From Sipunculus nudus (lineage: Eukaryota; Annelida; Sipuncula; Golfingiida; Sipunculidae), in NCBI GenBank assembly GCA_026874595.1, contig CM049307.1, forward strand, positions 24,774,362-24,838,361: 64,000 bases of DNA, written 5' to 3'. Made by a program: the position numbers and the translations under genes. The notes beneath the pieces were generated by a model that saw nothing but the letters and a program-made list of their open reading frames with translations, was not told the DNA's origin and ran no database searches. Shown one piece after another: positions 1-64,000 of this stretch (position 1 is its first letter; each line of letters opens with the position of its first letter).

Positions 1-311
1 GAACCAAAGTCTATAACTCTAATTATAAATATATTTCATTTCCAATATGTAAATATTATTCTCTGAATATTTTGGATTTGGAATAACAGCATAGGTGGGA
101 CTGTAATCGAAAGTTGGACAATATATGTGTATAGTACATATTTATAAGGTTTTAAAATATAAGGTATTATGTTCCCAGTATATATTAATTCTAAATCGTG
201 TTCAGGTATATAATATTTCATGATAAACTCAGAAATGGAACCAAAGTCTATAACGCTAATTATTAATATATTTCATTTCCAATATATAAATATTATTCTC
301 TAAATATTTGG
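1..311. repeat. Direct duplication of an AT-rich segment
   Basis: Bases 1-75 (GAACCAAAGTCTATAACTCT and onward) recur at 238-311 with a few changes (CAAAGTCTATAACGCTAATT). The offset is 238 bp. The left copy touches the window edge, so the array may continue outside. Confidence 0.8.
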
Positions 312-1702
312 CCAGAGGATTTTATTGACCATCCCCCCTTCCCAAAAGTGGTGCGGTATATATATAACCCTGATTCCCTCTGTATTGACGCCCCTGTGAA
401 GTTGGTCTAACATATGATATATAAAGTACTGGCTTATTTATCCAATACATTTCTTGGCCGATCCACGAAAAAGTTGAAGGGGGGGGGGGGGGGGGCGGCC
501 TTGTTTGGACCTATCCTGGAAAAGGAAAAAAAAATGTTTTCAAAAGAAAAGTAATACTTTATATATTTTTTTCTAGTACAATTGAAATGAATATATTTTA
601 TACTATGATTTTACTTTGTTTTAGGTAAAAAACAGGGGTTGCAACGTCCCTTCCCCGGCTCCGACATTAATATGCATGGTTCGCATTACTTATCGATAGA
701 ATGCCATAATTTCGTAATAATAAACACTGAATAACCAAGATATGTTTCAAATGGCAGGTTCAATAAAATAGGTGCATTGCTCATGTGGTATGTAGGGTAC
801 CATAAACGAAACTAGAATTTTGCCCTCAGAGAGTGCCAGCCAAGCCAGCTCATTACTCTCATAAATATATATGGCATTGTCAGAAATGCAACATGCCCCT
901 TGGGGGAGATAAAAATCAATAACTCAGCCATTCATTATTCAAAACAACCTTTCCTCACTCGTTTATTATTCTGAAAATCAAGACCAGTTAATTTTCATCC
1001 TCAACACGAAATTGAAGACTTTAAACAATTTTAATATTAACAGATAAAACAACCCAATTCCGCGAAAAATTAACATTATGTTGCACAGGCCATAGGAGTA
1101 ATATGCCTAAAAATAACTTTTTAAATTAATGAACAACAGATGAAAACAAAAGTTTATTCCAAACCTACTTACCATCTATTTTATGAATAGAATCAAATCT
1201 CGTTTGTTAATGCTGTAGCCTGTAGGTACATTTAGATATTTTGTAATATCAGACTTTATGCGTCTCTGAAAATGTAAAGATATAAAACATTGCAATGAAA
1301 CTAGCATAATCTTGAAATAATCTTCGACAAACTTGGAAACCTCATAGGGAACCTCTCGTTCTCTTTTTCAATACTTGCAAAACAACCACTTCCTCAAACC
1401 GGTCAGGGTCCTCAGACCTTGATTCCGAGTAACAAACAGAAATAATCTGACATATCTCTGGATATATTAAGAATTAAGTGAAATGGCCATCCTTAGGAAA
1501 CACTTTGTATCCCGCAGTTCAAGAAAACAAAAACGGTCATATCCCGAGGCCTGGCCACTTGGGAGGTCCGTGACAAAAGTAAAGTCTGACCGACGTCAAT
1601 CATAATATAGAATATCGGCGTTTTGTCCCGCTGACATAAGAGGGTCTATCGACTCACGTTAGCCCGCCAGTCCGATTTAAATGCCTGATTACTGTGAAGT
1701 TG

Positions 1703-1743
<41 letters not shown>

Positions 1744-2124
1744 ATATTTAATCAGATTCATAATAATTAGAATCATTAAAAGAAATAGAATATTGCTTCA
1801 GCACAAATTAATTTTAGGAATACTGGCCAAGAATGAAAGGAAAAAGGAAATACTATATAGGGACTGTCAGCTTTTTTTATGCAGTGTCTTCGACTAAAGA
1901 AAGTAGTCCGCTAAACTTTATTCTTTTTCTCTAGCAGTTAAACATACAACGGTATTAATATCTACTCCAAACCGCAGTGCGTTTCTGATGAGTGAGGGCC
2001 GGCGGTGCGAGGCTCTCATGAAACAACGTTAAACGCATGTAGATTGAAGTCCTTAACCATATTTATATATCACGTATTCTTACAGTAGAGCTCTTTACCC
2101 CTGTGTAACATGCACACACATGAT

Positions 2125-2183
<59 letters not shown>

Positions 2184-3114
2184 TAATGTAAATATCAAAT
2201 ATGGTACTACTTCTGCTAGTACTTAAAAACTACTCATAATTAAAGACCACCGTAATAACGGATGATAAGCAGACATCTCAGTCGTTTAAAATGAGCTAAT
2301 GTTCCTTCCAATTGAGCTATAATCTGCATAGAATACAGTCCTGTTATCGGCACAACTGCACTCTTAGGAAAGTAACGAACCTTTGGTTTAAGACAAAATG
2401 ATAAAAAAAAACAGAACACCTCTCATTTGTAATGGTCAGAGTTTTGGAATGGCGCACCCACTCACAAAGCTTGCGTCAGTCATACCCTGAAATATAGAAT
2501 AAGGCGGAACATAACGTTATACCTAAACCCGACACGAGGGCTGAGCTAACGTATCCTTAACCGTCAATGGGTCAGCTGCAATGCAGTCAAGGGTCGCTCT
2601 CGAGTTAGAAAGGGTTTACAACGCCTCGCTTTCATATGTTTCCACGGCCGGCACGTTCCCCGTGTGATAGAGCGGTTTCGGAGCGCGGCAGTGAATATAA
2701 AATTACTGAGCAAGCACAGATAACATGGTTTGATATATTACTCCGCCCACTGTAGCCGGCCAAAATTGTTCCACATACCTTCACGGAGGATCAAAACATA
2801 TAATTGGGTCGTAAGGTGTCTGCTGTACATTTAATCTTTGTCTGCATACTGGAATCGAAGGGACCTATGGTTGTGCGAACTGTAACTCGACAGGTTTTAA
2901 CAAACCGGGGTGCATGATAGATTTTTATCCATAATGATAGATAAAACAACAAAAGTTATGGAAGTTGAGTCGTACATAGGAATATAAACATATATTATTT
3001 TAAATTAACCTATCGCTTGTCATGTTAGGACCTCTGTAAAAGTATAAAAAATACTGGTGCTTGCGATTGGGCTTATTGAGAAGGTTTGTTACTTAATGCA
3101 TAATAATTAAAAAT
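312..3114. other. Upstream region of the espin-like gene; no gene seen
   Basis: AT-rich DNA with a G-run at 479-496, (TAA)n at 1707-1742 and (TA)n at 2128-2183. Slightly more GC-rich stretches at about 1540-1680 and 2520-2700 may belong to the promoter, but no TATA box or initiator could be assigned. A non-coding first exon cannot be excluded. Confidence 0.5.
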
Positions 3115-6100
3115 ATGGAATCGAACAATATCAGAAGGGACAAGTCTAATGTTCCACAGCAGAAGGATGATGGGCCAGATGCGGGCTACTTAGATGCTAT
3201 CTCTGTCCGGGACAGCTTCGGCGACATGAAACGACAGGAAAAGAGGGTGACTTTTAAAGATACCAGAGATGACCGAGCGTCTTTCCAACCGAAGAGCAAA
3301 CAGACATTCTCAAAATCTCTGACGCAGTCGCATGGGGCGAGACAAAACGGTCATCTTCCGAGAACGCCTTTAGAAATTCAAGATTTAGCCCCCACAGATG
3401 GCAGTCAGACGACAAAAGAGCGACAGAGACGCCATGCCCAGGAGATTGTTGACCAGCTTGCTATGTTGTTATATTCAGCCATTTTACACGGGGAGCTGGA
3501 TTCGGTGAAAGAAATATATAAATACCGTCGTGTTGTTTTCGTCGACAAGGAATTAAACACTCCTCTACATGTAAGCGCAAAACGAGGCCAGCTAAGCATT
3601 TTACGGTAAGTATAGCTATAAATGTTTAAAGAAATGTTTGCGTGCATATAATGGTATAATATCAGTCATTGAGGACTCGAGTTCGTGTTTTACCAATACT
3701 ATGCATGATTATGTCAAGTAGGGGGAAATGTCCATTAAGTGAGGATTAAGGTACACTGAAACGTTAGACAATCTGGAAGAATGGTATGATAAGAATGATA
3801 GCAGAATGAATGGCAATAATTTTGGCAAGGAGCTGCGAATAGTCGAGATATCATATCAATGGAATAAGAATATGATATTTTATAACAAGATAACATTAAT
3901 CAGATACTATTTGTATTCATGATGCATTAAACTTTAGAATGAAATAAAGAATTTAGTTACAGTGCCACCTCGCTCGACGACTTGACTGTTGTAGTTAGAC
4001 GTACACTGCCACCAGTTCTCAATAGGACCAGTTAAAATTTAGACGACCACACCATACCATTCAAGTAAGACGCAGTGAAAGCACTGCGAAAACAATCATT
4101 TTTGAGACCAAGACCAAGACCCGGCTCGTCAAAGACTAAGAAAGAGACAAAAACTTGTCTTCTTGAGTGTTCCTAGCCCCCTGCTTATAAAAGCTGCATG
4201 CAGGCTTAATATTAACAATATCCTTCTAATTATATGATTTCCTGTACACAAACAGGTCCTGGACATGTCCCTTAAAAATAAATAAAAAATATGCCTAGTA
4301 CATAAAATGACGGTTTAAAGAAAGGAAAGAAAAACATCTTTATCGTAGAGTCAGATGTAGAATCAATTGCTTAAGAAATCCATGAATTGTTTTACCGTGC
4401 TCCTGTCACAGAGAATTATCTAACTAGGGAAATTAAGATTTAATTGTTTAAATGCAATATTGTAAAACATGAACTTTGCGAAGCCAACTTAAACTTTTAT
4501 AAATTACTCAAAGATGCATTCATAACTTCATGCTAGCTCAACCTATATCACCGGTTGTTCTTATGCAAAAATTAACATAAGCCAGCACATAAAAAGGGTG
4601 AAAGTTGACCCACATGCAAGATCTGGCTTCATGCAGGGCGTGCACGGACATTAAGCTCAGTTCTTGAAAACCAAAAGAAACTGTTCAAGTATTAAGGAAA
4701 CAAACGATACCAACAAGCAACGAAACATTTTGCAGACATAATTTAGTCGCATTCTCAACGGCGGAGCAGTGCGTGTCGTGTTTTATCCACCAAGAACAAC
4801 ATTATAGGACCTACCTTAAGTCATTACGAAAAATATAAAAGCAGTCCGAGACCGCTTACTTACTTTCGCCAGGGTTAGTGCTACATGGGAAATATATCAA
4901 TACAATCATGCGTGTGATGGTTCATCGGTGCATCGGTGGGCTAGAACAAACGGCCTCTAAATTATTTTAACTCTCTGAACCTTGGCAAGGATAAACACAT
5001 TGTCCTGTGTCATTGTTACAGAAAGATAATATGCTAATAAATATTTCCTCACAAAAATGTAATAAACTGGTGTTTGTGTATCACCCTTGCCCCCCACAGA
5101 ATAAACAACCAAACAACTAAATATGATAGAAAATAAATGTCTCTCTGATGGAGGCATAAAGAAAAAACACAGTCTCGTGTTTCGAGATAGGCGGGCTTTT
5201 GAGAATGCATTGATCAGACCATGAGACAAGACAGACTGAGCCCTATAAAATATCTTGACACCGGCAAAACAGTTCCTGCGAGAAGCACCTCGTATCATAG
5301 AACACTGTGCGTTTATGTAAGACACGGCTAGCCAGGTAACGATGCTACTTAAAGGGTCTGTTCAGACGTATGTATTAACTAAAAATAATTCCTTTGAACC
5401 TTTTAAAAAATAGCCAAGAAACGCACACAACCTGTTCGTTTTGTTTATAACATGCGGGGTATACCCGCAAATATTCTAGTCACATTCAGCAAGGATATCT
5501 GGCAGCAAGTTAGATTAGAGCCAGAGTTTCGCATACGGCTTAGTGACCTTTCAACTTTCGCACATGTCAACAAACCATCTTAGGTTTAATGGTTTTCTGT
5601 TTGTCAACACTCTTGTGTTCACTAACAGCTTGTATAACAACAAGCTTGTGCATCCATCACAGAAGCATTAATATAAAACCAATATGAAAAGAAATAACCT
5701 AGAGTTCATAAATATGCAAGGCGAGTATAAGCCAGGATTCAAGTTCTATAGAAAGGGTAGGTATATAACTAACTGGCTTTGATGAAACACCGGTTGACCC
5801 CGTTAGTATAGGATCCTATTATTGCATTGAAATATTTACAGGTGTCTTGCATTTATTAGTCCTGTCAGGGCTTTAGTATTTACGTTTGCTATTAAAATGG
5901 TTAAAATAAAATGTGAGTCCATGTACCGATAGACATAACTCAGTGTCAACTCATATGAAATAGTCGGCCAGGAGCCATAATTTGCCTCGAGTTGTAGTAT
6001 CTGTTCTAAGCGTCGGGACACCGCAAGAGTAAGTTTGATGACTCTAATTGTGGGAGGAATTATGTTTAAACCATTGGATCGACTGGGCCAGTCTAGTCAT

Positions 6101-7516
6101 TTATCTTGTATGGTTATAATATTCCCTCATATAACACAAGTGATTTTATGTTCCTGGTTCAATTGCCTGGACATTTGCGCTCATTTGTATAACTGAACAT
6201 GTAATACGAGTGATCCCCACCCATGACAAACTAATGTTGCCATGTTCCCATCTATAGGGGCGTGATTAGTATATCAGATATATACATGTCTGTTTCATTC
6301 GCTTTACCCGGGCAAATCTTCCTGGTCACGTAAAATATCGGACTCTCAGCATTCTTCTCATCTCCCTCTTTGTAACGCGTGCCAAGCGATCATAATGAGT
6401 GATTATATGGTGGCGCGCAACTACACGTTAACTACAACACGGGGTGTAGCGAAACGTGACTAATCAACTTGTTCTGCAGGTGGCTTTTGAAGTATTCCTA
6501 CATCCCGGTATCGATGAAAAATGACAGTAAGGAGACGTGTTGCCACCTCGCTGCTAAACACGGACACTTCAAGTGTCTGAAGGCGGCGGTGTCTAGTAAG
6601 ACTGCGACGCCTCTCACTTTGATGTGTGATAAAGATAACCAGGGAATGACCGTCCTTCACTATGCCGCCATCTTGGGTCGTGACGACATGGTCACGTGGC
6701 TTGCTGACGATTTTGGAAAGACGCTGTGTTACACAAAAAACCATGAGGGTCAAACACCCCTGCATTTTGCTTCTGCACGAGGTGAGCATTCAACTGCATT
6801 TTTTTTCATTTTCAGAAAGCCTTTGTTGTCAATTTTAAATATCATCACATAGTTACAGGGGTGGATCCAGGATTAAGGGTGTGGTGTGTGTGTGTGGGGG
6901 GGGTCCAACCCAGAAAGACCAATGAAAAACCTAAAAAAAGGTCCCCAGATCTGGAAAGGGGGGGGGGGGGGGGGTCCAGGCTGCAAAAGTTTGTCTGAAA
7001 ACTTTCAGAAACGTTCATTAGGATGAAAAAAAGGGGGGGGGGGAGGGTCCGGACTCCCTAGACCCCCCCCCCCCCCCGGATCCGCTTCTTAGTTCGACAT
7101 CAAAGTGGATGAGAAAGCGCCTTAAGTGCTAATATGTGGTGAAAAGAACCAACATTTATATTCTACAGCCATCTGTGCTCTTCTGGGTCTTGTGACCACG
7201 TGACTTGGCGTCTTCCATCGGTCATCATTTGCCAACCGCACTTTGATAGTTGTTTAGAATATTAATGACATTTAGCATCCAGTCATCAGTTTAAAATGTA
7301 ATTATTTGTGAATTAGAACGAAGAACTTGATCATCATCAGTGGGATTGTGAAATAATGTTTTTTTTCTGTTATTGATATTATAACATTGCTCAAACTACA
7401 TTTTGAAAGTTATGATTTTAGTTTGATTCTTGGTATTTATCTCTTTGATCTGCCAGTGCATAGCAAAATATTGCTAAATAGCACCATTTGTTCAAACAGA
7501 CTATAATATATATATT

Positions 7517-7594
<78 letters not shown>

Positions 7595-9864
7595 GTATCT
7601 GAATCTGTATACCGTATCATTGTATTTTATTTCAGGTCATCCCAAGTGTGTCCAGATACTGGCGAAAGCAGGAAAAGTTTCAGTGGATATTAAAGACAAA
7701 ACAGGTGGAAGTTCCCATTGTACCACCAATACACTTGTGGATTGTAAAATATATTTTAGTATTTCACTTAAACATTAAATATGTTAATTTGTCCATATCG
7801 CTTGAGCTCTGTGCAAAAGAATGCATGTTAACTATCATAAAATTACATTATATGTCTTTAACTCAGGGCTCGTTATTAGCAAAACTTTCTACTGGACAGT
7901 GGTGTCCGTAAAGGCAGCAACGTTTACGGACTATATAAGATTTGACAGGATCCTAGCATGTTTTAATTAATATTCTAAAGACCGTAGACAAGCAACTACG
8001 TGTATGCGCCGAGTCAGAAGGGCAGGGGTAAAATGGGGCATGGGATGTCTCTTGACGTGACAGCCCTCCAAATTTGTATCATCAAAGATACCAAACTGTA
8101 CCAAGACGCACGGACAGACGAAACAAAAAAATGATTGTAGGTGGCACCACTAGTCATGTGTTCAAGATAAAGCTATCAAAGATCTTTAGGCATGTAATAT
8201 CTCAGGCTGATACATCGAACCACCCCTGAAATATATATGATTGTTATGTGCCACCAACTTGTGTATGAGAAAGCCATCTAATATGGTTGAACGTGCCGAA
8301 TTTTTAGCTGACACGTTGAACCACTCTGGAGATATACGTGATTTTTCAATAAAACAGACCTACAGCTTTACGCCCGATGACATTGACTAAAGGTGGCGCT
8401 ACCAGTCTTTCATACAAGGTAAAGCAACCCAAGATCTGTGGACATTGGGTGGATACACCAAATCACTCCTTAGATAAATGCGCTGATGTATTTTACGAAT
8501 TTGTGGATGTAGGTGGCGCCACAAGTTATGTGTACAAAATAGATGGACGTACAAAATTTCAGGTCGATAGGTCTTGTATATAAGATAAGGTATTCAAGAT
8601 ATATGGACATGCAAAATTTCAGGCTGATACGTTAGACCACTCCTGAGATAAATGCATGGATGTATTCTTACGAATACGTGATTGCAGGTGGACGAGGATC
8701 TAACCAGAATGGATGAACATGTAACATTTCAGACCGATTCGCAAAACCACTCCTTAAATAAGGGCATCCATGCATTCTACGATAACGTACAGTAGATTGC
8801 GCCATCAGTCTTGTCTACAACAATGCTATCGAAATTAAAGAAAAACATACAATATTTCTTGCCTATAGATCCATCTACACCGTCAGATGTGTTTGATTTT
8901 CAACCAAAACAGATCACATGTGAACACCATGCAAAAACGATTATAGATGGCGCCACCAGGTTTTTTAATGAGGTTATGGTATCAAAGATTTATGGACACT
9001 ATGGACAAAATTTCAGGAGGATACATCTCCTGAGGTAAAATTGCAACGATATATTCTATGAAGATATGTGATGTAAGTGGCGCAACTTATTATGTGTACA
9101 AGAAACCTACAAGATGGATGTACATGCCAAATGACAAGCTGATGCATTTAACCACTCCTCAAATATAAGCAATTTTCACCCAAACAGACTAATGGACGCC
9201 ACGCAAAAACAATGGCAGATAGCGCTACCACCCTTGAATGTATGATAAAGGTATCGGAGATCTATGGGCATGCGCATTTTCACCATAATACATCAAACCA
9301 CTCCTTAGATATGTGCTATTATCACTAAAATAGACGCACAGATGGACACTACGCAAAAGGGATTGAAAGTGGTGCCGTTTCGGCGGATACCATTGCTAGC
9401 TAATTTCGAGCACTGCTGTCCCTTCCTTATCAGGTTGAATTTAATCACCAGCGCAGCAGATAACAGGAAAAAATTGTGAATCAGTCTTCAAATTTGAATC
9501 GAAAAAGGATATAATTGAAATGAGATGCTTTCTTGTGCGGGCGAGACACTCCCTATACATGCTTAAATGGGTCTTTCATTCCTATATTGTATATATTTAG
9601 TTGAACTGTCTTATAGCTCATATTTTCATTCTAACCCTTTTTGCTTTGCCCTTTATAATATATAAAAGGGGTTTCAGTGCCTCCTACCCTAGGAATATTG
9701 TAATTGATGAATTAATAAACAGTTTTATTTTCGATTATTCATATTACAACTTATACAATTTTTAAGTCAAACAGTCACAACATAATTTTATTACTTTTAG
9801 CCTTTTGGAAGCAATACAGAAAATATTTTTATAATGATTGATAATAATAATAATAATAATATTA

Positions 9865-9914
<50 letters not shown>

Positions 9915-10419
9915 TTTGTATTTCCCTTTAAAATGACTGAATTTTTGTTTGCTTTTTTGTATTAATTATTTTACACGTTTGTCATACCATTTCTATTCAT
10001 TTCCATCATTTTCTTTGGTATTTGCTGGTAATTATACAAATCAATCATTTATCACTTAAATAACATTGCAGGAGCTACAGCAGCATTTTACGCCGCACAA
10101 GAGGGCCGCCTGGATTGTTTACAAGCTTTACGTCACGTGACGAAATGCGACTTAGGATTGGCCAACAACCAGGGTCACAGCCCGCTCCACGTGGCCGCGC
10201 AGGCCGGTCACCTGGAGGTTGTACAGTTCCTTGTCAACCACACGGACACCCCAGATCTCAGCGCTAGAGCAAAAGATGGCGCCACGGTATTCCATTTGGC
10301 GGCAGGTAGGAATTTGTAACAACCAGGGGTGTAGCCAGGATTTACCGAATGTGTGTGTGTGTGATTTGGGGGGGGGGGAGGGTGAAAAACTGCAAGACTA
10401 CCTGCTGGGCATATAGTTC

Positions 10420-10460
<41 letters not shown>

Positions 10461-12541
10461 GCACACATGTAAAAAGAATCAACTCACTCAGAATTTCAAT
10501 ATTCTTATAATGTTAATACACAAAACAAGCGAAACAATGCAAGAGCACTGATAAAATTTGGGAATGGGTGAAAAAGAGTCGATGATTACAATCATCGCAT
10601 CAATTATTAGTTTGGAATCCATGAATCTTATCTCTTTTTTCTTAGTTATCTCATGACAGATTCTGAAATAATGTTCCCGGGATAGATCTCCGTGCATACA
10701 TTATTGCAGATGAAAGTGTAAAGAATGAAATTGACTGATATTTTAATGTTTTTGTTTTTATTATTTTCATGCTATATTTTGTTATAGCATCTAGTAATTT
10801 TAACTTCAATATTATATGCAAAATCGGATGGGTGCCCCCCCCCCCCCCCCCCCCCCCCGCGGCAACCTCTGGATACTCCCGTAACAACAGTAACAAATAT
10901 AACAAATGGTAGCATTGAATAACTTATATTGTTTCACAATAGATACATGTACATGTAATACATATATGGTGATGATACTAGGCGACATACAAGTAATTGT
11001 GGACGTATGCATTAATATTTCGGGGCCTTATAAACCTAAGTTAATGCATGATTGGCTGTCTATGTTACTGTTCTGAGAGAAAACCAGCTCAGATTGAGCA
11101 CAAATGATCAACAGCATATGGTTAAATACAACTCTGCCGAGGCGCCATCTAGATGTGGTCTATTGAATAAGCAAGCCGTTGACACCCGCCGTTAAACACA
11201 TGCAGGCAATGCGATACTTGGGCTAATCCTAGATTTTTTGTTTGTTTGAAAAAAATCATTTGACCGCACTGCTTGAATGCACTGTTGTATTATCCACATG
11301 CTATCACACTGACAGATATCGTGAAAATTTTGTTAAGGTTACTGTCACAGGCTTATTCTTTGCATGTACTGAGGTCGGGTGTTTTTCCCCAATTTAATAA
11401 GTGATTATGAGATATACACTTTTCTGAAGTAATACTTTTCTATTTGTTAATGACATTTTATGCTGATTTATAGGTGCACATACATCAACAAAGCAGCTTA
11501 ACAAGTTTTTTTTTTATTTATAAACTTATTTATTTTACACGGATTGTACAAATAGTTAATCAAAGCACTCTATATGGCTCCGATGAAGGCGTTCGGTAGT
11601 CTGTATGGTTGGAGGAAACCGGAGAACCCGGAGAAAACCACCGGCCTTGGACGGGCAACTACAATCCACTCTCATAGCCACACCGGGGATCGAACGCGGG
11701 TCGCCAGCGGAGAGAGCCGAGCGTTTTATCCCTCGACTGTCCACGCCCCTTAGCTAGTTTTAAGTCCTTAAACTTGATTTTTCTTTCTAAAAAATACAGA
11801 ATAAGGAACTAATTTGTGAAGCTGAAGGGTAAAGAATGAATAAAGTGATGGATCATGATTGAAACTTGCAATTCATGGAATCTTTTGGTATATTAATTAT
11901 TTTTACTGACTACCTTCAGCAAATGGACACGCCGAGACAATCCGGTACATCCTGACGCTTGAAGGCGCTGGTGAAGCAGTGCGCATGCGTGATGTTAGAG
12001 GTAACAGCGCTGCACATGATGCGGCTGAACACGGCCATATGGACTGCCTCAAACTTATGATTGATGCTGGATTGGACATTTATCTCCGAGATGAGGTATA
12101 AAATTAAAATTTAATGTATATTTTCTTGAATTAAAAAAGAGCGACCAAGAGTTTAAAACGACTATTCACTCTGCCGACACAAGCTGACAGATGTACATTG
12201 TTCATATAGCAATACTAAATGAAAGTATTTTAAGCTGTTACCTGACGAAACGACGTAAATCGGAATCAACTTATCATTGCTGATTATGAGGAGTATCATA
12301 ATGATGGTGATTATTAATAGCATATTAACTAGCATATCATCCCCTATTGCATTGGGACAGGTCCGAGGGATTTGAGCCGGTTTTGTTCATGATTAGTTTT
12401 TTTTTACAGGGTCGAGGTAACATTAGCCGAGATTAGGCTACTGCTGGTCCGAGTTGACATGGGCTGAAATAAATGGTGTAGTTTTTGATAGATGGCCTCT
12501 ATGAGCCCTCAAATTTCTCAAGGTGAATGGAAAAGGTATTG

Positions 12542-12575
<34 letters not shown>

Positions 12576-12741
12576 CATTATTATTATTAATATTCATTTT
12601 TCCAGCTCGGCGACACGCCATATTCATTGGCACTTAGAAGCAGTAGCACGGAATGCGCGATGTACGTCAAGTCGCTGACTGGTGGCGAAGTCGTCGATCC
12701 AGATTCTGTCATGGGCGCAATCAGGAGCACTCTGGCATCAG
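3115..12741 (+). CDS. Espin-like exons 1-6: N-terminal extension and ankyrin domain
   Basis: Exon 1 encodes a polar basic N-terminus of about 110 residues that vertebrate espin lacks as far as I recall, then the first ankyrin-like repeat (AILHGELDSVKEIY, then NTPLHVSAKRGQLSILR). Exons 2-6 add successive repeats: CCHLAAKHGHFKCLKAA, MTVLHYAAILGRDDMVTWL, TPLHFASARGHPKCVQIL, AAFYAAQEGRLDCLQAL, SPLHVAAQAGHLEVVQFL, ATVFHLAAANGHAETIRYIL, SAAHDAAEHGHMDCLKLM and TPYSLALRSSSTECAMYV. That makes roughly nine repeats over residues 115-450. Several introns cut inside the helix-turn of a repeat just before a Gly or Ala-Asn codon in phase 1, as expected for serially duplicated ankyrin exons. Exon 6 ends in phase 1 at a donor embedded in the first unit of the adjacent minisatellite. 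Confidence 0.85.
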
Positions 12742-15700
12742 GTCTGTTTATACATCAGGTTTCTGATCAGGAGCACGCTGGCATCAGGTCCGTTTATACA
12801 TCAGGTTTCTGATCAGGAGCACGCTGGCATCAGGTCCGTTTATACATCAGGTTTCTGATCAGGAGCACGCTGGCATCAGGTCCGTTTATACATCAGGTTT
12901 CTGAACAGGAGCACGCTGGCTTCAGGTGTGTTTATACATCAGGTTTATGATCAGCAGCACGCTGGTATCAGGTCTGTTTATACATCAGGTGTTTGATCAG
13001 GAGCACGCTGGGATCAGGTCTGTTTATACATCAGGTGTTTGATCAGGAGCATGCTGGTATCAGGTCTGTTTATACATCAGGTGTTTGATCAGGAGCATGC
13101 TGGCATCAGGTGTTTATACGTCAGGTTTATGATCAGCAGCACGCTGGGATCAGGTCCGTTTATACATCAGGTTTCTGATCAGGAGCATGCTGGTATAAGG
13201 TCTGTTTATACATCAGGTGTTTGATCAGGAGCACGCTGGGATCAGGTCTGTTTATACATCAGGTGTTTGATCAGCAGCACGCTGGGATCAGGTCTGTTTA
13301 TACATCAGGTGTTTGATCAGGAGCATGCTGGCATCAGGTGTTTATACATCAGGTTTATGATCAGCAGCACGCTGGGATCAGGTCTGTTTATACATCAGGT
13401 TTCTGATCAGGAGCAAGCTGGTATCAGGTCTGTTTATACATCAGGTGTTTGATCAGGAGCACGCTGGGATCAGGTCTGTTTATTCATCAGGTTTCTGATT
13501 AGGAGCACGCTGGCATCAGGTCCGTTTATACCTCAGGTTTCTGATCAGGAGCACGCTGGCATCAGGTGTTTATACATCAGGATTATGATCAGCAGCACGC
13601 TGGGATCAGGTCTGTTTATACATCAGGTTTCTGATCAGGAGCACGCTAGGATCAGGTGTTTATACATCAGGTGTTTGATCAGCAGCACGCTGGGATCAGG
13701 TGTTTATACATCAGGTTTATGATCAGCAGCACGCTGGGATCAGGTCTGTTTATACATCAGGTTTCTGATCAGGAGCACGCTGGCATCAGGTCGGTTTATA
13801 CATCAGGTGTTTGATCAGCAGCACGCTGGGATCAGGTCTGTTTATACATCAGGTTTCTGATCAAGAGCACGCTGGGATCAGGTCTGTTTATTCATCAGGT
13901 TTCTGATCAGGAGCACGCTGGCATCAGGTGTTTATACATCAGGTTTATGATCAGCAGCACGCTGGGATCAGGTCTGTTTATACATCAGGTTTCTGATCAG
14001 GAGCACGCTGGCATCAGGTGTTTATACAGCAGGTGTTTGATCAGCAGCACGCTGGGATCAGGTCTGTTTATACATCAGGTTTCTGATCAGGAGCACGCTG
14101 GGATCAGGTCTGTTTATTCATCAGGTTTCTGATCAGGAGCACGCTGGCATCAGGTGTTTATACATCAGGTTTATGATCAGCAGCACGCTGGGATCAGGTC
14201 TGTTTATACATCAGGTTTCTGATCAGGAGCACGCTGGCATCAGGTGTTTATACATCAGGTGTTTGATCAGCAGCACGCTGGGATCAGGTCTGTTTATACA
14301 TCAGGTTTCTGATCAGGAGCACGCTGGGATCAGGTCTGTTTATTCATCAGGTTTCTGATCAGGAGCACGCTGGCATCAGGTGTTTATACATCAGGTTTAT
14401 GATCAGCAGCACGCTGGGATCAGGTCTGTTTATACATCAGGTTTCTGATCAGGAGCACGCTGGCATCAGGTGTTTATACATCAGGTGTTTGATCAGCAGC
14501 ACGCTGGGATCAGGTCTGTTTATACATCAGGTTTCTGATCAGGAGCACGCTGGGATCAGGTCTGTTTATTCATCAGGTTTCTGATCAGGAGCACGCTGGC
14601 ATGAGGTGTTTATACATCAGGTTTATGATCAGCAGCACGCTGGGATCAGGTCTGTTTATACATCAGGTTTCTGATCAGGAGCACGCTGGCATCAGGTGTT
14701 TATACATCAGGTGTTTGATCAGCAGCACGCTGGGATCAGGTCTGTTTATACATCAGGTTTCTGATCAGGAGCACGCTGGAATCAGGTCTGTTTATTCATC
14801 AGGTTTCTGATCAGGAGCACGCTGGCATCAGGTCCGTTTATACATCAGGTTTCTGATCAGGAGCACGCCGGCATCAGATGTGTTTATACATCAGGTTTAT
14901 GATCAGGAGCACGCTGGCATCAGGTCTGTTTATACATCAGGTGTTTGATCAGGAGCACGCTGGCATCAGGTCCGTTTATACATCAAGTTAATGATCAGCA
15001 GCACGCTGGGATCAGGTCTGTTTATACATCAGGTGTTTGATGTGGAGCACGCTGGGATCAGGTCTGTTTATACATCAGGTTTCTGATCAGGAGCACGCTG
15101 GCATCAGGTCCATTTATACATCAGGTTTCTGATCAGGAGCACGCCGGCATCAGGTCCGTTTATACATCAGGTTTCTGATCAGGAGCACGCTGGGATCAGG
15201 TGTTTATACATCAGGTTTATGATCAGCAGCACGCTGGTATCAGGTCTGTTTTATACATCAGGTGTTTGATCAACAGCACGCTGGGATCAGGTCTGTTTAT
15301 ACATCAGGTTTCTGATCAGGAGCACGCTGGCATCAGGTCCGTTTATACATCAGATTTCTGATCAGGAGCACGCTGGCATCAGGTGTGTTTATACATCAGG
15401 TTTATGATCAGCAGCACGCTGGGATTAGGTCTGTTTATACATCAGGTGTTTGATCAGGAGCACGCTGGGATCAGGTCAGTACATACATCAGGTTTCTGAC
15501 CAGGAGCACGCTGGCATCAGGTCCGTTCATACATCAGGTTTCTGATCAGGAGCACGCTGGCATCAGGTGTGTTTATACATCAGGTTTATGATAAGCAGGA
15601 CGCTGGGATCAGGTCTGTTTATACATCAGGTGTTTGATCAGGAGCACGCTGGTATCAGGTCTGTTTAAACATCAGGTTTTTGATCAGGAGCACGCTGGCA

Positions 15701-18700
15701 TCAGGTCCGTTTATACATCAGGTTTCTGATCAGGAGCACGCTGGCATCAGGTGTGTTTATACATCAGGTTTATGATCAGCAGCACGCTGGGATCAGGTCT
15801 GTTTATACATCAGGTGTTTGATCAGGAGCACGCTGGCATCAGGTCTGTTTATACATCAGGTGTTTTATCAGGAGCACGCTGGTATCAGGTCTGTTTATAA
15901 TTCAGGTTTCTGATCAGGAGCACGCTGGTATCAGGTCTGTTTATGCATCAGGTTTCTGATCAGGAGCACTCTGGCATCAGGTCTGTTTATACATCAGGTT
16001 TCTGATCAGGAGCACGCTGGTATCAGGTCTGTTTATACATCAGGTTTCTGATCAGGAGCACGCTGGTATCAGGTCTGTTTATACATCCGGTGTTTGATGA
16101 GAAGCACGCTGGTATCAGGTTTGTTTATGCATCAGGTTTCTGACCAGGAGCACGCTGGTATCAGGTTTGTTTATGCATCAGGTTTCTGATCAGGAGCACG
16201 CTGGTATCAGGTCTGTTTATGCATCAGGTTTCTGATCAGGAGCACGCTGGTATCAGGTCTGTTTATACATCAGGTTTCTGATCAGAAGCATGCTGGTATC
16301 AGGTTTGTTTATGCATCAGGTTTCTGATCGGGAGCACGCTGGTATCAGGTTTGTTTATGCATCAGGTTTCTGATCAGGAGCACGTTGGTATCAGTTCTGT
16401 TTACACATCAGGTTTCTGATCAGGAGCACGCTGGTATCAGGTCTGTTTATAATTCAGGTTTCTGATCAGGAGCACGCTGGTATCAGGTCTGTTTATACAT
16501 CAGGTGTTTGATCAGGAGCACGCTGGCATCAGGTCTGTTTATACATCAGGTTTCTGATCAGGAGCACGCTGGTATCAGGTCTGTTTATACATCAGGTGTT
16601 TGATCAGGAGCACGCTGGTATCAGGTCTGTTTATACATCAGGTTTCTGATCAGGAGCACGCTGGTATCAGGTCTGTTTATACATCAGGTGTTTGATCAGG
16701 AGCACGCTGGCATCAGGTCTGTTCATACATCAGGTGTTTGATCAGGAGCACGCTGGTATCAGGTCTGTTTATGCATCAGGTTTCTGATCAGGAGCACGCT
16801 GGTATCAGGTCTGTTTATGCATCAGGTTTCTGATCAGGAGCACGCTGGCATCAGGTCTGTTTATACATCAGGTTTCTGATCAGGAGCACGCTGGTATCAG
16901 GTCTGTTTATACATCAGGTTTCTGATCAGGAGCACGCTGGTATCAGGTCTGTTTATACATCCGGTGTTTGATCAGAAGCACGCTGGCATCAGGTCTGTTT
17001 ATACATCAGGTTTCTGATCAGGAGTACGCTGGCATCAGGTGTGTTTAAACATGAAGTTTCTGACCAGGAGCACACTGGTATCAGGTCTGTTTATGCATCA
17101 GGTTTCTGATCAGGAGCACTCTGGCATCAGGTCTGTTTATACATCAGGTTTCTGATCAGGAGCACGCTGGTATCAGGTCTGTTTAAACATCAGGTTTATG
17201 ATCAGGAGCACGCTGGCACCAGGTCTGATTATAGAACAGTTTAAGATTAAAAGCACGCTAGCAAGGTTCCCTGTTCAAATCTGCTTAAGACTGTAGGAAA
17301 GTAGTGAAATATATATGAACCCCCAAGGGTCAGCTCTAACTGTTATCTCTGATTTTCCATGAGTGCCTATCACAAATCTGAAAGTTGTAAAGTTTTATTC
17401 AAATACATTCATTGTCATACGGATTCCTTCATCCATAATCAGTAAAGAATGCCAGCTGTCCACATAACACGTTAACACTTATTTCAATGAACTTGCTGAT
17501 TATACATCAATGATCGAGGATTTTAAGTCATAATTTTTTTCTTTGTTTCAGACAATGTGCCGAATATGGTAGGTGATGCTATTTCATCGAGAAGTGTTGC
17601 TCGTCTGAAAAGAATAGGCATCGGAAGCAAGAAGAGGTCAAAGGTGAGTAGTTTCCTGCTCAGGCACTGAGTGTGACGAGGACATTAGTATTATAATACC
17701 TCGGTAATATCAAGATAAGCCACCACATATATGATGTAATGTTTTTAATGTCAGCTATTCACCTGCATTATGTGTAGAATTTATGTGGTCTGGTTTGTTA
17801 TGCATACATATTGATGGACTTTATAAGTAATTCCTGCAAAAAAAAAGGTTTTATAACATCCCCGTGACGGACGTACCAGCTTTTTTTATCTACAATCTGT
17901 CAAACACGGTAAATGTGTTAAGAAAAAAAGAACTTCTGGTAAGGTATGGGAAGCAGAGACAAGGCCCAATATTTACATGGAAGGGTTCTTTATGGGCTCC
18001 TTGCCAATCAAGTGTACCCTTGCGGAGCTGCCATTGCGGCATTACGGCTGTATCAATATACTGATATATCGATACATATCGATACCCCACATCGATACTG
18101 TTACCGATACGCCTTGCATGGTGTATCGTCGTTCAGATGAAAAAAAAAACAACTGCTCACAAATATAGATACAAAGGATACATCCTAACCTAAACTATAA
18201 TTAGAGTTATTAATAAAGCTTAAGCTGTTTTTTATTTCTTAAATTGACCTTTTAAGACTGAAATAACGTCACGTATTCTCGTGTGATCGACTGGATAAGA
18301 AATATATATTGTTATGGGGTGACATAAAAGCGGACCGAACTGTCTCGCTAGTGAAGCTTGCTTTTCTAGCGAAGCGGTTGGTGCGCCGAACATGTGCGCC
18401 ACCGACATGGGTTCGAAACCCGGATCGGCCCAACGTTTTCCCTTGAACAGTTTGTCTTCGTAACAAAATGGGGGCTGGTCCAGGATGACGGTAAAATTTG
18501 TGGCCCAGGGAATAAGCTCACCAAAGCGTGACTCCTGGGATAGTTAGTCTTGTTCTGATAGCAGAACACTCTTAAGAGGGGGTGTGTTACGGGGTGACAT
18601 AAAAGCGAACCGAACTGTCTCGCTAGTGAACCTTGCTTTTTTTTTGCACGCCGGACTTGTGCGCCACCGTTATGGGTTCGAATCCCGGAGAGGCCCAGAA

Positions 18701-21700
18701 GTTTTCCCTTAAAAATTTGTCTTCGTAACAAAAAGGGGGCTCGTCCAACGTGACGGTAAATTTTGTGTCCCAGGAAATAAGCTCACCAAAGTGTGACTCC
18801 TGGGATAATTAGTCTTGTTTTGATAGCCGAACGCGCATAAGAGGGGGTGTGTTAGGGGTGACATAAAAGCGGACTGAACTGTCTCACTAGTAAAGCTTGC
18901 TTTTCTAGCAAGCGGTTGGTACACCGGACATGTGCGCCACCGACAGTGGTTCGAATTCCGGATTGGCCCAACGTTTTCCCCATAACATTTTGTCTTCGTA
19001 ACAATATATATACAGTTCTCGGCGCTTAAATGACAAATGACATCGCGTGTGAGCGATGATAAACAAATATTACGGTCTTTTTATTTTTGTTTAAGACAAT
19101 ATTTATTCACAAAAATGATACACAAAGAACAATGAAGCGTATCGTCAATACTTATCGGGAATCGCTTTAAATATATCGCAATACATATTGTACCTGAACA
19201 GGCTGACCCATACCCAGCTATATGAGGCATGTTTTATGGATTCTGTTTTGTACTATTAGTTCGGTTACGCAATTTATTATGCTAAAATATATCATGAAAT
19301 ATGAATCGTTAACATTGCTAAATGAACGCGGAATACAATATAATAAGCACGTCCTTGCGTAAAATATACTACCACTCACGCATGATACGTCTAAAATGTA
19401 TCCATGCAGGGCCAGTTGCAGTTGCTTCTTTGGAGTAAGATTTGATATACAAAAGTGTCTGCGTGAGAAAAATTTATAAAACTCTCCCGCCCAAGGGCGT
19501 GTCTGCAAAGACAAACAAGCATGCATAGAGAGGACAGAAAGATATGGTTTTAAAATATCCACTGTAACTGCACACTGAGTACTGCACAGCACGAGAGTAC
19601 GAATCCGCTGGTTAGGGTTTGTGGGCGTCATAATCTGCCACCCACATTGCCCCCTGGCTTCTAAATACCCCAGCGGCGTAGGTATAAATGTAGTGATGAT
19701 GGTGTAACGTATATGCATGGAAAACTTGCGGGATATACGTAGGCCTGGAGAGTCAGGCGTAGAGTATAGGATTGCACATTAATTAATTATTAGTGACAAG
19801 AAGTGGCTGTACACTGGGGTGGTCAGCTAGAACATGATACGTTTGGTATGTAGGAACTAGGAACCCATGGGGGATAGGGCGAGTCAGGGGTCTGCTGCAG
19901 GACATACAAGTGTAGGGATTCGAGCTGGCTGGTCAACTCTACCATGTTTGCTGTACACCGCTCTTGCTCATAGTAAAGGTGTCTTACATGATCCATCCGA
20001 GTTTTTGGTTTATCGACGACCTTAAGAACCCAAAGCGAACCCAATAGTCGTTACAATGGTAATGTAAGTGCGTTCAAATAGGATGGACACGATTTTCAAG
20101 GCAAATTATTTCTAGGCACATAAACGAAGGTGATTTTGTGGTAAGGACTTCACGGAATAAGTACTCTTTAAAACATATGCATGTAAAATGTAAACAGAGG
20201 GTATGCAACAGATTTTGATTTTTTTAAGATGGACAGTGGAGAAAAGTAGTCCCGGCCGTCCCACACCGCCTTACTGGAAGAGGTTCGTTTTGAGTAGAAA
20301 CGACCTCTGGCGGGAGGATGAGGTAATAACTCACCGACTCTAAAGCCTGCATAAATGACCTGGTATAATGTCTCATTCATGAACAGAAGATTATTGCACT
20401 GTTAACAGCATGATTTACTCTGCAGAAAATAAAAGAGAGTAGCAAACCATCTAGGGATACATTCAAAAGTTCAAGTTCCGGGGGTGAAACTGTACAGGGG
20501 GAGTTCATATTGCGCGACCCTCAACATGGCAGACAGAACCGGGTGTTTACTCGCACACAGCGTAAGTGAAGCATCTGTCCGTTGTATCTTAATCATTTTC
20601 AGGATTTCAATAACATGAAATGATAATGAGGAAAGTATTCAAGAGGCTGATTTAATTTTCAAAAAGTCATTACTTTTTGTTACCGTGATTTGGATCGAGA
20701 CCGATAAGTACAGTTCTACGACATGTCCAACTTCTGACTACTTAATTATATCCATTTACATCATATTCCTGCGACCTGGCAATAGCATTTAATTCCCATG
20801 CCTTTAATATGTCAAGATTTTCCAAACTGATAATTTATATTTTTTATTAAGCGACGCTTCAGACTGTAGCGTTACTAGCCGAAGATGCTGTGACGTCATC
20901 GAGCAAAGAATCCGGACACGAAGACGCATCGACGTAAGTGCATTTCAAGTGTACACTTAAAGCAGAAGGAAATTGGTCTTAGAAACATTCAAATTTGTCA
21001 CTAAGATATTATTTATTTAGTATCGATCTGAACATTTGATAAGTTGTTAATTACACCTGAGTCTACAAAACGATTACATGTATATATAATCATACGACAT
21101 ACCTGATTCCAAAACTACTTATTTTAGCTCAGAGGACGATTCATCACACGGTGCCCATACAAGTAACTATCAACCTCGTACGTACCGGGCCATGTATAAA
21201 AAGAACTGCAAGACCAACGGGTACCAGTCGTCGTTAAAGAGAAGTGACATACAAATAGAAACTGCTCTGCCGCCGAATCAGCAAGAAAACAGGGCGGTAA
21301 CTAAAGATCTGCGTCTAACCAGGAAGGCTTGGTTCGCTGATGTCAGCGCTTTTGAGCGAGTTATTGATAAAAAAGCAAGGTCAACTACAGAAGTACTGAA
21401 CCCCCGAAATGAAAACCTACTACAGACAAAAGGAGAGGAAGGTAGGGAACGATTGAATGTTCAAGGAAAAGTAGGTAATGTTTCTATGGTGACGATAAAA
21501 GTTCCTCCTCCTCCCCGTGAGCCTGCGCCTACAACTCCCCGCAGGGAGCAACAGGAACAGCATAACCACTCCATGCATTATCGCACCGATATTCCAGCGA
21601 CTAAAAGCAGGGCCTCCGACACTGACCACATATACATGGATGTTACTGACTCGTACACCACCAGAGACCAGCTACCAACACATCCACCACCATTGCCTCC

Positions 21701-24210
21701 TACCCGCCAGGGGGCAGCAGTGTTTGTAGCACATGATGATGAAGATTTCCGGGATCCAGTTTACCAAGAATCATACTCTTCATCCATTCCTTCTACCAAT
21801 TTTACCAAAGACTCTTGTAAATCCCATGATGACGTCACCTGTGAACGGATAAATGTTTATCCACAATCAGACCTTCGCCTCAGAAATCCTGGTGCGTCTG
21901 ATAAAGATTCGCAAACAGGATTATCCACCCCGTTTACTGTTCCCAAAGAAACAAGCCCAACTCACACCGATGTCCCGGAACCGCCTCCTCCTCCTCCCAT
22001 TCTGCATCCCGTGAAATCATACCCATTAATCAAACGACTTCATCGCTCCGGCAACCACGCCAGAAGCAAGTCATTTGGGGTGCGGGAAAAGCCGCAAGAT
22101 GCGGACAATACGGCCGTTGAGGAAGGATCGCTACCCGGCGCACCCGCGTGCGCTCCAAAAATTGCTAAGATACGTGACATGCTTGACAGAAGTGGTATTA
22201 TTGCCAGCTGTTACAATAAATTCAAGTCTGAGGCTGCCAAAAGAGGTGACTTTATGGATTCAGAGAACCAGACCGCCGATCCAGCATCAGGTCTGGCGCA
22301 CAGGCACGCGCAACCAGCATTGTTATCTTCTCATAATGAGGCACATCATGGGTTTTACCATGGCTTTTCCAAAAATGATTCAAATGCACATGAGAACAAT
22401 GACGCTGGCACATCTACACGAAGTGCCAAGGCTTTGCAACGCAAGGAGTCCTTCAGAATCAAGTACAGTGAAGGTAGGGAAAACCCACTTTAATCAACCA
22501 GACTCAAGATTAACAATGAGGACCAGTTCATTATCTCAATGATGTAATCAAATTCCACAATTGTTATCAAAGGAGCGAGACATTCACTTGGTATACGGGA
22601 AACTTTATATCCCTTCACCAGAGATAACTGATGAAGGGATTGAAAATTTCCACGAATGCTATGAATCCCCCTACTCTCTGTTCGTCAAATCAATTCATTA
22701 TTGCTTCAGCTACTGCACTTTAAGTGACAGCTTTTTTGGGTCTTACGGTACACATTTGGGTGTTTGTGGGGCGATTCCACCGAAAAAAAACTTTTTTTTG
22801 TATGTGGCCTTACCTTGAATACATGTGCATGTAGCGACAGTCATAAAAGCGATTGCGAATCCCAGTAGTTGGCAGAAAGCCAACACGGCAGCAGTGCTTC
22901 TAAATACGCCAGCGGCGTGGGTATAAATTTATGTAATGAAGAGAGTTATGTAGTCGTTCAGATATATGTGTTGGGTAAGCATTGTTCCAAGGCCTATAAC
23001 ATAAACCCGGGTGATTTTATGTCAACGACTTCACGGAATAAGAAAATTTTGTAAGCATACGCGTGTGAAATGTAAACAGAAAGAGAGTCCTGGTGACGTA
23101 ACAAATTTTGATTTCGAATGGAAACGACATCTTGCGGAAATTTTTGCTCAATGGTCGGACCCGACACCCTTGAAAAAACCCTATAAGCTCAGATAGACAG
23201 TCATTGGTTTCAAAATCAAACCGCTTCAATTAAATGCAGTCCCCAGTCCTGGCTAAAAAATGTCTTGCTGGCACCACCTGTTATACAACTCTGTGAGGTA
23301 AAGATTAATACAGCGAATGATCACAAGTTCATTGCATTTCGGTGGGTTCAGAGACTGTATACCAGAGGTTGTATTTAATGCTATTCTTTCTCGAAAATAG
23401 ATGCCATGCAGAGTCTGAGCGCGTCCTTGTCTAACAGAGCACAAGGCGGGTCTGTCTTACCGGACCCTCGTTCCGGCAAGCTTTATGAGTTCAACCCGGA
23501 CCCACCAGCTGAACTGGAGATCTTCTTTAAGGTGAGAATGACTTTAAAGGCAGACATTAAAGTGAGACATTTTGCCATCCTCATACATACAGTGGAACCC
23601 CACACTTACCACCACCTCCAGGATTGATCAAGTCGTCTCAATTAGGGGTGGTCGTATTTGGGAAATTCTAAGTTACCTGGATCATATATTCGGGACCAAG
23701 TAAAGTTGGCGTAATAATGGGGCGATCGCAATTGTGTGGTGGTCGCAGGATGGAATTCTACTATATACATTTTTTTTTTAAATTGCAGAGGCTTTACTGT
23801 TAAAAAAAGTAAACAAGAAACGTAAATCTAGGGTTTTATGACTGTGACAGTGTTGCGCAATATATATGTCTAAAGTTTACTAAACTTACTTATTTCATAA
23901 TGACTCTGCTGTTTCATCGGAATTTTTAATCCCGAGATTACGAGACGTATCGTTTTAATGGAACCTCTCGTACCCTGTTTCCCATACTACAAATTCATGT
24001 AATACAACAACTAAATGAATAAACTTCATTAAGTGTAAACGAAATTCTTAGAGGGAGGTCGCAGAATGCTCAGTAGAGAAACAAAACTGCCAAGGAAATA
24101 GTTAATATAACAATTTATAATAATCTCCATGTTATGTTAATGTTTTAATTTCAAATGAAAGCATACATCTTTATGTTCCATTATAGAAAAGAAGAGGAAC
24201 AGAATTCTGA
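3115..24210 (+). CDS. Espin-like ankyrin-repeat actin-regulatory protein, complete 12-exon gene
   Basis: Exons 3115-3605, 6480-6781, 7636-7704, 10072-10305, 11920-12095, 12606-12741, 17552-17643, 20426-20561, 20852-20933, 21128-22473, 23401-23531 and 24187-24210 join with consistent phase at all eleven GT-AG junctions, giving 3,219 bp (1,072 aa plus TGA). The start follows an in-frame TAA at 3094-3096. The ankyrin block runs co-linearly with vertebrate espin as I remember it: DKDNQGMTVLHYAA against DKDNSGATVLHLAA, and SAAHDAAEHGHMDCLKLMI against the espin TPLHDAAENGELECCQIL. Espins bundle actin and are cargo of class III myosins in hair-cell and photoreceptor protrusions; that role here is inferred from family. 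I see no clear WH2 motif and no canonical vertebrate-type actin-bundling module, so it may be closer to ESPNL. The last, very short exon is the least certain. Confidence 0.82.
3606..6479 (+). other. Espin-like intron 1
   Basis: Intron bounded by CG|GTAAGT and CTGCAG|G. Mostly unique AT-rich sequence; no repeat family or coding signal recognised. The minus-strand open frame at 4957-5325 has no recognisable features. Confidence 0.7.
6861..7085 (+). mobile_element. GGATCC-ended MITE, second copy of the 55.8-kb family, G-rich
   Basis: Starts GTGGATCCAGGATT and ends GGATCCGC, with several runs of 8-16 G. Shared internal blocks and order with the copy at 55806-56007 (opposite strand) show one family. 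It lies in espin-like intron 2, 80 bp after the donor. Confidence 0.7.
7519..7592. repeat. (TA)n microsatellite in espin-like intron 2
   Basis: About 37 uninterrupted TA units, ending about 43 bp before exon 3. Other TA tracts of similar kind lie at 10423-10459, 24473-24519, 32584-32630 and 56383-56426. Confidence 0.95.
8040..9400 (+). repeat. Diverged tandem repeat with GGTGGCGCCACC blocks (espin-like intron 3)
   Basis: Blocks like GGTGGCGCCACNAGT recur near 8140, 8391, 8513, 8690, 8797, 8947, 9077, 9217 and 9367, spaced about 110-180 bp apart (once about 250). Between them are ATCAAAGATCTATGGACAT, AATTTCAGGCTGATAC and CCACTCCTNAGATA. The same blocks appear in the hairpin-ended elements at 46.9 and 50.1 kb, so this is probably the tail module of that family expanded locally. 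Open frames inside are repeat by-products. Confidence 0.6.
9840..9912. repeat. (TAA)n microsatellite in espin-like intron 3
   Basis: Over twenty TAA units with one interruption. Similar trinucleotide tracts lie at 1707-1742, 12541-12593 (as ATT) and 26400-26431. Confidence 0.95.
10323..10876 (+). mobile_element. Possible element bounded by AGGGGTGTAGCCAGGATTT and a poly-C/TACTCCCGT end
   Basis: The left end and its GT and G runs resemble common marine-invertebrate elements that begin AGGGGTGTAGCCAGG. A long C run at 10837-10857, followed by GGATACTCCCGT, may be the right end. A (TA)n tract lies inside (10423-10459). The two ends were paired by proximity only. Confidence 0.35.
11505..11752 (-). 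mobile_element. tRNA-derived SINE with poly(A)-like tail
   Basis: Read on the minus strand, it opens with a tRNA-like head with a good B box (GCGTTCGATCCCC near 11700). It continues with the motif CTCCGGGTTCTCCGGTTTCC common to many invertebrate SINEs, and ends in TAAATAAAAAAAAAA at about 11507. It sits in espin-like intron 4. Conserved ends but no obvious target duplication. Confidence 0.72.
12718..17240 (+). repeat. Large minisatellite (about 46-bp unit, roughly 98 copies) starting inside exon 6
   Basis: The core unit joins ATCAGGAGCACGCTGGCATC to AGGTCTGTTTATACATCAGG and then TTTCTG. Units are 46 bp, with a 44-bp variant that reads CAGGTGTTTATAC. The first unit includes the last 24 coding bases of exon 6 and the genuine donor CATCAG|GTCTGT, so the array is an expansion of an exon-intron junction. 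Units near the right end are more diverged (GTTTATGCATCAGG, then degenerate copies to about 17240). Short open frames of 61-69 codons through it are by-products of the repeat. Confidence 0.97.
13921..14824 (+). repeat. Higher-order repeat (226 bp, four copies) within the minisatellite
   Basis: Nearly identical blocks begin near 13947, 14173, 14399 and 14625, spaced by exactly 226 bp. Each is five units, three of 46 bp and two of 44 bp. Copies this alike indicate recent block duplication, by unequal exchange or replication slippage, on top of the older unit-level expansion. Confidence 0.9.
17241..17551 (+). other. Unique remainder of espin-like intron 6 after the minisatellite
   Basis: About 310 bp of non-repeated sequence carrying the acceptor (tttctttgtttcag) of exon 7. 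The rest of this intron (12742-17240) is minisatellite. Confidence 0.8.
17552..20933 (+). CDS. Espin-like exons 7-9: basic/serine-rich linker
   Basis: Three small exons (17552-17643, 20426-20561, 20852-20933) follow the minisatellite intron and stay in frame. Exon 7 reads DNVPNMVGDAISSRSVARLK and then a lysine-rich run ending KKRSK. Exon 8 is serine-rich (SSKPSRDTFKSSSSGGET). Exon 9 ends in an acidic and serine stretch (VTSSSKESGHEDAST) that continues into exon 10. Each has a good acceptor (tttcag, ctgcag, attaag) and a GTGAGT or GTAAGT donor. No domain is recognised; a disordered linker between the ankyrin repeats and the proline-rich tail is the simplest reading. Confidence 0.75.
18046..19197 (+). 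mobile_element. Possible hAT-like element interrupted by the TRIM array
   Basis: Left flank 18046-18115 (TATCAATATACTGATATATC, then repeated CGATAC) and right flank 19137-19197 (CGTATCGTCAATAC, ATATATCGCAATACATATTG) are imperfect inverted copies. Such CGATAC/ATATCGCAATAC ends remind me of hAT-type non-autonomous elements. No clear 8-bp target duplication was found, so the assignment is tentative. Confidence 0.4.
18310..19003 (+). mobile_element. Tandem TRIM-like (miniature, non-coding) LTR element: three LTRs, two internal segments, tRNA-like LTR
   Basis: LTRs at 18310-18465, 18585-18730 and 18850-19003 begin TGTTA and end GTAACA. They are separated by two internal segments of 119 bp each. 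Three bases after the first LTR is TGGGGGCTGGTCCAGGAT, which matches the tRNA-Pro primer site of murine leukaemia virus (as I recall it) at 16 of 18 positions. AAGAGGGGGTG, a plausible polypurine tract, directly precedes the second and third LTRs. The LTR contains tRNA-like A-box (TAGCGAAGCGGTTGG) and B-box (GGTTCGAAACC) sequences about 43 bp apart. ATATAT flanks both ends, a possible but low-complexity target duplication. It has no protein-coding part; its movement would depend on another element. The copies are clearly diverged, so it is an old fossil. It lies in espin-like intron 7. Confidence 0.75.
19620..20330. repeat. Unclassified dispersed repeat, copy 1 (espin-like intron 7)
   Basis: CTTCTAAATACCCCAGCGGC near 19657 and GGACTTCACGGAATAAGTAC near 20145, with ATGTAAAATGTAAACAGAGG after it, recur in the same order at 22.9-23.2 kb, where the middle is shorter. 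A weaker match to the second half lies at 52.67-52.78 kb. A minus-strand open frame (20044-19823, starting MGSLWVLKVVDKPKTRMDHV) lies in the middle and could be a coding remnant, but I do not recognise it. Confidence 0.5.
21128..22473 (+). CDS. Espin-like exon 10: long proline-rich, disordered region
   Basis: This 1,346-bp exon encodes about 449 residues (roughly 573-1021). It has three poly-proline stretches, near residues 699 (KVPPPPREPAPTTPRR), 756 (PTHPPPLPPTR) and 856 ([12 protein letters not shown]), of the kind bound by profilin, EVH1 or SH3 domains. Such motifs are typical of espins. A more structured segment near residue 917 (KIAKIRDMLDRSGIIASCYN) looks amphipathic. Basic serine patches (SGNHARSKSFG, LQRKESFRIKYSEG) resemble AGC-kinase sites by pattern only. 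The donor is GAAG|GTAGGG. This is the longest continuous open frame in the window and anchors the reading frame of the gene. Confidence 0.85.
22860..23210. repeat. Unclassified dispersed repeat, copy 2 (espin-like intron 10)
   Basis: TTCTAAATACGCCAGCGGCG, then ACGACTTCACGGAATAAG and GTGTGAAATGTAAACAGA, match copy 1 block by block. The section between the blocks is several hundred bases shorter than in copy 1. Confidence 0.5.
23401..24210 (+). CDS. Espin-like exons 11-12: C-terminus
   Basis: Exon 11 (23401-23531) encodes DAMQSLSASLSNRAQGGSV and, after a short link, SGKLYEFNPDPPAELEIFFK. Exon 12 (24187-24210) adds KRRGTEF and TGA after a TTATAG acceptor. Phases agree (1 into exon 11, 0 into exon 12). 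I do not recognise a named domain. The compact aromatic and acidic segment followed by a basic end could be a short interaction motif. Exon 12 is short and rests on splice signals and frame alone; reading on from exon 11 without splicing would give a different tail ending near 23627. Confidence 0.65.
23588..23763. mobile_element. MITE, CAGTGGAAC family, copy 1 (espin-like intron 11)
   Basis: Begins ACAGTGGAACCCCACACTTA and ends with GTGGTCGCAGGATGGAATTC, an imperfect inverted copy. Internal GGTGGTCGTATTTGGG and GGGACCAAG blocks recur in copies 2 and 3. It starts about 55 bp past the exon 11 donor. Confidence 0.6.
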
Positions 24211-24469
24211 GGGTGTCAAGTCTGGATATTTGTAACTGGATTCAGTACCAGAGCCTACTTGAATTGACAACCACAGCCCTGTGCTCCTCCACTTACGTAC
24301 TGATTATGCTAATGAGCCCCAAAAACGCTCCTACTTTCTATGTCTATCGTTGCGAGAGCTGTGTATAAGACAATGTGACGTCACAAACACGACACAAAGG
24401 TCGGTGGTGGATGACGTCGTATTGGCTACCGTCATCAAGTGGCATTGCTATGTCTCTGTTCCTCAGGGA

Positions 24470-24520
<51 letters not shown>

Positions 24521-25704
24521 TATACATGATTATTTACCTCCAAAGAATTCAGTGCAAGATAAGACAATGTTACTCGGCGGAATAGCTCCTGCAGCCTTTG
24601 GCCTAGAATTTTTTTATACTGCTTCCTTTGTGTAAAAAATATCCCGAAAAATCATGCTGACACGGGTAATGGTATAGACTACATGTGTTCTGTTTGGGAA
24701 AGTCACCCATATTATGCAAATTTTGAGCTTGACAGGTGATTATTTACATTGCCAACTTGCAACTATTCTGCTAATGATTACTCTTTGAATGAATATGCGA
24801 TGAAGTTCATTTGGTTCATTGGCTTAACCGTGTTTGCAAATTAGTACTGGGAGATTACAATCCCGAGCAACAGCATCGGAGTACTGATCGTATATCTGTG
24901 TATTTATCGAGTAAGAACATCAAGGTGAGGAAAAACCTTGAAACAAATGAGCTTTGTTAAAGACAAAACGGTTTTATATATGTAATGGAAAGGATAACCG
25001 AATATCACAAGTACTGTCAAGTACCTGTCAAATTAGTCTACAGAGGAGCCCCAAGTGACAACCTGCGTTCGCATTGGACTTTCAAACATTTTAAGCTGCT
25101 GCTTTGTAACATGTAATGTATGGTCCACGATATAATGATAAAATGAAAGTGTGCAATCCATCACACTCATGTCAGCGTGACGTCAGAAATGCAAGTATGT
25201 TTGTGGCATCTTGATGCATCATTCGAAGGACTTGACTGCTACATAACTACACTTCTACCTGCCAGACCGACATTAATTATGTTTTCCACTACAAAATGTA
25301 ACATAAAACATCATTCCATGTCTTGATAGAGGTAAAGTTCTGTGGGAGGAACTTATGAATGAACCATACATTATCTAATTTACCAGCACTACCTATTCTA
25401 GGCTTGGCCGTGTAAAAACACAGCTGGCCCACCGACGACTCTGATTTGCATTACCGGCTGTCCAGTCTAAACAACACTTTTAGCTAGCCGTCCTACAGGT
25501 GTTCTCAAATCTTTTTTCCTCCTGCATTACAACGTCTTACAGCTATATGAGGCGGTATTTCTAGTTATTGTAGATTTACAAAAGGAACTGTATGTATCGG
25601 TAATCTTTACGCTGGCGTGTTGTTGTCATTGGTTATATATATAAGAGATTTTACACGGCATTGTGGATCATTATGACACCAAATCTAGTAATGTACCAAC
25701 AAAA

Positions 25705-25714
25705 AATAAATAAA
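25705..25714 (+). terminator. Candidate poly(A) signal of the espin-like gene
   Basis: Two overlapping AATAAA hexamers (AATAAATAAA), the first clear ones I find downstream of the stop at 24210. They imply a 3' UTR of about 1.5 kb. A variant signal nearer the stop is possible. Confidence 0.4.
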
Positions 25715-25913
25715 TGATGGTGCAAAATAGATACGAACCAATTTGTTTTCAAGATTTTAATAGCAACAGAAAGCCTTTACATTATTTGGACAAGCTTAAA
25801 ACGTCATGAAGAAATCATTATAAATGCAACTGTATTTTTGTATTCTGTAAGTCAAGAGCAACCTGAGATATTCCTTGTACATTTCACAAAATTATGTTTG
25901 TTTAAACTGATGT

Positions 25914-25919
25914 TTTATT
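25914..25919 (-). terminator. Candidate poly(A) signal of calpain
   Basis: AATAAA on the minus strand about 325 bp after the calpain stop. The two convergent genes would then end about 200 bp apart without overlapping. Confidence 0.45.
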
Positions 25920-26241
25920 TAAACAACCCGCCTTGTCAGGATCAAAGAATTTGAACTCTCGTATACAGTTGATTCGAAAATTAAGTACGTATATCATAAG
26001 GAATTATAAAAAATACAGTAAATTTATACATGTTTATCTGAATGTGCATTGCACTGAATTTTATCAGCTGAAGTACATGTATTCAGCTAACATAGCTGAA
26101 TTCAGCTGACAATAACGGTACATATGTTGAATGTTGACTGTGTCTTGCACAGAGTTTGATTGGGTGTTTACAGTGTCACGTGATAATGTGTGGGTCACGT
26201 GGTCTATCCTTTGGCTTTCTTGTCTGGACACCGACTCCTCC

Positions 26242-26330
26242 TCAGTAGTATAAGGTAATGGAAAGCCACTGTGGAAGAAAACACGACATCAGCTGACTAA
26301 TCGGTTATGAATATAATTGAATAGACACAC

Positions 26331-26368
<38 letters not shown>

Positions 26369-26399
26369 ATGCAGATATTAACATCTACTCCTGCGACTC

Positions 26400-26434
<35 letters not shown>

Positions 26435-29400
26435 ATTACAATGATAATATTAATGTGATGAAATTACATATGTGCATACTTATGAGTTACACCTTACCAA
26501 GTAATTATTTAGCCAGTGCTATGAAAAAAAGTCAGACTGTTGTTATGCCTTCAACACGGACATTTTAGTTCGGTCTGTGCATGTGAAAAGTTTACACGCA
26601 TGGCGCTGCTATTGACATGTACGTTTGGGACTTTTAGTATAATGAAACCGAGGGATTACGACCACCAACAGGAACTCGATAAGTGGTTGCATTTTCGATT
26701 TGGTCGTATAAACCAGGACTGATATAAAGAGCTAAAGATAATTGGGACCGTGAAAAAGGGGTCGTTATTTTGAGATGGTCGCTTAACTGAGGTGGCCGTT
26801 AGGCGAAATTTTTAAGTAGCTGCCTATAGGCCACTCGCTTTCTTACCGTTTCAAGGTCCAACTCCGCTTTCCCCTCAATTCCATCCTGGCTATGTTTCAT
26901 AAAAGCCCCTTCAAAAATCAAACATGCTTTAAATGAATATTATGATTACAGTAAAAAGAACATGTGATGTCCTGACGTGTGCCATCTAGGGCGTGTGCAG
27001 CCAATGTGACCTGTTCTTCTCGAAGTTTCTTATATATTTGTGGAAAACTAATAACTACGCATGTATGTGCTAAAACTTTTTGAGTGGGTATAGGCCTACT
27101 TTTTATACTGGAGATAAATGACGATAAACAATTATAAACAAGTTGTTGTCAATATTTCTCATTATCAAGTTATCTGAAATTATAATAAATACTTCATATA
27201 CCTCAAGGTTTCATGTTAAAAAGCTGGGAATTTATAGTCTTATCCAATTTTGTATGTATTTAAAAAATATAAATAAGATTAAATAAAGAATAAACAGAAA
27301 AGCAAAATAATTGGGTAATATGAATATGAAAATATAGAGAAATATATATTTAAATATGAAAAGACATAAATTACATATCGGTTTTATCTTTATTTTTTTA
27401 TAATTATGCCCTACAGACTTATAGCGTAGCAGAAGAAGTGGAAAAACTACCATGCTGTGTGACTTACGGTACATGACCACCAGTTTAGAGAGACAGTGGA
27501 CAAAATCCTCCAGACTAAGCTTTCTCTTCTTCCCGCCATACCGACGGACGATGGCGCCCAGGGCTTCGCGGCTGATACTAAACCCTGTGTAAAGGCAAAC
27601 ACTTATTTCACACTACATAATACTTACATGAATGAGCTTTACAGTACACAAATGTGTGTCGCTCAACTGAATATCGATTAACCGATGTTTCGTTTCAATT
27701 TTGAATGCCTGATCGTTCATTCCCCTACTATGTTTCACTATCCGATAACTTCTTTCAAACCGGATATGGGGTATATTTCATCCACATTTGCATTGATCAA
27801 TATGACATACCGAACTTTAATTTCTGTCGTTTATTTTCAACTTTATATCGAATATCCGATCTTTAATTTAATCCGTACATTCATTAAGCGAACACTGATC
27901 ATTTGAAATTTGTGGGGTTTTTTTTACCTCTACATTGACCCTCCACATACATGTGCATGTCTCATTCTAATTCAAATGTCCATAATATGAACACAACTAT
28001 TCTGTGAAAATGAGGGTTTGCCTAAGATATAATTCTATTTATTCTATAATTAGGACCTATCGATACCAAACGGGGGACAATTCCATCAATAGATCAAAAT
28101 TTTTTTTCATGCAATTTCAACAATTTACAATTATTAGACACACCTTTGGAAAAATAATAAATTTGATTTTTATGTATCTATTTTAGGAATAAACTGAACT
28201 AAGACCTCAAGAAGAAGATTCCAAAATTATTAAGGTAAAGAGTCTAATTTTGTCATAGGAAAAAGTTAATAAATTTGAACACTGCATATTATGCGAACTG
28301 CGCCTTTTATTTAAATTGCAACGAAAACACCATTTGGCTTACAGACTCCGAACTTCCCGGTATAAATAAATGGCATGGAATAATCTGAGAAATTCTTGCC
28401 TATTTTGTTGAAAACTTTCTTCAGTTCCTGTGTCTCAATGCCTCCTGTTTTATCTTTGTCGTAGGAATCAAAGGCGCCCTGTAAATAAAATTAGGTGATT
28501 GTAATTATACATTTGATAACATTATATGGTAACCATTATCTGTATGTCGTGATTTATCTGCACCTTGTATCCAAATTTAAGACAGAACAAAATATATACA
28601 GACCCCTCACACTTGAGCGTTGTGCAGGCGATTGGACGCGACAGACGCCACGTTTTCAAGACACGCGATTAGAACGCGTTTTCAAGAGAGTCCGCGTTTT
28701 GGCAGATATGAACGGAAGTTGCGAAACGTCGGGCGGAGGCGCCCTTGTTACCAGTTTTTTTTTACTGTATTTTACTGTAGTTTCGTTTTGCCGAGTTTGC
28801 TTGGTAGTCACCTGTGGTGGTCATTTCAACCCATCGCGTCTCTGCACACTTGTTCACTCGTTGTCTGTATTCTCGTGCGTTTGTAGGCTGTTTTATGCAT
28901 TGTCATGCGATTTGGCTGAATTGTTTCAGATTATTTCACAACGCTAGAAAACACTAAAATGTAATGACCGCCTATGTTTTGACTTTTCCCTCCTCGCAGA
29001 GCGTAGATAATCGTTGCTGTTTGAATTCTTGTGGAAAGGGACGTCTGAATATTATTGATTTAAAATATTGATTATTCAAATTAAAAACAAAAGAGAAGTG
29101 TCCAAAGAGTATGTAATTTTCTAAGCCTATATATATTTGGGAAACAAAACAGGGTAGTTAAATCATTAAATCACTTTGAATTAGGCTTAGGTAATCTTTT
29201 GTATCTATTTCCAATAAATTAACCTATGATTACATCTGTTGTATAATTGCTCTATGATACGTTTAGTTACTTTTTTTTATCTTAAAGGTTTCGTTTAACA
29301 TACCACCATAAAAACATACATTTTACAACTAAAACTCCGTTCATATATGTCACCAATAAGTATGTGTCACCTGTCAAGGGGTTCAGTATTTTGGCAAGCG

Positions 29401-32400
29401 ATAAATTTACCAATTCACAAAGGTATAAAAATTCCACAATTGCACAAAGGGTTGAGGGCATGGGTGGCGGGTAGTAACCTTAAAATCCGAAAAAAAGCCC
29501 TGAGAAAAAGGCATTTTCTCCAAGTGAAGAGGACGGAGGAGTCGAACCCCCCGTCTTTGGATCCCCCGCGCCCATCATTATAATCCATCACGGGTAAGAC
29601 CTTCGTCGATTGTCATGTTGGTTAAGATTTTTCAGCTATCACGTGGAATTCTCTTTCTTCAATCAGTACTGTAATCTGTAATATAATATGAAGATATTAG
29701 AGAAATGTATGTGGTTAGCGATATATTACAAGATGATAATTCAATATACTCACGATCCAGACTTTCATTTCTTTGACCATTTTTCTGAACTCCTTAAGGT
29801 CTACCGTACCATTTCTGTTTTTCTGAATAAAAATTAAGGAGAAGGATACGCACACAAGAAGTGTTTATCATCAAACACATAGTCATTCACTGCAGGAGTC
29901 TATAATATGCATCTCCTGACCACTGCTTATGCTCTAACGGAATGAACACGAGTACAGGCCTCAAAGGTGTTCTCCTTTTAAATATAACGGTTATTGGTGA
30001 ATTGACCACTAATATATTTGTCGACAGGTACATGCAGGCACGGGCCAAACAAAATTATGAATTTTTCCCGGTAAAATAGAGTGGCATTTTCTTGAAAACT
30101 GAATAAGTATTTTATAAGAGGATGTGTATAAATTGTATATGGTCAACAAATGTACTAAATACAACAAAACTAATGGTTTTTTTTTTATCTTGAAGAGATT
30201 AACAGTTTTAATGAATGTATTACTGACATTTTTACTGAAACAAAAAGATTAATAAATTGTGCAGAGAAAAAAATCGGGCTGCAGAACCGTAAATCCAAAC
30301 TCTCGTCTGTCTGTCATATCGGGAGTGAATTTTGAAACATTATCAGCCTGCACGTCATGTCAAAGGTCTTGAGACCATTGTTTGTAAAATTTACAATAGG
30401 AAATGTTCTGCATTATTATACATTTAGACATACATACATAAAGGCAGAGCTACATATATACATATGTAGACCGCTAGACAGACAGACAAACCCGAATGCA
30501 CTATGAGGTTCGGGGTGGAAAGCTGGCAGAGTTGTACCACACCGAGAGCAGTGTATAATATCTTACGAAAACAAACAGCACATCTTGCAAGTAATCTCAC
30601 ACAATGAAATGCGTAAAGGATACGTCCACCATCGAGATGAGACTTCGTGCTGACTCGATGCCGAACTGTCCTTTCGTCCCGGATTCTAAAATGGGAAAAA
30701 AGTTCAGGATACACCTTTTCCAGCTTGAACGGTTTTGCTGATTGAGACCCTGTACAGGGTCCTCATATTTATTATTATTAGACCAGGCTATGAAAATGCC
30801 AAGTCTAATCCCGCAGGAACCTAAGTCAACTATGAGGATCATCAGAGGACCCATACTATTACAACTCAACCACTAACTGGGTACTGAGGCAAATAAGAGA
30901 AAGGAATCAGAAAGATAAATGAACTAGTGGTCAATCTCAAACCTTATTATGTATAAATATATGAGGAATTCTTACTCTTTAAATATGCCAATATATTACA
31001 AACGCCACCGCTTTGACTCGTTTACAAACTTTTTTTTTACGTTTTGGATTATACTCTTTCAAAAATTGTAGGTTTGGTGAAGGTTCCTGAGGTGTTACTC
31101 TTGGCGGGTTCACAGCCTGGTCTATATTGATAAGATAGTTTCTTTTACTTTTATCATTTGAGATTTACTAAATAAATTTTTTTTTCGTCGATACACTTGA
31201 TCCGAATGCCTTGTGATCAATTTTAAAGTGACGACCGGCTTCTTTGGTCTTGGGCTACGGCACAGGGCTCAAGCTGGCTTGAAGTGAGTTCGTATCTCAG
31301 CGAGGAGAAGCCCCCAACCCGGGTGAGCTCTCTGTTGGTTTAAAGGGACATAATCAGGATCAATATTGTCTATTCTTTCAACTATCAGTTCAGTTCTGCT
31401 TTATACAAAAGTTTTCCAACAAAACCACCCAAGCACACAGTCTCAGTACCTCCTATACGACTGTTTAACAAATTGCTATGGCTCTGCGTGTTTGTAAACA
31501 TGGTCCACGTGTATCTGCTAGTTTCAGCTTTAGCTAGCGGGAACATGGATTACATTTTTGGGGCCAAGTCAGTCAGGGCATTTCATGATTAGCAGGTGTT
31601 GTGTCTCAGCGATGCACAGTCCCATGCGATGTTTTCATGTTGACACCTGTAATCGCGCCCGGTCCACTGTTGTTACCACTCCTTGACAGGAGTTAGCAAA
31701 CGGTTTCAGGGCAATGTTTTGGCAGGTACAAATCTTAAAGGGAAGAAGCTATTTTTCGAGTTAATTCAACATGGTTTACAGGTGATTGGGTCCCTTTATG
31801 GGAGACTGTACCCTACAGTCGTGTTTCCCTCGCAAAGGAGTGCGTCTTTTGGGGATTCCTCGGTGTTATATCCAAGCTACCTGAATCAAGACCTTCTGGT
31901 TCATGAGACAATGTACGAAGCCTTGGGGTGTCCTTTCTTTTCAGGCATACTTACCAATTAAGAAAAGTTCATTAACCGCTCCTATGAGTTCTTCAGCGTC
32001 CATTATTTTCTCTCCACCACTGTGCTTCACAAACAATTCTTGTATCTTGTCTTTTTGTTCATCCTGTTGAAATATTAAAAATATAATAATTCCATATTGC
32101 ACGATTACAGTAAAATGCATTCACAAAGTGTTCTCGGAACAAAAGGTAATTGAACGTCAGTTGAATGGGTAAAGAATTTACATTGCGCATATTAAAGCTA
32201 AAAAATTAAAATTTATAAAGCTATTTTCTCAAATCATTCATATATAAGATTTTTCTTGCGGCGTGTCACTAAAGTTGACTTCAGATTTGGCTGAGCTGCA
32301 TGAAACCTATATATATATCTGTGTGATTTCATGTAAGTGGATTGGTTCTCGTCATAATTAAAAAAATATAAAAAATATTACACCAAAATTATCAAATGGT

Positions 32401-32467
32401 GTCAAAGGTTAAATAAAATAATACTACCTCGCCATCGCGGTTATCTCTGGTCGGATCATCGATTGGT
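26242..32467 (-). CDS. CAPN: Calpain exons 13-20: linker and penta-EF-hand domain
   Basis: Exon 13 is a short acidic linker ([13 protein letters not shown]). EF1 (exon 14) is the atypical PEF type: [22 protein letters not shown]2 spans exons 15-16 with a canonical loop [14 protein letters not shown]3 (exon 17) has loop [14 protein letters not shown]4 (exon 18) is [20 protein letters not shown], without canonical calcium ligands. EF5, the dimerisation hand, is split between exon 19 ([20 protein letters not shown]) and the 27-bp exon 20 (WLSITLYY and stop), the counterpart of WLQLTMY in vertebrates. Exon 17 ends at ATAG|GCAAGA, a GC donor; a GT donor 57 nt further on (GTAAGC at 28342) would insert 19 residues into the EF3-EF4 junction. 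Confidence 0.9.
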
Positions 32468-32580
32468 CTGAAAATCAGTAGAAAGCCACTCATGAAATCA
32501 CAGAAACATTGTTTTGAGTATCCTCCCAAAATAGCGTTTGACTCATATGTGTAATAAGCCATATTATTTGATTGGTATAG

Positions 32581-32633
<53 letters not shown>

Positions 32634-35600
32634 GTGAATTTACAGCATTGAAAAACAGTGAATATCTAGATTACTGAATGTTCTTACCCTGAGGTGACGG
32701 TGGTCTCCGAGAACGTCCTAAGTAAGAACTCGGATTCTTTATGAGGACGGAAGGTACTGGGTATGATGATGTAAGTACCGGGGTCAAGGACAAAACGCTG
32801 GCATTGTTCCCGGACGTTCTGGAAGGGAGCGGTCCTTGCTGCCACTCTTAATGCAAATTTGTCGTAGTTCTTACCATCAAGGAGGACGGGCTGGCCTGGG
32901 CGGAGCTGTAAATACAAAAAAGTAGGATGTTAAATCAGAATGGAAAAATACTCAACTGCAGTAAACATATCCTCCCACGGCGGCTATTCACCACGGTCAT
33001 CCCACATCTCCTTGGCTTAAACCGCTGCTTTTATAGCAAGATTCTCTGGGTCCCATCATCAGGGTTTGCCCAGAGGAAAGAACTGTAATCAGACCAATGA
33101 GAACGTGATATTGCATTGTGCATCCAGCTCCAATTAACACGTTGGTTTGAATACACCAGTTCTAGTTGACACAGGGCCAAGAATCCGACAAATAAGAGCG
33201 GGTACATATATATATTATATATATTTGTGTGTGTGTGTTTATATATATAAGGCACAGAGATTCATATTTACTCTATTTTTATATATTAACTTATTAGGGA
33301 AGATTCAAGATAGCCACAGGTCACTCAAAACAACCTACCCGGAATAATGAAAATGAGATGTACAGATCCAGACTTAGGTCTTCGTCTTTCTGCATCAGAG
33401 ACACCACCAGCGTGCAGCGTCCGTCCCTGTTCTCGTCATCAGCGTGTTTCAGCGTCACCTGGAACTGGGGGTTCGTCCAGTACAGGTCTAAAACACACCA
33501 CGAGTCTAACTGGTAACATTTTCAAGGTCGACAATGCAAACTACGTGTTTCCTTTTTGTGCATGTATGTGAATCTGAACCAAGGTATATTTAAAGGAAAA
33601 CTTAGAACTGCACAAACTACTTATCAAACGTTCCCGATCCCAGTCTGCATAAAATGAGGCCTCTATGGCCCACCTATGAAGCAGCTGAAAAGTCTTCGGA
33701 AATCGGCAAAAACAATGAATGTTTTAAAAAATCACCTGATTATCTCGCGCTTGCATATTTAGCGTATTTATATAATATAATGAATGAATTATGAATAAAA
33801 TATGACAAAAATATGTAAATTATTACAGCAATATAAAAGAATGTTTGGCCAAGGAGTTTTAATTGTTGTATCTTCATGGTTTGACCCAAAATAGACTGAA
33901 TTATATTTGTTGTATAGCCTTGATATGATACTTTTATTCATGAATATAAAAGTGGGTAAAGCAAAACTGGGTTCATTCCCGTTTGTGTGTTTTCTCACAA
34001 CATAACCCATGCAATCATGAATGTAATCTCATGAAACTGAAAGGGCATTTCGGGATTTGGCCAATGAAGCGTGGAGCCGGAAGATGATTCGGCGCCAGTT
34101 GTAATAAATTAATATTCACATATGTAGAGTAATTTGTGCACGAATGAACCTGGGAATAAGTGAATAACGGAGACTTGCATTCATTAGAATGCAGATTTTC
34201 TAGTTAGTTATGAGCCTTTTGATCATGTGAACAGTTATAATTATTAGCCATGATGATGGAGATCCATAAACCCGTTTTCTTGTGCTTGTTAATTTATCTC
34301 GTTCACAGGTTTATATTAGAGATTTGTCGACACGTATTTCTAAAAATGTATAAACTTCAAAGTGTAAAGATGAAAAGTAAAAGGACCACATGACCGTCGT
34401 GTGTGACTGACCTTGATGTGGCGTGTTTCCGCATCCGCCCGCAGACAATCCACGCACCCATTCCCCATGGTGCCGCTGTTCTCTCCAAGGAGTTCGTTTC
34501 TTGCGATTGAAAAAAAATCATAAGTACTTCCATTTCTAATAATTTATAATCTATATCCCTCATACGAAATTTGTTCTCTGGTTGTTTGTATATAATATGA
34601 AAATTACATGGCGGATCTTTTTTTTCACGGAGTATTTTCGTGGTTTTTAATACCCTTTCACTCTATTTCTTATTTTATACTATACTGGATTCTTCCCTGA
34701 AAAAAGAGTCTCATTACATATATACGTGTGCTGAATCTTTACAGATCTACAAGCATATAGCATATATGCTATATAGCATATATGCTATATTCTGCTGATT
34801 CATCAAATCATATGATTTTTTTCAGTCATATGATACAATTTTTTTACACAAAATCCTCCTTAATAGAAACTTTTCCATGCAATGGTCATATAAAAATTAC
34901 TAATGACCAAAAACTAGCGAAACATGGTACTGAACTTTACATTGGTTCAATCGTCGATCTTATATATGTGAGTCATTTATAAATAATTGATTCTTTAAAG
35001 AATCCTGTTATGATCAGGCTATCCAATATGCGTGTTCTATTTCTATCTCTCCCATTTCTGAAGTAATCGTCCTTCTTTCTTGCACACACATTAAAACTCG
35101 AGGATCAACTACAATGCTGCCACTCTGGATTTAATGGAAACAAGTATAAAGTCTTGCAAGAAAAAAGTATAAAATTGTCTAAACACGTATAAAAAGAGTA
35201 AAAATCAACTCTGTTGGTCCAGGTAAACTGCCTATAACCACTCATGAAGATTATCACTTTAACAGAAAAAAAATATTTTATCAAAAAGAAATCTTGTTGA
35301 AAAAAGGTACGTTATGTATACTTTAAAAGGGTATAGAATGACAGCACTGAAACTAATAGAAATGCATGTATACCATATCTTTGGCCACTTCCTCGGTGAG
35401 AGCATCTGGTGACAAATGACACATGCTGACTTCATCGAATTCGCTGAGCCAATCTTCATACTGCATCCTAAGGTAAAACCAAGTTTGCTACACTCACTAT
35501 TTTGTTATTTATATTATCAAATCTATTTCGATAGATCCTAATAACAGGGCCACAAATACGTGTCATGTCCAATTATAGGATATCCAAATCATAATTATCA

Positions 35601-38600
35601 CAGCAAGGTGGCTGGGTTACCGGGGTGTAAGTCAGTTGATAAAGTGCCCATAAGCTGGCCGAGTAGCAAAATTACTACAAAAATACAATTGAGTGATCGA
35701 GTTTATGGTATAGTACTTAGTAGTAGGGTCATGTACTCGTCCGGTACCAAAGACTGATATTTATAGCGATGTGGTCCCGTTACTATCGAGAGGTCAGGTT
35801 AGACAAAAAACAAACAGAATGGACATCTGTGAGGTTGTCGGATAACCGGGGTGGTCGGTTACTATATATGAATATAAGACGTACCAGAACTCGCCCTCGT
35901 GTCGCATCACTCTTAGTCTATCTCTGTCTTCACGGGACAATCGGTTCCATTCCGTCGAGCTGAGAGAAAAAAATAACAAAAGTATCAACTACCAAATCAT
36001 TTTCCTGTCTATAGCTTGTTATATAGGATTATGTCATCATTTGTAAATACGAGAAAGATATTTAATTTTGTACAATATCATTCTTCGTCCATTTAGAGGA
36101 CAAGCGGAAGCTTGAATTTAACCCCTGGCTCCTTACACTTTGATCTATCTACAGTCACGTGCCGCCGTACTTCCGATATATCCGCCACTAAAGAATCGAC
36201 ATCATTTGGATCCAGGAGAGTCCTCAAGGAATATTCACAAATGTACAGGCACGAATGAATGAAGATTTCTAGTTAAAAAATATCCAATACACATATAAAC
36301 TTACACTGTAGACAGCCCCAGTGTGAGTGGGACCACCGTTTTTTTTTTTACTATTATCAACATTTTACTCGATATATCAGATTTATTCTTTTGTCTGTTA
36401 CTTTGTAAAATTCTATGCTCCATGTTATGTTGAAAGGCCCAAAGTGATATTGTACAGTGAATCAAACAGGAAAATACATTGATTATAGATATTTTGTGAT
36501 ATAAATAAAATAAAACTACGTACTGATCACTCCATCTTCCGTTCCATTCTCCTCGGCCCCAGGGATTGCGCAGGCGCAAAAGACGCACTTCTTGTCCGTC
36601 CGCCTGCCTCTGAATACACATGCAAATGGACGCAGTTAAATGCTTGTGGAGATTTTGTAGCTTCGGAATTTCCTCCTAAAATCCGAACAAGGTCTGGGTC
36701 CTTACATATTTTACATCAGAACGCATGCGCATTTAGCCAAAGTATTACACTGAAAGCATGCGTTCCACATCTGGTTTCATTAAGCTGGGCCACACGTTAT
36801 GACAATAGGGGTTTTAAAGGGTGAAACGGTATATATTATACCACACTGATAAAAATATCATTTTTAATTAATGGAATCTGCACTCCAGCCAGTCACAAAC
36901 GTTCACGCCAATAATAAGATTAGTGCAGTAATTGGAAGGTTATAAAGGGAAAGATAGGTTATGTCATCAGCAAAATCAAATATTTTTATATAGAGAGAGT
37001 GCATCAGGTAGTATTTAAACAGTCACGGGTAAACTGATCTGGTACAGGTTGGGGAAGAACTGTCACCTGTTATTTAAAATTATTACTACACAGGATCAAG
37101 GAAATCACAGGAAAGCTTCGACAGCCACGCCACCGATAAAGTCCACACTGTTTAATGAACTAAGCATATGATTATTTGGGGAAAATGGTAAAAAATGGAA
37201 AATCCAAAAGTGCTATTATTATCACGACTAAATCACGCTGACTACCTGAGCCCCAGGTACATACCGGTGCCTAAAACGAACAAAGTTATTCCATGACAAT
37301 ATCATGTATACCGTAATGTAGCATTTATGTCTATAGTCATGCCCATAGCTAAAGTAACGTCAAAAACATTCATGTATTTAATACCAGTAACGGGCAATAA
37401 TAATGATATATCATGAAACCTTTCAAGTTTATGATATGCATGAAGATGATTTAAGTTTTAACAGTGAGTTGATGTATGTATAGTATAACTAACAATTAAA
37501 AAATAAAAGCAAAAACCAACGGCATTACTCAAGTAAACGAAGAGTCAGTTTTAATTAATACATAGTGACAGAAATTAACATAACATGCAATGGATTATAA
37601 GCTTCGGTTAGCACACGTTTTACATATATATATGGAAGATATATATATATATGAATGTTTTAACAGTATTGAATCAACAGTGGTAGTGCATGTACATGTA
37701 TCAGATGCCGATGTGACGTCATCACCACGTGACCCTACCTTTGCCATCGCCGTGACGCTGTAGGCGTGGCCTCTGTATAGTCCACTTCCCAGTGCTTCTT
37801 CACGTATACGTTTCGTCTGGAAATATTTTTAACTATGTTATCAGGGTCCTATTCTAATGTAAAAGCATTATTTGACAAGACAATCTATAAATCTTATCAG
37901 TGCTGATGCATATTGAATGGATCTGATATGGCCGACATTATCCGTTGAAATTCAGCCAAAATGATGTTTCACAAATAAGTGATTTGACGTTCTGAAATAA
38001 AGAAATCGGTGATTTCCTAGATGGCACAAAAAAACCCCACAAAATCATCTGTTTTGCACGCTTTTCTAGCTATGAAAGTTCTTTATGTACATGCTATTGT
38101 TGTAAATTTATTTACATCTTTCTCCTTTGGGCCAGGCACGTAGCTGTCATTAGCAGATTTCAATTATAACTTTCATTATAAAAAATCTTACAGGTTTCCT
38201 TCTTGCAAAAAAATTGTAAAAAATGAAATACAGATCTACACTATAGACCGAAGATGTGGCTGCTCAAGATCTTATGCAGTAGTATTTTGAGGTTGAGGCA
38301 CTGAGGGCATGTGAAGTTAGATTTTAGCCAGAGGCTCCGACAAGACCCTTCTTGCTGAAGCTATAAGGTGGTGTTTTTATATATACTGATCTCTTCAGTT
38401 ATAACAGATCGCCGCCGACAGACGTCGCGTAGGTGCGAGAATTCTTTAATGAACCAAACACCTTTTAAAACGGGGTTATTGGGATATGCCCGTATTTTGT
38501 GATGTGTTAATTGGAGCTGAGTACATTGATTGAGTAGGCGATCATGGAGTTTATGTATTGTATTTTTGTCTTGTGTTGATTGTCACGGAGTACCTTGATT

Positions 38601-41600
38601 GAGCAGGCGAGCATGGAGTTCATGTTTTGAGTCCTGTAAAGCAGTTCAAAGAAGTGACCTGGTATTTTAGCTTCATCTGACAGGTCGATGCGCTCACTGA
38701 TTCCTCCCGTCAAATCCACCAAGGCGTCGTTCGTGTGGCCCCCATCCAGGTACTCGTAACAGCCGTGTAATCTAAAAATACACGAAACGCAGTCTTACAG
38801 AGGCGAAAAAAATATTATCCTTTTTGAAAAAATAATCAACATATTTAATAACCTATTGAATCATTTGGCAGAACAAACTCGTCCTACCTGGTCCGAATTC
38901 GGAGAGAAGACTTTTACAGACACATTTTTATGCAATGCTATTTGACTCTTTTCAATCATCTTAAGTCAGGATGCGACGCAAACCAAACGATCACGGAGGT
39001 TTAATGTCTTTAGTTTAAATAAAAGGAAAATTATTCTAAAAATGCGGATTAGTTATGAAATGATCTGACAGATGGCAGGACTATGTTCTTCGAAACTCTC
39101 GGAGAACCGTTCCCCATTATTCGTGACCACATCTCAGACCTGTTAAGAAAAGTGTTAGGCCTACGTTTTGTTTTACGAAAATGTAGTGTTAATTAATATA
39201 AAGAATTACCTCGCATGTTTAGTACTGCCAGGACTTAATATCTCCTTGATTTTACCAAATACTACTTCCTATAGTCCGTTCCGCAAGTAGGTACCGTTTG
39301 AATTCTTCCAATTGTTCGGTTACATTTAAATATTATAGCATAGTTTGCCATTATCTTTAATGAGGGACCTAAGGCCTCATAAGATTAAGAAAAAATCATA
39401 AAAAATATATTTTGCAAATTTATATTTATTCTAAATCCTGTGGCCAAGTGATGCTGTTTGGGTCATGGGTTGGCAGCATCACATTGATGGTATCAATTTT
39501 TAGAATTTTTATGACACTAGACAACCAATCAACAGCTCTAAAATGTAGTAATTGTAGCATGTGGCCAGTGAGATGTAGTAAAAAAATACCCTGTTCTCAG
39601 ATATTAATATTAATGAGAAGTAAATATTTTTTAGTTCCAAACCATGGTTTTGGTTTCATCGTTGTTGATTAGGCCAATGCCTGATTACTCCAATACCCCT
39701 TACATTTTGGTGCTGATTTATATACATGTGTGCTGGCTGGACAGTCCTTCTGCGGAGGGCCAAGAGGTGTAGATTAGGGACTATAATTGGTCATAGTCGG
39801 CTTATAAAACAGTTATGAAAATTATGATTGATAAGAAACCCCAACTTATTTTAAATGACGAAAAATAAAAACTTTTCGCAGCAAACATATAAAAACAAGG
39901 GACCTATGGGTCACGTCGCTCAGCTGAATTTTGGAAAATATTAGTAACTGCAAAATATTTTTGTTTCTTATGGTTTTTCCATGAATATTACCATTTGAAA
40001 AGCTAAGAGAAAATGGCCCAGCTTAAATGAAACTCTGTAAATTATAGAATTATGGACATGAGCTAAAGCATATGGACTGTGTAATAAATGAAACCTTTGG
40101 CCTGAAACCATTTAGTGATGCATCAAGGGAAAAAATGGGCTTACGGTAAGTGTCATATAAAAGTTCCATTTCATAAACAAATAATGTGTGAAGGTAATTA
40201 ATTTGTCAAAAGTTAAATATATGGCCATATGAGTTAAAAATTAATCCCACAAAGTTTGACCAATATTTCTAATTTTAAAAACTAGATAACTAGGCCCCAC
40301 CAACTTTAAGAGATATGAACAAAATGCTACAAAGTATTCATATCTTCTTAAATCTTGTCAGTTAGCACTTTCATTAGGTCCTAATATTTTACCATATATG
40401 AATATTAGGATTAAATTCCTGAACATTTTTTTCTTTAAAAAAAAAAACAAAATTGTCCAAGTCTCAACAATAAGAATTTTTTAACATTAAAATTATCACC
40501 TTTGTCTTGTATATTAGTCCTGAGTATCGAAGCGGTGGGTTCTCTGAGGGGTCTCTGTTGTTACTGTTCATCGCTGAAAAAATGTTAAATTATAAGATTC
40601 ATCTTGTTTAGAGTACAGGTCTGTCAAAAGAATGGGGGGGGGGGGGGGGGGGGAGAGAGAGAGAAAGGCTCCCTGTGGTATTTATGCTGGCAGCCTGATC
40701 AAGCTCAACAAGAGAGAGGGCTTGCCGGAGTGATGGGATTACATAACAGCCTGGGGAGCATAGAGAGTTGCATTGAATGACCTACAGTGACTTCAGTGGA
40801 CTGCTTGACAATGTAAGGGAATACAACAAGAGCCTCCAAAAAATTCAATAACTAGCCTAATTTTGCAGCTTTTATTTTTCATATTTAAGATTTTAACAGA
40901 TTTAATCCTTGTGTACATGCTGTGAAAATAACTTCCACAGTACTTACAGGAAAAAATTGTGCCGTGGCCAAAGTTGGGCAAAATTTAAGGTATTGATTTT
41001 ATATTTATGCTAATAACTTAAAAAAAATTGCAAATTTCAGATCTAATTTTCCGTATACAATTGAAGCTTGATTAAATGATGTTATATTCCTGATAAAAAG
41101 TCTCAGCCATTCTTATGTTAAGTGGGTAAATATATATCCAGAATTTTTACAAAGTGCATTATGTTTGGGCCTATAACTTCAACAAATTATGCAATACTGA
41201 CCTAAATTTTGGTATGTACATAGGAAATGTATAGAAACATATGAATATTTACAATTACATCTAACATTATGCCAATTTTTGGATCACCAGGTAAACAAAA
41301 GTTGGGTCATGATGCTAGAAAATACAAATACATTAAGTCTTCTAAAAAACTTCAATAGCTAGACTATTTTTTAAGCTTATACTTTCAAATTCAAAATTCA
41401 TCAGATTAAATCCATATGTAAACTGGCTGTGAAAATTAAATCAAATGTACTTATAAGAAAAAAACGAGCCATGGTCAAATTAAGGCAAAATTTAAGGTAC
41501 CAATTTTTTATTTTTGCTAATATTTTTAAAAATTTAACAGATTTTGACCTAATTTTGGGTATACAATTTAATTTTGATTAATAAAAGATATATTACTGGA

Positions 41601-44600
41601 AAAAAAGTCCATAGCTTTAAAATGTTTTGTGTTAAGTGATCAAATATCTTTCCTGATTTTTAAAAAAATGCATTATGTTTGAGCCCATAACTTTTTTTAA
41701 ATCATATAATACAGACCTAATTTTCTGGCATTTACATAGGAACTATATAAAGGAATATTTATGGTAAATATGAGGAAAAACAGGTGAGTGGTTTCGTAGT
41801 TAGGCTGTCCTGAAATGTGAAAATAGGTTTTTAATAAAAAAATTGAGGTTTTTCCTTAATTTCTCAAAGGAACAAAGTCGCAAAGACCCAGTTTTCGGCT
41901 TGGTAGGAGATCTTGGGGACATCTAACATTATGCCGAATTTTGGATTCCTAGGTCTTACGGTTTCAAAACGTGCCACATCTACGGACGGACGGACGGACA
42001 ATGGACCACGGCTATAGCTCAGATGACTTATAGTCAGCTGAGCTAAAATTGAGGTTTTGATATGTAGATACATAAACTTACTTGGCATAGGCCTTCTCCA
42101 GTAAAGGTACCCAGAATTCATTGGGTTCTGAGCGGTTCTGAGCATACATGAGGCGGCCTTGGACTGTGGGCAGACGATCATCCACAACCACCTCGGTCCA
42201 GCGATCGAACCGCCAAAAATGAAACCGGAAGATCCCTGGGTAAAATATGTAAATTTACAGCACACAAACGTGGGTGCATAGGCCGTTGGCTGGTATACGA
42301 TAACTGCATGTCACATATAAAGATACAACAATAAAAGGCCCATATTAATGAGGGAACTTTCTTTATGTAAAAATCATAAATAACATGTCCTGCTTAAATC
42401 TGTACATTGAGAGCCGCATTAAATATGACTGCTCTAGAGAGTATACATGCATTTATTGCAATATTTCATCAGTGAAGATTTTGAAATGGTCTTTACAGAA
42501 AAGAATAAGGGTATTTGAGGTGAATTTAACAGATTTGAGGTATTTAACATAAAAAAAATCTATCTATTTGTCAATACATTTTAATATATTAAAAACTAGC
42601 GTGTCATCCTTCTTTCGTAGATCACGTAATTCCTGATAGATTGCTCTGCAATTGCAGACATTTCTCAAGATTTATGTGGGTTCACTGGAAATGAAACCCG
42701 ATCAGACACATGCACTTGGCATCACTCCCGACAGTTAAAGACAAAAAAAGGGTATTTCTGAGGTGCGGCTACACAGGAATTGAGTAAAAAACGTTGAATG
42801 GTACTACCGTTAAATATAGTACAGATTTTCGATTACACTGTAATTCTCCGTGTCCCATATACGATGAAAGATTTTGTTAACTGCAGCCTAATAAAATAAA
42901 ATATTGTATCTTAATCAATTCTGTGCCTCTAAGTTACATATGAAACACCTGGGTGCACGCATGCGCACTAATATACTGACCGGCATACTCATGGTCGAAA
43001 TCCTGGTCGTTTGGGACAGCCCTGGCGAAGAGTCGCTTGTTGGAAACAGCCATCGTAGCTGCCCCAGCCACAAACCAGCAGTCGCCTGAAGGTCAAAAGA
43101 AATGCTGTTATATATGTATATATCTACGAACAGAAGACATATTAAACATATATATCAAGTTACTTCAGGGAACAAGAAATCACATAACTACACAAATACA
43201 AATTCTTTTTTTTTCCCTAATTCTAAATACTAACAGAATTCTAGAATACTAATAGAATATAATCCACTGAATTAAGATGATATATATGCCGTCTGTTTGC
43301 ACTGAACTTCAGTTGTAGCACAAAAAAACATTCTATCTAATTGTTTAACGTGTATCTGAAAAATTTAGACACTAGACACTACGACACTCATACGGAGAAA
43401 GACGTATAAGAGATTATATATTTGAGAGTTTCAATTTAAATAACCATAAGATTTATACTTGGAGAAGACAAATAAGGATTTTTATTTTTTTGCTACATTT
43501 TATTTACTAGTAATAAGGTACAGGTTAAAAAAGCTGACCAAATTTATTTGTGCGTAGAAGCTTAATTGTATGTAATTTCCAACCATAAAACGTAATAAAT
43601 GAACACACCTAGCTCCCCTTGGAACAAATCGAAACGGGTGGCACCTCTGATGATAAATTTTGGGTCTGTGACCAATTCCTGGAAATGAAGAGACCGTACA
43701 TTGTAAACGAAGAACTCTGTATCACGTGATCTACAACTTCCCATGCAGAAACCTGAGCAGATGCAGTCCCATGAACTTTATTTAAATTGGACAGTTATGA
43801 AGTTCGACATTATTTCATAGCCGTTATATTTCCGACTTTGGCCGTAAGTCGGTCTTTCCTTTTGTTAATTTTACAAGCAGTTTCATTAGTGCACTTGTGT
43901 CATTGTAACATCGTACTTAAGGACCATTTGAGGGACTACACTGATAATTTGTGAATATGCATAATTAAGACATGTTGAGAATTCGTTTGAAAATAAACAT
44001 TTAGCGTGACGAAATTTCACTCCTACTTTTTATTTTGTTCAATTTCCATTTTGGTTCCACTGCGCAAAATGAAAGCGTCGGTTTATATGTTGGTACCATT
44101 TGCAAATCACCAAAATAAACAGCTGTAATAACGTTAACGGTTGGACACTATTCTTATGCTCTGGTTGACATGAATGGTGACGTCATACCTTTGCGTTAGC
44201 CGCTCTTTTGCTGTAATCAAGAAACAGATGAACATAACAATATAAAACTGGGGGTGGGGTGGCGGAGGGGCAGATAATCTAGATCTGATTATCCAGAAAA
44301 CAAAAAACGGAAACCTAATAACTACACCGGGCGCCCGTCATAACAAGCAGAGACGTACAAAGTAAAAGCGACTAGACATCAAGAGGAAAATAAACAAAGA
44401 GTGAAAACTTAACACACAAGGTTGAGAAAAGCGTGCCAAACAGGCTACAACATCTGGTAAACTAAAGGGGAAAAAACGTGAGAGCAATATAGCAAATTAA
44501 CAGAGGTAACTTACAGTTAATAAACACTGAGGCAAATGTTATTTTAAACAAGTGAGAAGCTGCGGCGCAAGTAGGTATATACGAGAGGTTTAACGAGCAA

Positions 44601-47600
44601 AAGCTGCTGTTGATATTCGTCAGCACACGGGAACGGGATGCCCTGTCTTAAATGGCTGTTTTTGAGTGCTATACAGCCCGGGTTTTAATATGGCCACCAT
44701 TTGTCTTAGGTGACGGAAGAAAAAATGCAAATGTATGAAAAATAAATGAAAAAAAACTGTACAATCCAAAGTGATAATTAAATCTCTCTGTTATTGCCAC
44801 CGTCATTTCTTGCGCAACGCATGACTCAGCTGCCAATCAAAACCCGTAAACATGTTGGAATGCGATAAGAAATTTGTTAAAGGTACCAAAGATTAACCGA
44901 AATGCTCAGTTATTTTTCAATTTTTTTCGTACATGATTCTTGTTGACAGAAAATAATTTTAAAGTGACTCATGAGGGTAATGATTTGAGAGGCGTTGTAA
45001 AAAAAAAAAAAAGAAAGAAGACATTTGTTTCCTCATCAAAACTGCCAGTACCGATTTCGATATATGATCTCGTTAGACTCCCTAAAAATAGAATGTAACT
45101 AAGATATCACATAAGCTGACAAAAGCCCTCAGTCAGAAAGAACACTGTTTATGGGTGGTAACACTAACAGGTTTTAAATACCTGTTCTCACACGGATGTA
45201 TATCTGTACATATGTCTCATGTTCAAGTTATAAATTTGAACTAGAGAGGTATGTAGTACCTTTGCAAGTCTGGTAAATGAAGTGATATAGACCTGTTAGA
45301 TAATAAGCACTCTGTAGGGGATGAGATGTCTATAGTCCCCTAGAGGGCACAAACTTAACTAAGACTCCAAAGTAGATATGTTTAATTCCTTTTTATAGAA
45401 ATGGTGCTCACAAGCCAAAATAAGATAAAGTGATAAAAACTCATAAAAATTAAGATACTGCATGTGGCAAAGCCAACATATTGCAACAGATACAGATCAT
45501 CAAGGCAAATGATGACACCATATTTCAGAATGATCTGTGAAGTGGTTCCTGAGAAAAAGGCTCCTACGTTTTATCTTTAATTAGCTGGGTGACCTTGAAA
45601 AGTAGGTCAAGGTCACCCATCTTTAAACTTGACCGAGATTTCGTTGATATGCATCTGCACTGAAGAAATGAAGTTTCTGTGTTGAATTCTTTTGAGATAT
45701 CCCGCTCAAAAAAAAAATTGAATATGGACCCATGGGTTTCGACGCACAGCTGAATTTGTCTTTCAGGGTATTTTTAATGATTTTTTTTTTCAGAATGACG
45801 GTCCTGTGAGTTAACCAATGACTTGTGACCACAAAATCTGAGAACTTATTTTCTTTGAACTTGAAGCATTTAGATTATTGTAACAATCTTTTAAAAAAGT
45901 GGGTCCACCGACCTTGACCTCTGACCAGGTAACCTCAAAATCTACAGATTTCCTCACTTTGAGCAAGTAAGCCATGTGTGAAAGATGGAAAGATTGGGAT
46001 GAAAAGTTTGATTTACAATTCATCCACAATCTTTTTAAACAGTTGCTCCTGTGACCTTCACCTTTGATCTCAGGACCCTGAAAATCAAAATGTGTCTTAA
46101 TTAAGTGGTGGGTCATTAATAAATCAAATTGAACCAGATCTGTCTACCTAAAGCAGAATTATCATCTATGAATTTATTTGTGAATGGATGGGCCCTGTGA
46201 CCTTGACCTTTGACCCTGTGATCCCCAAAACGAACAGAATCTTCACCTACTAGAAGGTGAGCAATATTTTGAAGATGGAAGGGTTGTGATAAAAAGTTTG
46301 GCTTGAAATGCATACACATTCCTTTTAAAGAAATTGGTCCTGTGACCTTGAATGATCTTTGACCTTTGGACCCCAACATCGACAGGGTTCTTAATTTAGT
46401 GGTGAGCCATATATAGGTTTGAAACCAATATGTCAAACTAAACTGGAGTTATCATCTGGAAACTATTTTGTGAACAGATGGCTCCTGCGACCTTGACGTT
46501 TGACCTTGTGACCCAAAATTCATTTATGCTCTCTCCATACTGGCAAATCAACTAAATGCGCAGGATGGAATGAAAAGCTTGGCTTAAACTGCAGCCATAA
46601 TATTTTTAAATAAGTGAGTCCTATGACCTCATGATCCAAAAATCATACAGATTTTGCTTTAGTAGTAAGCCATATGTAAGTCAGGTTTGAAGTCCATATG
46701 TCAATCCAACCTGGAGTTATCATCTGGAAAAAATTTGTGTGGATGGACGGATGAACAGACAGACAGACGGACAGACAGGATGATTACATTTACCTGTGAT
46801 CAATAAACACACCAGGTTTTAGGACACTAGATGGAATCACAGCTGAGAAACTGACATGATTGTTGTCATTCTATTGTAAAAAAATAGAAAAATATTCGTT
46901 AAAATAAGAAAAACTACAGGTGGCGCCACCTCTTTCAGGAACTGATAAAACTAGTCATGGTCAATATTCAAGGCAAGTTTCATGACAATCCATGCATTAA
47001 TTATCAAGATATTGGAGGTTTAGTATAATTTTTTTTTTATTATTCTGGGGGATACCTACAAGCCCTATAGCTCGGAGGATATAGGTTGCAGTGACCTAAT
47101 TTCGGGTTTCAAAGAAGATTTTTTTATTGACCTCCCTGGATGTTCACTTAGAAGTTTCTAAACCAGCAGTTACAATTTGTACCCTGCTAACGGACGGCTA
47201 GACGGCCAGACGGCCGGATGGACGACGGGCAAAACGTCATTCCTATACCTCAGTTGACTTACAGTCAGCTAAGCTAAAAAGCCGATAAAAATTCATTAAC
47301 TATCAGAAATTGTAGGTGGCGCCCCCAAACACGTGCAGCAGTTACAGATCATCAGGGCCAATGAACATAGGATGTTTTAGAACAATCCACCTGGTGGTTC
47401 ATGAGACATAAGCTTCTAAGTTTATTTTCTAGTTAGCTATGTAATGTTGAAACATAAATCAAAGTCACCCATCTTCAAACTTGACCGAGATTTTATTAAT
47501 ATACATCTGCACTGAAGAAATAAAATTCCCGCAGTGAATCCTTCCTGAGATATCCCGATCGCAAGGTAAAAGTTAACGGACTCCGGACAGACGGACAGCT

Positions 47601-48826
47601 TGGGTTAGGACTAGAGCCCATCAGCCCGAGGGCTGAGAGCTAAAAACTGCCGCTAAGGGACGGCTCTCCGTGCCATAAGCTCAAAGGTGAGCTAAAATTA
47701 CCTGTATTCAATTGGCATACTGCATCAAATAAATCACTTGTTCGGGCTTGATTTGTTTGTTTAAATGTAGAGGTTCTTTAAAGGGATATGACATAAGGAT
47801 ATCTTGGTATAACCACGCAATAAATCTATAGTACTTGTTTACATTGTATTTACGTTCCACTAAACATGACTAAACAGATAACTTTTGGAGCTATACGTGA
47901 CAAAACGTTGGACAACGTAAAGTGTAGGCTGACTAACCATGTCAAGGACAGATGAAAATATCTGTTTAACTAAAGACATTAGTTTAATTAAAATTTACGT
48001 GATTGTGTATGTATACGTGTTTCTACGTATTTACCTCCCAGAACAGGTGAGTGTTTGTGTTTTCGGAAGGGTGACTGACAAGTTACTTCATGGAGAGGGA
48101 GGTGTGTATATGTGCTTGTTACTGAACATAATACCTCAAAGACAGGAGTGTGCGTGTGTGTGTGTGTGTTTGCATGGCGTGCATGCTGGAACAGAATAAA
48201 TTCCTTACAAGGCTGAAATGTTTGCGTATTTGTGCGGATTGTTACTGAACATTTTACCTCAAGGTGTGGGTGAAACTGAGCATACAACTGCTAGGAGTGT
48301 GGGTGTGTGCATTTACGCTGGTGTTACTAAACATTACTTCCTATCCAAACATGTAGATGGATACTCATAATTCACGGTATTTCCATTTGTGTATGCATGT
48401 GAAAGTGTGTCATCATATACATGTGTATATGAGTGTTAGAAACGGGTAACACCTAGGTACAAGTACAATCAGCCAGTAAAATAAAAAATTACCCAAAGAT
48501 TTGTCTCAAAGTTTGACCTCATGGCCTATGTCCATTGACAGATTATAATAAGTTCATTACACTATAAAATTACCTAAAAGAAAACAGAGAATTAATAGGA
48601 AGAGACTCAAGATGTGGTGACACGTTGCGGATCACGTGGCCCCATGTCCAGCCGTGCATGACAAAGGACAATCCATCCACGAATTACATTACTATTTACT
48701 CACGTCCGTTAAAATCACACAAGTGTAACCGAAATCTGAATATTTGTTCCCATGTGACGGCTTTTGTAATGATGTTAATATAAACCCACGGGATGATAAA
48801 AATGTAGGCCTATGACAGAGAGAGAG

Positions 48827-48892
<66 letters not shown>

Positions 48893-51800
48893 AAGACAGA
48901 CAGACAGACAGACAGACGGGCAGATAGACACACAGCGAGACAGAGAGACAGCGAGACAGCGAGACAGAGACAGACAGAGAGACAGACAGAGAGAGAAACA
49001 GAGAGAAACAGAGACAGGGACAGAGACAGGGAAAAAGAGAGGATTTTCCTCTGTTGGTGTTTCATATAATATATACAGCTTTTTATCCGTTAGCCCATGA
49101 ATGCACAACACAGCCAGCATGGTGATCCTAATATAAACCAAATATTGCAGGGTTTGGCGAGCTGACTCATATAATGTTAATGATAATGTTGAGGATTTAA
49201 TAAATAGAGTATATATGGGCCTACGTTTTTAATGTGTTTGATGTACAAAAAAAATCTTATTGTACTTTAATCACATTGTGGAACATAGCAGGGGACAGGA
49301 TTACAATGTTGTCACTTCAATCATAAGTAAATAACAAGGGACCTGTAGGTCTACGGCGCTCAGCTGAAACTGATAATGCGAATATTTTAATAACGTCCAG
49401 ACCAAATCCCATTTAGGAATCTGACCAGTCCAAACCTACAGCACGACGTGGTCCAGCCAAAATCCTGATTCAGACTGTAATTTGACATAATACTGAATAA
49501 TGCCTTCTGTCCTGTGACCTTGAACTATGACCTCATGACAATAGGGGTATTACTTTATTGATGGGTCATATAAAAGTGCAGTTTGAAACAAATATGTCAT
49601 TCAAAACTAGAGTTATCATTCGGGAACAATTATGCAGACAGATGGCCCTTGTGACCTTGACCTTTAATCTGGTGGCCTTAATAACAATCAGAATCTTCCC
49701 CTATTGGCAGGTCAGCTATAAGTACAAGATGAAAGGTTTTGTATAAAAAGTTTGGCTTAAAATGCATCCACAATCTTTCTAAATAAGTGGGTTGGGTGTC
49801 CTTGACCTTTGACCTCATGACCCCAAAGTCTATTGAGATCTTGCGACAGAGATGGGCCAAATATAGTTTAAGTTTGAAATCCGTATGTCAATCCAAACTG
49901 GAGAAACAATTCACTAGGAAACAATATTACCAACGTACAAAAAGACGAACAAACGGACAGACAGACACACGGAAAAGTGATTACTATAGGGCATTCGCCT
50001 GCTCAAGCGGGCCCTAATAACACATAACACAAAGGCTTCAGGATAAGAGATGAAACCACATTTACAAATTTGATAGTTTCAAAATGATTTGGCATTCTCA
50101 AAATAAAGGAAAAAATTCGGAAAAAATAGAAAAAAATACAGGTGGTGCCACCAGTCTTCAGGGACTGAGGAAACCAGTCATAATCAATATACACGTGAGG
50201 TTTCAGGACACTAGATGAAATTGAAATTGAGAAACGGAATCAATTGCTGTCATTTTACAGTCTCAAAAACAGGGGAAAAATCGGACAAAATTGAAAAAAT
50301 GCAAATGGCGCCACAAATTTTCGGGAACTAATAACCCTTGTCATAGACAAGATTGACAATATTTTTAATTATTATGGGGGGGGGGGTATTTACGAGCCCC
50401 ACTGCTCGGAAATTATAGGTCATAGAGACCTAATTTCAGGTTTCCCAGGAGATTTTTTATGGACCTCTCTGGATATTCAGTTATAGGTGTCTAGGTTTAG
50501 TGGTGTCAAAACGTGCCGGTCTAACATACTGAAAAAGACAGACGGCACGACGGACGGACGCAGCCCGATCACTTTAGCTCAGTTGACTTACAGTCAGCTG
50601 AGCTAAAAAAAATGACGCTTTAATGCACGTGTATAAAAATACTATTGCGGATGTCATTGAGCGTTCATAACACTTTGTTAATATTACGATTTGTAGGTTG
50701 AAGCTAAATCCATAAAGTCAATTGTTTAGCAAAAACCTTTATAAATATGATAGACCGGACCGCTTCACCTGCTGGACCGTACCGCCTATAGCTGGACCGG
50801 ACCAGGACCTGACCGCTTATGTTGTCGGTCCGCACCTCTGGTCCAAGGATAAGCGGTCCGGTATTTTGTGTTATATTAGCGCCCCGGTCCGGTCCAGCCC
50901 AAAATTGTGGATCGGACCGGTCCAAGAGGTCCGGTCCACATGATGCACATCTCTATTTATACTGGACTAGTATTCATGCCTTCTTCATGCCAGTAATAAA
51001 ATAATGCCAGAGGGCCGATTGGCGTTAGTTATCTGTATAAGAAAAAATGTGTTTGTGAGCATCTTCCTTGTTGGCATAATATGATATGCGCATATGTATT
51101 AATACAGGTAGGCCGGTGACTGACCAAGTTACCCACAGGTGCGCGAACATCTGTCAGTCTGATGCCTAAGCATAGTCATAAACATACAGTATCAGATGAT
51201 CAAATACTGGGGATACCAGCACAAACAGCAGAGCTGACATATAGTTATATCAAAGCTTCGGGGAACCTTGAACTTGTTACAGTTCAGTCATGATACCGGC
51301 ACATAAAGTAGCTCTGGTTGTGATGTCGTAAAGCGCCCAGAACACCGAACTGCAAGGTGAAAGGAGGCAGTTTGATGAAAAATATACGGGAAATCGCTTC
51401 GTGAAACGTCACGGCCTAGATCAAGGTGACGACCATTTTGACAGCAGTCATGTCAATCAGCTGTTAGCATATGAGGTCAGGTACTTAAGGTATCAGTACT
51501 GGTCCCTGAGTTTGACCTTACTTTGTTCTAGGTTTTCCTTAGTATTGAGCAATCTGCTACTTTGGGACCACTTGAAGTATACATTTTCAGATAGCTAAAT
51601 TTTTGCCAATAGAAACTTTGTGTTTGTCAAACATGGTTAAATTCAAAGGAGTATAAATTTTATTTTTAATAAAAAAATAGATAAAATCCCGTTTTTTTGT
51701 GGTTTAAATTAAAAAATAACGATTTTCCAGCGTTTTCAGTTCAGATGGATTGTTGGTTCTTCTCTTGTTGATAATTTCGCTTTTTTTATATTTACCCGTG

Positions 51801-54800
51801 ATTGGCGACACCAAGTTAATTAAGTCTGTTGTACCTATTTTATATCACACGACCTCTGCATGGTACAGACACGGGCATACATAGATACTGCAATGAATCT
51901 TAACGGCGGAAAGCCGAAGAAGCTTGAGTAAAAAAAAAACTAGTGAATATGCGTGTTCTTATGTATATATATATATATATGTTTATTTAAATCTGTAGAT
52001 GCTTTATGGAATATCCAGCTATGACGTAGCGTGTGGAGAACAGCGTCATAGATATATATAATGGTACACATTATATTTGTAATGTTTATTCATGTAACCA
52101 TGCTAATAACCACATACAGGCTGAAACAGAATGTAAATACTAAATAAAAATGTATTATGAAGGTGTCAAATGATTCACTGCCAGAGGCACACTGTATCGG
52201 TGACCTCTCAGCTGGTGTCAATTGTCCCCTGGTCATTCAAGCGTGTCTCGTAACAGAAGTAACAGTTGATATAAAACCAAGGACACATCACGGAACCGCA
52301 ACCCCTATATATGAACCGTACCATGTGTACGTGTAGAATCGAAATCTCGATAGTTTTAAATTGTTTACAGTCATTATGTTGGCGTCAGGAACCCGTCTGC
52401 TGTGGAAATATACCACCCCGTCCTTAACCCTGCTCAGATCGAATCGACTCATAGTTTTGAACATATTGCACATGCAGAATAGGACTCGTTCACATGCATG
52501 ATTATGAATTTGCTGCTTATAGGGTTTATAGGCATTGAAATACAAACCAAAAATGCACCGGGGGGGGGGGGGGGGGGGCGTAGGTATATCGATTTGAGGT
52601 AGTGAAGAGGGCAATGCAGTCCGTTCATATACGTTATATATAAGAATTGTTTCAAGACAAATTACATAAACATCGGGGTGTTTTTTTGTGGTAAAGCCTT
52701 CATGAAATGAGCCATATTTGTTAGCACGTGATAGGTAAACAGGTAATGCAGTGGATTGATTGAGGTTAAAGATGGGGGCCTGAGAGAATGCTGTGTGGAG
52801 AATAGGGGATAATTTAAAAAATACTGACAGTGAAAATTTAAATAAGAAACAACACCAACGAAGTAAAATGGCGTATTATCAGTACAACTTGTTTGTCAAG
52901 TATTATCAACATGATAATAGTAAACAAAGGTACATGCCTATGAGCAATAAACCTCGATCCAGATAATGAAGGGATTTGTCCGTATAGGACTCTCCCGGGT
53001 CCAAGCACACTTGGCTTAAACCAGAATACTCCTGGAATTCAGCAACCCACTACTTTCGGACTAATGTTAATAAATATAATCTTAATTTACCAAGCATTAC
53101 ATGATTATTTATACGTATTATTATATTATTTATTATGTAAAGGTTATAGCCTGTGGCATATTCCAATTAATCATGACCCCGCCCCCCCCCCCCCCGGAGA
53201 AGTGAAGATCATAATCCTGATGTCGGGCCACACATTTACATCGCGGGCCCAGTAATGAGGATGAGAACACTTACATTTGTTTGTCATAAAGTTTGTGACA
53301 CTAATGGCTGATCTGATGTTAAAAATAAAGGTGAACATGGTGCATGGTTAGAATATACCAGCGTAGAATCCATACTTAGCGTTATACATTAAAATGTTAG
53401 AATGCATACAAATATTGATCAACTGAAACTTCCAATTCAGGTTCTGTTTCTATCCTATTAACATCATGTCTCACACCTCAGCAATATTAAACCTACTTGC
53501 GATGGCTAATATGTTTAAAATATACCAGATCTATATATCATATATAGTTTAATTGCCAGAAACGTCATTATCGGAGGGGGGGGGGTTATCCCATCCCCTT
53601 TTTCCTAGCAAGGGGGGATGGTGGTTAATATAATCATCCACTGCAATAAATATTTCATAAAAAGGTTGTTCCAACTGTGATTACTATTCCACGCCTTCGA
53701 GTCACACCCTCCACCCTTGAAGATAAAGTGACGCCACTAATGGTTTATATGATCGCCAGCAGTTGTGCAAGGTAAATGTAAATCTAAATCGCCCTCAGTG
53801 AGCGTGTACCTCCCCATCACCATACATTTGGCCTGATCTCTCTACACTCAGGACGCGGCTATCTTAACATTACTACTTTCCTCCGACATTGGCAGATCCA
53901 GTTACAGTTTCTTCATATGTAGTGTGAGACAGCTGTGCAAAAAAAAAAAACAACAACAACAAAAAAAAAAAACCAAAGAAATCATGTCGAAGTTCACCAT
54001 GCAGTCACCAGTAAGAGATACCTTATGCACGGGTTAACAGTGCATGGAAAATGCAAACAGTAGAACGTACATTTAGACACGGATGAAAACATAAACTCCG
54101 TTTTACTTCGTTGGCAATGTAAAAAAAAAAACTGTCTCACACAGACGTATGTGTAACGTACATGTAACACCTGTGGTACATCGGATGCCAGGGCATACAG
54201 TTAGTTAGTTTTGTCCGTCTGGCACAGTGTCACTGTATAGAACTGTCTTTACTCAAAGGCTCATGTAAACCTGGTATTTAACCCAAGCGAACTCATGTCA
54301 GTTAACACTTTGTATACGTATATATGAGCACTGAAGTGTGGGAACATGTCCTAAATGGCTGTGTGACCAGTTGAGAACATTTCATGAAGGCATTGGGTAA
54401 TGCAAATTACACTGAACGTTGCTACGAATACTGTCGCTGTCAAGTTGATTTTAAAATGGATATTTGTTAATTATATGACAGGTGTGTCGCTGTGTTGTGT
54501 ACGTATCGGCGGTTATATAGCACAACATATACTGGTAGTGATTTTCGTAACAACCTGGCACATATAGTAATAGGTCTCCGCTGAGCGTCAAAATGTACGA
54601 TAGCGTTAATTTGTATTAGAATGCTGGGTAAACAAGTTTCATGTCCATAAAACTTTAATTATCGTTAATGACTTACCCTTGGTCGTCGCCATCTGATGCT
54701 ATGATTGACAACTCCATCTTTGCGGAGTGAGCGGGCGTGGGCGGGGAAGGAAGGGTCTTCATAAAGTCGTCCTTCCCGGAGGAGTCTCTGTTTTAGGGTT

Positions 54801-54820
54801 TTGTAGTCATCGCCGTTCAT
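26242..54820 (-). CDS. CAPN: Classical calpain (calcium-dependent cysteine protease), complete 20-exon gene
   Basis: Exons in gene order: 54677-54820, 43609-43678, 42981-43085, 42082-42235, 38594-38771, 37739-37816, 36524-36609, 35885-35959, 35374-35467, 34412-34499, 33339-33487, 32688-32905, 32428-32467, 31955-32063, 30624-30685, 29754-29822, 28400-28478, 27468-27584, 26847-26908, 26242-26268. All phases agree and sum to 2,004 bp (667 aa plus stop), close to the usual length of about 700 aa. The start has an in-frame TAG seven codons upstream. Domains: short N-terminal anchor, PC1, PC2, CBSW (domain III), penta-EF-hand. The catalytic triad Cys74, His234 and Asn258 is intact; Cys-His and His-Asn spacings of 160 and 24 residues are near those of human calpains. 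A cytosolic regulatory protease is expected. One intron appears to be GC-AG. The 27-bp last exon matches the size I recall for vertebrate calpains. Confidence 0.92.
26334..26367. repeat. (AG)n microsatellite in calpain intron 19
   Basis: Sixteen or so AG units near the last exon. Comparable tracts: (CT)n at 57028-57070 and (AG)n at 59027-59072, both between the calpain genes. Confidence 0.95.
26634..26812. mobile_element. MITE, CAGTGGAAC family, copy 2 (last calpain intron)
   Basis: AATGAAACCGAGGGATTACG at one end mirrors AGGTGGCCGTTAGGCGAAAT at the other. Internal GGTCGTATAAACCAGG and GGGACCGTGAAAAAGGGG blocks place it with the copies at 23.6 and 56.2 kb. Confidence 0.5.
28398..28399 (-). 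promoter_or_regulatory. GC-type 5' splice site, calpain intron 17
   Basis: The exon end ATAG is followed by GCAAGA, the consensus of GC-AG introns. Cutting here gives [11 protein letters not shown], the expected PEF sequence, and an exon of 79 bp, the same size as the paralogue exon, which ends in ATTG|GTAAGT at the same position. Confidence 0.8.
31200..31950. other. Calpain intron 14: probable repeat insertion, unclassified
   Basis: This section is richer in GC than the flanks and contains TTTAAAGGGACATAATCAGG, a type of sequence common at the ends of mollusc interspersed repeats. A 92-codon open frame at 31683-31961 runs into calpain exon 14 on the other strand and is probably incidental. 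Confidence 0.3.
32688..35467 (-). CDS. CAPN: Calpain exons 9-12: CBSW (domain III)
   Basis: Exon 9 closes the protease core ([20 protein letters not shown]). Exons 10-12 encode the beta-sandwich: [18 protein letters not shown] (vertebrate counterpart W..G.TAGGCRN), [40 protein letters not shown], then [20 protein letters not shown] and [11 protein letters not shown]. The acidic loop HADDENRD matches the electrostatic-switch region of the family. The exon 10 acceptor (AATCGCAAG) is weak in pyrimidines but is fixed by frame and homology. The usual family Arg after GGC is Gly here. Confidence 0.9.
34750..34787. repeat. Perfect palindromic AGCATATATGCT repeat
   Basis: TATAGCATATATGCTATA occurs twice in immediate succession, forming a strong cruciform-prone palindrome in calpain intron 9 (between exons 9 and 10). 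Confidence 0.75.
35885..38771 (-). CDS. CAPN: Calpain exons 5-8: protease core PC2 (His234, Asn258)
   Basis: Exon 5 starts with [20 protein letters not shown], then [10 protein letters not shown], and ends [11 protein letters not shown]. Exon 6 carries the catalytic histidine in [14 protein letters not shown]. Exon 7 carries the catalytic asparagine in [17 protein letters not shown], the most diagnostic calpain motif in the window. Exon 8 gives [15 protein letters not shown], then HEGEFW. A diverged, in-frame copy of the end of exon 5, including its GTACTC donor, lies 69 bp downstream and is listed separately. Confidence 0.93.
38525..38593 (-). repeat. CAPN: In-frame 69-bp duplication of the 3' end of calpain exon 5 with its splice donor
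   Basis: The end of exon 5 ([11 protein letters not shown], then GTACTC) is repeated 69 bp downstream as [11 protein letters not shown], then GTACTC, and the frame between is open ([12 protein letters not shown]). Use of the second donor would add exactly 23 residues without changing phase. The two copies differ at several bases, so the duplication is not recent. Confidence 0.7.
40635..40672. repeat. Poly-G run followed by (GA)n
   Basis: About nineteen G then GAGAGAGAGAG, inside hairpin element copy A. The length is likely to be uncertain in assembly. Confidence 0.9.
40800..41790 (+). repeat. Diverged tandem duplication of about 0.5 kb inside element copy A
   Basis: About 40800-41290 and 41310-41790 share ordered blocks: CAAAATTTAAGGTA, CATTATGTTTG, CCTAATTTT and TTTACATAGGAA. 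Similarity is moderate, so the duplication is old. Confidence 0.6.
42082..54820 (-). CDS. CAPN: Calpain exons 1-4: N-terminus and protease core PC1 (catalytic Cys74)
   Basis: Exon 1 begins [20 protein letters not shown], has the calpain-type F-P-A element ([12 protein letters not shown]) and ends with SIRWRRPR, the counterpart of IxWKRP in vertebrates. Exon 2 gives [20 protein letters not shown]. Exon 3 gives [20 protein letters not shown] with the nucleophile Cys74, and the oxyanion-hole glutamine lies in FQGELGDCW. Exon 4 gives [20 protein letters not shown], then [13 protein letters not shown]. Intron 1 is about 11 kb (43679-54676) and is filled with repeats. Confidence 0.92.
45480..47695 (+). 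mobile_element. Nested repeat cluster with TGACCTTGACC units (calpain intron 1)
   Basis: Two direct copies of one element lie at about 45480-45712 and 47337-47590 (shared: ACAGATCATCA, CTTGACCGAGATTT, CATCTGCACTGAAGAAAT, GAGATATCCCG). Between them is a second element, about 45718-47280, that starts with a GACCCATGGGTTTCGACGC-type end and closes with the hairpin CTCAGTTGACTTACAGTCAG. The inner element contains repeated modules of about 150-300 bp, each with TGACCTTGACCTTTGACC-like sequence, and GACAGACGGACAGACAGG tracts. Confidence 0.6.
48815..49040. repeat. Compound (GA)n/(CAGA)n microsatellite
   Basis: Pure GA for about 65 bp (with a short break), then CAGA and mixed CAGAGA/CAGCGA units. 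Minus-strand open frames rich in Leu-Ser here are repeat artefacts. Confidence 0.95.
49334..50607 (+). mobile_element. Hairpin-ended repeat element, copy C (calpain intron 1)
   Basis: Begins AACAAGGGACCTGTAGGTCT followed by GCTCAGCTGAAA and ends AGCTCAGTTGACTTACAGTC, AGCTGAGCTAAAA. Three or more TGACCTTGACC modules occupy the first half, then a section with AGGTGGTGCCACCAGTC and GGCGCCAC blocks. The 3' hairpin stem is about 13 bp with a single mismatch. Confidence 0.6.
50740..50960. repeat. GGACCGG/CCGGTCC cluster ending in GATGCACATCTCTA
   Basis: Nine or more GGACCG or CGGTCC motifs in both orientations within 200 bp, GC-rich against AT-rich flanks. The end read on the minus strand (TAGAGATGTGCATC) resembles hAT-type terminal repeats. 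A matching opposite end was not found. Confidence 0.45.
52660..52790. repeat. Unclassified dispersed repeat, weak copy 3 (calpain intron 1)
   Basis: TTTTGTGGTAAAGCCTTCAT, GAAATGAGCCAT and ACGTGATAGGTAAACAG parallel the second half of copy 1 (TTTTGTGGTAAGGACTTCAC, GGAATAAGTACT, ATGTAAAATGTAAACAG). Only this part is visible. Confidence 0.35.
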
Positions 54821-55805
54821 GGTAATGGGCGATCTGCGCTATTCAACGTATACACAAAATGATTTCCAAAAATAAAGTACGACCTCCTGGGTTGTTTTCT
54901 GATGGTGTCGGCAACAAGCGATGCGACCTGGCCTGGACGCTTACCTTCTGACATGCACACAGGACTCCCTATACTTGCCTGTACACACGAAGGCCAGACC
55001 GTATACACACACGCCACCGCACTTCTGCGCTTGGCTCGTTCCGGCCTGGTTCATGAACGCCAGTCCCATAGGCCTACGTATTCCGTTCTTTTATGATATA
55101 TGTTCAGCGTCAATGGTATTTCCCCACGGTCGGCACCGGCTTTTTGCTTACCTGAACTTTGAACTTAATACCTGAATAAGGGAGGCCGCAAACTCAAGAG
55201 GACAAATGACGTTAACTCGGAAATGTATAATTGGTTCCGATATCTAATACATATACCACCCAGGAATTAGTTGTATACAGAACAAAAACCAGGATTCGAT
55301 GAAAGTTGATTGACAGAAGACCAAATGACGTGATTCGCGGGTTTTACTGGAATGCAAACAAGTGTATTCATGTGTGTGATTTTCAAATTCAACTGTTGTC
55401 ATATATAAAAAAGGTTTTAGGCCTGTAAATGGCGTCCAGTCACGTTCGTATTAATAACGTACTTTGATCATTACATGACAAGTACTGATAGACCCCATAT
55501 GGGTTGTGCTAGCGTGCTGTATATAGAAGTACTTGCTCCGTTCCCTAACTAAAAACGCCGAAACAAACTTTAACCTGAAACACTATCCCTTGTTAAAATG
55601 CTCTTGCATAGTCACGAAACAGCACAATAAAAAATTGAACTTGTTACTATATATTCATTTCTCAACTTAAAACTTTAATACCGTTGTAAAAACCCTAAAT
55701 CTCTGCATTTAGTGAAACTGTAAGTGATGAATAAAGCCCTAAATGTTTAGTTTTTCCGCCTCCTAGTATTTAATGAAGCTATGTACAACCGTGTAAAGAC
55801 CAGAA

Positions 55806-56007
55806 GCGGATCCAGGGGGAGGGTCCAGAAGGTCCGGACCCCCCCCCCCCCCTTTTTCAGCCGAATCGGCCTCTTTTAAAGGATTTTAGACCCATTTTTA
55901 CGGGCTGGACCCCCCCCCCCCCGTTTCCTGACCCGGGGACCTTTTATCTAGGTTTGTCATTAGTCCTCCTGTATTGGATCCCTCCTTTTCTTAAATCCTG
56001 GATCCGC
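55806..56007 (-). mobile_element. MITE with perfect 11-bp inverted ends GCGGATCCAGG
   Basis: Ends GCGGATCCAGG and CCTGGATCCGC are exact inverted copies 202 bp apart. The body has long C runs and matches the element at 6861-7085 in reverse orientation, sharing AAAGGTCCCC, GTCCAG and GGTCCGGAC blocks. Confidence 0.75.
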
Positions 56008-56214
56008 CGTTGAAGACCCTGTTTAGTTGTCGGGCTTTCTTGACTAAATCCGGTGCTTGCATGTCTCCCTTGCATGGTGGCCGACCTGACTTCCCACGGA
56101 GTGAACAGGAACGTGTACAAAAACGTTAAATGAAAGCTTTCGATATTAATAATATTGAACAGGATGCAACCTGAGCACAGGGCACGACAGTCATAATGAA
56201 ATAATATATACAGT

Positions 56215-56381
56215 GAAACGTCGCCTATATGGACCAGCTCCCTTAGCTCAAAATAACCACCCCATTTTCACGGTCCCATTTGTTTTGTTGTTCTTTACAT
56301 TATACCTCGCTTAGACGACCATCTCAAATATGCGACCATTTTATCGAAGAGGTCCCATTAGTGGTCGTAATTTGGAGGTTT

Positions 56382-56390
<9 letters not shown>
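56215..56390. mobile_element. MITE, CAGTGGAAC family, copy 3 (intergenic)
   Basis: ACAGTGAAACGTCGCC at the left and GGTCGTAATTTGGAGGTTTC at the right are imperfect inverted ends. The interior includes AGACGACCATCTCAAATATG. A (TA)n tract abuts its right end, where target site and microsatellite merge. Confidence 0.6.
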
Positions 56391-56433
<43 letters not shown>

Positions 56434-56559
56434 TGAATATATATTGAATGAGGATTAAGGTAAAAATGCCATAAGATAATATTTATAGTTATAACTAAGC
56501 CTCCTCGATTTCAGGTTTGATACTTGCATACACCGAGATAGGAATAATCCAGAAGACAT

Positions 56560-56695
56560 CAAGGCTTCATCAAGTGAGGTTCTATAGAGATTTTTCGATC
56601 TTTATGCCATCGTTCAAAGAACCAGCTAGTTTCAAACCGGAGACCTTTCACTTCGAAGTCTAACGCCTTCACCACTAGACTACGTCCTTGCCCGT
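56560..56695 (-). mobile_element. SINE-like remnant with tRNA-type head
   Basis: On the minus strand, GGACGTAGTCTAGTGGTGAA resembles a tRNA A-box region and GGTTTGAAAC a decayed B box, at normal tRNA spacing. A tail of uncertain length follows. It cannot fold as a proper tRNA as far as I can see, so it is called a remnant. Confidence 0.4.
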
Positions 56696-57024
56696 ATTGC
56701 AGTTCATGTTGATATGTAGCCAGAGAAATGGACGTTGCAATTAAGGTTCCAAACATGCGCCAGTTATCGACCATAAGCGTCTCAGTGATTTATAAATATC
56801 ATTATTTGTTGATGTTATAAGCATGTAATGTTTGTTTTCACTGTTCAGGTCAAATGAACCTGCATTTCGATTTAGTCCATGAAAAATTACAAGATAAAGT
56901 TTGAGATATAATAAAATATGATTCTTATTATCCTTGTAACGAACCCGAACTCTCATTGTCAATGGTCACCGATAGGCGTCGCTTGTGTGACTGAACAGGT
57001 CTGAAGTAGGTAATACGTTGTAAG

Positions 57025-57071
<47 letters not shown>

Positions 57072-58099
57072 AGTAACCAAGAACCACGCTGTTGTCTTAA
57101 ATATAATTGATAACAATTTTACCTTGCACAGAATAGACATAACAACATAAGTATGCAAACCTATTTGGATAAGTCTTTCTATTTTATCGTCAGGCTTCTT
57201 CTTCTTACACATAATCTTGTAAACAATGATGATTATAAGAATGATTGTAAATTCACAACTATATATACAACATTGGAATTAACCATCAACACTAGATGAA
57301 ATATGGAGTTTAATCGGGATTAGTATCTTCACTGTGTTAGTATATATTTTCGGAAAGATAAATATAATCTTTCTGTTGCGTACAAAAAGAAATACCATTT
57401 TACTTTCAATTTTGACTAAAATGAGTCAGTTATGCAGTGGGGTTAACCTAAATCAGAGCATCGGGCCCTGAGAAATGCAGGGAAATGAAAGTCATGACGG
57501 CTTTGTAAACGAATGAACCGGGACGCTCGTTGAGTGTATACTATTTTTCAAGTTAGCAATAAACGGGAATTTCCATTAACCCTGGATATGCACGTTTGGT
57601 CCATTACAAAAACCACCTTTGTAGTGTGGACGACAGAGTTACCAGTTACCCAGTGAAGGCTTGCTTCACAACAATGAGATCTGTCTACGAAGTTCCTATC
57701 ATTGCCTCAATAGATCTTTATCCTTCTCGGAGGTTGCACCCTTGACGCAGTGAAACAAAAAAAGCCCCAGATGTCAGCCTTAAACATGATGAAACCCTCA
57801 AATAGCCATAATGTCATCCTTTTATTTATTAACAAGCAAATATGATGTCATCCTCAAACAACCGTGGTTTCATCATCAAAGATGACGTGGTCATAAAACA
57901 ACCATAGCATGATCGCAAAACAGACATGGCGTCATCCTCAAATAGCGTAGAAGACAGTCTGGTACCGAGGTCCCGTGTCCCGTAATATGCATCATTGCAC
58001 ACATATCAGCACTTCCTTGTGTTGACGTATTTTGTATACTTGTATCCACTACACTGGAGAAGGAGGGGTATGGACCAGGGGCTTGTTTCAATTATATTA

Positions 58100-58348
58100 T
58101 ACTGGACTAAAGCCCAGTAACAGGCCTAAATACTATTGTTACAATTGTGACGTCATAATGGTTAGTTATATAGCGACGCACAGATTCCACCGGGCGTTTA
58201 GTCACCCATATGGCGGCTAAATAGCTCAGGGATCTGTTGCTGGTTGGTGTCTTAAGCCTAGGCCATGTGTGTGCCAGTATGGTAACCATTATGACGTCAT
58301 AGTTGTAACAATAGTATTTAGAACTGCTACTGGACTTTTAGTCCACTA
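58100..58348. mobile_element. Foldback MITE with about 65-bp terminal inverted repeats
   Basis: 58100-58164 and 58283-58348 are inverted copies with only a few differences. Shared core: CTAAATACTATTGTTACAA and TGACGTCATAATGGTTA. The outer end begins TA, consistent with a TA target site (Tc1/mariner-like MITE). The right arm also contains a small palindrome, TGGACTAAAAGTCCA. Each arm carries TGACGTCA, a perfect CREB/ATF site. Confidence 0.82.
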
Positions 58349-58821
58349 AAGTGCTATTGTAACAGACCGCAGGTTAATAACAGTCCGTAACAAGTGTTGA
58401 GGATTTTCCCCCACGACAGTCTGGCTCAACCCTCAACTCCTTTCACTACATCAAGTTTTATTCCAAGAGATGTTTGGGATTTCAAATGACAAAAGTTTGG
58501 AATCTTTCTAGTGCGACGTGTTCCGGATAATTTCGGGATTACTGGTTCACTTTCATAGAATTAACTAAACTGTCTCATGCTCAGGTAGCCTGGCACCCGT
58601 GCTCAAACGGCGGTGATAACATCCTTAGCTGTGGTGTCTCTTTGTATACCGTCTGCTGAATGCGCTGACCTTTCATACAGATCTTCATTTAAATGCAGGT
58701 CCTTCCAGATAGCATTGGCAGTAAGCACATGGTTATTGTAATAACTTTTAATTATGCATCAATCAATTTCTTGTCCGTCTCGGTCTTACTGCGAATATTG
58801 CGAGATTTTGTAGCAGCGTCT

Positions 58822-58842
58822 TCAGAAACTAATTCCGAATAC
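58822..58842 (-). CDS. Candidate alternative terminal exon of the second calpain
   Basis: A strong acceptor (ctattttacag) is followed in phase 0 by VFGISF and TGA. If the penultimate exon is cut at GACAAG|GTACAG (60837), the join gives FADKVFGISF, which aligns with the last exon of the neighbouring calpain ([11 protein letters not shown]). Without splicing, the frame instead reads VQVSFFSMT and stops at 60808. Both fit; transcripts would decide. Confidence 0.4.
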   Translation of the reverse strand, partial: VFGISF

Positions 58843-58848
58843 CTGTAA

Positions 58849-59023
58849 AATAGTAAAATATCTTCCCATTTGAAACATGAAACGGCCATTCATATATTAA
58901 ATACTATAGTCCCTAAAAGTTGTACAGATTAAAATGTTTTGTTACCTTCACCAAGGAGATTATGTTTTCAGACCTGTTTGTTTTTCTGTTGATCTATTCA
59001 TTTCAATAAATACAGAATTACGC

Positions 59024-59077
<54 letters not shown>

Positions 59078-60807
59078 TAATGGGGCGGAGCTAGTAGGAA
59101 TGTTTTGCTTTAACTGTTAACAACTAAATTACTCCAGATTACTGCTATCTGCTGCCACCTGTTAGCTGAATCTGTCACTAAGAGAGGAACTGTTGAACCC
59201 AGGCCCGGGAAGACCCCTTTAAATTTTGGTGTGCATCTGTCTGAATGGACAATTTAAGGGATTTTTTTTCCTGGCCGGGGGCGGTGGTGTTATGGTTAAG
59301 GTGCCGGGCTCATGATCAATCAAATCTCGGTTGGACCCCACCGTGCCAAGACTCTTTGGCTAGGCCCAAACCGCAAGTGTGCCTCTGTCCAACCAGCAGT
59401 AGAACTGGGTACCAGTAAATACTGGGAGGGGGTTACCTGCGATGGACCGGCGTCCCATCGAGGAGGAATTTAACTGCTAAGTTGCTACACGCTACCGAAA
59501 CTGGGATAAGCTCCAGCCTGATGAACCTTTAGGCTCGGGTGTAAAAGGCCAACAGACTTTACCTTACCTTACTTTTTCCTAGGCGGAAGTATGCGCTCAA
59601 CTGGGTGCCATTCTTATTATTTATGTTATAAATGCTGTCATAATTAACGAAAAAGATGAAATGTTATAATGGACAAGATAAAATGGTAATATCACACTCC
59701 GTTTGCTCAAGATGCACGTCCTCACAGGGTCTTTAATCCGTCAACTGCCGAGTGGTTTTATAAATGGACTCTTTTTCAATTGACCATCCTTGTCCGCAGG
59801 TAAGTGAACTTTATGTTGAAATGGATGGGGGCGGCTACTCATATATGTGTTATGTTTGTGAACGCACAGCATATTTTCATTCATTTCAATAATGGAAAAG
59901 GCATATCGGTAGATAAATGATGGCGGGTATATTCGGTGTGTGTATTGTGGCATGGCCACCAGGTTTAACATGACAGAGATGTTTTAACGTAATGGTTACC
60001 TTTTCGTACATACACAAGTGTATCAGCTTATTTGTATATATGAATCATGAGTGATTCATCTCGAGTTGAGAATCCTATAGTAAACAAGGTGCTAATCTGA
60101 GCAGTCCCAGTGATCGATTATTTAGCGTACCTACATGCCTACTGTCAGCGGCAGATTTCGGTAGGTGCAGATGTATACCCTAAGTCTAATTAATAAATGG
60201 AGAGATATTCGGAGGGCGAAGCTGTCTGATATCGGGCGTGTCGGGGACACGGATGGCTACGTTACTAGAGGACTTTAGGTGACAGGCTGTGGGATAAGCA
60301 CGGCCAGTCTCACCGGGATAAATCAGTGGCGTACAAGTGTGTTCAAACCATGTTTGGCTGGCCGAGGGTATCACTGGGGAGGTATTTTTTGATAGGATGG
60401 TGCTACACTGGCAAAGGACATCAGCGTAAGAATATACAAGGTATCCTCCACAACATATGCCTCAATAAAAACGCCCCATAATATCTCTGTTTTAAATATA
60501 TCAATTACATTTTAATTTCTCATGGTGGTGTAACATTCGTATATTATATACAAGCAATTAATATATCAAAGAAAACAGATGTATATAATGCGAGTATCCC
60601 CGAATTCAAAAGGGCAATGTCACAGCTTGGCCATGTGAAAGGACACACGCGTGTCACTCATATATATATGTCTCCCGGTATTAGCGTTTTTTTTTTATGT
60701 GGGTACTTCCGATATATAAGATGCAAAACTCTGTCATATCACAGGTAAACTAACGGTTTTAACATTTCTTTTTATACCAATGGACTATCTGGTCAATAAT
60801 GGCCTTA
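58849..60807. other. Intergenic DNA or long last intron of the second calpain
   Basis: Contains (AG)n at 59027-59072 and the SINE at 59.3 kb. Otherwise AT-rich DNA without coding signals. If the terminal exon at 58822-58842 is real, this is its intron. Confidence 0.5.
59268..59575 (+). mobile_element. SINE-like element ending in a TTACC repeat
   Basis: The 5' part (GGTTAAGGTGCCGGGCTC, then CGGTTGGACCCC) looks like tRNA A and B boxes. The body contains CGATGGACCGGCGTCCCATC, a motif familiar from metazoan SINEs, and the 3' end is a short run of CTTACCTTACCTTACT, as in families ended by simple repeats. It lies between the two calpain genes. Confidence 0.65.
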
Positions 60808-63607
60808 CTATGTCATACTGAAAAAGGAAACCTGTACCTTGTCAGCAAAATCTATAACAGCGTCAACGACTTCTATCCCTGTGGATCCACTTGATGGGGA
60901 CGAATAAGAATTCGAACCTAAAATTGAAAAAAAAGAACATGTTGGGTTTCAGTCAAATTTGGTAAAGTTTTGTATATCTTTGCATTTGATTTCCTTATTT
61001 CCAAACTACAATCAAAACAATGAAACAATGAAAATAAGCTCTAACAGCTGAGCTGAGTATAAGATTTTATAATCATTAATATGACTGAATCAATTAAAAA
61101 CCAAACCGATAAGATGTTATAGAGTTTTTTTCACTAGCTCACTTGTCTCGGTCTATTCCATAAAAGCCTTCATTGCATGTTTATGTTATCCTTTCTGATA
61201 AAATTACAAGTATAATAACTTATTGCACATGATAGACAATACTTAAATAAGATAAAGTGTGGTCTTTGACGACCAAGTACTTGCGTTTGGCCATTAAAGT
61301 CATTGTAATACACTGAAGAAAATCGTCTCGTGTCAACCGTCTCTTCCGTCCGCCATATTGTCTGGCCAGGCGGGCCACTTCGCTCTTTCGCAAATTCATA
61401 CCTGCGAAAAAAAAAACAATGATCTAATATTGGTTGAAATCACTTAAGGCTTCACATCAAATCACATCAAGGATTAACGGAATACTGTGGTATACAGACA
61501 ATGTTAATCGGGTGCAGGTTCAACCAGAGTGACCGGTTAAGTCGGCAGCGCCACCTGCCGGTGAGAGAAGAGTTACAGGTTAAAACCTGCTTTATGGGAA
61601 TAGCTGTATAACTTGTTGTCAATGAAAAGCAAAAAAAAAAAAGAAACTATAGATACAAAATTGTTTTTTTACGCGCCAAATGAGTGAAACACTATGTCTG
61701 ACATATAAAAATAAAAAAAATAATTCGGATAGCAAACATGGATTTTGTGCAGCATGCAGTCATGTGACTACATAAAAAGTCTCTATACGACATATATAAA
61801 AGCATGAATTTTATTTTCCTTCATACCGTTTTAGAAATTAAATCGCGTATAAAATTTTTCCTGAGAGTTGTCATTTTTCCTGAGAGAGAGAAAAAAACAC
61901 ATAAATTTCACTTACCAATTCCTCTACATGCATTCCTGAGTTCTTTCACTTCTAGGGTGTCTGACCGAGACCTATCATATCGCTGGAACGTGTCCTGGAA
62001 TATTGTGAAGGCATTTGCAAATACACTAGCATACATTGTAAATACACTCGCATTATTTTTACACAAATAAGTACATAGTTTCCTGATTTACAATTCCAGC
62101 ATCAAAATTTAGAAATATTTAAACTCTTTGTGTATTTCTTGTTTTAACTATAGAATAAATGATCCCTTATACATCCATACCAGAAAAACGTTTTGAACCT
62201 TAGTAATGTAGACTTTTTTTTATAACCATATGGTCTGATGGATTCCTTTATTTATTTTAGGTCATTTTTGTTAACATATATATTTTCTATATGAGCGAAT
62301 ACTCTGAAACTCACTAAGAGTAGAGTCACGTGATCCCAGATTCTGCGGCACTCTTCAAGATAAACGCATCCGGGTGTTTCTGGCTACGAAGGTCAAGGTC
62401 ATTCAAATACAAAATCAAGTGTAACAAATGCTGCAAAGGTATTCACATTGAAACATATACCTTTGAGTGTATGCGAGACGGTCTATAGTTTTAATGCCCG
62501 CTTAGTTTGAGTTGCATAACGATATTCTTTTTATCATATAAACATCTTAGACTTACATTTGAATCCACTATTATTATCGATAAAGATTTTTCTTGCTCAA
62601 ATAATCAAATACTTACATGCATTTTGTATAATTATACATAACCATTCATTGCATAAATGTTCAGAATAAAATGCGTCATCAAAATAAAATGCAACTAAGC
62701 GTTGGTTTTACGCTTTTTCACTGTTCTTGAAAAAAAAATAGATGATCTGCTTTTCGTCATAAAAATCTTAACCTCATTGCTTTCATTGCATAAAACGGAT
62801 TTGAGACAGTGTTGTATCGGACATGAAGCCAGCATGGTTTCATAAGCATCACGCATACCAACTGTTATAAAACAAGGGTGTGTGGAAAATTAATATATTG
62901 TAGGGTATATAATGTTACGTTGTTCTCGCACTCCTGGAAAAGTGCTCGATCTTTAATAGTCTGTTGCACGGTACCGTGCCCATTGAAATTATCATTTTAT
63001 ACTTAAATATGATCACACAGTGCGTGATTAAAGCCAGTGGACTAAAGGCATGATGTGAGATCAAAAACCACATGCTAAAAACTTACATTTATATTTTGAA
63101 GCCTTAACTTGGCTCTTAAATCGTCTGGCCTAGTAACATGGCGTCTGTAATAGGGTGCCAGCCTCACTTTGACTGGTGCCTTTATCAATGTTTAGAATAT
63201 TTACACTAAATAACAAATCAAAGTTTTTAACTAGTGTTTGTTTGAGGAGCATGTGACCAGTGACCTTGTCCTTCATCAATGGGATTGAGATGTTGTAAAA
63301 AATATACTTTTTTTTCTCAGATATTACTTTCATGGGATCACTTAAATATTTTGCAAGATAGAGTTTTGGCTTTAGTCTAGTTAATTAGGCCTATGTTTCA
63401 TTTTATCATTGCAGCTTACTTTTGGGGACCGATTTGCAAATTTATGAAAGTATCGCAAAATTTCAGTGGGTGCCCCTCCGTGAAACAGACTATAGTACCT
63501 CTCCTTGGTTGCATGGAATGGTATATATAGAACACGATAAAAAGATACGGAGGCCTGGCCGATTAGAAGTCTGGCGGTGGCCTTTGTAAAAATGGCTCCG
63601 TCATTAC
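60808..63607 (-). CDS. Second calpain paralogue, C-terminal penta-EF-hand exons only (gene continues past the right edge)
   Basis: Exons in gene order: 63549-63607 (NDGAIFTKATARLLIGQAS, like exon 15 of the neighbouring calpain), a possible exon ending at 63087 (DDLRAKLRLQNIN, start unclear), 61916-61994 (DTFQRYDRSRSDTLEVKELR), 61285-61401 (GMNLRKSEVARLARQYGGRK) and a last exon from 60917 (TGIEVVDAVIDFADK). Lengths of 79 and 117 bp equal those of exons 17 and 18 of the upstream-oriented neighbour, and phases agree. The EF3 loop DRSRSDTLEVKE lacks the central Gly, so calcium binding there may be weak or lost. The end is either a TAG at 60808-60810 or a spliced exon at 58822-58842. The protease part lies outside the window, so whether it is catalytic cannot be judged. 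A pseudogene is possible, though open frames and splice sites argue against it. Confidence 0.72.
61283..61284 (-). promoter_or_regulatory. GC-type 5' splice site, second calpain
   Basis: The exon end AAAC is followed by GCAAGT. Cutting here gives an exon of 117 bp in phase 1, identical in size and phase to exon 18 of the other calpain, where the donor is the ordinary GTAAGT. The nearest GT (GTACTT, four bases later) would shift the frame. Confidence 0.72.
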
Positions 63608-64000
63608 CTGTAAGATAAAGGTATATACATAAGTTGTAATTCATTGTATTGGTCTTTTTTCACCGAGCTCATTCAAGCAGTAATAACTACTACAGGCACA
63701 GTGTTTATTACACAAAATAATGATGAATCACTCCTGTCGTAAATCTACCTGCCATGTAAAGCCTTGTATTCCTGTATGTATGAGCTGCTGAAATATACTT
63801 TGTACAATTTCTGTGTTGCTTTTTTTGACGTAAATGTGCTTTCATGCAAGTGTTGATTACCAGACAACGCACATCAACATATATACAATACAGCAACCTG
63901 TTTATATACTCTCATTACAAATTCATATTTCTGATTGGGTGCATAAGTCACGGGTTCAGAAAGAATGAATGGAGATATGGATCAGAATATTTGCAGCTGA
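61995..64000. other. Introns of the second calpain and right edge
   Basis: Apart from the exon at 63549-63607 and the doubtful one ending at 63087, nothing coding is supported. A GGTCAAGGTCATTC motif at 62390 is a lone relic of the TGACCTTGACC type. An EF1 exon should lie between 63608 and 64000 or beyond the window; none is convincing. Confidence 0.5.
63087..63179 (-). CDS. Possible exon of the second calpain (EF2 counterpart), 5' boundary uncertain
   Basis: An open stretch ends VTRPDDLRAKLRLQNIN at a good GTAAGT donor in phase 0, exactly what the next exon (61916-61994) needs. It lies where the 69-bp EF2 exon of the other calpain would be. The best in-phase acceptor (ATAAAG before Ala-Pro) has no pyrimidine tract, and the EF loop is not recognisable, so the start and the assignment are weak. 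Confidence 0.33.

What the first reader, a model, noticed from the sequence alone, without database searches (positions are those of the whole stretch)
12700..17240. Minisatellite grown from an exon-intron boundary, with about 100 copies of a splice donor
The first repeat unit overlaps the last 24 coding bases of espin-like exon 6 and its donor CATCAG|GTCTGT. Most of the roughly 98 following units repeat this same junction, so the intron presents a long array of near-identical competing donors; phase shows the first is the one that joins to exon 7. The array is seen directly. Effects on splicing accuracy, U1 binding or allele-length-dependent expression are inference. I know of few cases where the duplicated unit of a minisatellite includes a functional splice site.
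Basis: partly seen in the sequence, partly recalled or inferred. Interest (0 to 1): 0.8.

Follow-up and report, generated by a model that had tools for sequence, protein, structure and literature searches.

The report
Junction-spanning minisatellite in espin-like gene
A short stretch covering the predicted end of one exon and the start of its intron has been copied about 99 times in an animal's espin-like gene, so the intron is full of spare splice-start signals; this looks like a large example of a rare but already described kind of repeat, and it probably does little harm to splicing.

Summary
The array is real: 12720-17233, 46-bp unit, 99 units (98 full), detected at one locus in the 1.43-Gb assembly. 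Unit 1 covers the last 22 bp of predicted exon 6 plus donor CATCAG|GTCTGT, and differs from the consensus by one synonymous base. Units carry two CAG|GT motifs, so the array holds 186, not about 100. Two of the 186 keep an open frame into exon 7: the first, and one 63 nt downstream; 182 stop inside the array, 2 in exon 7. The exon end is predicted, not shown: a weaker donor at 12681 also keeps the frame, though coding-like composition runs to 12741. Long minisatellites are common here: four arrays of 10 or more copies (period 10-100) in 200 kb.

Best reading: a very long mirage minisatellite, mostly neutral, with the exon-proximal donor used. New member of a known kind.

The parts
3115..3605 (+). 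predicted first coding exon (ATG) of the espin-like gene, donor ACG|GTAAGT
   Evidence: open frame; donor score 10.15; frame open with following exons
6480..6781 (+). predicted exon 2, ankyrin repeats
   Evidence: ankyrin matches by sequence in the joined protein of exons 2-6; splice sites
7636..7704 (+). predicted exon 3
   Evidence: frame and splice sites
10072..10305 (+). predicted exon 4, ankyrin repeats
   Evidence: Pfam Ank_2 7.7e-25 on the enclosing frame
11920..12095 (+). predicted exon 5, ankyrin repeats
   Evidence: Pfam Ank_4 9.9e-9 on the enclosing frame
12606..12741 (+). predicted exon 6, 136 nt, acceptor TTTTTCCAG|CTCGGC, donor CATCAG|GTCTGT
   Evidence: frame open from the start codon through exon 7; donor score 6.31, U1 duplex -7.0 kcal/mol; alone it matches no Pfam family
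12720..17233 (+). minisatellite: 99 units of 46 bp, unit = 22 bp predicted exon end + 24 bp intron start
   Evidence: one locus found in the assembly
12720..12765 (+). unit 1, overlapping predicted exon 6 by 22 bp; one synonymous difference from consensus (ACT for ACG); identical to units 72 and 97
12742..12747 (+). native (first) donor GTCTGT
12805..12810 (+). second frame-compatible donor of the array, CAG|GTTTCT (score 1.66): would add 63 nt (21 aa) to exon 6
12682..12687 (+). rival upstream donor CTG|GTGGCG inside predicted exon 6, also frame-compatible
   Evidence: score 4.39, U1 duplex -4.3 kcal/mol; open frame
13360..14809 (+). central region (units 15-46) with a 5-unit higher-order repeat; one unit type occurs 12 times in units 15-45
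   Evidence: lag-5 peak 0.931 and unit list; frames recur every 226 bp
17239..17263 (+). decayed extra unit at the distal edge
   Evidence: local match score 20, reached by 0.9% of 97-bp background pieces
17552..17643 (+). predicted exon 7, acceptor TTTGTTTCAG|ACAATG, donor AAG|GTGAGT

Best explanation
This is a large junction-spanning minisatellite of the kind called a mirage. A 46-bp segment made of the last 22 bp of exon 6 and the first 24 bp of intron 6 was tandemly duplicated, probably by slippage or unequal exchange between the ATCAGG words that recur in it at 17, 17 and 12 bp spacing. It then grew and was partly homogenised to 99 units, lengthening an intron of roughly 340 nt (by subtraction of units 2-99) to about 4.8 kb. 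The exon-proximal copy stays the authentic donor because it is the one nearest the exon 6 acceptor, it is as good as most of the copies, and almost every other donor leads to a premature stop and would be lost to nonsense-mediated decay. The other copies are mostly silent decoys. Shown from sequence: the array, the overlap with the predicted exon, the frame consequences, the higher-order structure. Inferred: that the predicted junction is the real one, that the array grew from it, and that the first donor is used.
For: Array and units. Unit 1 exon part matches the consensus at 21 of 22 bases, the difference synonymous. Frame open over exons 1-7 with no stop when the first donor is used. Of 186 CAG|GT sites 182 stop within the array, 2 in exon 7, and 2 stay open. 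The native donor is the highest-scoring GT within predicted exon 6 and unit 1. The 60 bp before the donor are coding-like (1.2% of intron 60-mers and 0.8% of 39,760 sampled genome 60-mers score as high), whereas the intron half of unit 1 is intron-like. The genome is rich in long minisatellites. In amphioxus such arrays are reported not to disturb splicing (PMC3087553 abstract and passages, PMC3902484 one passage).
Against: No transcript and no orthologue from a related species was available, so the exon end and the direction of growth are not proven. The native donor is middling (pyrimidine at +3; score 6.31, rank 5 of the 7 gene donors scored). 18 of 355 array GT sites score higher: the nearest is CAG|GTCCGT at 12787 (6.63, though its U1 pairing is weaker, -6.1), and CAG|GTGTGT at 12925 scores 10.12. 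The scores rest on a recalled donor table. Human IFI6 shows that repeat donors can be used. An upstream in-frame donor at 12681 is not excluded, and espin homology ends next to it. Under the second-order model 12742-12800 is not clearly intron-like (7.9% of intron pieces score as high), as expected where the next exon-like half begins. Exon 7 does not join the large downstream coding frame (from about 21128) in phase with its best donor, so an exon may be missing from the model.
Confidence: 0.7

Rival explanations
1. The array is wholly intronic. Exon 6 really ends at 12681 (CTG|GTGGCG), 38 bp before the array, and the apparent overlap is an error of exon prediction.
For: 12681 keeps an open frame into exon 7. 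The espin match ends one residue before this point (query residue 83 of 135), and exon 6 alone matches no Pfam family. Another donor of this gene (exon 5, score 2.33) is weaker than 12681.
Against: Score 4.39 against 6.31 and U1 duplex -4.3 against -7.0 kcal/mol. 12682-12741 is coding-like: only 1.2% (first order) or 1.4% (second order) of intron 60-mers score as high.
Confidence: 0.14
2. Repeat donors are used regularly, as in human IFI6, giving a set of longer exon 6 isoforms: one in frame (+63 nt, 21 aa) and the rest unproductive, so that array length or sequence tunes gene output. (Not exclusive of the best explanation of origin.)
For: The two CAGGT blocks are among the least variable of the unit (12 of 980 cells off consensus; 2 of 46 circular shifts, the true position included, are as low). 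18 of 355 array GT sites score above the native donor. Precedent IFI6 (PMC4526556 passages).
Against: Units are not independent, so the low variability is weak evidence. Amphioxus mirages are reported to splice normally. Distal units lie far beyond normal exon length (inference), and 184 of 186 sites give premature stops.
Confidence: 0.13
3. The array arose in the intron first, and exon 6 later moved its donor into the first unit after losing an older upstream donor.
For: A decayed unit lies at the distal edge. A 13 of 14 match to the unit lies near exon 7 (17496-17509). In-frame GT sites exist upstream (12642, 12681).
Against: The exon half of the unit has coding-like and the intron half intron-like composition, though 5% of intron 46-mers show as strong a contrast.
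Confidence: 0.1
4. The intron itself was gained from AGGT-containing tandem duplications (Rogers model), with the repeat supplying both splice sites.
For: Units contain AG|GT; in fission yeast introns are reported over tandem copies of a 24-bp AGGT segment (PMC4974935 passages).
Against: The exon 7 acceptor TTTGTTTCAG|ACAATG lies outside the array, and array CAG sites make poorer acceptors than it (pyrimidine fraction 0.29-0.64 against 0.93 for exon 7; but the gene's other acceptors range 0.50-0.71).
Confidence: 0.03

Closest known systems
Mirage minisatellites of amphioxus (Adh3, globins BflGb6 and BflGb9, troponin C, PGBD5)
   Same: Minisatellite-like tandem repeats whose unit spans an exon-intron boundary and repeats its splice signal; concerted evolution inside the cluster (PMC3087553 abstract and passages; PMC3902484 one passage).
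   Different: Here 99 units and 4.5 kb, against 6 and 3 units in the two BflGb6 haplotypes; 46-bp unit (Adh3 10-72 bp, globins about 150-160 bp). The host is probably not a cephalochordate: 1.43 Gb with contigs of 80-111 Mb among the ten seen, which is larger than amphioxus genomes as I recall them. Transcripts and instability untested here. The founding Adh paper (Canestro 2002) was seen only as a reference; it is not held.
[quoted passage not shown] 1995)
   Same: Repeat units serve as splice donor sites at an exon end.
   Different: In IFI6 two downstream units are used, giving three mRNAs (PMC4526556 introduction passage and reference list; the 1995 paper itself is not held, and was not read). 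Here use is unknown, and all but one of the downstream CAG|GT break the frame.
Intron gain by tandem duplication of AGGT-containing segments (Rogers 1989; fission yeast, ATP2A1)
   Same: Tandem copies containing AG|GT within a gene.
   Different: There the copies create a new intron; here an existing intron seems to have been lengthened (PMC4974935 passages).
Intronic VNTR of ABCA7 affecting splicing
   Same: Intronic tandem repeat with an effect on splicing.
   Different: I saw only the listing and the start of the abstract (PMC5954066); whether the unit includes an authentic exon end I did not check.

Membership tests
Mirage minisatellite | Tandem repeat whose unit spans an exon-intron boundary | tested here: met
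   Unit 1 covers 22 bp of predicted exon 6 and 24 bp of intron 6; the boundary itself is predicted, not shown by transcripts
Mirage minisatellite | Many copies keep the splice signal | tested here: met
   Donor A CAGGT in 93 of 98 full units, donor B in 92 of 98
Mirage minisatellite | Concerted evolution within the cluster, edge units excluded | tested here: inconclusive
   Homogenisation seen: 5-unit higher-order repeat, one unit type 12 times; distal edge decayed; but unit 1 is identical to units 72 and 97, so the exon edge is not excluded
Mirage minisatellite | Normal splicing in spite of the array | not testable with these tools
   No transcripts held
Mirage minisatellite | Length polymorphism or somatic instability | not testable with these tools
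   One assembly only
IFI6-type donor minisatellite | Downstream repeat donors used in mRNA | not testable with these tools
   Use needs transcripts; of 185 downstream CAG|GT one keeps the frame (12804)
Intron gained by tandem AGGT duplication | Acceptor also supplied by the repeat | tested here: not met
   The predicted exon 7 acceptor lies 318 bp beyond the array's end; a 13 of 14 unit match 42 nt before it does not reach it
Espin-like gene | Ankyrin-repeat domain related to espin | tested here: met
   Espin 5et0/5et1 E 4.6e-44 and 4.9e-44 over query 50-284 of 305; ten other chains, ankyrin proteins and designed ones, rank above, so the name leans also on the proline-rich downstream frame and recall

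The most novel reading that the evidence does not exclude
The array is a length-tunable splicing damper. Each extra unit adds donor-like sites that draw U1 snRNP and divert a share of exon 6 splicing into unproductive transcripts, with one in-frame 21-residue isoform, so that array alleles set espin-like protein output.
Probability: 0.06. Interest if true: 0.7.

Novelty: new member of a known kind. Interest (0 to 1): 0.36.

Why it matters
It is a natural experiment in donor choice: near-identical donors in a row at nearly fixed spacing, of which only the first keeps the message productive apart from one in-frame neighbour. Long-read RNA from this animal could measure directly how strongly position outweighs donor sequence. 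If the host is not an amphioxus, as its genome size suggests, mirage arrays are not confined to that group and may be worth counting in minisatellite-rich genomes: a rough calculation from the sampled array density, with assumed intron numbers and no selection, gives about 99 to 220 junction-overlapping arrays in this genome.

Tried and rejected
SINE origin of the distal edge: 17205-17420 matches only itself in the assembly, so no repeat family was found, though that search skips very common words. A paralogue or retrocopy that would show the ancestral junction: exon 6-7 protein finds only this locus. Selection on the donors: the CAGGT blocks are among the least variable (12 of 980 cells; there the 14 two-base deletions were counted as sparing the T of GT), but units are not independent, so I do not claim selection. 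Minus-strand function: no CAG|GT on the array's minus strand; no Rfam match at gathering score and no tRNA by ARAGORN in the window. A genome-specific donor model was not made; the donor table was recalled. The first joins used wrong ends for exon 5 and for exons 1 and 2 and gave stops; corrected. In one search the exon 8 donor was misplaced by one base and got no score; it is left out of the counts. The phylum of the animal was not determined; the COX1 search gave 9 of 11 matches with 577-578-codon frames that look bacterial. Papers sought and not held: PMC306954, PMC343271, PMC117041.

Literature searches behind the statements on precedent: (open-licence papers only). Passages of PMC2915984 and PMC3618361 only cite the 1995 IFI6 paper.

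Full report
What is there. Tandem Repeats Finder reports one long array at 12720-17233, period 46, 98.7 copies, 90% matches. My own wrap-around alignment splits it into 99 units, 98 of them full. The full units have mean pairwise identity 0.904 and 57 distinct sequences. There is a five-unit higher-order repeat (lag-5 identity 0.931, against 0.898-0.918 for the other lags up to 30), with one unit type present 12 times between units 15 and 45. Two searches of the own assembly (1.43 Gb, 153 contigs) found the unit at this locus only; they score only the best first-look candidates, here one each.

The gene. Predicted exons at 3115-3605, 6480-6781, 7636-7704, 10072-10305, 11920-12095, 12606-12741 and 17552-17643 join in one frame without a stop (1272 nt upstream of exon 6, no stop, open through exon 7). 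The exon 4 and 5 frames match ankyrin repeats, whereas exon 1 and exon 6 alone match no Pfam family. The joined protein of exons 2-6 matches espin structures 5et0 and 5et1 (E 4.6e-44 and 4.9e-44, query 50-284 of 305), although ten other chains rank above them. A frame with proline-rich stretches follows downstream (21090-22493; no Pfam match). The joint between exon 7 and that frame is not in phase with the best donor of exon 7, so the model is incomplete there.

The overlap. Unit 1 begins at 12720, inside predicted exon 6, and covers its last 22 bp and 24 bp of intron. The exon part differs from the consensus at one base, a synonymous change (ACT for ACG). Units 72 and 97 are identical to unit 1 over all 46 bp. 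Upstream exon 6 sequence does not resemble the unit beyond shuffles (p 0.16), so the edge is sharp. At the far end a decayed unit is visible at 17239-17263. A 13 of 14 match lies at 17496-17509; about 0.6% of 221-bp background pieces score as high, so chance is possible.

Donors. With a recalled metazoan donor table the native donor CAG|GTCTGT scores 6.31 and pairs with the U1 end at -7.0 kcal/mol. The other six donors of the gene that were scored range from 2.33 to 12.13; the exon 8 entry was misplaced by one base and is left out. In the array 355 GT sites were scored: 75, the native one included, reach the native score and 18 exceed it. The rest of the plus strand gives 113 of 3366 GT sites at that level, about 8.6 per 4.5 kb. 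CAG|GT occurs 186 times in the array, against about 4.8 per 4.5 kb elsewhere in the window and none on the array's minus strand. Each consensus unit has two: donor A is intact in 93 and donor B in 92 of 98 full units.

Consequences for the frame. If each of the 186 sites is joined to exon 7, 2 stay open (12741 and 12804, the latter adding 21 residues), 2 stop in exon 7 and 182 stop within the retained array. Of all GT sites in exon 6 and the array, four keep the frame: 12642, 12681, 12741 and 12804.

Is the exon end real? The main doubt is 12681 (CTG|GTGGCG, score 4.39). The espin match stops one residue before it and cannot decide. Composition favours 12741: with exon 6 left out of training, 12682-12741 scores as coding-like as only 1.2% (first order) or 1.4% (second order) of intron 60-mers and 0.8% of sampled genome 60-mers. 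The intron half of unit 1 is intron-like, though 12742-12800, which runs into the next unit, is not clearly so under the second-order model. An earlier version that had part of exon 6 in its training set flattered 12682-12719 (1.1% of intron pieces, against 3.1%). The contrast between the two halves also favours birth of the unit from a true junction over later recruitment of an intronic array, but it is reached by 5% of intron 46-mers, so it is modest evidence.

How ordinary is the array itself? In twenty sampled 10-kb stretches (200 kb), 17% of bases lie in arrays of period 10 or more. Of 67 rows of period 10-100, four have at least 10 copies, the longest 127 copies of 49 bp. A 99-copy array is thus ordinary here; only its place is special. 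A rough calculation without selection gives about 99 to 220 junction-overlapping arrays genome-wide; it rests on this small sample and assumed intron numbers.

What is known. Such arrays have a name. Tandem repeats spanning exon-intron boundaries in amphioxus Adh3 were called mirages. They are also found in globin genes BflGb6 and BflGb9, are unstable in length, and are reported not to interfere with regular splicing, although the authors note that the copies could act as cryptic sites (PMC3087553, abstract and passages). Troponin C and PGBD5 are further cases (PMC3902484, one passage). In human IFI6 two downstream repeat units serve as donors, giving three mRNAs (PMC4526556, introduction passage and reference list; the 1995 source was not held). 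Fission yeast introns over tandem copies of a 24-bp AGGT segment are reported in PMC4974935 (passages). The present case differs in scale and probably in phylum, not in kind.

Mechanism and verdict. The best reading is a very long mirage minisatellite, born by duplication between the ATCAGG words that recur in the junction, grown by unequal exchange, and tolerated because the spliceosome takes the donor nearest the exon 6 acceptor and because stray choices give messages that are destroyed. All of these steps beyond the sequence itself are inference. Regular use of downstream donors is the most interesting alternative; transcripts would settle it at once. Interest is moderate: a good natural test of donor choice, but a known kind.

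Noticed in passing
window 18310-19004: About 2.6 tandem copies of a 265-bp unit with a tRNA-like GGTTCGAAACC box, resembling a tandem SINE-like element downstream of exon 7.
   Followed up: no
G000 contigs C60, C61, C62, C66, C72, C74, C75, C89: Nine COX1-family matches with open frames of 577-578 codons on these eight contigs look bacterial, so the assembly seems to hold co-assembled bacteria.
   Followed up: no
L025 1-6192: 127-copy, 49-bp array at 97% match whose unit contains both CTCAG|AG and GTGAGT words; not examined for overlap with an exon.
   Followed up: no
window 17496-17509: 13 of 14 bases match the minisatellite unit 42 nt before the exon 7 acceptor: chance, or a relic of an older, longer array.
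   Followed up: partly
window 17643 to 21128: Exon 7 (phase 0 end) and the large downstream coding frame (needs phase 2 at its likely acceptor) do not fit, so an unrecognised exon or another exon 7 donor is likely.
   Followed up: no
window 12720-17233: Strand asymmetry over the array: GC skew about +0.15 to +0.17 and AT skew about -0.11 to -0.18 on the sense strand.
   Followed up: no
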